A stretch of DNA of 64,000 nucleotides from a bacterium (lineage in GTDB: Bacteria > SZUA-79 > Acidulodesulfobacterales > Acidulodesulfobacteraceae): the NCBI GenBank assembly GCA_021777135.1, contig JAJYDX010000001.1, positions 434,001 to 498,000 of the forward strand, read 5' to 3'. The position numbers and the translations under genes were made by a program. Below are positions 1 to 64,000 of the stretch, in pieces. Under the pieces are notes generated by a model that was not told where the DNA came from, did not search any database, and saw only the letters and a list, made by a program, of their open reading frames with translations. Within the stretch, counting starts at the first letter, position 1, and the number at the start of each line of letters is the position of its first letter.

Positions 1-3
1 TAC

Positions 4-95
4 GGAGAGATGGCCGAGTCCGGTTGAAGGCGATTGACTCGAAATCAATTGTAGGCGTAAGCTTACCGGGGGTTCGAATCCCTCTCTCTCCGCCA
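4..95 (+). tRNA. tRNA-Ser (anticodon CGA)
   Basis: The 7-bp acceptor stem GGAGAGA/TCTCTCC closes, with discriminator G and an encoded CCA. The T loop is TTCGAAT. The anticodon loop CTCGAAA gives anticodon CGA, which reads UCG. The long variable arm expected of a serine tRNA lies between the anticodon and T arms. Confidence 0.95.
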
Positions 96-122
96 GTTTA
101 TTTGTAAGAGTCTAGCTTAACT

Positions 123-464
123 ATGAAATTTAAATACGACTTAGATTATATTACAAAAATAACTAAGCTAAGCAAGGAGTTTATTTTAGAACTGCTTAAA
201 TATTTTGACACTCTTCCTTTGCAGGCAAAGATTGAGGCGTTTTATATAAGCAAGATAATAGAAGAAGACGATGAATTTGCGTTTCATCAGCATCATTTCA
301 ATAAAGATAAATCTGCTGAATATGAATTTTCTTTATTTATTTTGGGGATTGAGAGAATATATTCAATAGAACACAGGGAGAGCGAAGTAAAAGACAAAAA
401 ACTTTCTTCCTATAAACTTAATTTAATTTCAAAAATCAAAGAACTTAGGAATTTAGATGAATGA
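123..464 (+). CDS. Hypothetical protein coupled to dsrN
   Basis: I do not recognise this 113-aa protein. It is soluble, charged and predicted mostly helical, with no membrane segment, no cysteine and no recognisable motif apart from a short His-containing stretch (FHQHHF) near residue 54. Its stop codon overlaps the start of the CbiA/DsrN-like gene by 4 nt (ATGA), so the two are probably translationally coupled and co-transcribed. The position directly ahead of a siroheme-modifying amidotransferase and the dsr operon suggests a link to siroheme or sulfite metabolism, but nothing in the sequence itself shows a function. Confidence 0.65.
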   Translation: MKFKYDLDYITKITKLSKEFILELLKYFDTLPLQAKIEAFYISKIIEEDDEFAFHQHHFNKDKSAEYEFSLFILGIERIYSIEHRESEVKDKKLSSYKLNLISKIKELRNLDE

Positions 465-1924
465 CGCAGCTTGAAGGGATACTAAAAAATACAAAAAAAT
501 CCAGCCAAATTAACGGAATTTATATATCCGCCGCGAAAAGAAACTCAGGCAAGACCACAATTTCTATAGCTTTATCAAGACTTTTAAAAAATAAAGGCTT
601 GTCTGTCCAGCCCTTTAAAAAAGGTCCTGACTTTATAGACCCTATGTGGTTAAATATTGCATCAGGCAGAAGGACTTATAATTTAGATTTTTATTTTATG
701 TCAAAAAATAAAATACGCAATCACTTTATAAGCCATTCTTTAGGCTCGAAAATAAGCATAGTGGAAGGGAACCACGGCTTACATGATTCTTTCGATATTT
801 ACGGAAAATCATCAAATGCGGAGATGGCAAAACTGTTAGGTCTGCCGGTTATCCTAATTATAGACGTTGGAGAGCTCAATAGAGGCGTAGTTCCGTTGAT
901 TTTAGGATTTCAGGAATTTGATAAAAAAGTTGATATAAAAGGAGTAATTCTTAATAAGGTTCACAGTAAAAGGCACGAAAAGAATTTACTTAGGGCTATT
1001 AAATATTATACTGATTTAAAGGTTGTTGGGAATATTCCTAATAATCCCGAGTTTTCAGTAAAACAGAGGCATCTTGGTCTTTTATCAACTCTTTCCGCCG
1101 AAGAAGTCGAGCAACTTGTAAACGAAATGTCTTCTAAAATTTCAGAGTATATAGATTTGGAAAATATTATAAAAATTTCAAAGAAAGCTAACAAGTTTTG
1201 CCCCGATATTAAAGATATTAAAAAAAAGCTTAACCGTGTCCGGCATAAATTCAATGTTGGAAATCTTCTTAAAATTGGCGTTGCTTATGACAATGCATTT
1301 AATTTCTATTATAACGAAAATTTAGAAGCCCTTGAAGATTTAGGATGTGAAATAATTAAATTCTCTCCATTAAGCGACGCACATATTCCTGATGTTGATG
1401 CTTTATATATAGGCGGAGGTTTTCCTGAAATATTTTCTAGAGAACTTCAGGCAAATGTAAACATTAGAAAAGAAATAAAGCAAAAAATAGAGCAGGGCCT
1501 TCCGGTTTATGCAGAATGCGGCGGATTGATGTATCTTTGCAAAAGCATTTTTTATGATAACAATAGTAATGATATGGTGGGGGTAATAGATGCCGATGTC
1601 AAACTTACGAAAAAGCCGAAAGGTCACGGTTATACCAAGCTTTCACCTTATATTTACGAAAACCATAACGAAGGATTATGGTTTAATAAGATTAAATTGA
1701 TAAAAGGACATGAATTTCATCATTCTTTCTTAGAGATGCCCCCCGGCAGGTATAAATTTATGTTTGAAATGAAAAAGGGTTATGGAGTTGACGGCATATC
1801 CGACGGCATAGCATACAAAAATGTTTTAGCAGGATATACCCATATGTATTCCCCTTCCTCTCCAGGCTGGTTTAAAAACTGGGTTGCTTTCATAAAACAA
1901 ACGAAAGCAAAAGCCGTTTTATAA
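461..1924 (+). CDS. dsrN: CbiA-type glutamine amidotransferase, probable siroheme amidase DsrN
   Basis: This 487-aa protein has the two-domain layout of cobyrinate a,c-diamide synthase. The N-terminal ATP-dependent domain has a P-loop-like AAKRNSGKTT at residues 24-33. The C-terminal GATase_3 domain has the nucleophile Cys353 in YAECGGLMYL and a late GHEFHHSF histidine segment. In sulfur bacteria a close CbiA homologue encoded beside dsrAB, DsrN, amidates siroheme to the siroamide found in DsrAB. The position 270 bp upstream of dsrA, with no other cobalamin gene nearby, favours DsrN. CbiA/CobB in corrinoid synthesis is the alternative and cannot be excluded by sequence reading. Length is normal for the family (about 460-480 aa). 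Confidence 0.75.
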   Translation: MTQLEGILKNTKKSSQINGIYISAAKRNSGKTTISIALSRLLKNKGLSVQPFKKGPDFIDPMWLNIASGRRTYNLDFYFMSKNKIRNHFISHSLGSKISIVEGNHGLHDSFDIYGKSSNAEMAKLLGLPVILIIDVGELNRGVVPLILGFQEFDKKVDIKGVILNKVHSKRHEKNLLRAIKYYTDLKVVGNIPNNPEFSVKQRHLGLLSTLSAEEVEQLVNEMSSKISEYIDLENIIKISKKANKFCPDIKDIKKKLNRVRHKFNVGNLLKIGVAYDNAFNFYYNENLEALEDLGCEIIKFSPLSDAHIPDVDALYIGGGFPEIFSRELQANVNIRKEIKQKIEQGLPVYAECGGLMYLCKSIFYDNNSNDMVGVIDADVKLTKKPKGHGYTKLSPYIYENHNEGLWFNKIKLIKGHEFHHSFLEMPPGRYKFMFEMKKGYGVDGISDGIAYKNVLAGYTHMYSPSSPGWFKNWVAFIKQTKAKAVL

Positions 1925-2056
1925 TAAATAATAAATTAATTTATTAAATTTTATTTCTAAAAAAATAATATTTTGTTGTATTTGGATATTGTATTTTTTC
2001 TTAATGATATTAAAAATATGCAATAAATAAAAATAAAACGACGTTAAATTTTTTTC

Positions 2057-2086
2057 TTGACAAATGCAATATAAAAGGTTTATAAA
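2057..2086 (+). promoter_or_regulatory. Sigma70-type promoter of the dsr operon
   Basis: TTGACA at 2057-2062 and TATAAA at 2081-2086 are separated by 18 bp, in the AT-rich 270-bp gap between dsrN and dsrA. This predicts a start near 2093 and a leader of about 100 nt. I see no riboswitch or strong hairpin in the leader. dsrA has its own strong ribosome binding site, AAGGAGG. The prediction is from consensus match only. Confidence 0.6.
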
Positions 2087-2194
2087 TAAAAATTACTACT
2101 ATGTTTTGAATCATTCCAAATTCGGTCTATTTTAAAAATGGCGATATATTTAAATTATTTTAAATCTATATTATTTATATAAGGAGGCTTTACT

Positions 2195-3385
2195 ATGGGT
2201 AAAAAGCACCAGACTCCGCTTCTTGACGAGCTAAAAAAAGGGAAGTGGATAAGTTTTGTCAGGGAAATAGAAAGAGCAGCAGAAAAGAGTGAAAGAACCG
2301 AAGACCTTTTGGGACAGGTAGAGGAATCCTATCGCGATAAAGTGAATCATTGGAAACACGGAGGAATGGCTGGTGTTAAAGGATATGGCGCCGGTATGGT
2401 GGGTAGATTCAGCGAGTTTCCTGAAAAATATCCCGGAATAAAAGAGTGCCATTCCATGAGAATTATACCTTCAGCAGGATTCTTTTATAATTCAGATTTT
2501 TTAAGAAAATTAGCTGATATTTCTGAAAAACACGCCGGCGGATTATTAAACTTTCATGGCGCTACCGGAAATATTCAGATACTTGGAATGTCTCAGGCTG
2601 AAGCAGAAGACGCGTTCCAAGCTATTGCAGAATTAGGATTCGATCTCGGCGGAAGCGGTTCTGATTTAAGAACACCTTCTTGTTGCGCTGGACAAGCGAG
2701 ATGTGAATTCGCAAATTATGACACTATGAAAATTTGCCATGACTTAACCGAAGAATATCAGGACGAACTTCATAGGCCGGCATTTAATTATAAATTTAAA
2801 TTTAAATTTTCAGGATGCGCCAACGACTGCGTCGCTTCAGCCGCAAGATCCGATCTTGCCTTTATAGGTACATGGAAAGACAAAATAAAAATTAATCAAG
2901 GTGAAGTAAAAAATTACGTTCAAAAATTTAACGTTCAAAAATACGTATTAGATAAATGCCCAACTAAATGTATGTGGTTTGAAGGCGATAATCTTGTAAT
3001 AGACGATGAAAACTGCGTTAAATGCATGCATTGTATAAATGAAATGCCTAAAGCATTAAGAGCCGGAGATGAAAAGGGAGCATCTATTTTAATAGGCGCA
3101 AAAGCTCCTTTAGTTACCGGTCCAAGAATGGGTATGATGCTTGTTCCGTTTTATGATATAAACGAAGATGCAAAAAACGATTATGAACAATTGAAAGCTT
3201 TAATAAGCAATATGTGGGAGTTCTGGGATGAATTCGGAGTCAGCAGAGAAAGAATAGGAGAACTTATCGGAAGAGTCGGTCTAAATACTTTCCTTGAAGG
3301 AATAGGTTTAGAACCGATGCCGGAAATGGTAGAACATCCAAGAAGCAACCCGTTTATCAAGTTTACGGAAGAAGGCGAAGAATAA
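2195..3385 (+). CDS. dsrA: Dissimilatory sulfite reductase alpha subunit
   Basis: DsrA forms the cytoplasmic alpha2beta2 enzyme that interconverts sulfite and DsrC-bound or free sulfide-level sulfur, using siroheme coupled to a [4Fe-4S] cluster. The cluster ligand pattern is intact: CAGQARC (Cys164, Cys170) followed by GCANDC (Cys208, Cys212). The stretch YQDELHRPAFNYKFKFKF is a close match to known DsrA. A ferredoxin insert follows with Cys255, Cys259, Cys274, Cys277 and Cys280. At 396 aa it is slightly shorter than the roughly 420-440 aa of Desulfovibrio-type DsrA. The start has a perfect AAGGAGG site. It is the first gene of a + strand operon with dsrB. Whether it is the reductive or oxidative type needs a tree. 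Confidence 0.97.
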   Translation: MGKKHQTPLLDELKKGKWISFVREIERAAEKSERTEDLLGQVEESYRDKVNHWKHGGMAGVKGYGAGMVGRFSEFPEKYPGIKECHSMRIIPSAGFFYNSDFLRKLADISEKHAGGLLNFHGATGNIQILGMSQAEAEDAFQAIAELGFDLGGSGSDLRTPSCCAGQARCEFANYDTMKICHDLTEEYQDELHRPAFNYKFKFKFSGCANDCVASAARSDLAFIGTWKDKIKINQGEVKNYVQKFNVQKYVLDKCPTKCMWFEGDNLVIDDENCVKCMHCINEMPKALRAGDEKGASILIGAKAPLVTGPRMGMMLVPFYDINEDAKNDYEQLKALISNMWEFWDEFGVSRERIGELIGRVGLNTFLEGIGLEPMPEMVEHPRSNPFIKFTEEGEE

Positions 3386-3448
3386 ACTTTTAACAATAAT
3401 AAATTAAATTAAGATTAAGATATACGAAAAAATAAATTGGAGGTTAAT

Positions 3449-4534
3449 ATGGCAGAAGAAGTTAAAAAGAAAAGGCTTACAGACGTTGGACCTCATGATT
3501 ACAATGAATATTTGTCCCCTATGATAAAAAAGAATTATGGTAAATGGGCATATCACGAGATTTTAGATACTGCTACTATGGTTCACGTATCTGAAAACGG
3601 AGATAAGCTTTATACGGTCAGGATGGGTTCTCCAAGATTAGTAAGCGGAAGCTTTGTTAGGGATATTTGCGATGTAGCCGATAAGTATTGCGGCGGATTT
3701 CTGAGATTCACAACAAGAAATAATGTCGAGTTTTTAATAGAAGATGAAAAAAACGTCGAACCGCTTAAAAAAGACCTTGAAAAATTAGGATATAATCCCG
3801 GCGGAATTGGTAATATAGTAGCAAACATTGTTCATACGCAGGGTTGGGTTCATTGCCACACTTCAGCTAGCGATGCATCAGGTGTTGTAAAATCTGTTAT
3901 GGACGAACTATATGAATATTTTGTTGAAGACAAACTTCCGTCAAAAGTCAGGATTGCTTTTGCATGCTGTTTAAATATGTGCGGTTCAGTTTCTTCTTCC
4001 GATATAGCAATTGTTGGAACGCACAAAAAACCGCCGAGAATTGATGCAGAAAGACTTAGAAACCTTTGCGAAATACCAAGCACTATCGCCGCGTGCCCCA
4101 CTAATTCTATAAGACCTGATACCGTGGATGGCAAGCCTGGCGTAAAAGTAAATGAAGAGACGTGCGTTTTTTGCGGTAGCTGTTATACGGTCTGCCCAGC
4201 AATGCCTATCGCAAATGCCGAAAATGACGGTTTGTCTATTTGGGTTGGAGGAAAGGTTTCAAATGCAAGGACGAAACCAACGTTTTCTAAATTAGCAATT
4301 CCGTTTATACCTAACGACCCCCCGAGATGGCCGGGCGTAGTTGAAGCCGTAAAAACCATACTTAACGCGTATAAAAAAGGTGCTGAGCCAGGAGAAAGGG
4401 TTGGCGAATGGATAGAAAGGATTGGCTGGTCAAGATTCTTTAAAGTCACCGGCTTCCCGTTTACCAAGTATCATATTGACGACTTTAGGCTTGGTGAGAC
4501 TACAATGAATTATTCGGCTCACACAAGATTATAA
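3449..4534 (+). CDS. dsrB: Dissimilatory sulfite reductase beta subunit
   Basis: DsrB carries the catalytically active siroheme site of DsrAB. It has the expected HCHT (Cys136) and ACCLNMCG (Cys173, Cys174, Cys178) siroheme/[4Fe-4S] ligands. A ferredoxin domain follows with Cys216, then [12 protein letters not shown] (Cys239, 242, 245, 249). The stretch [17 protein letters not shown] is characteristic of the family. I place the start at the ATG (361 aa). A longer reading from a TTG at 3437 would begin inside the TTGGAGG ribosome binding site. It lies 63 bp after dsrA. Confidence 0.97.
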
Positions 4535-4580
4535 AAATAATTTTCGATTTTATAAATAAAAACTAAATGGGGTGTTTATA

Positions 4581-4817
4581 ATGACAGATGAAACAAAGAA
4601 AAAAGTCGAAGATAAAATAGTCGGACTCGTTAAAGAGTACGCAGGAAAAAAAAGATTTAAACCTATAGATATCGTTAAAGAAATGGAAAAGGAATTTGCA
4701 AGCGAAGGATTGACTAAAGACGATATTAAAGGAGCATTAAAAGAGATTATGGACGATGAAAAACTTGTTTATGGTTATGCCGGCGGTAGCTTTCTCACAT
4801 TGCCTGAAAACAAGTAA
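4581..4817 (+). CDS. dsrD: DsrD, allosteric activator of DsrAB
   Basis: This 78-aa winged-helix protein has the full DsrD length and the typical C-terminus YGYAGGSFLTLP. DsrD is known to bind and activate DsrAB for sulfite reduction, and is used as a marker for the reductive direction, although a few sulfur-disproportionating or sulfide-oxidising organisms also carry it. The start is taken at the ATG behind ATGGGGTG. An upstream GTG would add three residues inside the ribosome binding site. It sits between dsrB and dsrL in the operon. Confidence 0.93.
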   Translation: MTDETKKKVEDKIVGLVKEYAGKKRFKPIDIVKEMEKEFASEGLTKDDIKGALKEIMDDEKLVYGYAGGSFLTLPENK

Positions 4818-4900
4818 TAATCTTTTTAGTATTAAAAAATCTATAATTATAAACATTTATTTATATATTTTGCGATATATAAGATAATAAAGGAAAATTT

Positions 4901-6613
4901 ATGCTTGAATTGAAAAAAGTAAAGAAGCCGGTTAAGATTACAGCAAGTACCGGCGGTGGCATGTCTCAATCGCCGTTTAGACCAAAGTATGTACAAAAAA
5001 AGCCGCCATGCATGGATACATGTCCTAACGGCACTAAAGTAAGAGATTATATACAGTTTATAGCGCAGAGCGAATCCTACGACAGGCCATTGGATGAGTC
5101 TTTAACGCAGGCGTTTTATATGCTTACAGAATCTAATCCCTTGCCTTCCGTAACAGGAAGAGTCTGTCCGCATCCTTGCGAGGATGCCTGCAACAGGAGC
5201 GAAAAAGACAGCCCTGTCGCTATAAACGCCATAGAAATGTTTGTGGGAGATTACGGAATAAAAAACAATATTCAGTTTAAGAAGCTTAACGATGTCCAGA
5301 GAAAAGAAAAAATTGCTGTTATAGGCAGCGGTCCAGCAGGACTTTCCGCGGCATATCATCTTGCAATAAGAGGGTATAATGTTACTATTTTCGAAAAATA
5401 TCCACATGTTGGCGGATATTTAAGATATGGAATCCCCAGTTTCAGACTTCCTTTGGATATTATAGACGCAGAAGCCGGACGCATTAAAAATCTCGGCGTA
5501 GAAATTAAAACTGGTGTTAATGTAGGAACTGATATAACTATAGATAGCCTTAAATCAGATTTTGATGCCGTTTTCGTTGCCATTGGAACGCATGAACCCA
5601 TTAAAATGAAGATGAACGGTGCAGATTCACCAAATGTCTATACCGGTATAGAGTTTCTTCAGAAAGCTGCCTCGGGCGAATTAAAAGATGCCGGCAAGGA
5701 AGTTGTTGTTATTGGAAGCGATAGCGCAATGGATGCTGGAATGGTTGCTAAAAGGCTCGGAGCAAACGTAACTTTTATTTATAATAAAGGTACGGTAAGC
5801 GACGCATCCGAAATAGAAGAAAAAGGTTCAACCGAAGTTAAAGAGGGTCATGCCGAAGGAATTAAATTCGAGTTTTTATTTGCTTTAGATGAAATAATTA
5901 CCGAAAACGGAAAAGCTGTTGGAGTAAAGCTAAAAAAAATGAAGCTTTCCGAAAAAGATGCTTCAGGCAGAGTCCATCCTATAATTATAGAAGGCGGACA
6001 GGAACTTAACATAAAGTTAGATACACTTATTTATTCATTTGGTCAGAAGCCAAATTATAAAGGTTTGGAGAACTTGACAAAAAATTCTAACAATGAGTTC
6101 TTAAAAGTTGACGATAATTATCTCGTTGCTAATGAAGATAAGGTTTTTGCCGGCGGCGATATATTGAAATTCGGATTAGTTACAGATGCTATAGGAATGG
6201 GAAGATATGCGGCATACGCAATACATGAAAAATTTACCGGCGAGAAGGTAATCAACGATGAAAGAAAAGTAATAAAATACGGTGACGCAGTCAATAGGGA
6301 AGGAAAAAATATGTATATAGCATATTTTCAAACTACCGAAAGACAGAAAAGGACCTCCCGTGATCCTTTAACTAGAGTCAAGGATTTTGAAGGTATTTTA
6401 AATGACCTTAGTTTAGATGAGCTTGTATTGGAAGCAAAAAGATGTATGAGTTGCGGAATGTGTTTTGACTGTGGAAGCTGTTTCGAATACTGCTCTCAGA
6501 GCGCAGTGAAAAAATTGCCTAAAGGTCAGCATTTCGAGTTTCATTTGGAAACATGCAATGGATGTAAAAAATGTGCTGAAAGCTGTCCATGCGGTTATAT
6601 AGATATGGTTTAA
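4901..6613 (+). CDS. dsrL: DsrL-like iron-sulfur flavoprotein NAD(P)H oxidoreductase
   Basis: DsrL is a cytoplasmic NAD(P)H:DsrAB electron-transfer flavoprotein related to the small subunit of glutamate synthase. The 570-aa protein begins with a GltD-type Fe-S domain (Cys37, Cys41, then CPHPCEDAC at 89-97). An FAD-binding GSGPAG follows at 142-147, and an NAD(P)-binding segment (VVVIGSDSAMDAG) near residue 270. It ends in a cysteine-rich tail with CMSCGMCFDCGSCFEYC and CNGCKKCAESCP for two [4Fe-4S] clusters. The family is large, so the name rests on context between dsrD and dsrC. It is shorter than the roughly 650-aa DsrL of purple sulfur bacteria, which suggests the shorter DsrL variant seen alongside reductive-type DsrAB. 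Confidence 0.85.
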   Translation: MLELKKVKKPVKITASTGGGMSQSPFRPKYVQKKPPCMDTCPNGTKVRDYIQFIAQSESYDRPLDESLTQAFYMLTESNPLPSVTGRVCPHPCEDACNRSEKDSPVAINAIEMFVGDYGIKNNIQFKKLNDVQRKEKIAVIGSGPAGLSAAYHLAIRGYNVTIFEKYPHVGGYLRYGIPSFRLPLDIIDAEAGRIKNLGVEIKTGVNVGTDITIDSLKSDFDAVFVAIGTHEPIKMKMNGADSPNVYTGIEFLQKAASGELKDAGKEVVVIGSDSAMDAGMVAKRLGANVTFIYNKGTVSDASEIEEKGSTEVKEGHAEGIKFEFLFALDEIITENGKAVGVKLKKMKLSEKDASGRVHPIIIEGGQELNIKLDTLIYSFGQKPNYKGLENLTKNSNNEFLKVDDNYLVANEDKVFAGGDILKFGLVTDAIGMGRYAAYAIHEKFTGEKVINDERKVIKYGDAVNREGKNMYIAYFQTTERQKRTSRDPLTRVKDFEGILNDLSLDELVLEAKRCMSCGMCFDCGSCFEYCSQSAVKKLPKGQHFEFHLETCNGCKKCAESCPCGYIDMV

Positions 6614-6660
6614 ATTTCAATAAATCACTATATTAATTAAAATTTGAGGAGGATTTACTT

Positions 6661-7002
6661 ATGGCAGAACTCGATTATAATGGAAAAAAAATTCAAACAG
6701 ACGATGAAGGCTACCTTCAAAACCTTGGAGATTGGGATAAGGGTCTAGCTGAAGCACTAGCTAAAACTGAGAGCGTTGAGCTCACTGAAAAACACTGGAA
6801 ACTTATTGAATGGATAAGAAATTATTTTCAGCAGTTTCAAGTGGCTCCGGCTATTAAATCTCTTACTAAAGAGGTTATGACGCTTGAGAATTTACCAGAC
6901 AAAAAAGAAGCAAATAAGTTCATCTATGAATTATTTCCTGAAGGTCCGGCAAAACAATTAGCTAAAATAGCTGGATTACCCAAACCTACGGGATGCGTTT
7001 AA
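6661..7002 (+). CDS. dsrC: DsrC-like sulfur carrier with a single C-terminal cysteine
   Basis: DsrC carries sulfur on a flexible C-terminal arm. Canonical DsrC forms a trisulfide between two conserved cysteines 11 residues apart, which DsrMK then reduces. This 113-aa protein ends GPAKQLAKIAGLPKPTGCV. The penultimate Cys112 is present, but the second site, residue 101, is alanine (codon GCT at 6961-6963). There is no other cysteine in the protein. That cysteine pattern is the one seen in TusE rather than in two-cysteine DsrC. The body (DDEGYLQNL, LTEKHW, APAIKSLTK) resembles the DsrC/TusE lineage of gamma-proteobacteria. A strong GAGGAGG site precedes the ATG, and dsrM follows after a hairpin-containing gap. 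No frameshift or truncation is seen. Confidence 0.92.
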   Translation: MAELDYNGKKIQTDDEGYLQNLGDWDKGLAEALAKTESVELTEKHWKLIEWIRNYFQQFQVAPAIKSLTKEVMTLENLPDKKEANKFIYELFPEGPAKQLAKIAGLPKPTGCV

Positions 7003-7057
7003 ATTTAATTACGGCAAAGTTATCATTAGATGAATTGCCGGTTTACTTATAAGTAAA

Positions 7058-7083
7058 GGGAGAAGAATTCATATTCTTCTCCC
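7058..7083 (+). other. Perfect 11-bp hairpin between dsrC and dsrM
   Basis: GGGAGAAGAAT at 7058-7068 pairs with ATTCTTCTCCC at 7073-7083 around a 4-nt loop. No uridine run follows, so a simple intrinsic terminator is unlikely. A smaller stem, CGGCAA/TTGCCG (7012-7017 with 7035-7040), lies just upstream. Such a structure could protect the 3' end of a processed dsrC message and set different levels for dsrC and dsrM. That role is inferred. Confidence 0.6.
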
Positions 7084-7116
7084 TAAATAAAAAAAATTAT
7101 TCAGGGGGGAGTAAAT

Positions 7117-7878
7117 ATGGAGCCTCTTAATCTAACGACCGCTATATATTTATTATTTACGTACACTGTCGGGTTAATATTCGCTATAGGAGTAGTTTTA
7201 AGAATATATCAATATTCGGTAACCCCACAACCAATTAAAATTATGCTTACTCCTGCCCCTCTAACCAAGGGTGGAGCATTTGCAAGAGTTCTAGGAGAAG
7301 TATTTTTCTTTAAAAGTCTTTTTAAATCGAATAAAGCAACTTGGATTTTCGGATATTTGTTCCATATTTCGTTTTTCTTGTTGATATTCATGCATTTTTT
7401 GAGACATTTTATATACTCTAATCCTCTGCCTTGGTGGTACAATATATTCGTGGGTATTGGAATAGTTTGCGGCATAGTTATGGTGATTTCGCTTTTTCTT
7501 TTATTAATGAGAAGAGTGGTTATAGAGAGAGTCAAATTTATATCATTATTTCAAGATTATTTAATTCTTATACTTTTAATGCTTATTGGTTTGGCAGGAT
7601 TGTCCTTAAATTATGTTTTGACGTCGTCTGCATTAACGGTCGTCGATAATCAGTTGGATCCGTATATGAACGGACTTCTAACATTCCAGTTTACCAATAT
7701 TCCATCAAATCCAATTTTTTTGATTCATTATACGCTTGTAATGTTATTAATTCTTTATATTCCTTTCAGTAAAGTAATGCATTTTGTCGGCATATTCTTT
7801 TCACCTACCAGGAATATGGCTGATAATCCAATAGAAGAAAGATATTATAGACCTAACGCAAAAGATTTGTCTATTTAA
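7117..7878 (+). CDS. dsrM: DsrM, membrane cytochrome b subunit of DsrMK
   Basis: This 253-aa integral membrane protein belongs to the NarI-like cytochrome b family. About five or six hydrophobic helices are visible (residues 10-27, 73-95, 104-133, 144-166, 200-226). Histidines for heme b occur in FHISFFLLIFMHFLRH and in LIHYTLVMLL. DsrM passes electrons between the quinone pool and the catalytic subunit DsrK. The short length is like that of oxidiser-type and Gram-positive DsrM rather than the longer Desulfovibrio form. CAGGGGGGAG precedes the ATG. dsrK follows after 76 bp. Confidence 0.9.
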   Translation: MEPLNLTTAIYLLFTYTVGLIFAIGVVLRIYQYSVTPQPIKIMLTPAPLTKGGAFARVLGEVFFFKSLFKSNKATWIFGYLFHISFFLLIFMHFLRHFIYSNPLPWWYNIFVGIGIVCGIVMVISLFLLLMRRVVIERVKFISLFQDYLILILLMLIGLAGLSLNYVLTSSALTVVDNQLDPYMNGLLTFQFTNIPSNPIFLIHYTLVMLLILYIPFSKVMHFVGIFFSPTRNMADNPIEERYYRPNAKDLSI

Positions 7879-7954
7879 AATATAAAAATAAAATATATAA
7901 ATATATAACCTGCAATTTTGATTCTATAAAGAATTAAACGGAGGTATGAACTGT

Positions 7955-9442
7955 ATGGCTAAGGCAAAAGATAAATATAAAGTACCGGTTTTGGACGGTA
8001 AAATTTCAATTCCTAAGATAGTTCCGGGAGCTTCTGCATATGAGCATATGATAGAAGCACAAAAAGACGATATGGAAGCCCTAGGCTTTCCTTTTAAGCT
8101 TCAAGATGGTTGGAAGGAGAAAGCGTTAGGTGTTTTCAAAGAAATACTAGACCATAATAAGGCTGTCAGGGACTATATGGATATATGCGTCAGGTGCGGA
8201 GCATGCGCAGATAAATGTCAATTTTTCCTTGGAACCGCAGATCCAAACAATATGCCGGTTCAAAGACAGGAATTAATGAGAAAGGTATATAGGTACTATT
8301 TTACACCTTCCGGATTTTTTAAGAGCCTTTCAAACGCTCAAGAATTAACAGAAGAAGTTTTAAAAGAGTGGTACACATATTTTTGGCAGTGCTCCGAATG
8401 CAGAAGATGTTCTCTTTATTGTCCTTATGGAATAGATACAGCAGAAATTACTATGGCGGCAAGGCAGATTATGGATTCGATAGGTTTAGGACAGAAATAT
8501 ACCACGGAAGTTATACATAAAGTTTTTAAGACTGGAAATAATATAGGAATACCTCCAGCTGCTTTAAGAAATACTCTTGACGATTTAGAAGAAGAAATCG
8601 AAGAAGAAGGCGGAAAAGGGGTTAAAATACCAATGGATGTCGAAGGCGCGGAGGTTTTGTTAGTTCCGCCGTCGGCAGATTTTTTTGCTATGCCTCACAT
8701 GGAATCATTAAAAGGATACGCAAAAGTATTTCATAAAGCCGGTATAAGCTATACAGTCTCTTCTTATGCTTCAGAAGCAGGAAACTTTGGCAAATTTATA
8801 GGAAGCTATCAAAATACAAAAGAAATAAATAAAAGAATATGGGACGAGGCAAGAAGGCTTAAGGTAAAAAGAGTCATTATAGGAGAATGCGGGCATGCCT
8901 GGAGAGCTGCTTATATGTATTCTAACACAATGAACGGTCCTTTTGATTTTTTAGACTCTAAATATAAACAGCCTACCCATATATGCGACTTTACATTAGG
9001 ATTAGTAAAAGACGGAGTTATAAAGCTAGATCCTTCAGCAAATGACGACAAGGTAGTTACATTTCACGATTCATGCAACGTAGCAAGAGGCTCGAGGATT
9101 GGGGACGTCGTCGGAGGGCAGTTTACTATACCAAGGGAGCTTATAAAAGCCTCTGCAAATAGGTTTGTAGAGTTAAGGGAAGGTACTACTAAAGAAAGTA
9201 CTTTCTGTTGCGGTGCTGGCGGAGGTTTATTAACAGAAGAAGTTATGAACGTAAGGCTTGCCGGTTCTATGCCCAGGATGCAGACTGTGAAAGAAGCTGT
9301 AGATAATCACGGCGTAAATTTCTATGCACTTATATGCGCAATTTGCAAAACTCAATTTACAAAGGTATTTCCTCTTTACGGATTGGATGCTGACATGATA
9401 GGAGGAATTCACCAGTTGGTAAGCAATGCGATTGTAATGTAA
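7955..9442 (+). CDS. dsrK: DsrK, HdrD-like catalytic iron-sulfur subunit
   Basis: DsrK is a peripheral cytoplasmic subunit related to heterodisulfide reductase HdrD, and is thought to act on DsrC. The 495-aa protein has two [4Fe-4S] motifs, CVRCGACADKC (78-88) and CSECRRCSLYC (146-156). CCG-type cysteines follow: CGHAW, then SCNVARG, FCCGAGGG and CAICK. By my count the last set reads C-x43-CC-x41-CxxC, so the special catalytic cluster site looks complete. I use the second ATG, because the first lies only two nt after the GGAGG site. No dsrJ, dsrO or dsrP follows. Confidence 0.93.
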   Translation: MAKAKDKYKVPVLDGKISIPKIVPGASAYEHMIEAQKDDMEALGFPFKLQDGWKEKALGVFKEILDHNKAVRDYMDICVRCGACADKCQFFLGTADPNNMPVQRQELMRKVYRYYFTPSGFFKSLSNAQELTEEVLKEWYTYFWQCSECRRCSLYCPYGIDTAEITMAARQIMDSIGLGQKYTTEVIHKVFKTGNNIGIPPAALRNTLDDLEEEIEEEGGKGVKIPMDVEGAEVLLVPPSADFFAMPHMESLKGYAKVFHKAGISYTVSSYASEAGNFGKFIGSYQNTKEINKRIWDEARRLKVKRVIIGECGHAWRAAYMYSNTMNGPFDFLDSKYKQPTHICDFTLGLVKDGVIKLDPSANDDKVVTFHDSCNVARGSRIGDVVGGQFTIPRELIKASANRFVELREGTTKESTFCCGAGGGLLTEEVMNVRLAGSMPRMQTVKEAVDNHGVNFYALICAICKTQFTKVFPLYGLDADMIGGIHQLVSNAIVM

Positions 9443-9490
9443 AAAAAATAGCTAATATATAAAAAGATAACATTTGGGAGGAATGAATTA

Positions 9491-9841
9491 ATGAAACTTG
9501 GCGTTCTTATTAAAGAAGGACCATATATGCATCAAGCAATTGATACAGCATATAATTTTATTATTGCGGCAATGGAAGAAGGACATGAAATAAACGGTAT
9601 ATTTTTTTATAACGACGGCGTTTATAACAGATGCGCTACTCTCGAGCCGCCTAGAGATGAAAGAAATATCATGAAACTTCTTACCGAGTTGGAACTTAAA
9701 GGTGTCCGCTTAATAGTCTGCGTAGCCGCAGGTAAGAGAAGGGGTATAGTTAACCAGACAGTATGCAAGGTTGAAGAAATTTCCGGATTAGGGCAGCTTC
9801 TTGAACTATGCATAACCTCCGATAGAACGGTAACGTTTTAA
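9491..9841 (+). CDS. dsrE: DsrE, TusD-like sulfurtransferase subunit
   Basis: DsrE is the sulfur-binding subunit of the cytoplasmic DsrE2F2H2 complex, which passes persulfide sulfur to DsrC in sulfur oxidisers. It is homologous to TusD. The 116-aa protein keeps the active cysteine at residue 77 in VCVAAGKRRG, equivalent to Cys78 of Allochromatium DsrE. Extra cysteines occur near residues 48, 92 and 107. The ATG is preceded by GGGAGGAATG. It is the first of three contiguous genes, E-F-H, directly after dsrK. Confidence 0.92.
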   Translation: MKLGVLIKEGPYMHQAIDTAYNFIIAAMEEGHEINGIFFYNDGVYNRCATLEPPRDERNIMKLLTELELKGVRLIVCVAAGKRRGIVNQTVCKVEEISGLGQLLELCITSDRTVTF

Positions 9842-9884
9842 TTATTCAATTAAATATATTATATTATTACGGGAGTATATAAAA

Positions 9885-10259
9885 ATGTCGGAACAGGAAA
9901 AAACAAAAGTTATGTTTGTATGCAGGACTGCTCCATACGGAACCATTTATGAGCAGGAGGCAATAGAAGCTATGGTTATGTTTGGGGCATATGAACAGGA
10001 TGTAAGCGTAAGTTTTATAGGGGACGGAGTTTATTCCCTAAAAAAGGGACAGGATACATCTTTGCTCGGTAAGAAAAATTTTTCAATGGCTTATCCTATT
10101 TTAATAGATGACTTTGAAATTTCACACATTTATGTTGAAAAAGAATCTCTTGAAGAAAGAGGATTAAAAGACAGCGATTTGATGACTGAAGTTGAAATAT
10201 TAGACAGAAATGCGTTAAAACAAAAAATGAATGAAATGAAGGCGCTTTTACCTTTTTAA
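9885..10259 (+). CDS. dsrF: DsrF, TusC-like subunit of DsrEFH
   Basis: This 124-aa protein is the TusC-type middle subunit of the DsrEFH heterohexamer. The N-terminal TAPYGTIYEQEAIEAMVMFGA and the following SFIGDGVYSL match the family. Its role is structural or supportive, because the catalytic cysteine lies in DsrE. It has one cysteine, near residue 13. It lies 43 bp after dsrE and 31 bp before dsrH, in the same operon. Confidence 0.9.
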   Translation: MSEQEKTKVMFVCRTAPYGTIYEQEAIEAMVMFGAYEQDVSVSFIGDGVYSLKKGQDTSLLGKKNFSMAYPILIDDFEISHIYVEKESLEERGLKDSDLMTEVEILDRNALKQKMNEMKALLPF

Positions 10260-10290
10260 AAAATATGAATTTACTTAGGAGGAGAATAAA

Positions 10291-10593
10291 TTGTTGCATA
10301 TAATTAAAAAATCACCTTATGAATCATCGGCTCTTAAAGACGCCGTTGAATACATAGGACAAAACGACGATGTGGTTCTTTTAACGGAAGACGGTGTATA
10401 TGCCGCTAAAAAGGGCGGCAAGTTTGAAGGATTATTAGTAGATTTAACAAAAAAAAATAGCGTTTACTGTCTTTTGGCAGATATAAAAGCAAGAGGGATA
10501 CAGGAAAGCGAAATAGCAGAAAACATAAAAATTATTGATTATAAAGGTTTTGTAGAAAAAGTCGTAGAACACAATCCAATGACTTGGTCTTAA
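10291..10593 (+). CDS. dsrH: DsrH, TusB-like subunit of DsrEFH
   Basis: This is a 100-aa TusB-type subunit with the family opening HIIKKSPYESSAL and a VLLTEDGVYAA segment. The start is a TTG 6-7 nt after GGAGGAG, with no better ATG. The first 40 residues contain no cysteine, although Allochromatium DsrH has a functional Cys near position 20. The only cysteine here is near residue 60 (VYCLLA). Sulfur handling would then rest on DsrE. It is the last gene of the dsr operon and is followed by two hairpins. Confidence 0.88.
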   Translation: MLHIIKKSPYESSALKDAVEYIGQNDDVVLLTEDGVYAAKKGGKFEGLLVDLTKKNSVYCLLADIKARGIQESEIAENIKIIDYKGFVEKVVEHNPMTWS

Positions 10594-10601
10594 TTTATAT
10601 A

Positions 10602-10647
10602 TTAACCTTAATATGCCAACTGTAAAATATAAGCATATTAAGGTTAA
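10602..10647 (+). other. 15-bp inverted repeat after dsrH
   Basis: TTAACCTTAATATGC (10602-10616) and its exact complement (10633-10647) surround a 16-nt loop, directly after the dsrH stop. No T run follows, so this is a 3' stabilising or processing hairpin, or one half of a tandem termination region with the next structure. Confidence 0.6.
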
Positions 10648-10658
10648 ATAAATTATAA

Positions 10659-10706
10659 ATTCCCGGAATGCATTCCTGCGGACATATTCCGGGAATCAAT
10701 TTTTTA
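10659..10706 (+). terminator. Rho-independent terminator of the dsr operon
   Basis: ATTCCCGGAAT (10659-10669) pairs perfectly with ATTCCGGGAAT (10686-10696), followed by CAATTTTTT. It lies in the 317-bp gap between dsrH and sat. The rest of that gap holds the preceding hairpin and the sat promoter, and no further gene is seen. Confidence 0.8.
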
Positions 10707-10789
10707 TGATTTAAGTTATTAGCCTTAAAATTTCCGCTCAGCTCATTCCTAAAAAAATGTAGAAAATGATTTTGCAGTAAAAATATTTG

Positions 10790-10818
10790 TTGACATTTTA
10801 ATCAAATAATATTAAATA
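10790..10818 (+). promoter_or_regulatory. Probable promoter of sat-aprBA
   Basis: A perfect TTGACA at 10790-10795 lies 17 bp before TAAATA (10813-10818), with overlapping AT-rich alternatives a few bases on. It lies between the dsr terminator and sat. It implies sat is transcribed apart from the dsr operon, with a leader of about 85 nt. Confidence 0.5.
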
Positions 10819-10910
10819 TATAGAATTAAATTCAAAATCATTTAAAATCTTAAGAACCACAGAAATAATTCTATTTTTAAATATCTTGTAAAACTATCTG
10901 GAGGGACGAT

Positions 10911-12134
10911 ATGGCGTTAGTAAACCCGCACGGTAAAGAAAAAAAATTAAAACCGCTTCTGCTAACTGGCAATGAACTTAAGGAAGCTAAAGAAAAAGCA
11001 AAAAATCTTAAAAAATTACCAATGACTTCAAGAGAAACCTCTGATTTAATAATGATGGGTATAGGCGCGTTTACTCCTCTGGAAGGATTTATGGGAAAAC
11101 AAGATTGGCAGGGCGTAGTTGATAATTATACTATGAAAGACGGAACTTTCTGGCCTATTCCTATTACTCTTTCTGCTACAAAGGAAATTGCTGACGAAAT
11201 AAAAATAGGAGAGGAAGTAGCGCTCGTAGATTTTGAAACTTCTGAAATAATTGGAATAATCACCGTATCAGAAAAATATTCGATTGACAAAGCTCATGAG
11301 TGTCAAAAAGTGTTTAAAACAACCGACATGGAACACCCCGGAGTTCAAAAAGTTATGGCCCAGGGAGACGTCAATATTGCCGGTAAAGTAGTAGTTTTAA
11401 GCGAGAGCACTTATCCAGTCGAGTTTAAGGAAATATATATGCGCCCGGCAGAGGTTAGAAAAATATTTGAGGAGAAAGGCTGGAATACTGTTGCCGCGTT
11501 TCAAACCAGAAACCCAATGCATCGTTCGCATGAGTATCTTGCAAAGGTTGCAATAGAAACTACCGACGGAGTACTTATTCACCAGCTTGTAGGTAAATTA
11601 AAACCCGGCGATATTCCAGCGAATGTTAGAGCTGTTGCTATTAATACCTTAATGGATAATTATTTTGTTAAAAATACTATAGTGCAGGCAGGATACCCTA
11701 TGGAAATGAGATATGCAGGACCAAGGGAAGCTCTTCTTCACGCAGTTTTCAGACAAAATTATGGCTGTTCACACCTTATAGTAGGAAGGGATCATGCAGG
11801 AGTAGGCGATTACTACGGACCATTTGATGCGCATAAAATATTTGATGAAATTCCAAAAAATGCTTTAGAATTAAAGCCTTTAAAAATGGATCTTACGTTT
11901 TATTGCCATAAATGCGATGGTATGGCTTCAACTAGAACTTGCCCCCACTCTAAGGAAGACAGGCTTACATTAAGCGGCACAATGCTAAGAAAACTTTTAT
12001 CAGAAGGTCAGGATGTACCAGATCATTTTTCAAGACCAGAGGTTTTAGCTATATTAAAAGATTATTATGCTTCTCTTTCGAAAGAAGATAAAGTAGAAGT
12101 AAAACTTCATAAAGCAGCTAAAGGAGAGATTTAA
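10911..12134 (+). CDS. sat: ATP sulfurylase (sulfate adenylyltransferase)
   Basis: This 407-aa homo-oligomeric dissimilatory-type ATP sulfurylase forms APS and pyrophosphate from sulfate and ATP, or runs in reverse in sulfur oxidation. The active-site segment [11 protein letters not shown] near residue 200 and [16 protein letters not shown] near residue 295 are intact. A CHKC...CPH zinc-type segment near residue 342 is as in dissimilatory Sat. No APS kinase domain is fused, which fits a dissimilatory role. It is followed by aprB after 81 bp. A GGAGGGAC site precedes the ATG. Confidence 0.96.
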
Positions 12135-12215
12135 TTTATATATTGTCCTGTTTACCGAGCGGATAATATATCGTTTTATATATAAAAATAATATATCAAT
12201 TAAGGAGGTATGAAA

Positions 12216-12650
12216 ATGCCAAGTTTTGTAATTACTGAAAAATGCGACGGTTGCAAGGGAAGGGATAAGACTGCTTGCCAGTATATCTGCCCTAACGACC
12301 TTATGGTTCTTAACAAGGACATTATGAAGGCTTATAATCAGGAGCCGGATCAATGCTGGGAGTGTTACAGCTGTGTTAAAATTTGTCCTCAGTCTGCAGT
12401 GGAAGTTAGAGCATATCAGGATTTTGCGCCATTAGGTTCTTCGGTTATACCTATGCGTGGATCTGATTCTATTATGTGGACTGTAAAATTTAGAAATGGA
12501 AAGATTAAAAGATTTAAGTTCCCAATAAGGACTACTCCGGAAGGTGGTATAGACCCATATCAGGGAATTGCCGAAGTTAACCAGGGAAATTTGAAAGACG
12601 AACGTCTATGCGATGAACTTGGAATAGAACTTACGGTTCCTAAGAAATAA
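12216..12650 (+). CDS. aprB: APS reductase beta subunit
   Basis: AprB is the ferredoxin-like subunit that carries electrons to the flavin of AprA. The 144-aa protein has two [4Fe-4S] motifs: CDGCKGRDKTACQYICP (from residue 8) and CWECYSCVKICP (from residue 46). The C-terminal tail, which in the family wraps around AprA, is present. I choose the second ATG, giving MPSFVITEKCDGC as in known AprB and a 7-nt gap from AAGGAGG. Starting two codons earlier is possible. Confidence 0.96.
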   Translation: MPSFVITEKCDGCKGRDKTACQYICPNDLMVLNKDIMKAYNQEPDQCWECYSCVKICPQSAVEVRAYQDFAPLGSSVIPMRGSDSIMWTVKFRNGKIKRFKFPIRTTPEGGIDPYQGIAEVNQGNLKDERLCDELGIELTVPKK

Positions 12651-12717
12651 AGTCAGGAATGCGGTAACGCATTATTTTTAAATTAAAATAATATATAAAT
12701 TGTGAGGATAAATTGTT

Positions 12718-14643
12718 ATGGCTGAAATGAAAGGTTCAATGACAAGCACCGATGTTTTAAACAATTATACCATAGAAGAAATAAATACCGATGTATTAAT
12801 CGTCGGCGGCGGTATGGTTGGATGCGGAGCAGCATTTGAAATAAAGAAGTGGGCTCCAAAAGATATGAAAATAACGATGGTGGAAAAAGCTTCAATAGAA
12901 AGAAGCGGCGCGGTCGCAATGGGATTATCCGCTATTAATACTTATCTTGGAGACAATACTCCAGAAGATTATGTTAAGCATGTTGCTAACGACCTTATGG
13001 GTATAGTAAGAGAAGACCTTATTTATGATACCGGAAGACACGTAGATTCAACAGTTCAACTTTTTGAAAAATTCGGACTTCCTATATTCAAAGAAGACGA
13101 AGAAGACACCAGATCTATCGCTGAAGGCGCAAGACCGTTAAGAGCAGGTAGATGGCAGATAATGATTCACGGTGAATCCTATAAAGTATTAGTTGCCGAA
13201 GCTGCAAGAAAAGCTCTTGGAGAAGAAAATATTTTAGAAAGAGTATTTATAACTGAACTTCTTATGGACGAAAAACATGAGAACAGAGTTGCGGGAGCAA
13301 TCGGTTTCAGCTTAAGAGAAGCCAAGATTTATATATTTAAAGCTAAATCAGTTATTATGGCTTGCGGCGGAACGGTCAACGTTTTCAGACCAAGATCTCA
13401 GGCCGAAGGTATGGGAAGAACATGGTATGCTATATGGAATGCCGGTTCGACGTATGCTATGGGCTATCAGGCAGGAGCGGAAATGACCACTATGGAAAAC
13501 AGATTCGTTCCAAATAGATTTAAAGACGGATACGGTCCTGTCGGAGCGTGGTTCACACTCTTTAAATCAAGAGTTTTAAATGCTCATGGCGAAGACTATA
13601 TGCAGAAATGGGGACATATGCTTCAGGACTATGCGCCTTATGGTTTAGCAAAAGTACCCGCGACCTGCTTATGGAACCATGTTATGTTAAAAGACTGGAT
13701 GGAAGGAAACGGTCCTTTCTATATGAACACCTCAGGAGCAATCAAAACACTTTTCGAAACTCTTCCTGAAAAGAGAAAGAAGTCTCTTGAAGCAGATGCA
13801 TGGGAAGATTTCCTTGATATGACAGTAGCTCAGGCTGGATTATGGGCAGCAATGGATATAGATCCGGCAGAAACAAATTCTGAAGTTATGCCTACCGAGC
13901 CATATTTCTTAGGTTCCCATTCTGGAGCATGTGGAATGTGGGTTTCCGGACCAGAAGATTTAGCCCCGAAAGAGTACCAATGGGGTTATAACCGTATGAC
14001 CACTGTTAACGGTCTTTTCACAGGAGGAGACGGCGTCGGTGCATCCGGACATAAATTCTCTTCCGGTTCATACGTGGAGGGAAGAATCGCCGCAAAATCA
14101 GCCGTAAGATTTGTATTAGACGATTCAGGCTATACACCTACTGTTCATACCGATAACAAAACACTTGCCGAAAAAGTATACGGACCAATGATTACATTCG
14201 AGAAATTTAAAGATTATTCTACTGAGTCTAATGTAAATCCGAACTATATAAAACCAAGACTTTATTTGTTCAGATTAAATAAACTTATGGATGAATATGT
14301 TGCCGGAACTTCCACGTTCTATAGGACAAGCGAAGCTAATCTTTTAAGAGGATTAGATCTTTTGAACAGACTTAAAGACGATGCTCCAAAACTTGCTGCG
14401 TCAAATCTACATGAGCTTATGAGAGCATGGGAAAATTACCATAGGTCTATAGTAGGAGAACTTCATTTAAGACATGTTTTGTTTAGAGAAGAGACCAGAT
14501 ATCCTGGTTTTTATTACAGAACAGACCATCCAAAACTTGACGAACAGAATTGGAAATTATTCGTTAACTCTAAATTGAACAAAGCAACCGGACAGCCGGA
14601 ATTATTCAAGAAGCCTTATATCGAAATAGTTCCAAAGAGCTAA
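12718..14643 (+). CDS. aprA: APS reductase alpha subunit
   Basis: AprA is the FAD subunit that interconverts APS with sulfite and AMP. The 641-aa protein has an N-terminal FAD-binding DVLIVGGGMVGCGAA near residue 24. The RSGAVAMGLSAINTY segment near residue 62 and the FTGGDGVGASGHKFSSGS segment near residue 440 are strongly conserved in the family. It is a typical length. It follows aprB by 67 bp and ends the sat-aprBA unit at a terminator. Confidence 0.97.
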   Translation: MAEMKGSMTSTDVLNNYTIEEINTDVLIVGGGMVGCGAAFEIKKWAPKDMKITMVEKASIERSGAVAMGLSAINTYLGDNTPEDYVKHVANDLMGIVREDLIYDTGRHVDSTVQLFEKFGLPIFKEDEEDTRSIAEGARPLRAGRWQIMIHGESYKVLVAEAARKALGEENILERVFITELLMDEKHENRVAGAIGFSLREAKIYIFKAKSVIMACGGTVNVFRPRSQAEGMGRTWYAIWNAGSTYAMGYQAGAEMTTMENRFVPNRFKDGYGPVGAWFTLFKSRVLNAHGEDYMQKWGHMLQDYAPYGLAKVPATCLWNHVMLKDWMEGNGPFYMNTSGAIKTLFETLPEKRKKSLEADAWEDFLDMTVAQAGLWAAMDIDPAETNSEVMPTEPYFLGSHSGACGMWVSGPEDLAPKEYQWGYNRMTTVNGLFTGGDGVGASGHKFSSGSYVEGRIAAKSAVRFVLDDSGYTPTVHTDNKTLAEKVYGPMITFEKFKDYSTESNVNPNYIKPRLYLFRLNKLMDEYVAGTSTFYRTSEANLLRGLDLLNRLKDDAPKLAASNLHELMRAWENYHRSIVGELHLRHVLFREETRYPGFYYRTDHPKLDEQNWKLFVNSKLNKATGQPELFKKPYIEIVPKS

Positions 14644-14687
14644 TGTTTAAAAATTTGCTTTAAATAACTAAAAATATTACGCATAGC

Positions 14688-14715
14688 CCCCTCCTCATTT
14701 ATGAGGAGGGGTTTT
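14688..14715 (+). terminator. Terminator after aprA
   Basis: CCCCTCCTCAT pairs perfectly with ATGAGGAGGGG across a minimal loop, followed by TTTT. This separates sat-aprBA from qmoABC. The remaining 100 bp before qmoA is AT-rich, without a clear consensus promoter. Confidence 0.85.
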
Positions 14716-14818
14716 AATATATACCGGATTAATAAAATTATTTACTATTATTTTAGCTGCAGTATTTGTATTATTTTAATTAAAAATTTAAATTATCTTA
14801 AGTTGGGGAGATTTAAAG

Positions 14819-16117
14819 TTGAACGAGTTAAATAACGAAAATCCCGTACTTATAATTGGCGGAGGTCATAGCGGCGTTTCTGCTGCTCTTGAAATTACCG
14901 AAGCCGTCAATAAAAAAGTATATATAGTAGAAAAAAAATCTTATATAGGCGGCAGAGTTCTCCAAATGTATAAGTATTTTCCAAAATTGTGTCCTCCGTT
15001 TTGCGGTTTTGAAATAAATACAAAAAGAATAAAATCATCCACGGAAGACAATATTAAATTTTTGGTTTCTTCAACAGTAGAAGAAATAAATAAAGAAAAG
15101 GATGGGAGCGGATACAAAGTTAAAATTCGGCAAAAACCTCAATATATTAATGATAACTGTACCGTTTGCGGAGAATGTGCAAAAGTATGTCCAGAAAGCA
15201 GACCAAACGACTTTAATTATGATATGGATACAACAAAAGCAATATATATGCCCGCAATATCTACCTATCCTTTAAAATATACCGTAGATGAAAACTATTG
15301 TAAATTTACGGCTTGTAAAAAATGCGAAGAAGCTTGTAAATATGGCGCTATTAATCTTAATGTTCAAGAAAATATAATTGAATTAAAAGTTTCGGAAATT
15401 ATTTTTGCGACCGGCTGGAAACCATACGCTGTAGAAAAATTAGATAATTTAGGTTACGGCAAGTTTAAAAACGTAATTACAAATGTAATGATGGAAAGGC
15501 TTGCAGCTGATAACGGACCTACCGGCGGTAAAATTTTGAGACCATCGGACAATAAAGAAGTATCTAATGTTGCGTTTATTCAGTGCGCAGGCTCAAGAAA
15601 CGAAAACCATCTTCCTTACTGTTCGGCCATATGCTGCATGGCATCATTAAAACAGGCTCTATATTTAAGAGAAAAAAACCCCGTATCTTCACCTACTATA
15701 TTTTATATAGATTTAAGAACCCCGGGAAGATATGAAAATTTTCTTAATAGAGCAGAAAGCGACAAGAATATTAAATTCAATAAGGGCATAGTAGGAAAAA
15801 TATCCGAGGATAATGCCACAGGCGACCTTCTTTTAGACGTAGAAGATATTCTTTCAGGCAAAAAAAATAAATTTAGAGCTGAGATGGTAGTTCTTGCGGC
15901 AGGTATGCACCCAAATATAAAGGACGATCTAAAGGGAATAAAAATTGACGGAGATATAAAAATCGACATAGATGAAAACGGTTTTATTTTTAATGAAAAT
16001 TTTGAGGCAGGAATTTTTTCAGCAGGTGTCGCAAAGTTTCCCTTGGATGTTTATATGTCCGGTCAGTCTGCAACATCAGCGGCACTCTCAGTTATTCAGC
16101 ATAAAGTAAAATTATAA
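14819..16117 (+). CDS. qmoA: QmoA, HdrA-like flavoprotein of the Qmo complex
   Basis: QmoABC moves electrons between the menaquinone pool and APS reductase. QmoA (432 aa) opens with an FAD-binding IIGGGHSGVSAALE. It carries ferredoxin-like cysteines in CTVCGECAKVCP (near residue 118) and CKFTACKKCEEAC (near 160). A second flavin-related segment, QCAGSRNENHLPYCS, lies near residue 258. The start is TTG, 8 nt after GGGGAG, with no suitable ATG nearby. qmoB follows after 39 bp. Confidence 0.93.
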   Translation: MNELNNENPVLIIGGGHSGVSAALEITEAVNKKVYIVEKKSYIGGRVLQMYKYFPKLCPPFCGFEINTKRIKSSTEDNIKFLVSSTVEEINKEKDGSGYKVKIRQKPQYINDNCTVCGECAKVCPESRPNDFNYDMDTTKAIYMPAISTYPLKYTVDENYCKFTACKKCEEACKYGAINLNVQENIIELKVSEIIFATGWKPYAVEKLDNLGYGKFKNVITNVMMERLAADNGPTGGKILRPSDNKEVSNVAFIQCAGSRNENHLPYCSAICCMASLKQALYLREKNPVSSPTIFYIDLRTPGRYENFLNRAESDKNIKFNKGIVGKISEDNATGDLLLDVEDILSGKKNKFRAEMVVLAAGMHPNIKDDLKGIKIDGDIKIDIDENGFIFNENFEAGIFSAGVAKFPLDVYMSGQSATSAALSVIQHKVKL

Positions 16118-16156
16118 AAAAGATAAAGAAAAGATATATTTAGAATAGGAGTGAAA

Positions 16157-18460
16157 ATGGATAATAATTTAGGGATTTATATATGTTCCGGGTGCGATAT
16201 AGGTAAAAGCCTAAACGTTGAAAGACTTGTAAATACGGCAAAAGATTCCAATAAGCCGGTAGTATGTATAAGCCATGATTTTCTTTGCGGCCCTGAAGGT
16301 TTAAATCTCATAAAAACGGATATTTCAGAAAAAAAGATAAATAAATTAGTGATAGCAGCCTGTTCTATGCGCGCTAAACAGGATGTTTTTAATTTTGATC
16401 CGCTTACTATACACACTGAAAGAGTTAACCTTAGAGAGCATGTAATATGGATAAGCCCGTCAAACGACAACAACACCCAGCTTCTTGCGGAAGATTATGT
16501 AAATATGGGTGCTTCAAGGGCTAAAAAGGCCGCATTTCCCGAACCTCTTATTCAGGATCTAAATAAAACAGTTCTTGTAGTTGGAGGCGGAGTAACAGGT
16601 CTTAATGCAGCTATTAATTCAGTAAAAGCAGGATATAACGTAGTTTTAGTAGAGAAAAAATCTAACCTCGGTGGTTTTCCTTATTCAAAATATAAAAAAT
16701 GGGAGACCGTTCCGCCTTTTGACAAAAATATTTGGATAAAGGAAGGACTTGACCAGCTTATAAACAGCGTGGAAAATTCTGAAAAAATTAAAATTTATAA
16801 AAATTCAAAAATTAAGTCTGTATCGGGTGCTCCTGGAAAATTTAATGTAGAAATAGAAGCGTCAGCGGAAGACAATAAAGCTGAAGCCGCAACTGAAACT
16901 ATAGGTTCTATAGTAGTCGCAACTGGCTGGAAACCATACGAAGCAAAAAAACTGGATTATTTAGGATACGGTCTTACCCCTGATATATTGACTAACGTTG
17001 AACTTGAAGAATTTTATTCAGAGCTTTCTGATAAAGGTAAATCTGATAGTTTTGGCGTCGTCAGAAAATCTAACGGGGATAAAGTTAAATCTATCGCGTT
17101 TATTCAATGCGCAGGTTCCAGGGACGAAAACCATCTGCCTTACTGTTCGACGGTATGCTGTATGTCTTCGCTTAAAGAGGCTGCTTTAATAAGAAAAAAT
17201 AATCCAGAGGCAAATGTCTATATAATATATAAAGATATAAGAACGCCTGGCGAATATGAGAATTTTTACAGAAAAATGCAGGACGACGAGGGCATTTTCA
17301 TGGTAAAGGGCGCAATTTCAGAAGTTTCTTACGACAAAGGAAATAATATAATAGATATAAAGGTTAAAGATACACTTTTTGGCGGAGATATAGATTTAAA
17401 TGTAGAGATGCTGGTGCTTGCATCTGGAATGGTTCCTAATTCCGGAGATGACGTATTGAATCAAGAAATTAATTTGAATTCGAATAGTGCGCAGTCGGCA
17501 AGCGGCGCTTCATGCCCTCCTTCAATACCTGTATCAACAGCTCAGGTAGCTAAGAGCGGATTATTGAATCTTACTTACAGGCAGGGAAAAGAAATGCCTG
17601 ATTTAGCCTACGGATTTCCAGATTCTAATTTTATATGTTTTCCTTATGAATCTAGAAGAACCGGAATATATCCAGCGGGGTCAGTCAGAATGCCCCTTGA
17701 TACTGTTTTTTCGGTGGACGATGCGAAAGGAGCGGTTTTAAAGGCAATACAATGCGTAGAACAAACTTCTAAAGGTAAAGCTGTGCATCCTCGTTCTAAC
17801 GATACTACCTATCCTTTTTTCGATCTTCCAAGGTGTACGCAGTGTAAAAGATGTACTGAAGAGTGTCCTTTCGGCGCAATAGACGAAGATGAAAAAGGGA
17901 CTCCTAAATACAATCCTGAAAGGTGCAGGAGATGCGGCGTGTGTATGGGAGCTTGTCCTGTTAGAATTATATCATTTAAAAATTATTCCCCAGATATAGT
18001 AGCTTCTATGATAAAAAGTTTGTATATTCCTGAAGATCCTACCGACGAGAATTACAGAATTCTTGTATTTGCATGCGAAAACGATGCATATCCGGCACTC
18101 GATATATTAGGGCTAAACAAAATCAATTTATCTTCCAATATAAGAGTTATACCTGTAAGATGCTTGGGATCCATAAATAACGTATGGTATGCAGATGCTT
18201 TATCAAAAGGAATAGACGGTATACTTCTTTTAGGCTGTAAATTTGGCGATGACTATCAATGCCATTTCGTAAAAGGTTCCGAACTTGCCTCATATAGGAT
18301 GGGCAATCTTAAGGAGACTTTAACCAGACTTGTATTAGAAGAAGAAAGGGTAAGACAGATTCAGCTTGAGTTTACAGATTATATGAAACTGCCTGAAATT
18401 GTGGAAGATTTTGTTAATAAAATTAAATCGCTTGGACCAAATCCATATAAAGGCTTTTAA
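16157..18460 (+). CDS. qmoB: QmoB, HdrA/MvhD-like flavoprotein of the Qmo complex
   Basis: This 767-aa protein has an N-terminal region with the CSGCDIG motif and an FAD-binding VLVVGGGVTGLNAA near residue 140. A QCAGSRDENHLPYCS segment follows near residue 318. Two [4Fe-4S] motifs, CTQCKRCTEECP and CRRCGVCMGACP, lie near residues 560-600. A C-terminal MvhD-like domain with CENDAYPALD and GCKFGDDYQCHF completes it. This is the usual QmoB order. I choose the ATG 5 nt after AGGAG rather than a GTG two codons earlier. QmoB is proposed to contact AprBA. Confidence 0.93.
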   Translation: MDNNLGIYICSGCDIGKSLNVERLVNTAKDSNKPVVCISHDFLCGPEGLNLIKTDISEKKINKLVIAACSMRAKQDVFNFDPLTIHTERVNLREHVIWISPSNDNNTQLLAEDYVNMGASRAKKAAFPEPLIQDLNKTVLVVGGGVTGLNAAINSVKAGYNVVLVEKKSNLGGFPYSKYKKWETVPPFDKNIWIKEGLDQLINSVENSEKIKIYKNSKIKSVSGAPGKFNVEIEASAEDNKAEAATETIGSIVVATGWKPYEAKKLDYLGYGLTPDILTNVELEEFYSELSDKGKSDSFGVVRKSNGDKVKSIAFIQCAGSRDENHLPYCSTVCCMSSLKEAALIRKNNPEANVYIIYKDIRTPGEYENFYRKMQDDEGIFMVKGAISEVSYDKGNNIIDIKVKDTLFGGDIDLNVEMLVLASGMVPNSGDDVLNQEINLNSNSAQSASGASCPPSIPVSTAQVAKSGLLNLTYRQGKEMPDLAYGFPDSNFICFPYESRRTGIYPAGSVRMPLDTVFSVDDAKGAVLKAIQCVEQTSKGKAVHPRSNDTTYPFFDLPRCTQCKRCTEECPFGAIDEDEKGTPKYNPERCRRCGVCMGACPVRIISFKNYSPDIVASMIKSLYIPEDPTDENYRILVFACENDAYPALDILGLNKINLSSNIRVIPVRCLGSINNVWYADALSKGIDGILLLGCKFGDDYQCHFVKGSELASYRMGNLKETLTRLVLEEERVRQIQLEFTDYMKLPEIVEDFVNKIKSLGPNPYKGF

Positions 18461-18475
18461 GGAGGGGGGTTTATT

Positions 18476-19648
18476 TTGAAAAATAACGTAGTAAGGACTG
18501 ACAATGAGTTGGTCAAATATATAAAAGAAGTTGGCGAAAGCAATTTTAAAAAATGTTTCCAGTGTGGAACTTGCTCTGCGGTTTGTCCATTATCTACGGA
18601 AGACCGTCCGTTTCCTAGAAAGGAAATGATTTTGGCGGGTTGGGGGATGAAAGAACAGTTGGCAAGCGATTTAGATCCATGGCTATGCTATTATTGCGGG
18701 GAATGTTCCAAAAACTGTCCAAGAAAAGCTGAGCCTGGAGAATTAATGATGTCTCTCCGCCGCTTTTTAATAAGCGCATATGATTGGACTGGAATATCAA
18801 AGATTTTATATAAGTCTAAATATGCTGAATATATCGCTATATTAATAGTAGCTATAGGAGTTCTAATTGAATGGGCAGTTCTTTTCGGACTGCATCCTGC
18901 TGCAGGCGCTACACTCGGCAATGCAGTTTCTCCCGATAAGATAGACTACTTTTTTGACTGGCCTATTACGGTATTCTTGGGAGTAATGTTAACATCCTTT
19001 ATTTATAATATGTTTAGAAAAACCGTTTTAAGCGACAAAAATATTAAAATACCGTTGAAACTTTATTTTACAGAAGCTTGGTCGTTAATGTTTAACTTTT
19101 TTACCCAGTATAGATATGCGAAATGTGACGATTCCGGTGAACAAGTTTCTAAAAAATTAGCAGACGGAAAATATAATTTTTGGTTAACGCATCTTTTTCT
19201 AATGATAAGTTATGTTGTATTGTTTGTCGGAATAGTGTTCTTTTTGGACTGGTTTCAGTCTGAAAACAGCATGCCGTATCTTCATATAATCTTATTCGAT
19301 TATTTTGCAAGTATAGGTCTTATATTCGGAACAGTATATTTTGTAATAAAGAGGCTTACAAAAAAAATAGAAAGGAGTAAATTCTCCCACCATACTGACT
19401 GGATGTTTGTAATATTATTGTTTTTAACAGCAGTTAGCGGAGTTTTGCTGCGTGCGGCAATAGTATATAATTTTACCGTTTCATCGGTATTTTATATATA
19501 TTTAATTCATTTGATGATTTTATTTCCAATGTTAGTCATAGAAGTGCCTTTTTCTAAATGGTCGCATCTGGCATATAGACCTGTCGCGATTTATTTTGCG
19601 AATTTAAAGGAAAAAGCTAAAAGCCTTAACAACGTTGAAATTAGTTAA
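18476..19648 (+). CDS. qmoC: QmoC, membrane subunit of the Qmo complex
   Basis: QmoC (390 aa) combines an HdrC-like hydrophilic domain and an HdrE/NarI-like membrane domain. The N-terminus holds two [4Fe-4S] motifs, CFQCGTCSAVCP (near residue 23) and CYYCGECSKNCP (near 72). About six transmembrane helices follow from residue 118 on, with histidines for heme b. It anchors Qmo to the membrane and exchanges electrons with quinones. The start is TTG, 6 nt after GGAGGGGGG and 16 bp after qmoB. Confidence 0.93.
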   Translation: MKNNVVRTDNELVKYIKEVGESNFKKCFQCGTCSAVCPLSTEDRPFPRKEMILAGWGMKEQLASDLDPWLCYYCGECSKNCPRKAEPGELMMSLRRFLISAYDWTGISKILYKSKYAEYIAILIVAIGVLIEWAVLFGLHPAAGATLGNAVSPDKIDYFFDWPITVFLGVMLTSFIYNMFRKTVLSDKNIKIPLKLYFTEAWSLMFNFFTQYRYAKCDDSGEQVSKKLADGKYNFWLTHLFLMISYVVLFVGIVFFLDWFQSENSMPYLHIILFDYFASIGLIFGTVYFVIKRLTKKIERSKFSHHTDWMFVILLFLTAVSGVLLRAAIVYNFTVSSVFYIYLIHLMILFPMLVIEVPFSKWSHLAYRPVAIYFANLKEKAKSLNNVEIS

Positions 19649-19708
19649 TATTCTCAACATATTTGTTAAATTTAATTTTATTAAAATTTAATTAGGGGGT
19701 TTTTGGAC

Positions 19709-21802
19709 ATGAATGTCTTTGACAAAGCTATGATTTTCGGAATTGTCGCCGGTCTTGTTGCCGTTATTTATAGTATAGCGGTAACGATATGGGCTCTTAA
19801 GCATGATGAGGGTTCTGAGAAGATGAAGCAGATTGCGAAAGCAATTCAGGAAGGCGCAACGGCTTTTCTAAACAGGCAGTACAGAACCGTTGCCTTAGTA
19901 GGAATTATCATTTTTGTTTTAATACTTATTGGCGGTATATGGATACCGCAGTTCGGAATTTTAACTGCATCAGGTTTTTTACTTGGAGCAATATTATCGG
20001 CATTAGCCGGATATCTAGGTATGTTTAATGCGGTAAGGGCAAATATCAGAACCGCGCAGATAGCGCATAAAGGAGTCAAGCCTGCGTTAAAGTTTGCATT
20101 CAAAGGAGGCTCTGTTACCGGTTTGATGGTTTTGGGACTTGGAGTTTTAGGTATATCAATTTTTATGCTTATTGGGCATTCGATAGGCGGTTTAGACGGA
20201 GTTATAAATTCATTAATAGGTTTTGCTTTTGGCTGCAGTCTTATTTCGGTATTTGCAAGGCTTGGAGGCGGTATTTATACCAAAGCTGCAGATGTTGGAG
20301 CAGATTTAGTAGGAAAGGTGGAAGCGGGCATACCTGAAGACGATCCAAGAAATCCTGCCGTTATAGCCGACCAGGTCGGAGATAATGTAGGAGATTGTGC
20401 TGGAATGGCAGCAGACGTATTTGAGACTTTTTCAGTAACGATAATCGCCTCGATATTATTAGCTTATTCTGCTTTTAGAGGACACGGTTACGGTGAAACC
20501 GCATTGATGAAAGCAATACTTTATCCGCTTTTGCTTGGAGGTATAGCTGTATTTACCTCGATAGTGGGTGTTTTTTTCGTAAGCGCTCCAACAAAAGAAA
20601 AAATTATGCAGGGTTTATATAAAGGATTATTTGCAACCGGAATAATTTCCGCTGTTGTATATTATTTCTTTACAATGAGTTTTATGAACGGCGTAGGTAA
20701 ATATTCTGGAATGGACTATTATTATGCGGCATTAACGGGACTTGTGTTAACCGGACTCATAATAGTTATTACCGACTATTTTACTTCAACCAGTTTTTCA
20801 CCGGTAAAATCAATAGCCAAAGCTTCTACTACCGGACACGGAACCAACATTATAGCAGGACTTGCTGTTGGGCAGATGTCAACGGCTCTTCCCGTTATAG
20901 CAATTGCTTTAGGTATTTTAATATCTTATGACTTCGCAGGTTTTTACGGTGTCGCGGTTGCTGCTTCCAGTATGCTTTCCATGGCCGGAATGGTAATAGC
21001 CGTAGATTCTTTCGGGCCTATTACTGACAATGCGGGTGGAATTGCCGAAATGAGCGAACTTCCGGCAGACGTCAGAGAAACTACAGATGCTCTTGATGCT
21101 GTGGGAAATACTACAAAAGCTGTAACTAAAGGATATGCCATTGGTTCGGCGGCTCTTGCGGCAATTGTTCTTTTTGGAGAATATTCAGATCTTATTAAAG
21201 TTGGTATTTCAGATATATCCTTTTCTATAGCGCAGCCTAATGTTCTTATCGGTCTTTTCTTAGGCGCTATGCTTCCTTATATTTTTGCTTCTCTTGCAAT
21301 GAAATCTGTAGGAAAAGCTGCCGGCGACATAGTCGTTGAGGTTAGAAGGCAATTTAAAGAAATTCCGGGAATTATGGAAGGAACAGGAAAGCCAGAATAT
21401 GGCAAATGCGTTGATATAGTTACTAAGTCTTCGCTAAGAGAAATGATATTGCCAGCATTTATTCCGATTGCCGGTCCGATAGTTTTTGGTTTGACAATGG
21501 GACCGCAGGTTTTAGGCGGGATATTATTAGGAACTATAATATCCGGACTTTTTGTTGCCATTTCTATGACGAGTGGCGGCGCGGCATGGGATAATGCTAA
21601 AAAACTTATAGAAAAAGGATTTGAATATGAAGGACAGACCTATCGTAAAGGTAGCGAAGCTCATAAGGCCGCAGTAACAGGCGATACCGTAGGCGATCCT
21701 TATAAAGACACCGCTGGTCCTGCAATTAATCCGATGATTAAAGTTGTTAATATATTTACAATTTTAATTATTCCTATAGTGCTTTTACTATGGGCTCATT
21801 AA
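19709..21802 (+). CDS. hppA: Membrane-bound proton-translocating pyrophosphatase
   Basis: This polytopic enzyme (697 aa, about 16 helices) couples PPi hydrolysis to H+ pumping. The substrate-binding signature [20 protein letters not shown] and the following [15 protein letters not shown] are intact. [16 protein letters not shown] has lysine at the position that distinguishes K+-independent from K+-dependent enzymes (alanine there), so a K+-independent H+-PPase is expected. It directly follows qmoC and could recover energy from PPi made by Sat. I use the ATG 9 nt after AGGGGG. A TTG two codons upstream is too close to that site. Confidence 0.95.
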
Positions 21803-21822
21803 TAAATTAAAAAAATTAAAAT

Positions 21823-21859
21823 AAAAAAAGGGTCAGATTTAAAATCTGACCCTTTTTTT
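21823..21859. terminator. Bidirectional terminator between hppA and tadA
   Basis: GGGTCAGATTT pairs with AAATCTGACCC, flanked by A7 on the left and T7 on the right. It can therefore end transcription of hppA (+) and tadA (-). The T run ends two bases before the tadA stop. Confidence 0.92.
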
Positions 21860-21860
21860 A

Positions 21861-22307
21861 TTATGCTCTTTTTTGCCCTCTTTTCGATTTAAAAAAAGAT
21901 TTAAGCAATTTAGACGATTCTTCTTCCATAATATTCGAAACAATTTCTATCTTGCCGTCCAAAATAGTCGAAGACGACCCGCCTTTAGGGTCAATAGCGG
22001 CATAAACCAAACGGCTTAATCTCGATAGCATAATTGCCCCACAACACATTACGCAAGGCTCCAGGGTTACATACAGGGAGTAGTCGTCAAGCCGCCAGTT
22101 TTTCAGCCTGCTTTGAGCGTCTAAAATTGCTTTGACTTCGGCGTGCATTATGCAAGAACAATCTTTTTCTACTGTATTGAAACCAGAAGATATAATTATG
22201 CCATCTTTATCAACAATTACTGCGCCTACAGGTACTTCATCAGCTTCTAATGCTTTTTCAGCTTCCTTCAGAGCAATACCCATAAAATATTTATCGTCTA
22301 AAATCAT
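21861..22307 (-). CDS. tadA: tRNA-specific adenosine deaminase
   Basis: TadA deaminates A34 to inosine in the anticodon of tRNA-Arg(ACG). The 148-aa protein has the zinc ligands of the cytidine/deoxycytidylate deaminase fold: HAE (catalytic Glu) in MHAEVKAI near residue 57, and PCVMCC near residue 87. VPVGAVIVD near residue 22 is typical. It is the only - strand gene in the first 54 kb, convergent with hppA and divergent from lipA. Confidence 0.93.
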   Translation of the reverse strand: MILDDKYFMGIALKEAEKALEADEVPVGAVIVDKDGIIISSGFNTVEKDCSCIMHAEVKAILDAQSRLKNWRLDDYSLYVTLEPCVMCCGAIMLSRLSRLVYAAIDPKGGSSSTILDGKIEIVSNIMEEESSKLLKSFFKSKRGQKRA

Positions 22308-22359
22308 GAATCTTAAAATATTATTAAGTCCGAATATCTTAATTTAATTAAATTATTAA

Positions 22360-22389
22360 TTGAAATTTATGTGTATATTGTGATATAAA
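22360..22389 (+). promoter_or_regulatory. Possible promoter upstream of lipA
   Basis: TTGAAA (22360-22365) and TATAAA (22384-22389) are 18 bp apart in the 177-bp divergent gap between tadA and lipA. The gap is extremely AT-rich, so chance matches are easy. Confidence 0.4.
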
Positions 22390-22484
22390 CTATATTGTAA
22401 TAAAAAAATAGAAGTAATTGCAAATTATTAAAAAAATGATTTATAATTCAATTTTTATTTTACAAAAGTGTATTAAATTCATAG

Positions 22485-23354
22485 ATGAACGAAAGACTCC
22501 CTAAATATTTAAAAAACGAAATATTAAAAATAAAATCCAGAAAAGATATTTTTGAAACCTCAAAAATAATAAAAGAGAAAGAGCTAAACACAGTTTGTTC
22601 TTCTTCGAGATGCCCTAATCTTAACCTGTGTTTTTCAAATAAAACAGCTACTTTTTTAATTCTTGGCGATAAATGCACAAGAAAATGCCCTTTTTGTAAT
22701 ATTGGCTTTGCGGATTTTCAAATGCCTGTGGATATTTCAGAACCTAAAAAAGTGGCATTTGCCGTTAAATCTTTAAATTTAAAGCATGCGGTAATCACTA
22801 TGGTAACAAGGGACGATCTGTATGACGGCGGCGCGGGAATTTTAATAAAGACTGTTGAAGAAATACGAAAAACTACGGATTGTAAAATTATAGAAGTTTT
22901 AACCTCTGACTTTAACGGCAATAAAAAATTTGCTTTAGAAACTTTGGCAAGCGGCGTTGATATTTTCGGCCATAATATTGAAACAGTCGAAAGACTTTAT
23001 CCTATTATTAGGCCTTTTAGCTCATATGGACGTTCTTTAGACCTATTAAAGACTGTAAAGGAAAAAAATCCAGATATTATAACTAAATCCGGGATTATGG
23101 TGGGTCTCGGCGAAGAAGACGATGAAGTTTTTCAAACCATAAGCGATATTATAAATAACGGCGTGGAATTTATAACTATAGGTCAATATTTGAGACCTTC
23201 CCTCCGAAATATTCCCGTAAGGCGATATGTACCATTAAATATGTTTATCGAATATAAAAAATATGCAAAAAGTAAAGGTGTTAAAAACGTTTTTTCCGCA
23301 CCTCTTGTTAGAAGCTCATTTGGCGCGGAAAAATTCTTCAAACATTCAGCTTAA
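22485..23354 (+). CDS. lipA: Lipoyl synthase
   Basis: LipA is a radical SAM enzyme that inserts two sulfurs into protein-bound octanoate. The 289-aa protein has both cluster motifs: the auxiliary C-x4-C-x5-C (CSSSRCPNLNLC, near residue 38) and the radical SAM CTRKCPFC (near residue 65). The C-terminal RSS serine ligand is also present (APLVRSSFGAEKFF). No clear ribosome binding site precedes the ATG. No lipB or lipoate ligase is adjacent. Confidence 0.93.
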   Translation: MNERLPKYLKNEILKIKSRKDIFETSKIIKEKELNTVCSSSRCPNLNLCFSNKTATFLILGDKCTRKCPFCNIGFADFQMPVDISEPKKVAFAVKSLNLKHAVITMVTRDDLYDGGAGILIKTVEEIRKTTDCKIIEVLTSDFNGNKKFALETLASGVDIFGHNIETVERLYPIIRPFSSYGRSLDLLKTVKEKNPDIITKSGIMVGLGEEDDEVFQTISDIINNGVEFITIGQYLRPSLRNIPVRRYVPLNMFIEYKKYAKSKGVKNVFSAPLVRSSFGAEKFFKHSA

Positions 23355-23442
23355 TATTCGAGCAATTTTATTATTTAACTTGGTTCAATAAAATAATATA
23401 ATATTATGGTCTATTTTTTTTATTATTGCGGAGAAACTTATA

Positions 23443-24660
23443 ATGACAGAAGATTTTGAAACTATTAAAAGGCTTCCGCCTTACGTTTTTGCGGAAGTTA
23501 ACAAAATAAAAATGGAAGCCAGAAAACGCGGCGACGACATTATCGACCTTGGAATGGGCAATCCGGATTCGCCCACCCCCGATTATATAATAGAAAAATT
23601 GGTAGAAGCCTCTAAGAATCCAAAGAATCACCGCTATTCCGTGTCTCGCGGAATATTTAAACTCAGGCTCGCCATAGTCGATATGTATAAACGCAATTAC
23701 GGCGTAGAACTTGATCCTGATTCTGAATCCATAGTCACGATGGGTATAAAGGAAGGCTTGAGCCACCTTATGCTTGCGATAATAAATAGAGGAGACGTTG
23801 CTTTCGTACCAAACCCGACTTATCCTATACATGCTTACAGCGTTATTATAGCGGGTGGCGATGTAAGAAGCATACCTTTAATCCCCGGCGAAGATTTTTT
23901 TGAACATCTTATGACGGCGCTTAAACAAACATGGCCTAAACCTAAAATTATAGTTTTAAGCTTTCCGCATAACCCTACGACGGTTACCGTAGAGATTGAT
24001 TTCTTCGAAAAATTAGTAGATTTTGCAAAAGAAAACGGCATTTATATAATACATGACAATGCTTATGCCGATTTAACTTTTGACGGATATAAAGCTCCTA
24101 GTTTTTTGCAGGCAAAGGGAGCAAAAGAAGTAGGAATAGAGTTCTTTTCAATGTCTAAAAGTTACAGCATGGCTGGATTTAGAGTGGGTTTTGCTCTCGG
24201 TAATCCAGTTTTAATTAATGCGCTTTCAAGAATAAAAAGCTATTTGGATTATGGAATGTTTCAGCCTATACAAATAGCATCTATTATTGCTTTAAATGAA
24301 GAAATACGTCATAACGCTATAAACGATATGGTTATGCATTATAAAAAACGTAGAGACGTATTAATAGAAAGCTTCAGGTTCGCGGGTTGGAATATAGAAA
24401 AACCCAAGGCCACTATGTTTGTATGGGGAAAGATACCGCAGCAGTTTTTAGACGCGGGAATTAAATCGCTCGAATTTTCAAAATTATTGCTTGATAAAGC
24501 CAAAGTTGCAGTATCTCCTGGTATAGGGTTTGGTGAATATGGAGACGAATATGTCCGTTTTGCGCTTGTAGAAAATGAAATGCGCATAAGGCAGGCATCT
24601 AAGGGAGTTAAACATTTTATTAATAATGAAGAGTTTTTTCACAAAGCCATGGGGTCATAG
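23443..24660 (+). CDS. PLP-dependent aminotransferase, AlaC-like
   Basis: This 405-aa class I aminotransferase has the pyridoxal-phosphate lysine in [15 protein letters not shown], near residue 243, and a DNAYADL segment near 200. The opening [22 protein letters not shown]-type sequence and [16 protein letters not shown] match the alanine-synthesising transaminase (AlaC) group. In many delta-proteobacteria-like genomes this group precedes homoserine dehydrogenase, as here (hom begins 5 nt later). A role in alanine or aspartate-family amino acid synthesis is likely, but the exact substrate is open. GGAG lies 9 nt before the ATG. Confidence 0.85.
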
Positions 24661-24665
24661 TACTT

Positions 24666-25967
24666 ATGAAAAAAAATATTAACATAGGACTGCTGGGTTT
24701 CGGAACGGTCGCTTCAAGTTTTTATCATATATTTTCAGAGCAAAAAAGAGAACTTGATTCAACTTTTTCTGTCCCGATTAATATTGAAAAAATATTTACT
24801 CGGGGAGTAAGTCATCCGGTACCAGAAAATATTAAAAGCCGCTTAGTTAAAAATGCCGCCGATATAATCGAAGACAAAGACATTGATATTGTAATAGAGC
24901 TTATAGGCGGAGTTGAGGCAGCAAAAAATTTTACCCTTAATGCCGTATCTGGAGGCAAGAGTATTATCACCGCAAATAAAGCCCTTCTTGCCGAACATGG
25001 CGAAGAGATATTTAAAAGATGCATAGATAAAAAGGTTCATATAGGATTTGAAGCCGCAGTAGGAGGAGGAATACCAATATTAAGAGCAATTAAAAACGGG
25101 CTTGCCGGCGACGAGGTTAAGTCGGTCTATTCTATAATTAACGGAACTTCTAATTTTATACTTTCTAAAATGACCAAAGAGGGTGGAAAATTTGAAGATG
25201 TTTTAAAAAGGGCACAGGAAAAGGGCTATGCCGAAGCAGATCCTTCGCTTGATATAAACGGCACTGACAGTGCCCATAAACTTGCCGTTTTAGGAAGGCT
25301 AGCTTTTTCGACTAGTTTATCGATGAAAGACATAATAATCGAAGGAATAGGAGACATATCCCAGCTTGATATAAGTTTCGCGAAAGAGTTGGGATATACA
25401 ATAAAATTACTTGGAATTCTTAAAAATGAAGATTCTAAAATAGAAATAAGGGTTCACCCCACTTTAATACCATCTTCCAGTCTCTTATCAAAAATAGACG
25501 GTGTGTTTAACGCTTTTTTGGTTAATACTAAATTTGCCGGTCCGCTTAGCCTAACAGGTTATGGAGCAGGCGGAAACCCAACGGCTAGCGCAGTAATGGG
25601 AGATTTAATGGAAATAGTTTCAAAACTGGTAAACGACGATAATCATAATGATTTTATTATTTCTAAAATAAAAAATAAGCTTAATATTAAAAATAAAAAA
25701 GAGATTATATCTAGATATTATCTTAGGTTTTCCGCATCCGACAGGCCGGGGGTGCTTTCTAAAATATCAGGAATTCTTGGCGAAAATTCAATAAGTATAA
25801 GTTCTATGATTCAAAAAGGGAGGAAAGTAGAGGGTTCCGTACCAATTGTTATTACCACTCACGAGGCTAACGAAGAAGAGCTGTTTAAAAGCATAGAATT
25901 ATGCGACAAGTTAGACGTTATTTCTGCTAAAACCATGGTATTAAGAATAGAAGATAATATAAATTAA
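24666..25967 (+). CDS. hom: Homoserine dehydrogenase
   Basis: This enzyme reduces aspartate semialdehyde to homoserine. The 433-aa protein has an N-terminal NAD(P)-binding IGLLGFGTVASS and a catalytic middle domain. The homoserine dehydrogenase signature is AEADPSLDINGTDSAHKL, near residue 190. A C-terminal ACT domain from about residue 350 (RFSASDRPGVLSKISGIL) suggests feedback control, usually by threonine. It forms an operon-like run with the aminotransferase before it and thrC after it. Confidence 0.95.
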   Translation: MKKNINIGLLGFGTVASSFYHIFSEQKRELDSTFSVPINIEKIFTRGVSHPVPENIKSRLVKNAADIIEDKDIDIVIELIGGVEAAKNFTLNAVSGGKSIITANKALLAEHGEEIFKRCIDKKVHIGFEAAVGGGIPILRAIKNGLAGDEVKSVYSIINGTSNFILSKMTKEGGKFEDVLKRAQEKGYAEADPSLDINGTDSAHKLAVLGRLAFSTSLSMKDIIIEGIGDISQLDISFAKELGYTIKLLGILKNEDSKIEIRVHPTLIPSSSLLSKIDGVFNAFLVNTKFAGPLSLTGYGAGGNPTASAVMGDLMEIVSKLVNDDNHNDFIISKIKNKLNIKNKKEIISRYYLRFSASDRPGVLSKISGILGENSISISSMIQKGRKVEGSVPIVITTHEANEEELFKSIELCDKLDVISAKTMVLRIEDNIN

Positions 25968-26040
25968 ATAATAAATTTAAATACTAAGAATAAATAAAAT
26001 GGGGACTGACTTGAACGAATCCCCAAAAAGGGAGGTTAGT

Positions 26041-27108
26041 TTGGTACTTAACAAATATGAGGGTGTAATTAAGAGATATCGGGAGTTTTTGCCTGAAATA
26101 GACGACAAACATATAATTACCATACTTGAGGGAAACACTCCTTTGATAAAAGCGCGCAACTTAGGAAAAATAATAAATCCCGATATAGAAATATATTTCA
26201 AATACGAAGGTTTAAACCCTACAGGTTCTTTTAAGGACAGGGGTATGACAATGGCTATATCTAAAGCTGTATCAGAGGGTTCAAAAGCAGTAATATGTGC
26301 TTCTACCGGCAATACTTCGGCATCAGCCTCTGCTTATGCAGCAAGAGCCGGAATGAAATCTTTCGTTTTAATTCCAGAAGGTAAAATAGCGGCAGGCAAA
26401 CTATCGCAGGCTTTAGTTCACGGTGCTGTCGTTATGCAGATTCAAGGAAATTTTGACGATGCATTGTCTATTACCCGTGAAATTGCCAAGGATTATGACG
26501 TCGCTTTAGTTAATTCCGTAAATCCGTTCAGACTTGAGGGTCAGAAGACTGCAAGTTTCGAGATAGTCGATGAACTGGGTGCAGCACCGGATTATCATAT
26601 TCTTCCTGTTGGAAATGCCGGAAATATAACCGCTTATTGGAAAGGATACAGAGAATATCATGATGCTGGCAAAATCAAAAGCCTTCCGAAAATGCTTGGT
26701 TTTCAAGCCGAAGGAGCCGCGCCTATAGTTTTAAACCATATAGTAAAAGAACCGCACACCGTAGCAACTGCGATAAGAATTGGCAATCCGGCAAGCTGGC
26801 AGAAAGCCGTTGCGGCTAGAGACGAATCGGGCGGATTAATTGAATCTATAAGCGATGAAGATATATTGAAAGCATATGCACTGCTTGCAGCAAATGAAGG
26901 TATATTTTGCGAACCTGCTTCGGCGATAAGTTTTGCAGGTTTAATAAAATTAAATGGGCGCGGATTTTTCAAAAAAGGAGATGTTTGCGTTTTAACCCTT
27001 ACCGGCCATGGACTGAAGGATCCTCAAAACGCTATAAAAGTTTCAAAAGAACCAATAGTCGTGCCATGCGATAAAAATTCTGTATTAAAGGCTATGGGAT
27101 TAAAATAG
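26041..27108 (+). CDS. thrC: Threonine synthase
   Basis: ThrC converts O-phosphohomoserine to threonine with PLP. The lysine site is in PTGSFKDRGMT, near residue 62, and the phosphate-binding loop is PVGNAGN. It belongs to the shorter threonine synthase class (355 aa). I place the start at the TTG behind GGGAGG, giving MVLNKYEGVIKRYREFLP, because family members begin just before this conserved YRxxLP segment. An ATG at 25999 would add 14 residues containing no conserved sequence. Confidence 0.93.
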   Translation: MVLNKYEGVIKRYREFLPEIDDKHIITILEGNTPLIKARNLGKIINPDIEIYFKYEGLNPTGSFKDRGMTMAISKAVSEGSKAVICASTGNTSASASAYAARAGMKSFVLIPEGKIAAGKLSQALVHGAVVMQIQGNFDDALSITREIAKDYDVALVNSVNPFRLEGQKTASFEIVDELGAAPDYHILPVGNAGNITAYWKGYREYHDAGKIKSLPKMLGFQAEGAAPIVLNHIVKEPHTVATAIRIGNPASWQKAVAARDESGGLIESISDEDILKAYALLAANEGIFCEPASAISFAGLIKLNGRGFFKKGDVCVLTLTGHGLKDPQNAIKVSKEPIVVPCDKNSVLKAMGLK

Positions 27109-27148
27109 GTTTTATATAAATTCATAATCGGAGGATTAATTTAATTAC

Positions 27149-28387
27149 ATGAAAAGACGCAAATATATTATTTTATGTCCAGACGGCATGGCAGACTTGC
27201 CTTTGGTGGAATTAGGCGCAAAAACACCTTTAGAATATGCTAATACGCCAAATATGGATTCAGTTGCGGCAAGAGGGGTTACAGGCTTGATAAAGACTAT
27301 ACCCGACGGATGTCTCCCTGGAAGCGACATAGGTTCCATGTCGATACTTGGTTACGACCCTTTAAATTATTATACCGGCAGGTCTCCCCTTGAGGCGGCA
27401 AGCATGGGAGTCGAACTGGGAAAAGACGAAGTTGCGTTCAGGCTTAATCTAGTTAATATTTTGGAAAAAGATGAGAAACAATATATGCACGATTACTCCG
27501 GCGGACATATTACTACCGATGAAGCCAAGGATATAATAAAAACTTTTCAAAAAGAACTTGGCGGCGGTAAGTTTAAATTTTATCCGGGAGTAAGCTATAG
27601 GCATCTCCTTGTGGCGAAAGATATTGATATAAACGGTCTCCAAACCGTTGCACCTCATGATATACCAGATCTGCAAATAGACGAATATCTTCCGCATGGA
27701 GCAGTTTCAAGCGTCGAAATATTAGAAATAATGGCAAAGACCGAAAAGATATTGGAAGACCATGCGGTTAACAAAAAAAGAATTGCCTCTCAAAAGCTTC
27801 CGGCAAATTCTATATGGCTTTGGGGTCAGGGATATAAGCCTTCTATGCCGACCATGAAAGAGGCATACGGTTTGAGCGGATCTGTTATTTCGGCAGTAGA
27901 TTTAGTTAAAGGAATAGGGAAATATGCGGGATTAAAGGTAATAAATGTTCCCGGGGCTACCGGTTATCTTGATACTAATTATAAAGGCAAAGTAGAATAC
28001 GGCATAAAGTCTTTAGATGACGACGACTTCGTATATATTCACGTTGAAGCTCCCGATGAGGCATCTCATGAGGGTATTATAGATAAAAAATTAAAAGCCA
28101 TAGAAGATTTTGATAAACTTATCGTAGGGGGAGTTCTGGAAGGGCTTAAAGAGTTTGATGAATATACGCTTATGATATTGCCGGACCATTATAATCAAGT
28201 TAAGTTAAAAAAACATACGCCAGAGCCTGTTCCTTTCTGCGGTTTTTCGAACGATATCATACAAAAAGATAGAAAATACAGTGCCGATTATTATTCTGAA
28301 ACGTTAGCTCAAAACGGTGGTTTATTTTTTAATTCAGGCTCGTCATTGTTTAAGGCTTTTTTGAATTCTTTTAAAGATTTTATTTAA
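27149..28387 (+). CDS. Phosphoglycerate-mutase-like proposed homoserine kinase
   Basis: This 412-aa protein belongs to the cofactor-independent (archaeal-type) phosphoglycerate mutase group of the alkaline phosphatase superfamily. The metal-site segments are CPDGMADLP near residue 10, PGSDIGSMSILGYDP near 58, EAPDEASHEG near 300, and LPDHYNQV near 340. A subfamily of these proteins, found next to hom and thrC in genomes lacking ThrB, has been proposed as an alternative homoserine kinase. The gene order hom-thrC-this gene fits exactly. Glycolytic phosphoglycerate mutase (ApgM) is the alternative. Confidence 0.8.
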   Translation: MKRRKYIILCPDGMADLPLVELGAKTPLEYANTPNMDSVAARGVTGLIKTIPDGCLPGSDIGSMSILGYDPLNYYTGRSPLEAASMGVELGKDEVAFRLNLVNILEKDEKQYMHDYSGGHITTDEAKDIIKTFQKELGGGKFKFYPGVSYRHLLVAKDIDINGLQTVAPHDIPDLQIDEYLPHGAVSSVEILEIMAKTEKILEDHAVNKKRIASQKLPANSIWLWGQGYKPSMPTMKEAYGLSGSVISAVDLVKGIGKYAGLKVINVPGATGYLDTNYKGKVEYGIKSLDDDDFVYIHVEAPDEASHEGIIDKKLKAIEDFDKLIVGGVLEGLKEFDEYTLMILPDHYNQVKLKKHTPEPVPFCGFSNDIIQKDRKYSADYYSETLAQNGGLFFNSGSSLFKAFLNSFKDFI

Positions 28388-28404
28388 TTAAATAAATTTT
28401 TTGC

Positions 28405-28433
28405 TTGATTTTAAAAAAATGTTTTATTATAAT
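28405..28433 (+). promoter_or_regulatory. Promoter of icd
   Basis: TTGATT (28405-28410), a 17-bp spacer and a perfect TATAAT (28428-28433) lie upstream of icd. The -10 is part of an 11-bp inverted repeat: TTATAATCTAT at 28427-28437 and ATAGATTATAA at 28477-28487. The distal arm runs into the AAGGAGG ribosome binding site. Confidence 0.65.
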
Positions 28434-28502
28434 CTATAGCAGCTAAAATTTAGGCTTTTATTCTAATTTAACTCAAATAGATTATAAGGAGGTAATCTAT
28501 CT

Positions 28503-29747
28503 ATGGCATCTTATCAAAAACTTACCGAACCCAAAGAAGGTTCGAAGATCAAGGTCTTAGGACCTAACAGACTTGAAGTTCCAAACGACCCGATTATTCC
28601 CTTTATCGAAGGAGACGGGATTGGCGCAGATTTAACTAGAGCAATGCACATAGTTATTAATGCGGCAGTTAAAAAAGCGTACGATGGCAAAAGAAAAATT
28701 AACTGGTTTGAAGTTTATGCCGGTGAAAAAGCAGTAGAAAAATATGGAGAAGGGCAATATCTTCCTCAAGATACAATAACAGCCCTAAAAGAATATTCTG
28801 TCAGCATAAAAGGACCGTTAACCACGCCAGTAGGTGGCGGATTCAGGTCTTTAAACGTAACTATAAGGCAGGTACTCGACCTTTTTGCATGTGTAAGACC
28901 GGTTAAATATTATAAAGGCATACCTTCCCCGGTTAAGCATCCAGAAAAAGTGGATATGATAATATTCAGGGAAAATACCGAAGATATTTATGCCGGAATT
29001 GAATTCAGGTCTGGTAGTGAAGAAGCTAAAAAACTTAGAGATTTCTTAATAGCTATAGATCCAAAAAACAAAGAAAAAATTAGGGAAGATGCCGGTTTAG
29101 GAATAAAACCCATGGGTCCCTTTGCCTCTAAAAGACTTATTAGAAAAGCTATACAGTATGCCATTGACAATGGCAAATCCAGCATAACGTTGGTCCATAA
29201 AGGCAATATTATGAAGTTTACCGAAGGCGCTTTTAAAGACTGGGGATATGAACTGGCAAAGGCTGAATTTAGCGATAAATTAATAAATGAAGCTGATGTT
29301 ACAGGTTCTACGAATAAAATTATTATTAAAGACAGAATTGCAGATTCTATGTTTCAACAAGGGCTTTTGAGACCGGACGAATATTCTGTTCTTGCGCTGC
29401 CAAATCTTAACGGAGACTATATGTCTGATGCTTTAGCCGCGCAGGTTGGCGGTCTTGGTATGGCTCCTGGAGCTAATATGTCGGATACTATTGCCGTTTT
29501 TGAAGCTACACACGGTTCCGCGCCTAAATATACCAATATGGATAAGGCGAACCCTGGTTCTTTAATTTTGTCGGCAGTTATGATGCTCATACATATGGGC
29601 TGGAAAGAAGCGGCAGACCTTGTCGAAAAAGGCATAAACAAAACCATCGAACAGAAATACGTAACTTACGACCTTGCAAGACAAATGGAAGGGGCTACCG
29701 AAGTCAAATGTTCGAAATTCGGAGAAAGAATCGCCGAAAATATGTAA
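28503..29747 (+). CDS. icd: Isocitrate dehydrogenase (NADP-type)
   Basis: This 414-aa enzyme interconverts isocitrate and 2-oxoglutarate. The N-terminal PFIEGDGIG, the substrate-binding segment [24 protein letters not shown] (phosphate-contact Ser/Arg) and the metal-site region [24 protein letters not shown] are intact. The length matches the bacterial NADP enzyme. Upstream of citrate-cleavage genes it would work in the carboxylating direction of a reductive TCA cycle. In an oxidative cycle it would run the usual way. Confidence 0.94.
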
Positions 29748-29771
29748 AATCTATTATATATAATTTAAGAC

Positions 29772-29811
29772 GGCGTTCTTGTCAGCATTGAAATTTACTG
29801 ACAAGAACGCC
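29772..29811 (+). terminator. Strong hairpin between icd and ccsA
   Basis: GGCGTTCTTGTCAG and CTGACAAGAACGCC form a perfect 14-bp stem with a 12-nt loop, followed by TATTTTAAG. The T tract is poor, so it may terminate weakly or act as a processing or stabilising element after icd. Confidence 0.6.
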
Positions 29812-29842
29812 TATTTTAAGTTAATAACGAGGATTATTATTT

Positions 29843-31084
29843 ATGAAACTTTACGAATACGAAACATACGACACCATATTTAAAAAATACGGCGTGCCTA
29901 CGCCTAAATATTTAGTTGTTCAACATCCGGGACAGAACGTATCAGATTTTGTGGAGCAATACGGCGATGTCGTCATAAAATCTCAGGTTCTTGTCGGAAA
30001 AAGAGGTAAGGCGGGGGCGGTTAAATTCGCGAAAACCGGGGATGAAGCTAACGAACAAGTTAAGGCTTTAATGGAAGCCGAAGTTTACGGCGAAAAACCG
30101 GTAAGCGTTATCCTACAGGAAAAAGCATCTATAATTAAAGAACTTTACGTCAGTTTTACATACTCTTCTAAACCGAGGCGTCCTGTATTCGTAGTTTCGC
30201 TTGAAGGCGGAATGGATGTTGAAGCGCAGGATCCTTCTAAAATATTTAATTTTGAAATAAATCCGCTCGAAGGCCTATTCCCTTATAAGGTTAGGGAATA
30301 CTTAACGGAAATAGGGCTGGAAGATAAACTTGTATTAAGGCAGTTATCAGAAGTTATAGCAAATATGTATAAGGGTTTTTGGAATTCAGAGGCAAGACTC
30401 TTAGAGGTTAACCCTTTAATTATTGCAGGAGATAAGTCAAATCCAGACAAGCAGAAAATTCTTGCGATTGACGCCGTGACTATGATAGACGACGATGCGA
30501 GGATAGCACCTTCTAAAATATATACCGCAAGGGGGGCGATGGGAAGACCTCTTACCGAAAGAGAAGCGGCTGCCCATTTAATAGACAGGGACGACCACAG
30601 GGGCAAGGCAGGCTCATACGTCGAATTAGACGGAAATATAGGAATGATGACCTTTGGCGGCGGAGGTTCCACTATTACCGCCGAAACCGTATTCGCTCTT
30701 GGAATGAAGCCGGCTAACCTTACAGATATTGGCGGAAATCCTCCAGCGGAAAAAATGAATAAAATTTCAAAAATTATACTTTCAAAGCCTGGATTAAAAG
30801 CGGTTTTGGTATGCGGTGGAACTGCAAGTAATACGCGAATAGACGTTACATTGGGAGAAGGGCTGGTTTCAGCAATAGAGGAAATGAAGAAAGAGGGAAC
30901 GTTTCCTGAAGGATTAGTTTGGGTAGTCAGGAGAAGCGGTCCTGAATATCAAAAAGGTTTAAAAATGCTTAGCGAATGTTTCGTGAAAAATAACATAGAA
31001 GGGGTTATATACGACTCCGAGCTTCCTCTTACCGAGGCGCCCCAGAAACTTTACGATATCTTAAAATCTAAAAATTTAATATAG
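29843..31084 (+). CDS. ccsA: Citryl-CoA synthetase large subunit (SucC-like)
   Basis: The 413-aa protein is an ATP-grasp, succinyl-CoA-synthetase-beta-like subunit: KSQVLVGKRGKAGAVKFA near residue 48, LLEVNPLII near 188, and a C-terminal CoA-ligase-like domain with GGNPPAEKM and VCGGTASNTRIDVTLGEGL. It is longer than typical SucC (about 388 aa). With the 333-aa alpha partner and a citryl-CoA lyase just downstream, it matches the citryl-CoA synthetase of Hydrogenobacter. That enzyme activates citrate with ATP and CoA. Succinyl-CoA synthetase is the alternative, and a tree would decide. Confidence 0.78.
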   Translation: MKLYEYETYDTIFKKYGVPTPKYLVVQHPGQNVSDFVEQYGDVVIKSQVLVGKRGKAGAVKFAKTGDEANEQVKALMEAEVYGEKPVSVILQEKASIIKELYVSFTYSSKPRRPVFVVSLEGGMDVEAQDPSKIFNFEINPLEGLFPYKVREYLTEIGLEDKLVLRQLSEVIANMYKGFWNSEARLLEVNPLIIAGDKSNPDKQKILAIDAVTMIDDDARIAPSKIYTARGAMGRPLTEREAAAHLIDRDDHRGKAGSYVELDGNIGMMTFGGGGSTITAETVFALGMKPANLTDIGGNPPAEKMNKISKIILSKPGLKAVLVCGGTASNTRIDVTLGEGLVSAIEEMKKEGTFPEGLVWVVRRSGPEYQKGLKMLSECFVKNNIEGVIYDSELPLTEAPQKLYDILKSKNLI

Positions 31085-31116
31085 TTCGTTAAAAGAATTA
31101 ACTGGAGATTATTTAT

Positions 31117-32118
31117 ATGATGAAAGGTACTAAATTTTTAAACGATGGAACCGGCGTTATAGTAATAGGCATTACCGGAAGAGAGGCTTCGCAAGTCGTT
31201 ATAGAATCGGAAAAATTATTTCCCGGTATAGTGAAATGCGGCGTTACTCCAGGAAAGGGCGGAACGGTTCTAAAGGAAGATTGCCCTGTTCCTGTTTTCG
31301 ATACTGTAAAAGACGCATTGAAAGTTAAATCGTTAAAAGAGTCTGTGAATACAGGACTTATATATGTTCCTCCTACTTCCGTACTTGATGCGGTTTATGA
31401 ACTAATAGACAACGGAATTAAACTTATGTATATTATAACAGAGCATGTTCCGATAAGGGATTCCATAATAATATACGAACTTGCAAAAGAAAAAGGCGTT
31501 ACAATAGTAGGCGGAACTTCTTTAGGATGCTATGTGCCGTCAGTCGGCAGAATAGGCGCCATCGGCGGCAAAGACCCGAGTATCGCTTTTAAAGACGGAT
31601 CCGTTGTTGTCCTTTCCAAAAGCGGAGGACTTACAGTTACTACATCCGAGATGTTCAAAAGAAGAGGTTTCGGTATTTATATGGCTCTGGCCGTTGGAGG
31701 AGATGTTATTGCCTGCACGACATTTGCGGATGTTTTGCCGGAACTGGAAAAAGACAAGAATGTTCAGGCATGCGTTATAATGGGGGAACCAGGCGGGACA
31801 TACGAAGAACAGGTCGCTGAGCTTATAGCTAAAGGCGGATATACAAAGCCGTTAGCAGTTTTCGTTGCAGGCGTTTTTCAGGAGATGATGCCGGAAGGAG
31901 TTTCTTTTGGTCATGCAGGCGCCATAGTCGAGCGTGGAATGGGAAAGGCTACAAACAAAATAAAAATGCTTGAAGAGGTAGGTAAAAAAACTGGAACTAT
32001 AAAAGTTGCCAAATTTTACCATGAACTTGTGAATTCTCTTATTTCTCTTGGGGTTAAAAGAGACTTTGAAGACAGTTCGTCCGATGCTGTCAAACCTTTA
32101 TACAGCACTTTTAAGTAG
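31117..32118 (+). CDS. ccsB: Citryl-CoA synthetase small subunit (SucD-like)
   Basis: This 333-aa alpha-type subunit has an N-terminal CoA-binding Rossmann domain (VIGITGREASQVV near residue 16, KCGVTPGKGG near 40). The phosphohistidine site lies in VSFGHAGAI, His266. SucD is normally about 290 aa. The larger size here fits the citryl-CoA synthetase small subunit. It lies 32 bp after ccsA and is followed by a terminator-like hairpin before ccl. Confidence 0.78.
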   Translation: MMKGTKFLNDGTGVIVIGITGREASQVVIESEKLFPGIVKCGVTPGKGGTVLKEDCPVPVFDTVKDALKVKSLKESVNTGLIYVPPTSVLDAVYELIDNGIKLMYIITEHVPIRDSIIIYELAKEKGVTIVGGTSLGCYVPSVGRIGAIGGKDPSIAFKDGSVVVLSKSGGLTVTTSEMFKRRGFGIYMALAVGGDVIACTTFADVLPELEKDKNVQACVIMGEPGGTYEEQVAELIAKGGYTKPLAVFVAGVFQEMMPEGVSFGHAGAIVERGMGKATNKIKMLEEVGKKTGTIKVAKFYHELVNSLISLGVKRDFEDSSSDAVKPLYSTFK

Positions 32119-32158
32119 TATATCAATACCGTAATTACGTAATTATATTTAAAAATTA

Positions 32159-32202
32159 CTCCTTTAGTTTCATTTATTTTTAGAGGCTAAGGGAGATTTT
32201 TT
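32159..32202 (+). terminator. Terminator or attenuator between ccsB and ccl
   Basis: CTCCTTTAG pairs with CTAAGGGAG (one G-U pair) around a 19-nt loop, followed by ATTTTTT. It would end or attenuate the ccsAB message 38 bp before ccl. ccl may then depend on read-through or its own start. Confidence 0.65.
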
Positions 32203-32239
32203 ATTAAAAATAAAAATTAAATTAAGGAGTATTAATTTT

Positions 32240-33037
32240 ATGTCAGAAACAGTTTCTCAAAAAGAATGGCGCAGTGCTATTACGTCGAATCAAGACGGCA
32301 AGATTCTTATCAGGGGTTATAACCTAGACAATTTAATCGGCAATAAATCTTACGCCGAAGTTTGTTTCCTGCTTTTAAAAGGAGAACTGCCAAACCAAAA
32401 TGAAGCCAAGATGCTAGATGCAATTTTTGTTTCTTGCATAGATGCAGGCATAGCGACGCCTTCAGCCGTAGCCGCAAGAACTGTATTCTCAGGCGGCAAT
32501 TCGCTAAATGCGGCTGTTGCAGCGGGAGTATTAACTTTAGGCGATGCTCACGGAGGAGCCATAGAAAAAGCCGCTAAGTTATTTCAGGATTACTTAAAAG
32601 GCAAAGAAGACATAAAAGATGCCGATATAAAAGAAATGGCGGCAAACATAGTGGACGACGCACTTAAAAACAAAAAAAGGCTTGCAGGATACGGTCATAA
32701 ACTTCATACCGTTGACCCCAGGACTAAAAGGCTTTTAGACGTTGCTAAAGACTTAAGCTTTGGAGGTAGTTTCGTTAAGCTTGCCGTAGGAATAGCCGAC
32801 GAATTTAGGCTTAAAAAGCCTGAGCAGAAACTCCCGCTTAATGTTGACGGCTGTATTGCCGCTATAATTTCTGATATGGGCTTTGATTACAAGCTTGGAA
32901 AGGGGTTCTTTATTATTGCCCGTTCCGCCGGGCTCGTAGGTCAGGTTTTTGAGGAGTGGATGAGAGAAAAACCCTTCAGGCGTTTATCTCCAAATCTTCA
33001 CGAGTACGACGGTGTTCCCGAACGCACTTTATTATAA
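32240..33037 (+). CDS. ccl: Citryl-CoA lyase
   Basis: This 265-aa protein matches the catalytic part of citrate synthase but is far shorter than a true citrate synthase (about 370-430 aa). The length equals that of citryl-CoA lyase, which splits citryl-CoA to acetyl-CoA and oxaloacetate. Catalytic residues are visible: His104 in LGDAHGGA, His153/His156 in AGYGHKLHTVDPR, and an Asp in SDMGFD near residue 212-216. With ccsAB upstream this gives the two-step citrate cleavage known from Hydrogenobacter. The AAGGAG site is good. Confidence 0.82.
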   Translation: MSETVSQKEWRSAITSNQDGKILIRGYNLDNLIGNKSYAEVCFLLLKGELPNQNEAKMLDAIFVSCIDAGIATPSAVAARTVFSGGNSLNAAVAAGVLTLGDAHGGAIEKAAKLFQDYLKGKEDIKDADIKEMAANIVDDALKNKKRLAGYGHKLHTVDPRTKRLLDVAKDLSFGGSFVKLAVGIADEFRLKKPEQKLPLNVDGCIAAIISDMGFDYKLGKGFFIIARSAGLVGQVFEEWMREKPFRRLSPNLHEYDGVPERTLL

Positions 33038-33095
33038 TTAATATCATATTAAGCATAAATTATTTTTCCTTATTTCTATATAATTAGGAGGCAAC

Positions 33096-34052
33096 ATGGA
33101 CGATAAAGCTTTAACTATTGAATTTGCTAGGGTTACTGAGCATGCCGCTATATCAGTCGCAAGATTTATCGGTAGAGGCGATGAGAAAGCGGCTGACAGG
33201 GCGGCTGTAGAATCTATGAGAGACTCTCTTGATTATATAGACATAGACGGTACTATTGTAATAGGTGAAGGCGAAAGGGATGAAGCACCTATGCTTTATA
33301 TCGGAGAAAAAGTAGGTAATGGCAAAGGGCAAAAAGTCGATATAGCCGTAGACCCCTTGGAAGGAACTACATTAGCCGCTACAAGCGCGCCAAACGCTAT
33401 CGCGGTTATGGCAATAGGCGATCACGGTAATTTTCTTCATGCCCCTGATACTTATATGCAGAAGATCGCCGTAGGACCAAAAGCTAAAGGCGCTATAGAT
33501 ATTGATCTTTCTCCAACCGAAAATCTTCATAGAATTGCGGACGCTTTAAACAGATATGTGGAAGATTTAACCGTTATAATCCTTAACCGTGAAAGACATA
33601 AATCTTTGATAGACGAAGTAAGAAAAGCCGGAGCCAGAATAAGGCTGATTCAAGACGGTGACGTAGCCGGCGCTATAGCTACAGCAAAAGAAGATTCCGG
33701 CATAGATGTTCTTATGGGAATCGGAGGCGCACCAGAAGGAGTTCTCGGTGCGGCGGCTTTGAGGTGTGTAGGCGGGGATATGCAGGGCAGGCTTGCCTTC
33801 AGAAACGAAGAAGAAAAAGCGCGTGCTCTTAAGATGGGTATAAAAGATTTAGACAAAGTTTATGGAATCCAAGAGCTTGCCGCAGGCGACGTTATATTTG
33901 TTGCAACAGGCGTAACTAACGGCGATTATCTTAAGGGTGTAGAATTTTTTCATGGAGGCGCAAAAACATATTCTGTTGTTATGAGGTCTAAAACTGGAAC
34001 CATCAGGTATATCGAAGCAAACCACTATTTTAATTACAAAGAAATAAAATAA
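33096..34052 (+). CDS. glpX: Class II fructose-1,6-bisphosphatase
   Basis: GlpX-type FBPase (318 aa) hydrolyses fructose 1,6-bisphosphate in gluconeogenesis. The lithium-sensitive phosphatase motifs are present: GEGERDEAPMLYIGE near residue 57 and AVDPLEGTT near residue 85. A GIGGAPEGVLGAAAL segment lies near residue 208. Downstream of the citrate-cleavage genes it would draw fixed carbon towards sugars. GGAGGCAAC precedes the ATG. Confidence 0.93.
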   Translation: MDDKALTIEFARVTEHAAISVARFIGRGDEKAADRAAVESMRDSLDYIDIDGTIVIGEGERDEAPMLYIGEKVGNGKGQKVDIAVDPLEGTTLAATSAPNAIAVMAIGDHGNFLHAPDTYMQKIAVGPKAKGAIDIDLSPTENLHRIADALNRYVEDLTVIILNRERHKSLIDEVRKAGARIRLIQDGDVAGAIATAKEDSGIDVLMGIGGAPEGVLGAAALRCVGGDMQGRLAFRNEEEKARALKMGIKDLDKVYGIQELAAGDVIFVATGVTNGDYLKGVEFFHGGAKTYSVVMRSKTGTIRYIEANHYFNYKEIK

Positions 34053-34091
34053 TACTCCGTATTAAGGTATTTACGTCACGTTGCAGATTAA

Positions 34092-34100
34092 TGATATAAT
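34092..34100 (+). promoter_or_regulatory. Extended -10 promoter upstream of the SDR gene
   Basis: TGATATAAT fits the extended -10 pattern TGnTATAAT. No convincing -35 is seen. It lies 54 bp before the chosen start of the SDR gene, in the gap after glpX. Confidence 0.45.
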
Positions 34101-34153
34101 TAAATTATTATACTTTATGTCGTTAACAGACTTATATGGCAGAAGGAGTATCC

Positions 34154-35068
34154 ATGAAAGTATTTATTGCTGGCGGAACAGGGTTTGTCGGATCGGTAGT
34201 AGCCGAAAAGATTAAATCTTCCGGTGCTTCGGTTACGCTTTTGGAACGCAATAAAAATAAAATTCCAAAGCTAAAAGAAATTGGCTTTGAAGTTTTTGAA
34301 GGAACGCTTGAGGAAAAAGACGCAGTTAACGGTTTTTTGTCCAAAAATAAATTTGACGCCGCAATAAATCTCATCGGAATAATAAGAAGCATCCCAGGTT
34401 TTTCTTTTCAGAAGGTTCATGTTGATTATGTAAACACATTATTAGGCATGGCAAAGGAAAACGGCATAGAAAGGTTTGTCCATATGAGTGCGTTAGGCGC
34501 TGCTGAAAACAGCGATTCTGAATACTTCGCAACAAAATATGAAGGCGAAGCGCTTGTTAAAAATTCCGGTTTAAAATGGACTGTTTTCCGCCCATCTTTA
34601 ATTTTTGGGAATAATGCCGGTTTTTTTGACGACCTAATTAATTTAGTAAAAACAAGGGCGCTTGTTCCTGTAATAGGCACTGGAGAAACAAAATTTAGGC
34701 CCGTAGATGTTTTTTCCGTAGCGGAAGCGTATAATAACTGTTTACATAATATAGAAACTATAAACAGCGTATTTCAGTTGTGCGGTCCAGATATATATAC
34801 GTTTGAGGAAATAATTGATTTGATTATGGAGATATCTCCGCCTAAAAAACTGAAAATTCACGCTCCGTCTTTTATAGCAGAAAAATCTTTGAATTTTTTA
34901 GAAAAATTATCTTCATCTTTTTCTAAAAATGCTCCGATAACAGCCGATCAGATTAGAATGCTTAAATACGACAATATCTGTGAAGGAGATATTAGCAGAT
35001 ATGATAAATTATTCGGATTAAAAAGAACACATTTGAAAGACTGGCTTAAGGAATACTTAGCACATTAA
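34154..35068 (+). CDS. NDUFA9-like atypical SDR / NAD(P)-binding epimerase
   Basis: This 304-aa atypical short-chain dehydrogenase has the N-terminal Rossmann motif FIAGGTGFVGS. The classical YxxxK site is represented only by FATKYEGEALVKNSG near residue 130. GIERFVHMSALGA and KWTVFRPSLIFG are typical of the complex I NDUFA9/39-kDa-like group in bacteria. The substrate is unknown; members may act on quinones, lipids or sugars. I take the second ATG, which has AAGGAG 6 nt upstream. An ATG at 34136 lacks such a site. Confidence 0.8.
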   Translation: MKVFIAGGTGFVGSVVAEKIKSSGASVTLLERNKNKIPKLKEIGFEVFEGTLEEKDAVNGFLSKNKFDAAINLIGIIRSIPGFSFQKVHVDYVNTLLGMAKENGIERFVHMSALGAAENSDSEYFATKYEGEALVKNSGLKWTVFRPSLIFGNNAGFFDDLINLVKTRALVPVIGTGETKFRPVDVFSVAEAYNNCLHNIETINSVFQLCGPDIYTFEEIIDLIMEISPPKKLKIHAPSFIAEKSLNFLEKLSSSFSKNAPITADQIRMLKYDNICEGDISRYDKLFGLKRTHLKDWLKEYLAH

Positions 35069-35086
35069 AAAGAACAATAATTTTTT

Positions 35087-35473
35087 ATGCCGACCGAAAA
35101 CGATAAAATTCTTATAGTCCAGCTTGCCGATCCCGAAAAGGAACCTGAGAAATCAATAGCAAGCCTTATATTTGCAAGAACGCTGGCAGTAATGGAAAAT
35201 GAAATCGTTATATTCAGTATGGCAAGAGCTCCTATGCTTTATGTTAATAATCTTGAAGAAAATTCTTTTATAGACAAAAAGTATAAAGGTTTAATGATAG
35301 ATAATTTAACTGAATTATTAAATTATTCATCTTCTGTATCTATTTATATCTGCTCTAAAAGCAAAGAACTTCTGTCAATAGACGAAAGCATGCTGATAAA
35401 ACCTTTTCAAGTCGCCGGAATGGTTACCCTTCACAATTTAAAGCAAGCCTCAAACCACACCTATTTTTTCTAA
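35087..35473 (+). CDS. DsrE/F-like protein
   Basis: The 128-aa protein follows the DsrE-like fold pattern: a first strand KILIVQLADPEKEPEK, a helix with AxxFARTLAVME, VIFSMARAPML, a cysteine strand SIYICSKSKELL (Cys near residue 88) and a C-terminal VAGMVTLHNLKQASNHTYFF. Proteins of this group bind or transfer sulfur, or have unknown roles. It is separate from the dsr operon by 25 kb and 18 bp after the SDR gene, so a joint role with that gene is possible. No strong ribosome binding site is visible. Confidence 0.68.
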   Translation: MPTENDKILIVQLADPEKEPEKSIASLIFARTLAVMENEIVIFSMARAPMLYVNNLEENSFIDKKYKGLMIDNLTELLNYSSSVSIYICSKSKELLSIDESMLIKPFQVAGMVTLHNLKQASNHTYFF

Positions 35474-35491
35474 TTTTTGCATTAGAATACC

Positions 35492-35514
35492 GCTAAATTT
35501 TTTAGCCGTTTTTT
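35492..35514 (+). terminator. Short terminator-like hairpin before the dcw cluster
   Basis: GCTAAA pairs with TTTAGC around a 3-nt loop, followed by CGTTTTTT. The stem is short, but the T run is good. It separates the SDR/DsrE-like pair from mraZ. Confidence 0.45.
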
Positions 35515-35553
35515 ATAAGATATTTGACATCAAAAATATTTTTTTGAATTTAC

Positions 35554-35582
35554 TTGACTTTTGATAAAATCGATAATATTAT
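35554..35582 (+). promoter_or_regulatory. Promoter of the dcw cluster
   Basis: TTGACT (35554-35559), a 17-bp spacer and TATTAT (35577-35582) place transcription start at about 35589, at the first base of the three repeats described next. Confidence 0.6.
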
Positions 35583-35588
35583 TTAAGT

Positions 35589-35618
35589 GTGGTAAAAAGT
35601 GGTAAAAAGTGGTAAGTA
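35589..35618 (+). promoter_or_regulatory. Triple 10-bp repeat, probable MraZ operator
   Basis: Three head-to-tail units begin with GTGGTAA, at 35589, 35599 and 35609. The first two are identical GTGGTAAAAA and the third is GTGGTAAGTA. MraZ regulators in other bacteria bind tandem GTGG-containing repeats of about one helical turn just upstream of mraZ. The phase and position here fit autoregulation. Confidence 0.75.
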
Positions 35619-35665
35619 TTTAATTATATTAAAATAATAAAATATAAAAAATAATTCGTTTAATT

Positions 35666-36109
35666 ATGTTCAGCGGAAGGTATAACCATTCTATAGATGA
35701 TAAAGGCAGGATAAAAATTCCTCAGAAAATTAAGGATTCTTTAGTTTCGGTTTATGACAATACTTCTGTGGTAATTACTAACCTGGATAAGTGTCTTGTT
35801 GCATATCCGCTTGAAGAATGGCGTAAATTAGAAGAAAAAGCACTCAAACTTCCTTCCATGCAAAAAGATGTTATAGAATTTTTAAGATATTTTTTTTCAG
35901 GCGCGGAGGAGGTAGGACTGGATAAAATGGACAGGATACATATTCCGCAATCTCTTAAAGCCAGCGGAAATCTAAATAAAGACGCTGTATTAGTCGGGAT
36001 AATAAACAGATTTGAAATATGGGACAGAAATTTATGGGATGAAAACTTCCAAGGCGCGAAATCCAATTTTGAATCTATCGCGGCTACTATGTCGCAAATA
36101 GGTTTTTAG
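35666..36109 (+). CDS. mraZ: Transcriptional regulator MraZ
   Basis: MraZ (147 aa) is a doubled AbrB-like DNA-binding protein that represses the dcw operon. It begins with the usual MFSGRYNHSIDDKGRIKIPQ and has a second half with SGAEEVGLDKMDRIHIPQSL. It is the first gene of the cluster. rsmH starts 1 bp after its stop. No clear ribosome binding site is present, and the message has a leader of about 75 nt containing the repeats. Confidence 0.95.
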   Translation: MFSGRYNHSIDDKGRIKIPQKIKDSLVSVYDNTSVVITNLDKCLVAYPLEEWRKLEEKALKLPSMQKDVIEFLRYFFSGAEEVGLDKMDRIHIPQSLKASGNLNKDAVLVGIINRFEIWDRNLWDENFQGAKSNFESIAATMSQIGF

Positions 36110-36110
36110 T

Positions 36111-37010
36111 ATGTCTTCAGGTCATATACCGGTGCTTTTAAAAGAAGCGCTGGATATTTTAAATATTAAACAGGGAAATATTTATGTTGACGGAACTCTG
36201 GGAGGCGGAGGTTTTTCGGAAGACATATTAATAAGATTACATAATGACGGTTTTCTTATTGGTATAGACAGAGACTCGGAAGCCGTTAGAAATGTTCAAT
36301 TGGAATTTGAAAAAAAATTCGACAACAAAAATTTTAAGCTGTTTCATTCAAATTTTAGTAAAATAGATGAGATAATAAAGTCCGAGGGATTTGCCGGCAT
36401 TGACGGCGTGGTGCTTGACCTGGGAATAAGTTCAATTCAGCTTGAAGGCGGAAGAGGTTTTAGCTTTAACGAAGTTGGGGAAGGCGGGCTCGATATGAGA
36501 ATGGATAAGGAAAACAGTTTAACCGCTTACGAAATAATAAACTATTATCCGGAAAAGACACTTGCCGATATTATATGGAGATTCGGAGACGAAAAATTTT
36601 CTAGGAAGATAGCTAAAAGAATAGTGGAATTCAGAAAAAATAAGACCGTGGAAACGTCTTTGGAATTAGCCGACATAGTAAGAAAAGCTGTTTATAGAAG
36701 TTACGGAAAATTTAAGCAATTTAAAACGGACCCCGCTACTAAGACATTTATGGCTTTAAGAATTTTCGTCAATAAAGAATATGATTCATTGACTGAATTT
36801 TTGGAAAAACTTAAGAATGTCTTGAACAAAGGAGGCGTGGTAGCCATAATTTCATTTCATTCCGGAGAGGATAGGATAGTAAAACATTTTTTTAAAAACT
36901 GTTCAGACTTTAAGCCGATAAATAAAAAACCTATAATTCCCGAGGATGAAGAAATGAAAAATAATCCTAGGTCAAGAAGCGCAAAATTGAGGGCTTTTAA
37001 CCGTGTCTAA
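36111..37010 (+). CDS. rsmH: 16S rRNA (cytosine1402-N4)-methyltransferase
   Basis: RsmH (MraW) methylates C1402 of 16S rRNA. The 299-aa protein opens HIPVLLKEALDIL. It has the SAM-binding YVDGTLGGGGFSEDIL near residue 24, LDLGISSIQLE near 103, and the C-terminal FHSGEDRIVKHFF with NPRSRSAKLRAF. The length is normal. The 3' end overlaps ftsL by 8 nt. Confidence 0.95.
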   Translation: MSSGHIPVLLKEALDILNIKQGNIYVDGTLGGGGFSEDILIRLHNDGFLIGIDRDSEAVRNVQLEFEKKFDNKNFKLFHSNFSKIDEIIKSEGFAGIDGVVLDLGISSIQLEGGRGFSFNEVGEGGLDMRMDKENSLTAYEIINYYPEKTLADIIWRFGDEKFSRKIAKRIVEFRKNKTVETSLELADIVRKAVYRSYGKFKQFKTDPATKTFMALRIFVNKEYDSLTEFLEKLKNVLNKGGVVAIISFHSGEDRIVKHFFKNCSDFKPINKKPIIPEDEEMKNNPRSRSAKLRAFNRV

Positions 37011-37269
37011 AATAAAGCCTTATTTCATAGTTCTGGTCATAATATTAACCGTTTTAGGTATTTTTTACGTGTGGACAACAATGGAAAGCATAAAGCTTGG
37101 CTACAATATTACTAAACTAAACAATATTAAATCAAAATTGGAACATAAGCATAAAGAACTATTAATTAAAAAAACGGCTTTGAGCTCTCCTTCAAGGATT
37201 TACGGTATTGCGTCGAAAATGGGTTTTATTTACCCAAAAGAGGGTGAAATTATAATGGTCCATGATTAG
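37003..37269 (+). CDS. ftsL: FtsL-like division protein
   Basis: This 88-aa bitopic protein has one N-terminal membrane segment (about residues 5-24) and a short coiled-coil-like extracytoplasmic part. An IYGIASKMGFIYPKEGEI tail lies near residues 65-84, as in FtsL of many bacteria. It starts with GTG and overlaps both rsmH and ftsI by 8 nt. The position between rsmH and ftsI is the classical ftsL slot. Sequence similarity in this family is weak, so context carries the call. Confidence 0.85.
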   Translation: MSKIKPYFIVLVIILTVLGIFYVWTTMESIKLGYNITKLNNIKSKLEHKHKELLIKKTALSSPSRIYGIASKMGFIYPKEGEIIMVHD

Positions 37270-39295
37270 AGTTTGGAAAACGACTTTAAAACTGAGAATG
37301 TTAATCGGTTTTATCGTAATTCTAATTTTTGGAGGATTATTGATAAGCAAGGCGTTCGACCTTCAAGTAATAGAAGGTCCAAAGTTAAGAGCGCTTGCCC
37401 GAAGGCAGTTTCATGCAAACGTCTATTTTACGCCTGAGAGGGGCAATATATATTCTTCTAATAACAGCATACTTGCTACAAGTATTAATGTGCCGGGAAT
37501 TGCGGTTGACCCTTTAATGGTGAGGCATAAACTAAAAAATGCCGAAAAATTATCTAAAATAACAGGGATAAGTTATTCAAAAATAATAAAAATATTAAAT
37601 CGCAGAATTCAATTTGCATGGATTAAAAGAAGGATATCCGAAAAAACCGCAAAAGGTATTGAAAAAGAAGGAATAGAAGGGGTTGTTATAGTAAAACAAC
37701 CGGTAAGGTATTATCCTAACGGAACATTGTTGGCTCATGTTTTAGGATTTGTAGGTATAGACGATAATGGATTGTCAGGCATAGAATATAAATACAATAA
37801 TTTTTTAAAGGGCAATAAACGGGCGTTAAAGGTATTACATGACGGTTTAGGTCAGTATATATTTATAAGAGGTTTTGGGCTTAAAAAGGCGACTCACGGT
37901 GATAATATTTATTTAACTATTAATAAACAGCTTCAATTTATTACGCAGTATTATTTAGACAAGGAGGCAAAGGCAGCTGATTCCAAGGGCGCTTTTGCAA
38001 TACTTATGGATCCAAACACCGGTGCTATTTTAGCTATGGCTGATTATCCGGATTTTAATCCAAACTATTACTGGAAGTATTCTGCCGGATATTGGAGAAA
38101 CAGAGCCGTTACGGATGATTTCGAGCCTGGTTCCACCATGAAGCCTTTCGTTGTAGCGGCAGCTCTTTCTGAAGGAATAATTAAGCCTGATACTATTATT
38201 AACTGTTACCATGGAGCATACTCGTTAGACGGGATAACAGTACATGATGTAGAAAACTGGTTCGGCAAATTTTCTGTCAACCAAATAGTTGAATATTCAA
38301 GTAATGTAGGCGAATGTCAGATAGGCATGAAATTTAAAAAACCTCAACTTTATAAATGGTTTGGATTGTGGGGTTTTGGGCATGTTCCTCATGCAGGGCT
38401 TCTTGGAGAAGCTAAGGGTATAGTAAGGCCATTAAGAGAATGGTCAGAGGTAGGTCCTTGCGAAATGGCATTTGGACAAGGTATAAGCGTTACCGGACTA
38501 CAGGAAATGTCTGGACTTTCTGTAATAGCAAACGGTGGACGCATGATAAAGCCTTATATTATCAAGAAGATTGTAAATGCATACGGTAAAGTTATTTATA
38601 AAGCAAAACCTACATATTTAAAAAGAATAATAACATCCAAAGTTGATAAAGAAATTAAATATATGATGCGGCTTGTCGTGAAAAGCGGAACCGGTCAGTA
38701 TTCAAACCTTATAGATTTTAAGGTTTCTGGGAAAACTGGAACCGGTCAGATAGCCGATCCCAGAACCGGTAAATATTATAAAAACAAATATACGGCATCC
38801 TTTATGGCTTTTGTTCCATATAAACATCCTGAATTAGCTATGCTTGTAGTCCAACAGGAACCTTCTAAAATTGGCTATTACGGCGGAGCAGTAAGCGCAC
38901 CTGTTGTTCGCAGCGTATTTAAAAATGCTTTAAACATATTAAATATATATCCAAGAGGAAACGCTTATATAAAACAGTCAAAAATAAAGACAAATTCTGC
39001 AGAAAGTGGAAATGTTGCGACTATAAATAGCATAAAAAGCTCTAATAGTCAGACGAAAAATTCCGACAACAATCCTGCCATAAATTATTCAGGAACAATG
39101 CAGGATTTAAAAGGCGATACCATTTATAAGGCATTAAATATTCTAAAACATTACAGACTTCGCATAAAAATAAAAGGAAGCGGATATTTATACTACCAAA
39201 GTATTAATCCGGGAACTAATCCCGATAGCGAAAAAATTATAGTTTTAAAATTTAAGCCGGACAAAGTTTTAAAAAAAATAAATAATAAACAATAG
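37262..39295 (+). CDS. ftsI: Penicillin-binding protein FtsI with C-terminal PASTA domain
   Basis: This is the 677-aa septal peptidoglycan transpeptidase. It has one N-terminal membrane anchor (about residues 13-31), a dimerisation domain, and the transpeptidase motifs: STMK in FEPGSTMKPF near residue 290, SSN in VEYSSNVGE near 345, and KTGT in VSGKTGTGQ near 492. The tail from about residue 608 (MQDLKGDTIYKALNIL) looks like a single PASTA domain, which E. coli FtsI lacks. A low-complexity Asn/Ser linker precedes it. Confidence 0.94.
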   Translation: MIRVWKTTLKLRMLIGFIVILIFGGLLISKAFDLQVIEGPKLRALARRQFHANVYFTPERGNIYSSNNSILATSINVPGIAVDPLMVRHKLKNAEKLSKITGISYSKIIKILNRRIQFAWIKRRISEKTAKGIEKEGIEGVVIVKQPVRYYPNGTLLAHVLGFVGIDDNGLSGIEYKYNNFLKGNKRALKVLHDGLGQYIFIRGFGLKKATHGDNIYLTINKQLQFITQYYLDKEAKAADSKGAFAILMDPNTGAILAMADYPDFNPNYYWKYSAGYWRNRAVTDDFEPGSTMKPFVVAAALSEGIIKPDTIINCYHGAYSLDGITVHDVENWFGKFSVNQIVEYSSNVGECQIGMKFKKPQLYKWFGLWGFGHVPHAGLLGEAKGIVRPLREWSEVGPCEMAFGQGISVTGLQEMSGLSVIANGGRMIKPYIIKKIVNAYGKVIYKAKPTYLKRIITSKVDKEIKYMMRLVVKSGTGQYSNLIDFKVSGKTGTGQIADPRTGKYYKNKYTASFMAFVPYKHPELAMLVVQQEPSKIGYYGGAVSAPVVRSVFKNALNILNIYPRGNAYIKQSKIKTNSAESGNVATINSIKSSNSQTKNSDNNPAINYSGTMQDLKGDTIYKALNILKHYRLRIKIKGSGYLYYQSINPGTNPDSEKIIVLKFKPDKVLKKINNKQ

Positions 39296-39300
39296 AAGCT

Positions 39301-40857
39301 ATGAATATCAGAGATATCATAAAAGATAACGATTTAATCGAATCAGTGCTTGGCAGGATGGATATAAATATTTCTGGAATTTCTAACGATTCCCGCAGTA
39401 TAAAAAAAGGTTATCTTTTTGCGGCGAGGAAAGGGGTTAACGTGGACTCCAACATTTATATAGAGGAAGCTTTATCTAAAGGCGCTTCAGCTATATTAAC
39501 AGATTCCGTAGGAATTGCTGAGAAGTTTAAAAGTAATGATATCGTTATAATAACGGCAAATGATGCCTTAAAAGCATACGCCTTGATTTCAAAAAATTTT
39601 TTTGATAATCCAGCTGAGAAATTAAAAATAATAGGCGTTACCGGAACAAACGGAAAAACGACCACAACTTTTTTAATAAAGTCTATTTTAGATGCGGCTG
39701 GAAATAATGCCGGCCTTATAGGAACTATAGATTATGAAATAGGCGGTAATATTGCTAAATCAAATAATACCACCCCCGATGCATATGAACTTAACGCAAT
39801 GTTCGATGAAACCGTTAAATCAGGCGGCGGTTATTGTGTAATGGAGGTTTCTTCTCACAGTCTGTCGCAGGACAGAGTTTACGGGGTTCCTTTCGATATA
39901 GCCGTTTTTACTAATTTGACCAGGGATCATCTGGATTACCATGAAAACATGGAAAAATATTATGAATCTAAAAGAAAGCTGTTTTCGGAATTATTGCTAA
40001 AAAGCCCTAAAGAAAAAAAGTTTGCTGTAATAAATAATGATGACCCATACGGCAAAAGACTTATAGGCGAATTAAAGAGCGGAACCGAAAATGAAGTAGG
40101 TTGGCTTAAATACGGATTAAGCGAAGACAGCGATATATATGCCAGCAATATAAATTATTATAAGGACGGTTTGAAATTAGATATTATTTTTCCAGGGAAT
40201 AATGTTGCAATGGGAATACGATCTAATCTTATAGGCAGTTACAACGTGTATAACATACTTGCCGCTATTTCCACCGCATATGCCCTTTCCGTAACTAAAG
40301 AAAGTATTATTTCGGGCATAGAATCTTTACTTAATGTTCCAGGCAGGGTTGAAAAGGTAAATACCGGAAGTGCCGGTTCACCTTTGGTTTGTATAGATTA
40401 TGCGCATACTGACGATGCGCTTAAAAGGGTATTATCAGCCTTAAGGGATGTAGGAAACGGCAGTCTTATAAGCGTCTTCGGATGTGGAGGCGACAGGGAT
40501 AAAGGTAAAAGGCCTCTTATGGGCATGCATTCAACAAATATAGCCGATATTAGTATAATTACTTCCGATAATCCAAGAAATGAAGAACCGCTGCTTATAA
40601 TTAAAGAAATAGAATCGGGTATAAAAAATGCTTCATTTACCGATAAAAGTTTGTTAAAAAACCAAACTGGCGTACATATTTACACAATAGAGGAAGATAG
40701 AATTAAAGCAATAAGGCTTGCTCTTTCCATAGCCAAGGAAAAAGACATAGTTCTTATTGCGGGTAAGGGACATGAGGATTATATGATAGTCAAAGAAAAC
40801 AAATTTCATTTCAGCGACAAGGAAGAAATATTAAAATATTATGAAAATAGAATATAA
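39301..40857 (+). CDS. murE: UDP-MurNAc-tripeptide synthetase MurE
   Basis: MurE (518 aa) adds the third amino acid to UDP-MurNAc-L-Ala-D-Glu. The ATP loop GVTGTNGKTTTT lies near residue 112. The DNPR motif (TSDNPRNEEP near 421) is the signature of enzymes using meso-diaminopimelate, so a meso-DAP peptidoglycan is expected. The gene overlaps murF by 17 nt. Confidence 0.95.
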   Translation: MNIRDIIKDNDLIESVLGRMDINISGISNDSRSIKKGYLFAARKGVNVDSNIYIEEALSKGASAILTDSVGIAEKFKSNDIVIITANDALKAYALISKNFFDNPAEKLKIIGVTGTNGKTTTTFLIKSILDAAGNNAGLIGTIDYEIGGNIAKSNNTTPDAYELNAMFDETVKSGGGYCVMEVSSHSLSQDRVYGVPFDIAVFTNLTRDHLDYHENMEKYYESKRKLFSELLLKSPKEKKFAVINNDDPYGKRLIGELKSGTENEVGWLKYGLSEDSDIYASNINYYKDGLKLDIIFPGNNVAMGIRSNLIGSYNVYNILAAISTAYALSVTKESIISGIESLLNVPGRVEKVNTGSAGSPLVCIDYAHTDDALKRVLSALRDVGNGSLISVFGCGGDRDKGKRPLMGMHSTNIADISIITSDNPRNEEPLLIIKEIESGIKNASFTDKSLLKNQTGVHIYTIEEDRIKAIRLALSIAKEKDIVLIAGKGHEDYMIVKENKFHFSDKEEILKYYENRI

Positions 40858-42292
40858 CTTAACTTTAGACGAAATTTTAAACTGTACCGGCGGGAAAGCC
40901 GTAATATCCGGAAACGGAACCGGACCTCTAGTTTTTAACGAAATATTTACAGATTCAAGGGAAGATTTCTCTAGAAATTCCATATTTATAGCTTTGAAAG
41001 GCGAAAATTTTAACGGCGAAGATTTTGTCGATACTGTTTTTAAAAATGGCGGATATTGCGCAGCTGTTTCATGGGATTTTCTTGAGAAACACGACATATC
41101 CGCATATCCTGATAAAATTATTATAGCGGTTGAAGATGCTAGTGATGCTTTTGGAAAGATTGCTAAATTTTATTTAAGCAAATTTGATTTAAACAAAAAA
41201 ATAGCCATAACCGGTTCTTGCGGAAAAACGACTACAAAAGAAATGACATTCCAAATGTTTTCTCTAAAATATGGCAGAGAAAAAATTCTTAAAAACGATT
41301 ATAATTATAATAACTTAATAGGTGTCCCCAAAACTATTTTCAAATTAAATAAAAATCATGACTATCTTATTTTAGAAATAGGAACAAATAAAAAAGGGGA
41401 GATAAAAAAACTTTCCGAAATTATAACTCCCGATGTCGGGGCAATTACCAATATAGGCAAATCTCATCTTCTAGAATTCAAAGATACCGAAGGGGTATTC
41501 GAAGAAAAGAAAGAGCTTGCTTTAAGTCTAGAAAAAGATTCTTTTTTAATAATAAATGCCGACGATGAAATATTGTCGGCTAAATATAAAAATCTATCGG
41601 ATAACGCAAATATTCTTTCATTTGGATTTGGAAAACGAAAGGGTATAGCTCCTGATGTTTTGTGTAATAGAGCCGATATTAACGGAGAAAACGGCACAAC
41701 TGATATAAATGTTTCTTTTAAAGGAAAAAATTATTTCTCAAATATTAATTTTCAAGGAATACATTTAATTTACGATCTGTTGTGTGCCCTTTCAATAGCT
41801 TTAGCAGGCGGGATAGACATTGAAACCAGTTTAAAGGCCATGGAAGGATTTGTTCTTCCTAAAGGAAGGATGCAGGTGATTTCTAATTATGAACGGGGTT
41901 ACATACTAATAAACGATTCTTACAACTCGAATCCGGATTCACTTAAAGCTGCGCTAGATTATTTGACGGCAAATTATCGCGGCAAAAAAAAAATATTAGT
42001 TCTAGGAGACATGCTGGAACTCGGAGAATCAGCCGAAACCGAACATACCGAAGCCGGACGCTATATAGGCAATACAGTCGATTATATATTTTATAAAGGA
42101 GATTATTCAGATTTTTTAGTAAATGGTCTTGGCGAAAAAGGATTTGCAGGTAAATTCTTTGTAATCGGAGATAAAAATACTTTCATGGATATTTTTAATA
42201 AATTAGATAAAAAAAACAGCGTGATATTAGTCAAGGGCTCAAGAGGAATGAAACTTGAAGAATATTTTGAAGATGAAATAAGGGGTAAATAA
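40841..42292 (+). CDS. murF: UDP-MurNAc-pentapeptide synthetase MurF
   Basis: MurF (483 aa) adds D-Ala-D-Ala to the tripeptide precursor. The ATP loop AITGSCGKTTTKEM lies near residue 123, and LILEIGTNKKGEI near 180. The segment INDSYNSNPDS near residue 350 is typical of MurF. Its 5' end overlaps murE by 17 nt, and mraY begins 5 bp after its stop. Confidence 0.95.
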   Translation: MKIEYNLTLDEILNCTGGKAVISGNGTGPLVFNEIFTDSREDFSRNSIFIALKGENFNGEDFVDTVFKNGGYCAAVSWDFLEKHDISAYPDKIIIAVEDASDAFGKIAKFYLSKFDLNKKIAITGSCGKTTTKEMTFQMFSLKYGREKILKNDYNYNNLIGVPKTIFKLNKNHDYLILEIGTNKKGEIKKLSEIITPDVGAITNIGKSHLLEFKDTEGVFEEKKELALSLEKDSFLIINADDEILSAKYKNLSDNANILSFGFGKRKGIAPDVLCNRADINGENGTTDINVSFKGKNYFSNINFQGIHLIYDLLCALSIALAGGIDIETSLKAMEGFVLPKGRMQVISNYERGYILINDSYNSNPDSLKAALDYLTANYRGKKKILVLGDMLELGESAETEHTEAGRYIGNTVDYIFYKGDYSDFLVNGLGEKGFAGKFFVIGDKNTFMDIFNKLDKKNSVILVKGSRGMKLEEYFEDEIRGK

Positions 42293-42297
42293 TATAT

Positions 42298-43353
42298 ATG
42301 TTAAAGTTTAATATAGATTTTTTTAGATACATTACGTTCAGGTCGTCCTACGCTATAATTTTATCGTTAATGTTAACAATTGTATTCGGCAAGATATTTA
42401 TTAAAATGTTAAAAAAAATGAAAATAGGTCAGGTAGTAAGGGAAGATGGTCCTAAATCTCATATAAACGACAAGAAAGATATTCCCACTATGGGAGGGCT
42501 GCTTATATTATTCAGCGTTATAATTCCGGTTTTATTGCTCGCGAAACTTTATAATTTTTATCTTTATATGGGCGTGTTAACACTTTTAGGATTTGGACTT
42601 ATAGGTTTTATCGACGATTTTTTGAAAATTAGGGGACATTCTTCTAAGGGACTAAGAGGAAAATATAAATTCAGCTTTCAGAGTTTATTTGCTATTTTTG
42701 TTTCTTCGATATTGTATTTTCACGATAAGTCTCTGGGATTAGTAATAATTCCATTTGTAAAGAATTATTATTTAAACCTAGGCCCTTATTTTATAATATT
42801 TGCTGCCTTTATAATAGTCGGTTCTTCTAATGCCGTTAATTTAACAGACGGCCTAGACGGACTCGCAATAGGCGTTTTTGCCGTTTCAATAGCAGGATAT
42901 CTTATATTTTCCTATGCGGCCTCAAATTATAAGTTTGCCAATTATCTATCTATACCTTATATAAAAAATATAGGCGAAGTAGTTATTTTATGCGCTTCGC
43001 TGTTCGGCGCGGCAATAGGATTCCTTTGGTTTAACTCATATCCCGCTTCGGTTTTTATGGGTGATACAGGTTCTATATCTTTAGGTGCTGTTCTTGGATA
43101 TGTAGCAATAGTCTCACAGCAGGAAATTCTGCTTGTTATAATAGGCTTCGTATTCGTAATAGAGGCATTAAGCGTGATATTTCAAGTCGGGTCTTATAAG
43201 CTGCGAAAAAAAAGAATATTTAAAATGGCACCGATCCATCATCATTTTGAAATAGAAGGCGTACCAGAGTCAAAGATAGTAATAAGATTGTGGATTATTT
43301 CATTAATACTTACAATATTTGCTCTTTCAACGCTAAAGCTGAGGATTTTTTAA
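42298..43353 (+). CDS. mraY: Phospho-MurNAc-pentapeptide transferase MraY
   Basis: MraY (351 aa, about ten membrane helices) makes lipid I. Landmarks are PTMGGLLIL near residue 62, GFIDDFLKI near 102, the NLTDGLDGLAIG loop near 179 and the cytoplasmic APIHHHFE near 311, all intact. Its TAA stop shares a base with the murD start (TAATG). Confidence 0.96.
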   Translation: MLKFNIDFFRYITFRSSYAIILSLMLTIVFGKIFIKMLKKMKIGQVVREDGPKSHINDKKDIPTMGGLLILFSVIIPVLLLAKLYNFYLYMGVLTLLGFGLIGFIDDFLKIRGHSSKGLRGKYKFSFQSLFAIFVSSILYFHDKSLGLVIIPFVKNYYLNLGPYFIIFAAFIIVGSSNAVNLTDGLDGLAIGVFAVSIAGYLIFSYAASNYKFANYLSIPYIKNIGEVVILCASLFGAAIGFLWFNSYPASVFMGDTGSISLGAVLGYVAIVSQQEILLVIIGFVFVIEALSVIFQVGSYKLRKKRIFKMAPIHHHFEIEGVPESKIVIRLWIISLILTIFALSTLKLRIF

Positions 43354-44762
43354 TGGGCACTCTGATTTTGGGTTACGGGAAAACAGGCAGGGCACTTTAT
43401 GATTATATTAAAAGCGGAAACGACCGCTTCAAAAAAGAACCTGTTTTTATATACGATGATACTGCCGAAGAATTTTTTCCGGCCGGTGTAAATACTTTAT
43501 TTTTTAATAAATCAAGTGAAGAAATTTTATCAGGCAAGCATCTGGAGAATATTAAACAGTGCATAGTAAGTCCCGGCATAGAAAGAAATCATAAAATAAT
43601 TCTAAAATTAAAAAAACATAATATTCCTGTTTATAGTGAAATAGAGTTTGCTTATAAAGAATTAAAAAGCAACTCAAAAATAATTGCAGTTACAGGAACA
43701 AACGGAAAAACTACTACTGTTACTCTTTGCAAAAGCGCAGTAGATAAAGCCGGCTTAAGCAATAAAACTTTTGTAGGAGGCAATTTAGGGGTGCCTTTTA
43801 TTGCCGGCGTAAAAGACTATAAGGATTTTGTTCTAGAAATATCGAGTTTCCAGCTTGAATGGGTTTACGATTTCAAACCGGATATTGCCGTACTGCTTAA
43901 TGTCGAAGACGACCATTTAGACAGATACGAAAATTTTGACGAATACAGGCTTACAAAATATAAATTATTTAAAAACCTGCGCTATGCAGATATTGCTATA
44001 TTAAATTACGATGACCTAAATTCTTATATTTTAAAAGGCGTTACAGGTTCAAATTCCGTTTTATACGGATTTGATGAAAATAAATGCGACGTTTATTATA
44101 AGAATGATGTCGTAAATTTAAGGCTTAAGGACATTTGCGGTTTTGATGCTTCTATATCTTTAAAAAACATACAGGATAAAAGAAAATTTGTTATCAGCAA
44201 CATTATGGCTGCCGCATCTTCTCTAATGTTATATGGAATTTCTCCCGATATTATAGTATCGGCGTTTGAAGAATATAAGCTTCTTAGTCACAGGGTCGAA
44301 CATATAGGGAATATAGGAAACATAGAATTTTACGACGACTCTAAAGCCACTAATCCAGCTGCGGTAATAAGCGCCTTGCAATCATTTAACGCAGGCGGTA
44401 AAGAAAACAGGGAAATAGTTCTTATATTAGGCGGGAAAGATAAAGGATTTAATTATGAATGTATGGTTCGGCATATAAAAAACAGCGTAAAAGCCTGTGT
44501 TTTGATGGGCGAAACAAAAGATATCCTGCGGGATGTTTTATATGGACATATAGAATTGCTTATGGCAGATGATATGGAAGATGCGGTTAAAAAATCTTTT
44601 GATTATTTAATAAACATTAAAAATAGCGAAAACGTATCAGGAACGGTTCTTCTTTCTCCCGCTTCTTCCAGTTTCGATATGTTCAGGGATTACGGAGAAA
44701 GAGGCGATATATTTAAAAAATGCTACCAAAAATTAAAAGATAATTTGGTGCAGAAGATATGA
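43353..44762 (+). CDS. murD: UDP-MurNAc-L-alanine:D-glutamate ligase MurD
   Basis: MurD (469 aa) adds D-glutamate to UDP-MurNAc-L-Ala. I start at the ATG that overlaps the mraY stop, giving MGTLILGYGKTGRALYDY, with GAGGAT 6 nt upstream. A longer reading from within mraY adds unrelated residues. The ATP loop AVTGTNGKTTTV is near residue 113. FYDDSKATNPAA and LILGGKDKGF in the C-terminal half are typical. It overlaps ftsW by 4 nt. Confidence 0.94.
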   Translation: MGTLILGYGKTGRALYDYIKSGNDRFKKEPVFIYDDTAEEFFPAGVNTLFFNKSSEEILSGKHLENIKQCIVSPGIERNHKIILKLKKHNIPVYSEIEFAYKELKSNSKIIAVTGTNGKTTTVTLCKSAVDKAGLSNKTFVGGNLGVPFIAGVKDYKDFVLEISSFQLEWVYDFKPDIAVLLNVEDDHLDRYENFDEYRLTKYKLFKNLRYADIAILNYDDLNSYILKGVTGSNSVLYGFDENKCDVYYKNDVVNLRLKDICGFDASISLKNIQDKRKFVISNIMAAASSLMLYGISPDIIVSAFEEYKLLSHRVEHIGNIGNIEFYDDSKATNPAAVISALQSFNAGGKENREIVLILGGKDKGFNYECMVRHIKNSVKACVLMGETKDILRDVLYGHIELLMADDMEDAVKKSFDYLINIKNSENVSGTVLLSPASSSFDMFRDYGERGDIFKKCYQKLKDNLVQKI

Positions 44763-45889
44763 TTAATTACGGAAAGATTTTTATTAGAAAATACGATATA
44801 ACGTTATTTTTAACAGCTATATTGCTTATAGCCCTTGGACTTGTTATGGTATATTCTACAAGCGCTATGATTTCAATTGTTCAATACGGCGTAAGTTATC
44901 ATTTTATTATAAGACAGGGTATTTATGTTTCGATATCGGGAGTTTTTATATGGTATCTAATGCATAACGACTATCATATTTTAAAATCTTTCTATAAGAT
45001 TATTTTATTATTGATAATAATTCTAATGGTCATGGTATTTATCCCGCATATAGGCATAGATGCAGGGGGTTCTAGAAGATGGGTTAATTTGAAGCTTTTC
45101 AGCGTTCAGCCGTCGGAATTTTTAAAAATTTTTTTCATTGTCTACTTAGCTAACTTTTTAGAGAAAAAAAAAGACATATTGAGCAATAATCCATATTCGC
45201 TTATGTTTATAAGCCCGTTTATTTTTATGGGATTTTTAGATATTTTACTTTTAAAAGAACCTGATTTCGGGACTAGTTCCATTCTGTTTTTTATAACTTG
45301 CATTATGTTGTTCGCGGGCGGAGTTTCCATTATTTATATTATAGCTGTTGCATCATTTGGAGGTATTGCAGCCTATTTCCTTATTTTTACAGTGACATAC
45401 AGAAGAGATAGAATACTTGCCTTCCTTCATCCTTTTAAAGACAAGTCCGGTATAGGTTTTCAAATAATACAATCTTTATACGCATTTGCTAGGGGCGGTT
45501 TTTTTGGAGCCGGACTCGGCAACGGAAAAGAAAAATTGTTTTTTCTTCCAACTCCGTATTCAGATTTTGTTTTTTCTACGGTAGGAGAAGAGCTCGGGTT
45601 TATAGGAGTACTTATATTTATATTTCTTTATCTAGTCTTGGCTTACAGAGGATTAAAAATAGCAATGCATGCTCCAGACCTTTTCGGAACATATCTTGCA
45701 TATGGAATTACATGTCTTATAGTGTTAAGCGCTTTTATAAATATGGGCGTTGTTCTTGATTTATTGCCTACTAAGGGACTTGCCCTGCCTTTCATAAGTT
45801 ATGGAGGCAGTTCTTTGCTTGCTTCATGTATCGGGATAGGTATTTTGCTCAATATATCTTCCCAAAGTCTCAAGGGGAAAAACATTTAA
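44759..45889 (+). CDS. ftsW: Lipid II polymerase FtsW
   Basis: FtsW (376 aa) is a SEDS-family glycosyltransferase with about ten membrane helices. YSTSAM near residue 30, GGSRRWVNL near 107, QPSEFLKI near 119 and the C-terminal LPFISYGGSSLL near 347 are SEDS landmarks. It works with FtsI at the septum. Its stop overlaps the murG start by one base. Confidence 0.94.
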   Translation: MINYGKIFIRKYDITLFLTAILLIALGLVMVYSTSAMISIVQYGVSYHFIIRQGIYVSISGVFIWYLMHNDYHILKSFYKIILLLIIILMVMVFIPHIGIDAGGSRRWVNLKLFSVQPSEFLKIFFIVYLANFLEKKKDILSNNPYSLMFISPFIFMGFLDILLLKEPDFGTSSILFFITCIMLFAGGVSIIYIIAVASFGGIAAYFLIFTVTYRRDRILAFLHPFKDKSGIGFQIIQSLYAFARGGFFGAGLGNGKEKLFFLPTPYSDFVFSTVGEELGFIGVLIFIFLYLVLAYRGLKIAMHAPDLFGTYLAYGITCLIVLSAFINMGVVLDLLPTKGLALPFISYGGSSLLASCIGIGILLNISSQSLKGKNI

Positions 45890-46995
45890 TGAATCTTATA
45901 ATTGCCGGGGGAGGAACCGGAGGACATTTGTTTCCGGGCATTGCCGTTTATGAAAAATTAAAAGGTTTAGACGAAGATATAAAAGTTTATTTTATTGGAA
46001 CTGAAAAAGGCATAGAAAATAAACTTAAAGACAGATATGGTTTTGAATTATTTACTATAAACGTTAGGGGATTTTCGGGGAAAAGCCTTATGAATAAACT
46101 GAAATCTTTAATGGGATTATTTAAAGCCGTAAAAAAGGTCAGTTCTATTTACACGGATGTAAAGCCGGATTATGTTCTCGGATTGGGAGGATACATATCT
46201 CTTGTCCCACTTATAACGGCTAAATTAAAAAAAATTGAGTGCGGAGTGATGGAACAAAACGCTATACCGGGACTTTCTAATAAAATATTGGCTTTTTTGG
46301 GTATAACTGTTTTCGCTTCTTTTGAAGAAACAAAAAAAAATTTAAGGTTTTCTAAAGTTATCACAACAGGGAATCCTGTCAGGGAAAGAATTTTTAAATT
46401 TGCCGTAACTGAATCTGCCAGAAAAAGTGAATTTACAAATAAAAAAAATTTAAGCGTATTTGTTTTCGGTGGTTCCCAGGGCGCATCTTCGCTTAATCAA
46501 GCCGTTGTCGATATGATGTCTTTACTGGACGAGGAAATATTAAATAATATTACAGTATATCATCAGACAGGCGAGCGTGACGTTAAAAATGTCCAAAATT
46601 TTTATGCCGGTTCAAAAATAAACAAATATGACGTTTTTTCATTTGCCGACGATATAGAACATTATTATTTATGCAGCGATATTGTTATATGCAGGGCTGG
46701 CGCAGGCACTTTGTCAGAACTTGTTTTGTTAAGAAAGCCGGCAATTTTAGTGCCGTATCCTTTTGCGGCAAAAAACCATCAGGAAGAAAATGCTTCTGCG
46801 TTTTTTAACAAAGGTTGTTTCGGCATGTTGAAAGATGACGCAAATCTTTCAAAAAATTTATTACAAACAATGCATAAAATATTTTATAATAGAGATTTGT
46901 TAAAACAAATGCATGAAAATTTAAAAATGTTTGCCGTTAAAGATTCTGCTTTAGAAATTGCCGGCATAATATTAAATCAAAAAAATAAAATTTAA
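45889..46995 (+). CDS. murG: UDP-GlcNAc transferase MurG
   Basis: MurG (368 aa) converts lipid I to lipid II on the cytoplasmic membrane face. The N-terminal IAGGGTGGHLFPGIAV and the donor-site FGGSQGASSLNQAV near residue 195 are typical. A C-terminal VICRAGAGTLSELVLLRKPAILVP-type segment is also present. The ATG overlapping the ftsW stop gives the family-standard N-terminus. A longer reading would lie inside ftsW. Confidence 0.95.
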   Translation: MNLIIAGGGTGGHLFPGIAVYEKLKGLDEDIKVYFIGTEKGIENKLKDRYGFELFTINVRGFSGKSLMNKLKSLMGLFKAVKKVSSIYTDVKPDYVLGLGGYISLVPLITAKLKKIECGVMEQNAIPGLSNKILAFLGITVFASFEETKKNLRFSKVITTGNPVRERIFKFAVTESARKSEFTNKKNLSVFVFGGSQGASSLNQAVVDMMSLLDEEILNNITVYHQTGERDVKNVQNFYAGSKINKYDVFSFADDIEHYYLCSDIVICRAGAGTLSELVLLRKPAILVPYPFAAKNHQEENASAFFNKGCFGMLKDDANLSKNLLQTMHKIFYNRDLLKQMHENLKMFAVKDSALEIAGIILNQKNKI

Positions 46996-47011
46996 ACTTT
47001 TAAGGAGCGCA

Positions 47012-48439
47012 ATGATGAAAAACGGCGTTAAAAAGATTCATCTCATCGGCATCGGAGGTTCCGGTATGAGCGGTATAGCAGAGGTTCTAATTAATTCAGG
47101 TTATTCCGTTACCGGTTCCGATATAGAAAACAGTCAGACAATAGAAAAAATTGAATCTATGGGCGGCAGGGTTTTCATTGGACACAGTTCCGAAAATATA
47201 AAAGAAGCAGAGGTAGTAGTTTATTCTACCGCTATTCAGGAAAATAATCCGGAGTTAATGGAAGCCAGAAGCAAAAAACTTACTGTGTTGAGGCGTGCGG
47301 AGATGCTTGCAGAGCTACTTTCCTTAAAAAAAGGTATTGCTATAGCCGGTTCTCACGGAAAAACGACCAGCACCTCGATGATATCCTCTATACTTGGAGT
47401 GGCGGGGATTGATCCTACATTTGTTGTAGGCGGAAAAGTCTTTGGCTTAGGTATGCATTCAAAAGTCGGCAAGGGCGATTACATGGTAGTCGAAGCAGAT
47501 GAGAGCGACGGTTCTTTTTTAAAGCTCAAGCCGGATTATTGTGTAGTTACTAATATAGATTATGAGCATCTTTGTTATTATGGTAATATAGAAAATTTAA
47601 AAAAATCATTTATAGATTTCATAAATAATATTTCTTTCATGGGTTTTGCTGTTTTATGCGCTGATAATCCTATATTAAGTTCTCTTTTTCCAGAAATAAA
47701 CAAGAAATATTTTACTTACGGCATAGAACAAAAAGCCGATTATTATGCCTTAAATATAGCTTTAGAAAAAAACTCTTCTTCTTTCGATGCTTATTCAAAC
47801 AAAAAATTCATAGGTAAATTCAGTTTATCCGTTCCCGGAATACATAATATATTAAATGCTCTTTCAGCAATAGTTACCGCTAAGGAACTCGGGATAAAAA
47901 CAGAATTTGTCCAGAAAGCACTTAAAGATTTTCATGGCGTTGAAAGAAGATTTCAGATTAAAAAATCTAACGACAGGCTTATAGTAGTTGACGATTATGC
48001 CCATCATCCGGTTGAGATAGCGGCTACGCTTAAGGCGGCTAAAAACTGGAACAGGCAGATAGTCGCCGTTTTTCAACCCCATAGATATTCGAGAATGAAA
48101 GACTTAATGGACGATTTCGTAAATTCTCTTAAACTTGCAGATTCGGTTATTATAACCGATGTATATTCCGCTGGAGAAATCGAAATAGAGGGTGCGTCAT
48201 CTATAGCGTTATCGGAAAAGATGAGACGAGAAGGATATAAAAACGTTTTTTACGTCCCAAACAGAAAAGATATAAAATCTAATTTAAAAAATATGTTAAG
48301 AGGCGGAGAAATGGTAATATTTCTTGGAGCCGGAGATATAACTAAGAGCTGTGACGATTTCGTTCACAGTAGAACCAGCGGCAAAAAAGCATCCGCGGCT
48401 TATAATAAGAGAATATTGGCAGCACAAATTAATTCTTAG
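47012..48439 (+). CDS. murC: UDP-MurNAc:L-alanine ligase MurC
   Basis: MurC (475 aa) starts the peptide stem by adding L-alanine. HLIGIGGSGMSGIAEVL opens the protein. The ATP loop is AGSHGKTTSTSM near residue 112, with VDDYAHHPVE near 327 and AVFQPHRYSR near 350. Two adjacent ATGs are possible; the second (47015) has the better 7-nt spacing from AAGGAG. murB follows at once. Confidence 0.95.
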   Translation: MMKNGVKKIHLIGIGGSGMSGIAEVLINSGYSVTGSDIENSQTIEKIESMGGRVFIGHSSENIKEAEVVVYSTAIQENNPELMEARSKKLTVLRRAEMLAELLSLKKGIAIAGSHGKTTSTSMISSILGVAGIDPTFVVGGKVFGLGMHSKVGKGDYMVVEADESDGSFLKLKPDYCVVTNIDYEHLCYYGNIENLKKSFIDFINNISFMGFAVLCADNPILSSLFPEINKKYFTYGIEQKADYYALNIALEKNSSSFDAYSNKKFIGKFSLSVPGIHNILNALSAIVTAKELGIKTEFVQKALKDFHGVERRFQIKKSNDRLIVVDDYAHHPVEIAATLKAAKNWNRQIVAVFQPHRYSRMKDLMDDFVNSLKLADSVIITDVYSAGEIEIEGASSIALSEKMRREGYKNVFYVPNRKDIKSNLKNMLRGGEMVIFLGAGDITKSCDDFVHSRTSGKKASAAYNKRILAAQINS

Positions 48440-48443
48440 AATT

Positions 48444-49370
48444 ATGAATAAAAACAAAAGTAAAGCTTTATTAAGCGGATTAAAAGAATTTAAGGTTGAT
48501 TTTTTGGAAAATGAAAACATGTCGGAGTATTCTTCTATTAAAATAGGAGGCTTGACAGATTTGATTATATTTCCGAAAAACGAAACAGAACTGATTTACG
48601 TTGTAAACCTGCTTAAAAATAACTCATGCGGCTATTATATTATAGGGAAGGGAACTAATACTTTATTTAAAGATGCAAGAATATGCGTACCTGTTATTTC
48701 TTTTAAAAAATTTAACGGAACCCTGTTGGAAAATAAAAAAAATGAATCGGAAATCATTTTAGAAGTTGGCGCCGGTATGTCTTTATCCAGGGTTCTTAAC
48801 TATGCTATGAAAAATGCCGTTAGCGGATGCGAATTCTTTTATGGAATCCCCGGTACTATTGGCGGAGCCGTCAGGATGAATGCCGGTTCAAAAGAAAGCG
48901 TTATGGGAAATATTATTAATGCAGTCGAAATTATTACAGAAGAAGGAATAAAACATGTTATCAATAAAAAAGATTTGAAATTTTCATATCGCAACATGGA
49001 AGTTTACGGCATTAAGGATAATTATTTCATTACTAAGGTTTATTTAAGCCTTTATAATGCTGAGGAATTAAAAATAAAAGAAAATATAAAAGTTTTTAGG
49101 AAAAGAAAATCTTCTCAGCCTCTAGGTGAATATTCCCTAGGATGTATTTTTAAAAATCCATCAGATATTTCTGCCGGAAAGGTTATAGAAGAAATTGGAT
49201 TTAAGGGGTTTTCCAAGGGCGGCGCTTTTGTTTCGGAAAAACACGCTAACTTTATAGTCAATAAAGGCGGAGCAAAACCAGGCGATATTATGTTTTTAAT
49301 AAAAAATATACAGGAAAAGGCACTGTCTTGCAAAGGCATAGAACTTAATACGGAGATAAGAATAATTTAA
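48444..49370 (+). CDS. murB: UDP-N-acetylenolpyruvoylglucosamine reductase
   Basis: MurB (308 aa) is the FAD enzyme that reduces enolpyruvyl-UDP-GlcNAc to UDP-MurNAc. YYIIGKGTNTLF near residue 65, GIPGTIGGAVRMNAGS near 133 and SLGCIFKNP near 230 are typical. I start at the ATG just after murC. The longer open frame would overlap murC by 89 nt and add no family sequence. No clear ribosome binding site precedes it, so coupling to murC translation is likely. Confidence 0.93.
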   Translation: MNKNKSKALLSGLKEFKVDFLENENMSEYSSIKIGGLTDLIIFPKNETELIYVVNLLKNNSCGYYIIGKGTNTLFKDARICVPVISFKKFNGTLLENKKNESEIILEVGAGMSLSRVLNYAMKNAVSGCEFFYGIPGTIGGAVRMNAGSKESVMGNIINAVEIITEEGIKHVINKKDLKFSYRNMEVYGIKDNYFITKVYLSLYNAEELKIKENIKVFRKRKSSQPLGEYSLGCIFKNPSDISAGKVIEEIGFKGFSKGGAFVSEKHANFIVNKGGAKPGDIMFLIKNIQEKALSCKGIELNTEIRII

Positions 49371-49392
49371 TATAAAAATAAATTTTATAGAT

Positions 49393-50328
49393 ATGCGTGA
49401 AAGTATTAAAAATTTGAAAATCGGGGTTTTAGCCGGAGGCAAATCTGCTGAAAGGGAGATTTCCATTAAAACTGGAAATGCCGTAGCAGATTCGCTTAAA
49501 AGAAGCGGCTATAGCGTATTAACTTTTGACCTAGACGATAGTTTTGCAGAAAATTTAAAAAAAATAGACGTTTGTTTTATAGCGCTTCACGGAACATATG
49601 GGGAAGACGGAAGAGTGCAGGGTGCTCTTGACGTGTTCGGTATTCCATATACAGGATCAGGAGTTTTAGCCAGCGCGCTTGCTATGGATAAAATAAAATC
49701 TAAAGCGTTGTTTAATTTTTACGGCTTAAAAACACCTCCTGGGATTACGGTTGCCATAGGGGAAAAAGAGGACGCCCTGAAAAATAAACTTAAAAACATA
49801 GAGTTGCCATATTTTATTAAACCAAACGCTTCAGGTTCCAGTATAGGATGCGGTATTGCCAACAAAGAAGAAGAATTTAAGGATATTTTAAACAAAGCTT
49901 TTAAATATGACGATGAAGTATTGATAGAGCAATATATTAAAGGGAGAGAGATACAATTTGCGATTGCTTTTGGAAAACCTTTAGGTTGCGTAGAGGTTAA
50001 ACCCAACGACCTTTTTTATTCTTACGATGCAAAATATACCAAAGGCAAAACGGAATATTTGGTTAATCCGGTGCTTACAGCGAAAGAATATGCTGAATGC
50101 GAATACGCAGCCGTTATGGCAAACGAAATTATAGGGTGCCGTGGAGTTTCAAGGACAGACATCATACTGACTCACGATGGCAGTGCGTATATTCTTGAAC
50201 TTAATACTCTTCCGGGTTTGACCGAGTTGAGTTTAGTTCCTATGATTGCCGCAAATAAAGGGATAAGTTTTAATGAATTAGTAGAAGACATAATAGAAGA
50301 TGCGGTTCTCAAAAAAGAAAAACAATAA
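49393..50328 (+). CDS. ddl: D-alanine-D-alanine ligase
   Basis: Ddl (311 aa) is an ATP-grasp enzyme making the D-Ala-D-Ala dipeptide used by MurF. VLAGGKSAEREISIKTG opens the protein. HGTYGEDGRVQGALD is near residue 67, GCRGVSRTDIIL near 249 and LELNTLPGLTELSLVP near 274. These are the expected substrate and metal sites. The end overlaps ftsQ by 29 nt. Confidence 0.95.
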   Translation: MRESIKNLKIGVLAGGKSAEREISIKTGNAVADSLKRSGYSVLTFDLDDSFAENLKKIDVCFIALHGTYGEDGRVQGALDVFGIPYTGSGVLASALAMDKIKSKALFNFYGLKTPPGITVAIGEKEDALKNKLKNIELPYFIKPNASGSSIGCGIANKEEEFKDILNKAFKYDDEVLIEQYIKGREIQFAIAFGKPLGCVEVKPNDLFYSYDAKYTKGKTEYLVNPVLTAKEYAECEYAAVMANEIIGCRGVSRTDIILTHDGSAYILELNTLPGLTELSLVPMIAANKGISFNELVEDIIEDAVLKKEKQ

Positions 50329-51157
50329 GAAAACCGGCGGAGTAAATGGGGTTAATTTTAAAAGATATTTTTTAAATTCTGTTTATGTGTCCGCCGCAAT
50401 TATATTAATATTTGCGGCAGCTTATTTGGGGTATAAAACATATAATTATTTATTCTTCACAAAAAGAGTTTTTATTCTTAAAAAAATAAGCGTAACAGGA
50501 AAAGATATAACCTATAGGGAAAAAAATGAAATTATAAAGCAATCCGGGCTTAACAAAAATGAAAATTTAATAGATGTTAATCTAAAAAGAGTTTCAAGAT
50601 TAATAGCATCTGACAGGTGGGTTAAAGACGTTACGGTTTATAAAAAATATCCAAATAATATTGTAATAGTTTTAAAAAAGAGGAAAATGTTTGCAATGAT
50701 ATCTTATAAAAATAATTTATATTATATAAGCCAAAGCGGATACGTCATAGGTAGGGCAGGTTACGTTGGAGGCTATAATTATCCGGTAATTACTGGTTTA
50801 AATAAAAATGATGCCGACGGTTATTTCAAAAAATTAAGAAAGGCTTTATATTTTTTAAAAATTGCAAAATCATCTGTGCTATCTAATCTTATAGGAGAGG
50901 TGCATATAGAAAAAGATAACGGAATAGCCGTATATACAGATAGCGGGTTATATATAAAGTTCGGTATCGGCACTTATAAAAGCAAGCTTAAAACGATTAA
51001 AAAACTTTTTTACGAAATCAACCGTCTCCATATCAAATATAAGCCTTATATAAATTTGGAATATAAAAACGAAGCCGTTATAAAAGTCAACAAGGGTTCA
51101 AGGGTATTACCGGCAAATTATAAAAATACGCATATATCATCCGATGTTTTTAAATAG
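50300..51157 (+). CDS. ftsQ: Cell division protein FtsQ
   Basis: FtsQ (285 aa) is a bitopic division protein with a basic N-terminal tail and one membrane helix (about residues 28-46). A POTRA-type domain follows (KKISVTGKDITYREKNEII near residues 64-82), then a beta-rich domain. The start inside the ddl end gives a Lys/Asn-rich cytoplasmic tail. The sequence is divergent, and the position between ddl and ftsA supports the call. Confidence 0.9.
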   Translation: MRFSKKKNNKKTGGVNGVNFKRYFLNSVYVSAAIILIFAAAYLGYKTYNYLFFTKRVFILKKISVTGKDITYREKNEIIKQSGLNKNENLIDVNLKRVSRLIASDRWVKDVTVYKKYPNNIVIVLKKRKMFAMISYKNNLYYISQSGYVIGRAGYVGGYNYPVITGLNKNDADGYFKKLRKALYFLKIAKSSVLSNLIGEVHIEKDNGIAVYTDSGLYIKFGIGTYKSKLKTIKKLFYEINRLHIKYKPYINLEYKNEAVIKVNKGSRVLPANYKNTHISSDVFK

Positions 51158-51234
51158 CATAGAATTAGTACTGGTATGATTACGATACTTGCTTGAGTTT
51201 ATATAGAAAATGAATAATGTAATAGAGGCTAAAT

Positions 51235-52479
51235 TTGGAAAAAAATAATAATATTTTCGTAGGATTGGATATCGGGACTACCAAAGTTTGCGCTATAGTT
51301 GCGGAAGCAAAAAATGATTCTCTGGAAATAATAGGAGTCGGCACAAGCGGTTCCGCTGGACTTAAGAACGGCGTAGTAGTTAATATTGAAAATACTGTAG
51401 AATCCATTACTAAGGCAGTTGAGGATGCCGAACTTATGGCAGGATATCAGATTCAGGAAGCCTCAGTGGGTATTGCAGGTTCGCATATAAGGGGTTTTAG
51501 CTCCCGCGGGATAGTGGCAGTTAAAAGCAGAGAGGTAACGCAACAAGATATCGACAGGGTAATATCTGCAGCTAAAACAATGTCTATACCTATGGATCAT
51601 GAAGTTATCCATGTTATACCGCAGGGATTTACGGTGGACGACCAGGATGATATTAAAAATCCTATAGGTATGAGCGGATTAAGACTTGAGGCAAGCGTAC
51701 ACATAGTTACGGCTTCTAGTATAGCAGCGCAGAATATAGTGAAATGCGCCAATAAGGCTGGAATAGACGTTTCAGAAATAGTGCTGGAACAGATTGCGTC
51801 TAGCGAGGCTGTTTTGACCGAAGACGAAAAAGAACTAGGCGTAGCGCTTATAGACATAGGTGGCGGAACTACCGATGTTGCCATATTTTATATGGGAAAT
51901 ATAGTGCATACATTTGTAATTCCTAAGGGCGGACAGAGCGTTACCAGCGATGTTTCCAAAGGAACTACTACTATACCTCAAGAAGCTGAAAAGATTAAAA
52001 TAAAATTCGGCATAGCAAAAGAATCACTTGCAGGGAAAGACGAGATAATAGAAATTCCGGGATTCGGAGGCAGACCGCCTAGACCGATATCGAGGCAGTT
52101 GCTAGGCAATATTATAGAACAAAGAATGGCTGAAATTTTTACATGGATTAGAAAAAATATTGAAAAAAACGGTTTAGAAAGCAAAATTCTTTCAGGATAC
52201 GTAATTACAGGGGGAGCTGCTCTAATCGACGGTTCGGCAGAACTTGCAGTTGAAATTTTTAACGCACCTGTAAGAATAGGTTATCCTTTGAACGTAGGCG
52301 GTCTAACCGATGTTATAAGTTCTCCTATATATTCTACAGGAGTCGGACTAGTTAAATATGCTTATAATAATAAAAGCAAAAACATATTGAATAAAAAATC
52401 TTTTTCTTCAAAAAACGGTGATAACCCATTTGTGATTATAAAAAACTGGTTTTCAGATTTAATAGAATATTTCTTTTAA
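51235..52479 (+). CDS. ftsA: Cell division protein FtsA
   Basis: FtsA (414 aa) is an actin-like ATPase that tethers FtsZ to the membrane. FVGLDIGTTKVCAIVAE opens the protein. The phosphate-2 loop IDIGGGTTDVAIF is near residue 203, and VITGGAALIDG near 322. The hydrophobic amphipathic C-terminus WFSDLIEYFF fits the membrane-targeting helix. The start is TTG, 6 nt after GAGG, with no suitable ATG. Confidence 0.95.
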   Translation: MEKNNNIFVGLDIGTTKVCAIVAEAKNDSLEIIGVGTSGSAGLKNGVVVNIENTVESITKAVEDAELMAGYQIQEASVGIAGSHIRGFSSRGIVAVKSREVTQQDIDRVISAAKTMSIPMDHEVIHVIPQGFTVDDQDDIKNPIGMSGLRLEASVHIVTASSIAAQNIVKCANKAGIDVSEIVLEQIASSEAVLTEDEKELGVALIDIGGGTTDVAIFYMGNIVHTFVIPKGGQSVTSDVSKGTTTIPQEAEKIKIKFGIAKESLAGKDEIIEIPGFGGRPPRPISRQLLGNIIEQRMAEIFTWIRKNIEKNGLESKILSGYVITGGAALIDGSAELAVEIFNAPVRIGYPLNVGGLTDVISSPIYSTGVGLVKYAYNNKSKNILNKKSFSSKNGDNPFVIIKNWFSDLIEYFF

Positions 52480-52520
52480 TTATTAAAAAACACTTAACTT
52501 AATTAATATTTTTTACGATA

Positions 52521-52526
52521 TATAAT
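52521..52526 (+). promoter_or_regulatory. Possible ftsZ -10 element
   Basis: A perfect TATAAT lies 24 bp before the ftsZ ATG in the 70-bp ftsA-ftsZ gap, without a clear -35 at proper spacing. ftsZ could thus have an extra start site, with a very short leader containing AGGAGGGGG. Confidence 0.35.
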
Positions 52527-52549
52527 AAGCGAATATAAGGAGGGGGACG

Positions 52550-53731
52550 ATGTTAGAATTTGTAGAAAACAATGAGTTATCGGCAAAAATAAAAGTTGTA
52601 GGCGTCGGCGGCGGCGGAGGTAATGCCGTTAATACTATGATAACGGCGGGGCTTTCCGGAGCGGATTTCATTGTGGCTAATACCGATGCCCAGGCATTAA
52701 AAGCAAGCGCCTCAAGCATAAGAATACAGCTTGGAGAACAGGTTACCAGAGGACTAGGGGCAGGAGCTAACCCCGAAATAGGAAAAAAATCGGCACTAGA
52801 AGATAGAGAAAAGATTAAAGAAATATTAGATGGTTCGGATATGGTGTTTATAACCGCAGGGCTAGGCGGAGGCACAGGTACCGGAGCCGCCCCTGTAATT
52901 GCGCAAATAGCCAAAGAAGTGGGCGCTTTAACCGTAGCTGTAGTTACGAAACCTTTTATTTTTGAAGGCAACAGAAGAATGAAGCAGGCGGATGAAGGGC
53001 TAAGAGAGCTTAAAGCTGTAGTTGATACCGTAATCACTATTCCAAATCAGAGGCTTTTGGCAGTTGCCGGTAAATCTACTTCTATGCTCGATGCTTTTAA
53101 AAAAGTCGACGAGGTTCTTTTGCAAGCCGTTAAAGGCATCTCCGATTTAATTAATGTCCACGGTCTTATTAACGTAGATTTTGCAGACGTTAAGACTATA
53201 ATGTCAGAAATGGGTATGGCGCTTATGGGAACAGGTATAGCAGAAGGAGAGAATAAGGCTTTAGAAGCGGCGCAAAAAGCTATTTCCAGCCCGCTTTTAG
53301 AAGATATAAAAATAGAAGGCGCCAGAGGTCTTTTGATAAACGTCGCTGGCGGAAAAGATATGAGTATTTTTGAAGTAAACGAGGCTGCGGAAAAAATTAA
53401 ATCCGAAGCTCATCCAGATGCAAATATAATATTCGGTGCTGTTATAGACGACAGTCTTGAAGGCAGAATGATGGTGACGGTTATAGCTACCGGATTAGGT
53501 GCCGAAGCGCGTCCAGTTTCTTTAGTTTCAGTCAATAATTCATGTGTTCAGCCTGTTCAGATTATAGAAGAAAATAGTGAAAATGAACCCTTGCCCCAGG
53601 CAACAGATATAATCAACAAAATAGAATCTAAAACAGTATATATAGACCGATTTTCAAATAAAGAAGATGAAGAAGATTATGAAAGCGAAAGATATGATAT
53701 CCCGACTTTTATGAGAAATCAGGCGGACTAA
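52550..53731 (+). CDS. ftsZ: Cell division protein FtsZ
   Basis: FtsZ (393 aa) is the tubulin-like GTPase forming the division ring. [12 protein letters not shown] lies near residue 17, the tubulin signature [12 protein letters not shown] near 104, and [11 protein letters not shown] near 207. The acidic linker ends in the conserved C-terminal peptide [10 protein letters not shown], which binds FtsA. A strong AGGAGGGGG site precedes the ATG. Confidence 0.97.
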
Positions 53732-53742
53732 TTTAATTTTTT

Positions 53743-54120
53743 ATGCTGGACGGCGGGGATATTAACAAATTCGACATTAAGGCAAAAATATGGCTAGAAA
53801 AAGACGGAGAGCCGATTTTTGGTTTAGGCAGGTTCATCCTTCTTGAAAAAATTGAGTCGTCAGGTTCAATATCTTCCGCGGCAAAAGAGCTTGGATATTC
53901 TTATAAAAAAGCATGGAGCTTTATAAATATCATGGAAAAGAGGTTAGGATTTGAACTGGTTAGTAAAAAAATAGGAGGCAGGCATGGAGGCGGCTCTATT
54001 CTAACCGATGAAGCAAAAAATATTATGAAGATGTATGAAGAATTATTAAAAAAGGAAAAAATATTTTTAAAAGATTATCAAAGACACACGCCGCATCTTT
54101 TACACCCCTTGAAACATTGA
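53743..54120 (+). CDS. ModE-like winged-helix DNA-binding protein
   Basis: This 125-aa protein corresponds to the N-terminal LysR-type helix-turn-helix domain of the molybdate regulator ModE. IKAKIWLEKDGEPIFGLGRFILLEKI leads into the helix-turn-helix (SISSAAKELGYSYKKAWSFI, about residues 46-65) and GGRHGGGSILTDEA near 85. The molybdate-binding C-terminal domains are absent. It begins 11 bp after ftsZ, without a visible ribosome binding site. Its last 43 bp overlap the 3' end of the convergent radical SAM gene. The target genes are unknown. Confidence 0.82.
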   Translation: MLDGGDINKFDIKAKIWLEKDGEPIFGLGRFILLEKIESSGSISSAAKELGYSYKKAWSFINIMEKRLGFELVSKKIGGRHGGGSILTDEAKNIMKMYEELLKKEKIFLKDYQRHTPHLLHPLKH

Positions 54121-55790
54121 GGGGTCGTCTTTAAATTAATGCCTGTTAAATACTCGCTTAGAAGATATTTTTTTGTAACCCCCTGTTCTATTATATCCCA
54201 CGGCAAAAGCTCATCTTGGTCAAATTTTCTTATAAAGTCTTTAATGTTATATTCTTTTGAGGTTATAGCATTTTTCAAGCTAATTTTGTTTATAAAAGAA
54301 TAAATCAAAATCTCATTGGAGATTCTTGAGCCTCTTGCAAAAAAAGCTTCCGTAAAAGCTGCATTTAATGGATTTATATTTATATTGAGATTGGGAAGTC
54401 TTTTAAGATTCTCGTTAAGATAACCGGCTTTCTTACGAAGCACGGTTAAATCTTCGAAGCTTTCCCATTGAAGCGGAGTCCACGCTTTAGGGACAAAAGG
54501 GCTGAATGAAGCTGTAATAAGGCCTATTCTCTTATTTATTTTAGAAGATCTCACAAATTCTTCACGCATTGTTTTAATTAGATTTATAGTTTCATCGAGA
54601 TCTTCTTTTCCTTCACCTGGGAGTCCGAACATAAAATATAATTTAATATTTATTATCCCTTTCTTTATAATATTTTTAAGCGCAGTTATTATTTCATCGT
54701 TGTCTATATCTTTATTAATCATTTTCTTAAGGCGGGAAGAGCCTGTTTCAATGCCTAGGGTTACAGTTTTAATGCCGGTTTCTTTTATTAGGTCCAGGTT
54801 ATTTTCGTCAAGGCAGTCGAATCTAATTGATGATAACGAAAAAGGTTTTTTAGAATTCAATGAAAACCGCATTATTTCGTTTATATTTTTGCTGTCCATT
54901 GTGCCCAAGCCGACAAATCCGGCTTTATCCTCCGCGCTTAAAGATCCTATGGCATTAAGAACGTCGGCATGCTTTGATTCTCTTAACGGCAGATATATAA
55001 AGCCTGCACTGCAAAAACGGCACCCTCTTTTGCACCCTCTTTCAATTTCAATCATATTTATATTGCTTAATTCAGAAAATTCCGTTGTGATAGGGGAAGA
55101 TGAAAACGATGCACCGTTATCGGCATATTTCCTTCTTATTTTTTTTGGAAAGCCCGGAAGACACTCGATTTTATTTAGGGTTACAGGTTTTTTTTTATCG
55201 AATATAAAATTATATCCGGAAGGCACGTAAATGCCTTCTAATTTAGACGCTGATTCAAGTATTTCATATTTTTTTTTATTTTCTATGATTTTAAAGAAGT
55301 CGGGAAAAATTGCTTCTGCTTCTCCGACAAACATAAGGTCAAAGATTGGAGCCACAGGTTCCGGATTTAAAAAAGCTATCACCCCGCCCGCCATTATAAG
55401 AGGGTATGATTTATTTCTGTCTTTGGACAGGAAAGGAATTTTTTCTGCGTTTAAAATAGAAAGAATATTATTAAAATCGTTTTCATAGCTTAACGAGAAA
55501 AATATAAAATCGTAATTTGCAATTCTTTGCCTGGTTTCTATAGATATGATTCCCTTAGAATCGTCATCTTGTAAAAAAGCCCTGTCGCAAGACATGAACC
55601 CCGATTGGTTTATTAGCTCGTATGCTCTCAAAAATCCCAGATTAGACATTGCGACGCTGTAATAGTTGGGAAAAACTATAACGGCTTTAATGTATGTGTC
55701 AAAACGCTTTGTTAAACGGTTTCGTTCCGATGCTATATAGAGGTCGTACAACTTATGTATATTAATCTTTGCATTGCGGTTTCTGATCAT
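54078..55790 (-). CDS. Radical SAM protein with B12-binding-like N-terminus
   Basis: This 570-aa protein has an N-terminal domain like cobalamin-binding radical SAM proteins (AVIVFPNYYSVAMSNLGFL near residue 35, then PLIMAGGVIAFLNPEP near 128). The radical SAM cluster motif CKRGCRFCSAGF follows near residue 252. The region GLGTMDSK and TLGIETGS are typical of this barrel. It ends in a short Cys-rich tail, CFKGCKRCGVC, which may hold a further iron-sulfur cluster. The substrate is unknown. TIGR03960-like rSAM/RNA-modifying groups are the nearest type I recall, but I cannot assign one. Confidence 0.8.
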   Translation of the reverse strand: MIRNRNAKINIHKLYDLYIASERNRLTKRFDTYIKAVIVFPNYYSVAMSNLGFLRAYELINQSGFMSCDRAFLQDDDSKGIISIETRQRIANYDFIFFSLSYENDFNNILSILNAEKIPFLSKDRNKSYPLIMAGGVIAFLNPEPVAPIFDLMFVGEAEAIFPDFFKIIENKKKYEILESASKLEGIYVPSGYNFIFDKKKPVTLNKIECLPGFPKKIRRKYADNGASFSSSPITTEFSELSNINMIEIERGCKRGCRFCSAGFIYLPLRESKHADVLNAIGSLSAEDKAGFVGLGTMDSKNINEIMRFSLNSKKPFSLSSIRFDCLDENNLDLIKETGIKTVTLGIETGSSRLKKMINKDIDNDEIITALKNIIKKGIINIKLYFMFGLPGEGKEDLDETINLIKTMREEFVRSSKINKRIGLITASFSPFVPKAWTPLQWESFEDLTVLRKKAGYLNENLKRLPNLNININPLNAAFTEAFFARGSRISNEILIYSFINKISLKNAITSKEYNIKDFIRKFDQDELLPWDIIEQGVTKKYLLSEYLTGINLKTTPQCFKGCKRCGVCL

Positions 55791-55809
55791 GCGGCGAAAT
55801 TATAATGTT

Positions 55810-56184
55810 TCATGCTAATTTTACCGAGGCTATTCTTTCCGTTACAAGTTGAGCCATTCTTTCGTCTATTCCAATATGATCGCCTAATTTAATATTAATT
55901 TTGGGGTATTTTTCCTTATAGTCGTTTAATATTTTTGGAATATCTCTAGAAACATGATTGCCTGAGTATAAAAAATAAGGCATAACATATATGATTTCAA
56001 AATTGTCCATCGCAAGTTTTTCGATAATATCCCTTATGTTGGGTTCAGCATGTTCTAAATAGGCATATTCAACGTTTTTCCCATCAAGCTTGGTTTTTAT
56101 TATTTCCGTTATGCCTTTAAGAATATCATTGGCTTCGCTTCTTCTGGAACCATGTCCCAATAAAACTATGGCTTCTTTTTTCAT
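55810..56184 (-). CDS. Short CbiX-type sirohydrochlorin chelatase
   Basis: This 124-aa single-domain class II chelatase has the active-site histidine in LLGHGSRRSEAN (His10) and a second His in FLYSGNHVSRDIP near residue 78. Short CbiX/SirB proteins insert cobalt or iron into sirohydrochlorin. In an organism with DsrAB and the DsrN-like amidase, a role in siroheme is attractive, but cobalt insertion for cobalamin is equally possible from sequence alone. It lies 19 bp upstream of the radical SAM gene on the same strand, so the two are probably co-transcribed. Confidence 0.85.
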   Translation of the reverse strand: MKKEAIVLLGHGSRRSEANDILKGITEIIKTKLDGKNVEYAYLEHAEPNIRDIIEKLAMDNFEIIYVMPYFLYSGNHVSRDIPKILNDYKEKYPKINIKLGDHIGIDERMAQLVTERIASVKLA

Positions 56185-56284
56185 GAATCTTATCCTTTTT
56201 AATTTTATACTTTAATTGTATTACATATATATTTTATAATATTATAAGGCGTTGTGCAATCACGGTATAATTTGGAGGTTTTTA

Positions 56285-57103
56285 ATGGTTATAAGTAACG
56301 AACCTGCTGTTAGGGTGGAACATTTAGTTAAAAAATATAAAGATTTAACTGCTGTGGACGATATTTCTTTCAGCGTGGAAAAGGGCGATTTCTTTGCTTT
56401 CCTCGGACCTAACGGAGCAGGTAAAACTACCACTATAAAGATTTTATGCACTTTAGTACGTCAAACTAGCGGCAATGCTTATATAAACGGTTATAATACC
56501 ATAAAAGATAAGAAAGAAGTTAGAAAATCCATAGGTTTAGTTTTTCAAGATCCAACGCTCGATAACGATTTAAGCGCATATGAAAATCTTAGTTTTCATG
56601 CAAAACTATACGGAATGGACAAAAGTATAGTAAAAGAGAGGATAGACTATATATTAAATTTCATAGATTTATACGGCTATAAGGATAAACCGGTTAAGTT
56701 ATTATCGGGTGGAATGAAAAGAAGGCTCGAAGTTGGAAGGGGCCTCCTTCATTCTCCTTCAGTGCTTTTTCTTGACGAACCAACCGTTGGTTTAGATATA
56801 CAGACAAGAATAAATATGTGGGATTTCATAAACAGGCTTAGAAAGGAAGAGCAAACAACCGTTTTTTTGACAACGCATTATATAGAAGAAGCTGAAAACT
56901 GCGACAAGATAGCCATAATAGACCACGGAAAAATTATTGCCGTAGATACCCCCTCTGCCTTAAAAAAAATAACGGAAACAAAGCACGGCGAAATACCTAC
57001 CCTTTCTGATGTTTTTATATCTCTTGTCGGCAGGGAAATAAGGGAAGAATCAGCTTCGGCTACTGACAGAATGAGGGAATTTAGTAAAGTATTAAGAAGA
57101 TAG
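56285..57103 (+). CDS. ABC transporter ATP-binding protein
   Basis: This 272-aa ABC ATPase resembles the drug/lipid-exporter type (DrrA/CcmA-like). Walker A is GPNGAGKTTT near residue 38, the signature is LSGGMKRRLEVGRGLL near 135, and Walker B is VLFLDEPTVGLD near 157. The switch His is in LTTHYIEEAE. I start at the ATG 5 nt after GGAGG; a longer TTG reading lacks a site. No permease gene is adjacent, so its partner must lie elsewhere. Its 3' end overlaps the convergent aldolase gene by 12 nt. Confidence 0.9.
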   Translation: MVISNEPAVRVEHLVKKYKDLTAVDDISFSVEKGDFFAFLGPNGAGKTTTIKILCTLVRQTSGNAYINGYNTIKDKKEVRKSIGLVFQDPTLDNDLSAYENLSFHAKLYGMDKSIVKERIDYILNFIDLYGYKDKPVKLLSGGMKRRLEVGRGLLHSPSVLFLDEPTVGLDIQTRINMWDFINRLRKEEQTTVFLTTHYIEEAENCDKIAIIDHGKIIAVDTPSALKKITETKHGEIPTLSDVFISLVGREIREESASATDRMREFSKVLRR

Positions 57104-57790
57104 ATTATCTAACTTTAATATTATTTTTGACGAAGCTTCTAGCGCCATAGTCCATCTCAAAGCATCTAACGGGGTTTTTCCCCACGAAAAAGAGCCGTGT
57201 GATTTTATCATAAAAACGCCATTTTCCTTAAATATGTCTTTGGCTTCCAGTTGAGGCATAAACTTACCGGATTTTATGTCTTCTATTAGTTGAAGCGGCA
57301 TTACGTATATTTCTGGAAAAAAATAAGCCGATTCAAAGTCGACCGGAGTTATTTTATTTAAATCGGGATATATTTTATAAATATTTTTAATGACTTGAGG
57401 GGAAGAGCTGAATTTATCATGTTTTTTTATTTTATCAAGGTATATTGACAAAGCAATTGCATTTAATGGATGAGAGTGAAGAACCGTACAGCCCGGAAAA
57501 CTTTTTAATATAAATTTGTGGATTTCAAGTTCGGATGATGCGACGTTATCGGTAAGACCGCGTTCTTTTTTATTAAGATTCTGGTTGAGCGGAACCGCGG
57601 TGAAGTCGCTTCGTTTTAAATTGATAAGGCTTCTTCCAGTTTTTGTAATAAGTATTTTTTTATTTATCCCAGTGCTGATGTTTCCGCTGTGAGTATCTAG
57701 AAGACCTTTGTCAAAAGCTATCTTGCAAACATATCTAAGCTCGGATATGTTTTTTGAATATTCGTGTCTTTCGGATTTATCTTTTACCAT
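57092..57790 (-). CDS. Class II aldolase/adducin family protein
   Basis: This 232-aa protein has the class II aldolase zinc and substrate motifs. The N-terminal segment DTHSGNISTGI is near residue 35, the zinc ligands are VLHSHPLNAIALS near 100, and a late IKSHGSFSWGKTPLDAL near 200 carries the third histidine. Members cleave sugar phosphates (fuculose or rhamnulose 1-phosphate) or act in methylthioribulose salvage. The context (ABC ATPase, tmRNA) gives no pathway. Confidence 0.85.
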   Translation of the reverse strand: MVKDKSERHEYSKNISELRYVCKIAFDKGLLDTHSGNISTGINKKILITKTGRSLINLKRSDFTAVPLNQNLNKKERGLTDNVASSELEIHKFILKSFPGCTVLHSHPLNAIALSIYLDKIKKHDKFSSSPQVIKNIYKIYPDLNKITPVDFESAYFFPEIYVMPLQLIEDIKSGKFMPQLEAKDIFKENGVFMIKSHGSFSWGKTPLDALRWTMALEASSKIILKLDNLSS

Positions 57791-57844
57791 TATAGCAATT
57801 TATTTTATATGACGGGAAAAGTGAATACAATAAAAAAATACATT

Positions 57845-57873
57845 TTCATTAAAAAATGTTATAATTATATTAT
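57845..57873 (+). promoter_or_regulatory. Possible tmRNA promoter
   Basis: TTCATT (57845-57850), a 17-bp spacer and TATTAT (57868-57873) would place the start at the first base of the mature tmRNA. A perfect TATAAT at 57860 is an alternative -10 giving a short 5' leader. Confidence 0.45.
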
Positions 57874-57879
57874 ATAAAT

Positions 57880-58234
57880 GGGGGCGCAACGGTTTCGACG
57901 GTGATATTACGGCTATTAGCTGCATGTCGAGGACGCTTTGTAGGCTCGTTAATCATTCGAAGCAAAACATAATCGCAGATAACTACGATTACGCATTAGC
58001 CGCTTAATCGGCTAACGTCTTTGAAATTTCTACCTGCAAAATTCAAAGGCGACAATTGCAGGGTATAGTTTAAACGTTTCCTTTTCGTTTAAACAGAATT
58101 TCTAAAAAGGACGGCTGAGAAAAGGTTTTGTTTATTCTTTGCTTTTTGATGCCGTATTTAAAGAATAAACTAAACATGTAGATGCTTTAGTTTTAAATCT
58201 TCGGACGCGGGTTCGACTCCCGCCGCCTCCACCA
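57880..58234 (+). ncRNA. ssrA: Transfer-messenger RNA
   Basis: The 5' end GGGGGCGCAACGGTTTCGAC and the 3' tRNA-like end (GGTTCGACTCCCGCCGCCTCC + ACCA in pieces) form the expected alanine acceptor stem, with encoded CCA. The reading frame at 57975-58007 encodes the proteolysis tag ADNYDYALAA followed by TAA. It ends in the usual hydrophobic ALAA. smpB lies 66 bp downstream. Confidence 0.96.
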
Positions 58235-58300
58235 TTTGTTATAACCAATTTCTTACCCTTTTTCTTGACGGACACCTTATAATTTTAATAAAATATAGTT

Positions 58301-58780
58301 ATGCCTAATCATTCCGAATTTCAAAAGATAAAAATCGTTGCAGACAACAGAAAAGCGTCCTTTCTGTATGAAATAATTGAAAAATACGAAGCCGGCATAT
58401 CGCTTTACGGTCCGGAAATAAAATCTGTAAAATCAGGAAAAGTAAATCTTTCGGATGGATATGTTGTTATAAAAAACGGGGAAGCACTTTTGTTGAATGT
58501 TCATATAAGTCCGTATGAAAAAGCATCAAGAGAAAATAAAGATCCGCTCAGAACCAGAGTTTTGCTATTGCATAAGCATGAAATTTTAAGGCTTTTAGGA
58601 AAAATAAAAGAAAAAAATCTTACCGTAATTCCTCTAAAAATGTATTTAAAGGCTGGCATGGCTAAGGTAGAAATAGCTCTCGTAAAAGGCAAAAAACTTT
58701 ACGATAAAAGAGCTTCCATTAAGGAAAAAGAAAATAAAAGAGAAATTGAAAGAATTGTTAAAGGCAGAACTAAAGCGTGA
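58301..58780 (+). CDS. smpB: SsrA-binding protein SmpB
   Basis: SmpB (159 aa) binds tmRNA and brings it to stalled ribosomes. VADNRKASFLYEIIEKYEAGISL opens the beta-barrel, split by GPEIKSVKSGKVNLSDGYV. The basic C-terminal tail (KKLYDKRASIKEKENKREIERIVKG region) is intact. It sits directly after its RNA partner. The start lacks a Shine-Dalgarno site. TTGACG-18-TAAAAT just upstream would put transcription almost at the ATG, so a leaderless message is possible. Confidence 0.95.
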   Translation: MPNHSEFQKIKIVADNRKASFLYEIIEKYEAGISLYGPEIKSVKSGKVNLSDGYVVIKNGEALLLNVHISPYEKASRENKDPLRTRVLLLHKHEILRLLGKIKEKNLTVIPLKMYLKAGMAKVEIALVKGKKLYDKRASIKEKENKREIERIVKGRTKA

Positions 58781-58845
58781 AGCTTTTGGCAATGTTATTA
58801 ATTTTTAACCATAAATATAATGAATAATAATTAATGGAGATTTAA

Positions 58846-59388
58846 ATGATTAAAACTTTAAAAAGCTATAAAATTAATATTTTTAGACTTGCCTTTTTAT
58901 TTCTAGTTCTTATTTTTACAATTAATTTTTATTATGCTCCGGATGCTGCGGCAGGTATAAGAAAAGCTCCTAATTTTAATTCAAGGGTTCTTAATCCTGT
59001 TACGTCCGGATTTAAAAACTTCCAGTTAAAAAATTTTAATGGACACGTCGTTGTAATTAATTTTTGGGCTACTTGGTGTCCGCCTTGCAGGCATGAGATA
59101 CCTATGTTTAAAAATTTTTATAAATCGGAACGTTCAAAAGGAGTTATAGTAGTTGGAATTAATGTTAATAACAGCATTGGAGGAGTAAGATCATTTCTGA
59201 AACAATATAACATTATGTATCCTGTTGTTTATGCTAGTTCTGAAATAATAAGCGATTACGGAGGTATAAGTGATATTCCGCAAACGTTTTTCATATCAAA
59301 AAACGGTCGCCTGATGTTTCATTGGGTCGGCGAGATATCGAAGGGAGCATTATACGGAATTACGGACAAGCTTTTAAAAATGAATTAA
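58846..59388 (+). CDS. TlpA-like thioredoxin-fold protein
   Basis: This 180-aa protein has an N-terminal membrane anchor or signal peptide (about residues 12-36, ending YYAPDAAAG). It then has a TlpA/ResA thioredoxin domain with active site FWATWCPPCRHE near residue 70 and the cis-proline region ISDIPQTFFISKNG near 145. It would act in the periplasm, as a thiol reductase for cytochrome c maturation or a similar task. No cytochrome genes are adjacent. GGAG precedes the ATG. Confidence 0.9.
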   Translation: MIKTLKSYKINIFRLAFLFLVLIFTINFYYAPDAAAGIRKAPNFNSRVLNPVTSGFKNFQLKNFNGHVVVINFWATWCPPCRHEIPMFKNFYKSERSKGVIVVGINVNNSIGGVRSFLKQYNIMYPVVYASSEIISDYGGISDIPQTFFISKNGRLMFHWVGEISKGALYGITDKLLKMN

Positions 59389-59397
59389 TTTTTTTAA

Positions 59398-59426
59398 TTG
59401 TTTTTATATTAAAAATAATGTATAAA
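59398..59426 (+). promoter_or_regulatory. Possible promoter of cheZ
   Basis: TTGTTT (59398-59403), 17 bp, then TATAAA (59421-59426), with TG immediately before the -10. It implies cheZ is transcribed on its own, with a leader of about 35 nt. Confidence 0.5.
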
Positions 59427-59466
59427 ATTATGTATATAATTATAAAAAAATAAAAGGTGATATTCT

Positions 59467-60033
59467 ATGGCTATAGATGATATGCTGTCCGAGCTCAAAG
59501 ACCTTGCAAAGGTTGTCGACGATGCTACTAAAAAAATGGGAGAATTTAAAAAGCCTGTAAAAGAAAGTTCCGATAATATACCCCTTGCGCAGGAAGGAAT
59601 CTCCGATATAATAAGAGAAACAGAAAAGGCGGCAAACAATATAATGAATCTATTAGACGAGATAAATGAAAACTCTAACGATATCGACAGCAGCCTGCTG
59701 CATTTAATTGAACTTAATCCTATAAAAAAGATTAAAGAAAGTTTAATCAACCTAAAGGAGCTAAATAAAAAAAATATAGATAAAATTTTAGATGTTCTAT
59801 CTCTCCTCTCGTTTCAGGACCTTACCGGACAAAAGCTCTACAAGATACAAAATACCTTAAATGAAACTAAAGTTAAGCTTTTAAAGGTTTTAGTTGACAC
59901 TGAAGTGGAAGCTAAAGAAATCCCGAAGGAAAAAAAGGCTGAAATATATGGAAAGTTAAAAGACATGGTTGCGGATAATCAAAAAATGGCTCAAAATGAT
60001 GTTAATTCCATGCTTAGCGAATTAGGATTTTAA
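59467..60033 (+). CDS. cheZ: CheZ-like protein phosphatase
   Basis: CheZ dephosphorylates CheY-P. The 188-aa protein is almost all helical, with a long coiled coil. It carries the diagnostic active-site motif FQDLTGQ at residues 116-122 (Asp118 and Gln122 correspond to the catalytic Asp and Gln of E. coli CheZ). Its C-terminus NDVNSMLSELGF matches the CheY-binding peptide, which in E. coli ends in similar LLxSLGF sequence. No other chemotaxis gene is present in the window. AAGGTGA precedes the ATG. Confidence 0.85.
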   Translation: MAIDDMLSELKDLAKVVDDATKKMGEFKKPVKESSDNIPLAQEGISDIIRETEKAANNIMNLLDEINENSNDIDSSLLHLIELNPIKKIKESLINLKELNKKNIDKILDVLSLLSFQDLTGQKLYKIQNTLNETKVKLLKVLVDTEVEAKEIPKEKKAEIYGKLKDMVADNQKMAQNDVNSMLSELGF

Positions 60034-60069
60034 TTATTTTAACTTTATCCTTTTTTATACTTGCTTTTT

Positions 60070-60102
60070 TTTTGCCGATATGGCAAAATAATCTTTTTTG
60101 CA
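60070..60102 (+). terminator. Weak terminator-like hairpin after cheZ
   Basis: TTTTGCC pairs with GGCAAAA around a 5-nt loop, and CTTTTTT follows after a short spacer. It lies before tRNA-Glu. Confidence 0.4.
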
Positions 60103-60116
60103 TTAAAAATATCAAA

Positions 60117-60193
60117 GTCCCCATCGTCTAGCCGGCCCAGGACATCGCCCTTTCACGGCGGCAACACGGGTTCGAATCCCGTTGGGGACGCCA
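60117..60193 (+). tRNA. tRNA-Glu (anticodon TTC)
   Basis: The acceptor stem GTCCCCA/TGGGGAC closes, with discriminator G and encoded CCA. The anticodon loop CTTTCAC gives TTC. The T arm is CGGGTTCGAATCCCG. A 264-bp gap follows before the next gene and contains only a candidate promoter. Confidence 0.95.
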
Positions 60194-60323
60194 GTTTATT
60201 TTCTCCTGTCAGTCCTTGATACGGTATTTAAATTTAATATACCTTTTATTTTTTGATAATCCAAAAGTTGTTTGTTAGTGAAACGCAGAATAATTTTTCT
60301 AAAAAATAAATTTGGGTTTCTTA

Positions 60324-60351
60324 TTGACAATTAATAAAATAAAGGTATAAG
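60324..60351 (+). promoter_or_regulatory. Possible promoter of the Roadblock-like gene
   Basis: A perfect TTGACA (60324-60329) lies 16 bp before TATAAG (60346-60351). The next gene starts about 100 bp downstream. The rest of the gap is AT-rich and shows nothing else. Confidence 0.5.
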
Positions 60352-60457
60352 ATAATAATACATAATTGTTTTATTTTCGTTGCACGAGGTTTTTTTATCT
60401 GATAATATATAATAATGGATATTTAATTAAGTAATAATATTTTTATTATAATAGCAA

Positions 60458-61141
60458 ATGGTACTCGAAGATATAAGATATCAGTTGGAACAATTTTATA
60501 GCTTTGACAATATAAAATTATCCTTTGAAGTGTTAAATAAACAGGGTTTTATATATTTTTCAAACGGCAAAGTACTTAATGCTGTATTGGGTAATAAACG
60601 CGATATAGATGTTTTTAAAGAATTAAAAGGTATAGATTCACATATAAATATTCAAGTTAGCATAGGAGAAGCTGCTCCAGAAAATACTTTAAACGAATAT
60701 TTTGAGCAAATCCTTGAATCAATTGATGAAAACACAGGAGAAATAAAAACAGATTTAAATTCTAAGCAGAAAAATTCTGACATTATAAATCCTGTTGAAG
60801 AATTAAACCATGAAGTAATTATTAGAATTTCTGAAAGCCTTTCTGTTATTCCAGGAGTTGAATCTATTATTGCAGTTAAAGATGACGGCGAAATTTTGTA
60901 TTCAAAAGGTATCGACGACGACGAATTTGAATCTGCCGATGCTATGTTTTTATATAACCAATCAAAAGAATTAGGCGGTATATTAAATTTTAATTCATTG
61001 AGAAGCGCTATATGTGAAGCTAATAATTATAAAAAAATAATAATTAATAATAAGAATATCTTATATAGCATGAAAGTTTCTTCCGAAGCACCGGCGCTTA
61101 AAACACAGATGGAAGCCGCTAAATTGTTAAAAGACGCATAA
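60458..61141 (+). CDS. Putative two-domain signalling protein (DUF4388-like plus Roadblock/LC7-like)
   Basis: I do not recognise a specific function for this 227-aa protein. Residues about 25-55 (GFIYFSNGKVLNAVLGNKRDIDVFKEL) resemble the small DUF4388-type domain of bacterial response regulators. Residues about 118-225 (LSVIPGVESIIAVKDDGEILYSKG and following) follow the Roadblock/LC7 pattern found in regulators of small Ras-like GTPases such as MglA. An acidic linker separates them. No ribosome binding site is visible. It sits upstream of another Roadblock-like protein. Confidence 0.65.
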   Translation: MVLEDIRYQLEQFYSFDNIKLSFEVLNKQGFIYFSNGKVLNAVLGNKRDIDVFKELKGIDSHINIQVSIGEAAPENTLNEYFEQILESIDENTGEIKTDLNSKQKNSDIINPVEELNHEVIIRISESLSVIPGVESIIAVKDDGEILYSKGIDDDEFESADAMFLYNQSKELGGILNFNSLRSAICEANNYKKIIINNKNILYSMKVSSEAPALKTQMEAAKLLKDA

Positions 61142-61196
61142 ATTATCCTTTACACCTTTTGTTGAACGCAATTGTAGAAAATAAATAATTTAGCTT

Positions 61197-61913
61197 ATGG
61201 ATGCCAAAGATAAAAGCATTATTGATAAAATACTTAAAATTGCCGGCGTAGATGCTTGTGCCGTATCTTCATTAGACGGAGAGGTTCTAAAATACGAAAC
61301 AAATGTAGACGATATATTGCCGGATCAGATAAACCAAGTCTCCCGTGAGATAAGCAAGCTTTTTGCTTCATATTCAATTTCATCTATTGATATTTCTTCC
61401 CTTTATTTAAATTTTGACGATAGAAATATTATTGTCAACGGATTTGGAAGCGGTTTCATTTTTATTTTGAGTAAGAGGAATTCAAATGTTAATCTGCTAA
61501 AGATGGAAACGTCTTATTTGGAAAGTGAATTTATAAAAATAGTATCGCAATCTTTTGGAAATATATCGGCAACACCTCTTATTAACACTGAAAAAGAAGA
61601 CCAGCAATATTCAAAAAATGAAAACGAAGATGTATTTAATACGCTTTTTGGGCAAAAAAACGGTCCCGATATTAAGTCTAATGAACTGATCGATAAAAAT
61701 AATTTAGATACTATTAAAGATATTTTTTCTTCAATTTTAGGTCCGATATCGGCAATAATTTTTGATGATAAAGTCAAAGAATTAAATGAAGATGTTAATA
61801 GTTTTAATGCCGAAAATATCGAAAATTTGATAAACAGGCTATCAGAAGAGATAGAAGGCAAAAAAGACAGACTTAATTTTATCACTGCAGTAAAAGGCAT
61901 AGTAAATTTTTAA
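61197..61913 (+). CDS. Putative Roadblock-like protein with GP-type C-terminal domain
   Basis: This 238-aa protein of unknown function has an N-terminal half (IIDKILKIAGVDACAVSSLDGEVLKYET and following, to about residue 115) matching the Roadblock/LC7 pattern. A variable linker follows. The C-terminal helical region (residues about 170-235: IFSSILGPISAIIFDDKVKEL, later LINRLSEEIEG and RLNFI) resembles a small domain found at the end of bacterial signalling proteins and kinases (DUF8082 type, from memory). It follows the preceding gene by 55 bp, and the two probably work together. Confidence 0.6.
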   Translation: MDAKDKSIIDKILKIAGVDACAVSSLDGEVLKYETNVDDILPDQINQVSREISKLFASYSISSIDISSLYLNFDDRNIIVNGFGSGFIFILSKRNSNVNLLKMETSYLESEFIKIVSQSFGNISATPLINTEKEDQQYSKNENEDVFNTLFGQKNGPDIKSNELIDKNNLDTIKDIFSSILGPISAIIFDDKVKELNEDVNSFNAENIENLINRLSEEIEGKKDRLNFITAVKGIVNF

Positions 61914-61965
61914 AAGTTCCATACCTGCCTCAATATAGTTAATGGTCTTGTTGTTTCTTTTTATC

Positions 61966-62040
61966 GCCGGCGTGGCTCAGGGGTAGAGCAGCTGATTCGT
62001 AATCAGCGGGTCGTAGGTTCGATTCCTATCGCCGGCTCCA
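61966..62040 (+). tRNA. tRNA-Thr (anticodon CGT)
   Basis: The acceptor stem GCCGGCG/CGCCGGC is perfect, with discriminator T and encoded CCA. The anticodon loop TTCGTAA gives CGT. The D arm TGGCTCAGGGGTAGAGCA and T loop TTCGATT are standard. Confidence 0.95.
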
Positions 62041-62118
62041 TTTATATTTCAAATTTTAGACGTATTGAATATAAATAAAAAAGTTATAAAATAAATTATT
62101 GGTAAATAGGCAATTTTA

Positions 62119-62152
62119 TGACTAATTGTCAAAATTTTATGACTAATTGGCA
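62119..62152. promoter_or_regulatory. Two dyads 21 bp apart, probable activator sites
   Basis: TGACTAATTGTCA (62119-62131) and TGACTAATTGGCA (62140-62152) share the dyad TGAC-N5-GNCA and lie within a direct repeat of AATTTTATGACTAATTG (62112 and 62133). Their spacing is two helical turns. They lie about 105-140 bp upstream of the predicted sigma54 start, the usual distance for a sigma54-activator enhancer. Confidence 0.6.
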
Positions 62153-62230
62153 TATTATTATTAATTATTTAATTTTTTATTTTCTGCTCACCCTGCCATT
62201 GTTAAAATGTTTTTAATTAAATAAAAAAAA

Positions 62231-62246
62231 TGGCATAAAGCTTGCT
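62231..62246 (+). promoter_or_regulatory. Sigma54 promoter of the acetate transporter gene
   Basis: TGGCATAAAGCTTGCT matches the -24/-12 consensus TGGCAC-N5-TTGCW. The invariant GG and GC are separated by exactly 10 bp. The predicted start is near 62257, giving a leader of about 53 nt before the transporter ATG. Confidence 0.75.
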
Positions 62247-62309
62247 CTTTTAAATTTAAATAAAACAAGTAAGTTAAATTAACTTTTTATTAAATTTAAG
62301 GGGGAGTTT

Positions 62310-62858
62310 ATGGCTGATGGAAAAATCGGTAATCCTACCGCTGTTGGTCTTGTAACGTTTGGTATAACTGTGATACTGTTTTCTATGTATCCTTTGGGAC
62401 TGACCAACATGAACGGTTTATTGTACGGGCAGTTAGTATTTTCTGGCGGTTTAGCTTTTATTATCGTCGGTATTTTTAAATTTCTTATTGACGATACATA
62501 CGGAGCAACAGTATTTTTGCCGTTTGGTTTTATGTTGCTGTCTTTTGCTACGCTTGTAATAGGTGCTATCGGCGCACCGAATAATCCGCAATTTGTAGGT
62601 TGGTTTTTCTTGTTGTGGGGTATTTTTTCTTTAATGGCGACCATCGGCGGCAACATTGGAAAAAAACCGGTGATGTTGCAGCTTGCCCTTCTTTTATTTA
62701 CGGTAGAACTTGTTCTCGTAGGATTTAATTACTTATCTGGTTCTAATCTAATGACTCTTGCAGGGATTATCGGGGTTCTCGCAGGTATAGCAGCTTTTTA
62801 TACTGCATGGGGCGTTTTTCTTAACGGTCTTGCAGGTAAAAAGATATTGCCGATATAG
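62310..62858 (+). CDS. satP: Acetate/succinate transporter (AceTr/SatP family)
   Basis: This 182-aa membrane protein has six predicted helices and belongs to the GPR1/FUN34/YaaH family. The N-terminal NPTAVGLVTFG corresponds to the family motif NPxPLGL, with changed residues. GLLYGQLVFSGGLAFIIVGIFKF and TYGATVFLPFGF are also typical. It takes up acetate or related short acids with protons. In E. coli SatP is 188 aa, so the length fits. It stands alone between a sigma54 promoter and a terminator. GGGGGAG precedes the ATG. Confidence 0.9.
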   Translation: MADGKIGNPTAVGLVTFGITVILFSMYPLGLTNMNGLLYGQLVFSGGLAFIIVGIFKFLIDDTYGATVFLPFGFMLLSFATLVIGAIGAPNNPQFVGWFFLLWGIFSLMATIGGNIGKKPVMLQLALLLFTVELVLVGFNYLSGSNLMTLAGIIGVLAGIAAFYTAWGVFLNGLAGKKILPI

Positions 62859-62898
62859 TTATAGTCCAAACAATACTTTATCTTATTAAAAATTATTA

Positions 62899-62935
62899 AA
62901 AAGCGCCTAAGTTTTTTTATATTAGGCGCTTTTTG
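62899..62935 (+). terminator. Terminator after satP
   Basis: AAAAGCGCCTAA pairs with TTAGGCGCTTTT around an 11-nt loop, followed by a T tract. It ends the monocistronic transporter message. Confidence 0.9.
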
Positions 62936-62959
62936 TTTAAATAAATTATAATTAACATA

Positions 62960-62988
62960 TTGACTTATGACTTTTAAGTCATTATAAT
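62960..62988 (+). promoter_or_regulatory. Promoter with palindromic operator upstream of tolC-like gene
   Basis: TTGACT (62960-62965), a 17-bp spacer and a perfect TATAAT (62983-62988). The spacer contains a perfect palindrome, ATGACTTTTAAGTCAT (62967-62982), filling 16 of 17 bases. A TGACTTA half-site recurs around it (62961, 63002). A dimeric repressor bound there would block RNA polymerase. The leader to the gene is about 95 nt. Confidence 0.65.
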
Positions 62989-63089
62989 TAAAACTATAGG
63001 CTGACTTAATAATAAATAATAATAGATGAAAATTTTTACTGCCGTAAAATCCGGATATGTTTAATATAATACGAAATATAAATAATGTT

Positions 63090-64000
63090 ATGAAGAATAA
63101 AATTTTTACATTTAATTTAATTTTTTTGGTTTTACTTTTAATATGTTCTTTTTTTGTTTTTCCTATTAATAACGCTAATTCTTTTTATTTAAAGCCCGTT
63201 AAAGCTATTACGCTAAGAGAGGCATATATTCTTGCGGTTCGGCGTAACGGCTCAATAAAAGCCGCTAAGGAAAGCTATTATCAATCCACCCTATTAAAAT
63301 GGTCTGCAATAGGAATGGTTTTGCCCGACATATCACTGAAATATACCGACCAGAGGATGCATGTTAATTCTGCCCCCGCTTCGGCTCAGCTTGCACCGCT
63401 GATGAATAATATTTTCTTATTTTTTTTCCCTAATTATCAGTATAGCTTTACGTTAAACGAGCCTGCGATTAATGTGGGCGCAATTCCTGCTTATATGTCT
63501 GCAGTAAATTCCAGCAAAGCTGCTAAAATGTCTGCAAATAACGTATCAGCAAATACACTTTATGAAGTAGCCGTAGATTATTATACGGTATTAAACGACT
63601 TAAATTTAATAAAGGCTGACGGTAAAACATTATATGAAGCAAAATCACATCTTGAACTTACTAAAGCTAAATTAAAAGCGGGTCTAGCCATAATTACCGA
63701 TCTTCTTCAGGCAAAATCACAATTTTATGCAGCAAAACAAGAACTTATAAGTGCTAAGAATATGCTCAAATCGTCAAAGGCAAAGCTTGCTTCTCTTATG
63801 GGGGTAGCCGGAAACTTTAAGGTAATAAAGCCAAAAAATCCAGTATTAAGGAAGATATCTTTGGGCAAATATATAATTCTTGCCTATAAAAATAATCCTG
63901 ATTTAAAGTCACTAAGATTTGCCCAAAAATCCGCTGATTACGAAACAGGATTTTATGAATTGCAGTATATCCCTAAGATTAATTTTTTGGCTTCGTATAA
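63090..64000 (+). CDS. TolC-family outer membrane efflux protein (partial)
   Basis: The open frame runs off the window after 303 codons. It begins with a signal peptide (MKNKIFTFNLIFLVLLLIC, then hydrophobic to about residue 30). The start of a TolC-type repeat follows: ITLREAYILAVRRNGSIKAA near residue 40, and ARG/LEU-rich coiled-coil helices with AKSHLELTKAKLKAG and ITDLLQAKSQFYAAKQEL near residues 190-220. This matches the outer membrane component of efflux or type I secretion systems. Partner genes, if any, lie beyond the window. Confidence 0.85.
   Translation, partial: MKNKIFTFNLIFLVLLLICSFFVFPINNANSFYLKPVKAITLREAYILAVRRNGSIKAAKESYYQSTLLKWSAIGMVLPDISLKYTDQRMHVNSAPASAQLAPLMNNIFLFFFPNYQYSFTLNEPAINVGAIPAYMSAVNSSKAAKMSANNVSANTLYEVAVDYYTVLNDLNLIKADGKTLYEAKSHLELTKAKLKAGLAIITDLLQAKSQFYAAKQELISAKNMLKSSKAKLASLMGVAGNFKVIKPKNPVLRKISLGKYIILAYKNNPDLKSLRFAQKSADYETGFYELQYIPKINFLASY

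Follow-up and report, generated by a model that had tools for sequence, protein, structure and literature searches.

A DsrC with a single cysteine encoded in the dsr operon of Candidatus Acidulodesulfobacterales and of Desulfurella

Introduction

Sulfite reduction is considered to be coupled to energy conservation through the two-cysteine DsrC trisulfide, and the trisulfide work of Santos (2015) is taken to require both cysteines. In the cycle as described, sulfur at the sirohaem goes onto the C-terminal cysteine, a trisulfide is then closed with the second one, and DsrMK reduces this trisulfide (PMC10504309, PMC3397948). The second cysteine, 11 residues before the penultimate one (position −11), is described as strictly conserved wherever energy metabolism is sulfur-based, while TusE-type proteins usually have one cysteine and Ala at −11 (PMC3397948). 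Cys111 of Allochromatium vinosum DsrC alone takes sulfur from DsrEFH and binds sulfite, Cys100 being dispensable for both (PMC3397948). In field papers a DsrC with the cysteine pair counts as fully functional (PMC6018796), and a cysteine-motif filter has been applied to phage dsrC (PMC8190135).

Ca. Acidulodesulfobacterales (SZUA-79), which includes Ca. Acididesulfobacter diazotrophicus AP1, was the subject of Tan 2019, in which a bidirectional metabolism was proposed, the DsrAB of the order was reported to be of the reductive type, and dsr expression was reported from metatranscriptomes (PMC6776010). The DsrC proteins of this order and of Desulfurella were placed together by Neukirchen et al. 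2023, with the cysteines unmentioned (PMC10504309). Desulfurella is described as a sulfur and thiosulfate reducer; within the genus, thiosulfate is respired by D. amilsii but, as reported, not by D. acetivorans (PMC5317093). In the literature searched, the one-cysteine state was reported for neither group; an earlier mention of the Desulfurella DsrC in other papers is possible. Here we describe a dsr operon from a 64,000-nucleotide stretch of a genome of the order (the window).

The dsrC gene and its operon

The operon has the order dsrA-dsrB-dsrD-dsrL-dsrC-dsrM-dsrK-dsrE-dsrF-dsrH and is followed by sat and aprBA (Table 1). The dsr genes other than dsrD were named by profile, and sat and apr by ORF inspection.

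Table 1. Location of the dsr operon, of adjoining genes and of dsrC features in the window
Feature	Position	Strand	Basis or remark
dsrA	2195..3385	+	TIGR02064, 492.9 bits
dsrB	3437..4534	+	TIGR02066, 486 bits
dsrD	4572..4817	+	Synteny; 58-60% identical to the Desulfurella gene at the corresponding operon position; profiles gave no match
dsrL (NAD(P)H:acceptor oxidoreductase); adjoins dsrC on its upstream side	4901..6613	+	NF009410, 536 bits; Pyr_redox_2, Fer4_20
dsrC, 113 aa, single cysteine C112	6661..7002	+	PF04358, 133.8 bits; TIGR03342, 135.8 bits; only DsrC of the genome
C-terminal arm of DsrC, PAKQLAKIAGLPKPTGCV	6946..6999	+	
Codon 101, GCT (Ala), replacing the conserved CysB (−11)	6961..6963	+	Ala in 25/25 arms of the order; synonymous codon variation
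Codon 112, TGC, penultimate cysteine (CysA), sole cysteine of DsrC	6994..6996	+	
dsrM	7117..7878	+	Best match NF038037, 104 bits, under its cut-off; PF02665
dsrK, oxidative-type, CCG ligands intact (HDSC...FCCG...CAIC)	7946..9442	+	NF045796, 530.9 bits; alignment; for the oxidative type, PMC10504309
dsrE	9491..9841	+	TIGR03012, 101 bits
dsrF	9885..10259	+	TIGR03010, 108.5 bits
dsrH, without Cys20-equivalent	10291..10593	+	TIGR03011, 87.6 bits; Ala18 at the Cys20 column
sat (sulfate activation)	10911..12134	+	ORF inspection; adjoins dsrEFH in relatives
aprB (12210-12650), aprA (12718-14643)	12210..14643	+	ORF inspection

The window DsrC (MAELDYNG...LFPEGPAKQLAKIAGLPKPTGCV) scores far above the PF04358 cut-off of 24.9 bits, and its score with the TusE equivalog NF008562 (105.2 bits) is below the cut-off of that profile (191). 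It shares with DsrC proteins from sulfate-reducing and sulfur-oxidising organisms (1SAU, 2V4J, 1YX3) the family, the PKPTGCV arm, the penultimate cysteine and the place in a dsr operon, but differs at −11, which is Cys in those proteins, Ala in the order and Val in Desulfurella. All five solved DsrC structures aligned to it (1YX3, 1SAU, 1JI8, 2XSJ, 2V4J) have Cys in this column. Reading of the codons confirmed what the sequence-only reading had stated, namely that residue 101 is Ala, at a spacing of exactly 11 residues from C112, and that the protein has no other cysteine. The genome, which is 100% complete, includes one DsrC copy. As judged from its sequence, the formation of an intramolecular trisulfide on this DsrC is impossible without a second cysteine, and the last step of the textbook scheme cannot run here as described.

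Distribution within the order

The class consists of 30 genomes belonging to one family. The dsrA/B genes were found in 24 of them and DsrC in 23 of these 24, the exception being G014, where the dsr contig stops in dsrB. DsrC was absent from all six genomes without dsrA/B, and TusA-family genes were present in four of the four such genomes tested. Since DsrC is present only alongside dsrAB, it is tied to dsrAB and not to a housekeeping TusE role.

Position −11 is Ala in 25 of 25 DsrC arms. In the 24 full-length genes this residue is encoded by GCC (10), GCT (8) or GCA (6), and C112 is invariant. Synonymous sites of dsrC are near saturation within the order, and dN/dS is ~0.01-0.13 where dS is measurable. 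The fixation of Ala and Cys in the 25 arms, the synonymous codons and the low dN/dS values together indicate that the dsrC of the order is functional and that Ala at −11 is maintained by purifying selection. Ala in every arm, its three synonymous codons and the low dN/dS also rule out a sequencing error, a pseudogene or a chance variant.

A two-cysteine DsrC was found in none of the 23 dsrC-bearing genomes, several of which are 99-100% complete. The whole-genome and related-genome searches for dsrC and the clade-wide alignment of the arm, both proposed in the sequence-only reading, thus yielded no two-cysteine copy and Ala throughout. Two MAGs, G017 (L015/L025) and G026 (L002/L024), each carry two different single-cysteine dsrC loci, which could be either true duplications or the product of mixed bins.

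The operon of Desulfurella

The same operon type was found in Desulfurella, the first case in the broad sample being D. acetivorans A63 (G262), followed by D. amilsii TR1 (G386) and another genome of the genus (G387). All three have the order dsrA-B-D-L-C-M-K seen in the window, with dsrL directly upstream of dsrC as in SZUA-79 and with adjoining DsrMK; the dsrABDLCMK operon has been described previously (PMC5317093). The operon DsrC (arm QLVRYAGLSKPTGCV) has a single cysteine and is 58% identical to the window DsrC, but has Val instead of Ala at −11, and the operon is without DsrH. A MAG of the same class (G400) carries dsrA-B-D-L-C-M and a DsrC also with Val at −11. The earlier proposal of a complete dsr operon whose DsrC partner has a single cysteine is supported and extends to the whole order and to Desulfurella.

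Each Desulfurella genome includes a second DsrC with a single cysteine and Ala at −11, so that both copies in the 99.9% complete D. amilsii draft are single-cysteine. A two-cysteine dsrC elsewhere in the genome, which had been offered as one way out, consequently finds no counterpart in the order, and the additional DsrC that D. amilsii does have is of the one-cysteine type as well. These second copies (L226, L228, L157; arm KKAAKIAGIKKPVGCV) are unlinked to the operon and group with separate single-cysteine DsrC-like proteins located away from dsrAB and dsrMK.

The D. acetivorans operon (L158, G262:C1:1352000-1367000) is degraded when set against that of G387, with a replaced start in dsrA, a deletion of 279 bases in dsrL, and dsrL and dsrK frames broken by single-base changes. 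The dsrC gene is intact; PMC5317093 states that it is not encoded. This degradation fits the reported failure of D. acetivorans to respire thiosulfate, and this one comparison fits a working role of the one-cysteine operon of D. amilsii in sulfite reduction.

Comparison with two-cysteine systems and phylogeny

Outside both groups, position −11 is Cys in the 29 genomes where DsrC lies near dsrAB and in the 26 further genomes where it lies near dsrMK, in a contrast sample of mostly one genome per family among the matches listed. The only other ORFs beside dsrAB or dsrMK are two arm-less paralogues; one shares its locus with a two-cysteine copy, and for the other (L078) no further DsrC copy is in view. 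In the remaining DsrC-like proteins where −11 is Ala, Thr, Ser or Gly, the gene lies away from dsrAB and dsrMK. Another broad sample, overlapping largely with the first one, and one small phylum included no further one-cysteine DsrC linked to dsr genes.

In a tree built with the −11 column omitted, a branch supported at 98/98.7 separates the Ala and Val forms of the two groups from the rest. Other single-cysteine forms are found elsewhere in the best tree; for this short protein, the AU test did not reject the grouping of all single-cysteine forms together (p 0.189). The simplest history would be one loss of the cysteine in the ancestor of this DsrC clade, together with transfer of the gene across the two phyla. 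TusE and the other single-cysteine DsrC-like proteins resemble the window protein in their one cysteine and often in Ala at −11, but differ in their branch of the best tree and in their arm, whereas DsrC of the window type is strictly tied to dsrAB. The description of the arm as TusE-like did not hold: the arm keeps KIAGLPKPTGCV, the DsrC-type sequence, and the best tree groups the window DsrC with the dsr-linked DsrC of Desulfurella.

The mixed operon L194 resembles that of the window in having dsrA, dsrB, dsrD, dsrL, dsrM, dsrK and dsrEFH, but its DsrC retains Cys at −11 (QACKIAGLPKPTGCV). L194 keeps the cysteine together with dsrL and dsrEFH, and therefore neither gene set alone goes with cysteine loss. 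TusA and TusBCD-type families are both present in SZUA-79, and neither TusA nor DsrH was found in the Desulfurella genomes. The one-cysteine state is therefore not a consequence of DsrEFH, and the idea that the DsrC serves only DsrEFH is disfavoured, the same DsrC type being present in Desulfurella.

A scan for shared extra cysteines found none in DsrA, B, D, K, L or M that would be a compensating cysteine specific to both one-cysteine groups. C467 of DsrK, common to both groups, belongs to the oxidative-type CxxC and is also found in some two-cysteine systems. In a search for dsrJOP elsewhere in the genome, G001 had no NrfD-family protein and G000 had one, on another contig; DsrMK of the order is likely without DsrJOP, in agreement with PMC10504309.

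Possible mechanisms

We consider it about an even call that the window gene encodes a true operon DsrC in a one-cysteine variant, which would carry sulfur as a Cys112 persulfide and bypass the intramolecular trisulfide. The wider proposal, that two lineages of different phyla carry out a trisulfide-free dissimilatory sulfite reduction with a one-cysteine persulfide DsrC and a changed split of electrons between DsrAB/DsrL and DsrMK, may be as readily right as wrong. DsrL with NAD(P)H would feed DsrAB, and sulfite would be reduced further than in the two-cysteine system, because the two electrons of a second DsrC thiol are lacking. DsrAB would leave zero-valent sulfur on Cys112 (Cys112-S-SH); sulfide could then be freed by a second thiol, from another DsrC or a small thiol, attacking the persulfide, or by direct cleavage by DsrK, and the product would be re-reduced by DsrMK, the heterodisulfide-reductase-type cluster ligands of which are intact. 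Run oxidatively, the cycle could have DsrEFH load this persulfide and DsrAB/DsrL oxidise it. Single-cysteine persulfide handling had been suggested from the window alone; it is favoured by the distribution, the purifying selection, the intact DsrK ligands and the place of dsrL next to dsrC in both groups, and because the C-terminal cysteine of A. vinosum DsrC by itself accepts sulfane sulfur and binds sulfite (PMC3397948). The distribution is what the sequences show; each chemical step is inferred. Against the persulfide stands the lack of a shared compensating cysteine in the partners as a source of the second thiol. The trisulfide work, with its reported need for both cysteines, weakens it as well, and DsrAB could instead give off free sulfide.

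The main rival, to which we give a minor share of the probability, is an intermolecular disulfide or trisulfide, in which DsrC gives one cysteine and a partner, either a second DsrC or a small thiol, gives the other, so that the textbook cycle runs in trans, with DsrMK reducing the heterodisulfide as HdrDE does CoM-S-S-CoB. This would be the smallest chemical change and agrees with the intact CCG ligands of DsrK and the full conservation of the arm and the penultimate cysteine, but an arm would have to come close to a second arm or to some other thiol, and the sequences give no sign of a change in dimerisation or of a partner thiol. Less probable still is that the operon serves sulfur or sulfide oxidation, with DsrEFH loading the Cys112 persulfide and DsrAB/DsrL oxidising it to sulfite, so that the second cysteine is unneeded. 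The location of dsrEFH near dsrC in the order, the oxidative-type DsrK, the transfer to Cys111 in vitro without Cys100 (PMC3397948) and the proposed bidirectional metabolism (PMC6776010) all speak for oxidation; however, the reducer Desulfurella (PMC5317093) has the same DsrC without DsrH and TusA, dsrD is present and DsrAB is reported as reductive-type (PMC6776010), and A. vinosum, a known oxidiser, retains the second cysteine (PMC3397948). That DsrAB makes free sulfide alone, with electrons from DsrL as in F420-dependent sulfite reductases, DsrC being a trafficking or regulatory remnant, is about as improbable as the oxidative role: DsrL is encoded in both groups and the cysteine loss would then be cost-free, but dsrC is kept between dsrL and dsrM under strong purifying selection, with arm and C112 conserved, it is missing wherever dsrAB is missing, and the retained dsrMK would be without substrate.

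Two further explanations carry very little weight. A TusE-type tRNA-thiolation protein located in the operon by chance would agree with the single cysteine and the Ala at −11 usual for that type (PMC3397948), with the TusBCD-like DsrEFH downstream and with the TusA-family genes of the genome. It is nevertheless highly improbable given the absence of DsrC from the six dsrA/B-less genomes, with TusA-family genes in the four of them tested, the lack of TusA and DsrH in Desulfurella, the DsrC-type arm and the position in the best tree, where the AU result quoted above applies. Hardly credible at all is a two-cysteine DsrC lost in assembly gaps: the genomes are draft MAGs, but none of the 23 dsr-bearing genomes of the order has such a copy, G000 being 100% complete, and the D. 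amilsii draft agrees.

The rule of a strictly conserved second cysteine thus has a fixed natural exception in an acid mine drainage order and in the cultured Desulfurella, and a cysteine-motif filter such as that applied to phage dsrC (PMC8190135) would drop a real dissimilatory DsrC. The exception offers a natural variant for tracing which electrons go where, and a trisulfide-free route, if true, changes how much energy sulfate reduction yields. The proposal can be tested in a cultured organism, D. amilsii.

Other features of the operon

Codon 107 of the window dsrA encodes Ala, as in Desulfurella, and Cys is found at this position in 17 of 21 DsrA proteins of two-cysteine systems; it is possible, from this comparison, that this cysteine and the second cysteine of DsrC were lost together. 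An in-frame TAG in dsrA, listed by a genome search at seven places, was discarded, as only the terminal stop had been counted. At codon 118 of dsrM, most members of the order have a cysteine that is absent from all compared DsrM, including those of Desulfurella. Throughout the order DsrH has Ala18 at the Cys20-equivalent and has Cys60 instead, unlike A. vinosum DsrH. A YNK motif in DsrL has been reported for Ca. Acidulodesulfobacterales (PMC7596348); the window DsrL has this motif (IYNKG) in place of the NADP(H)-type YRR, and may consequently use NAD(H).
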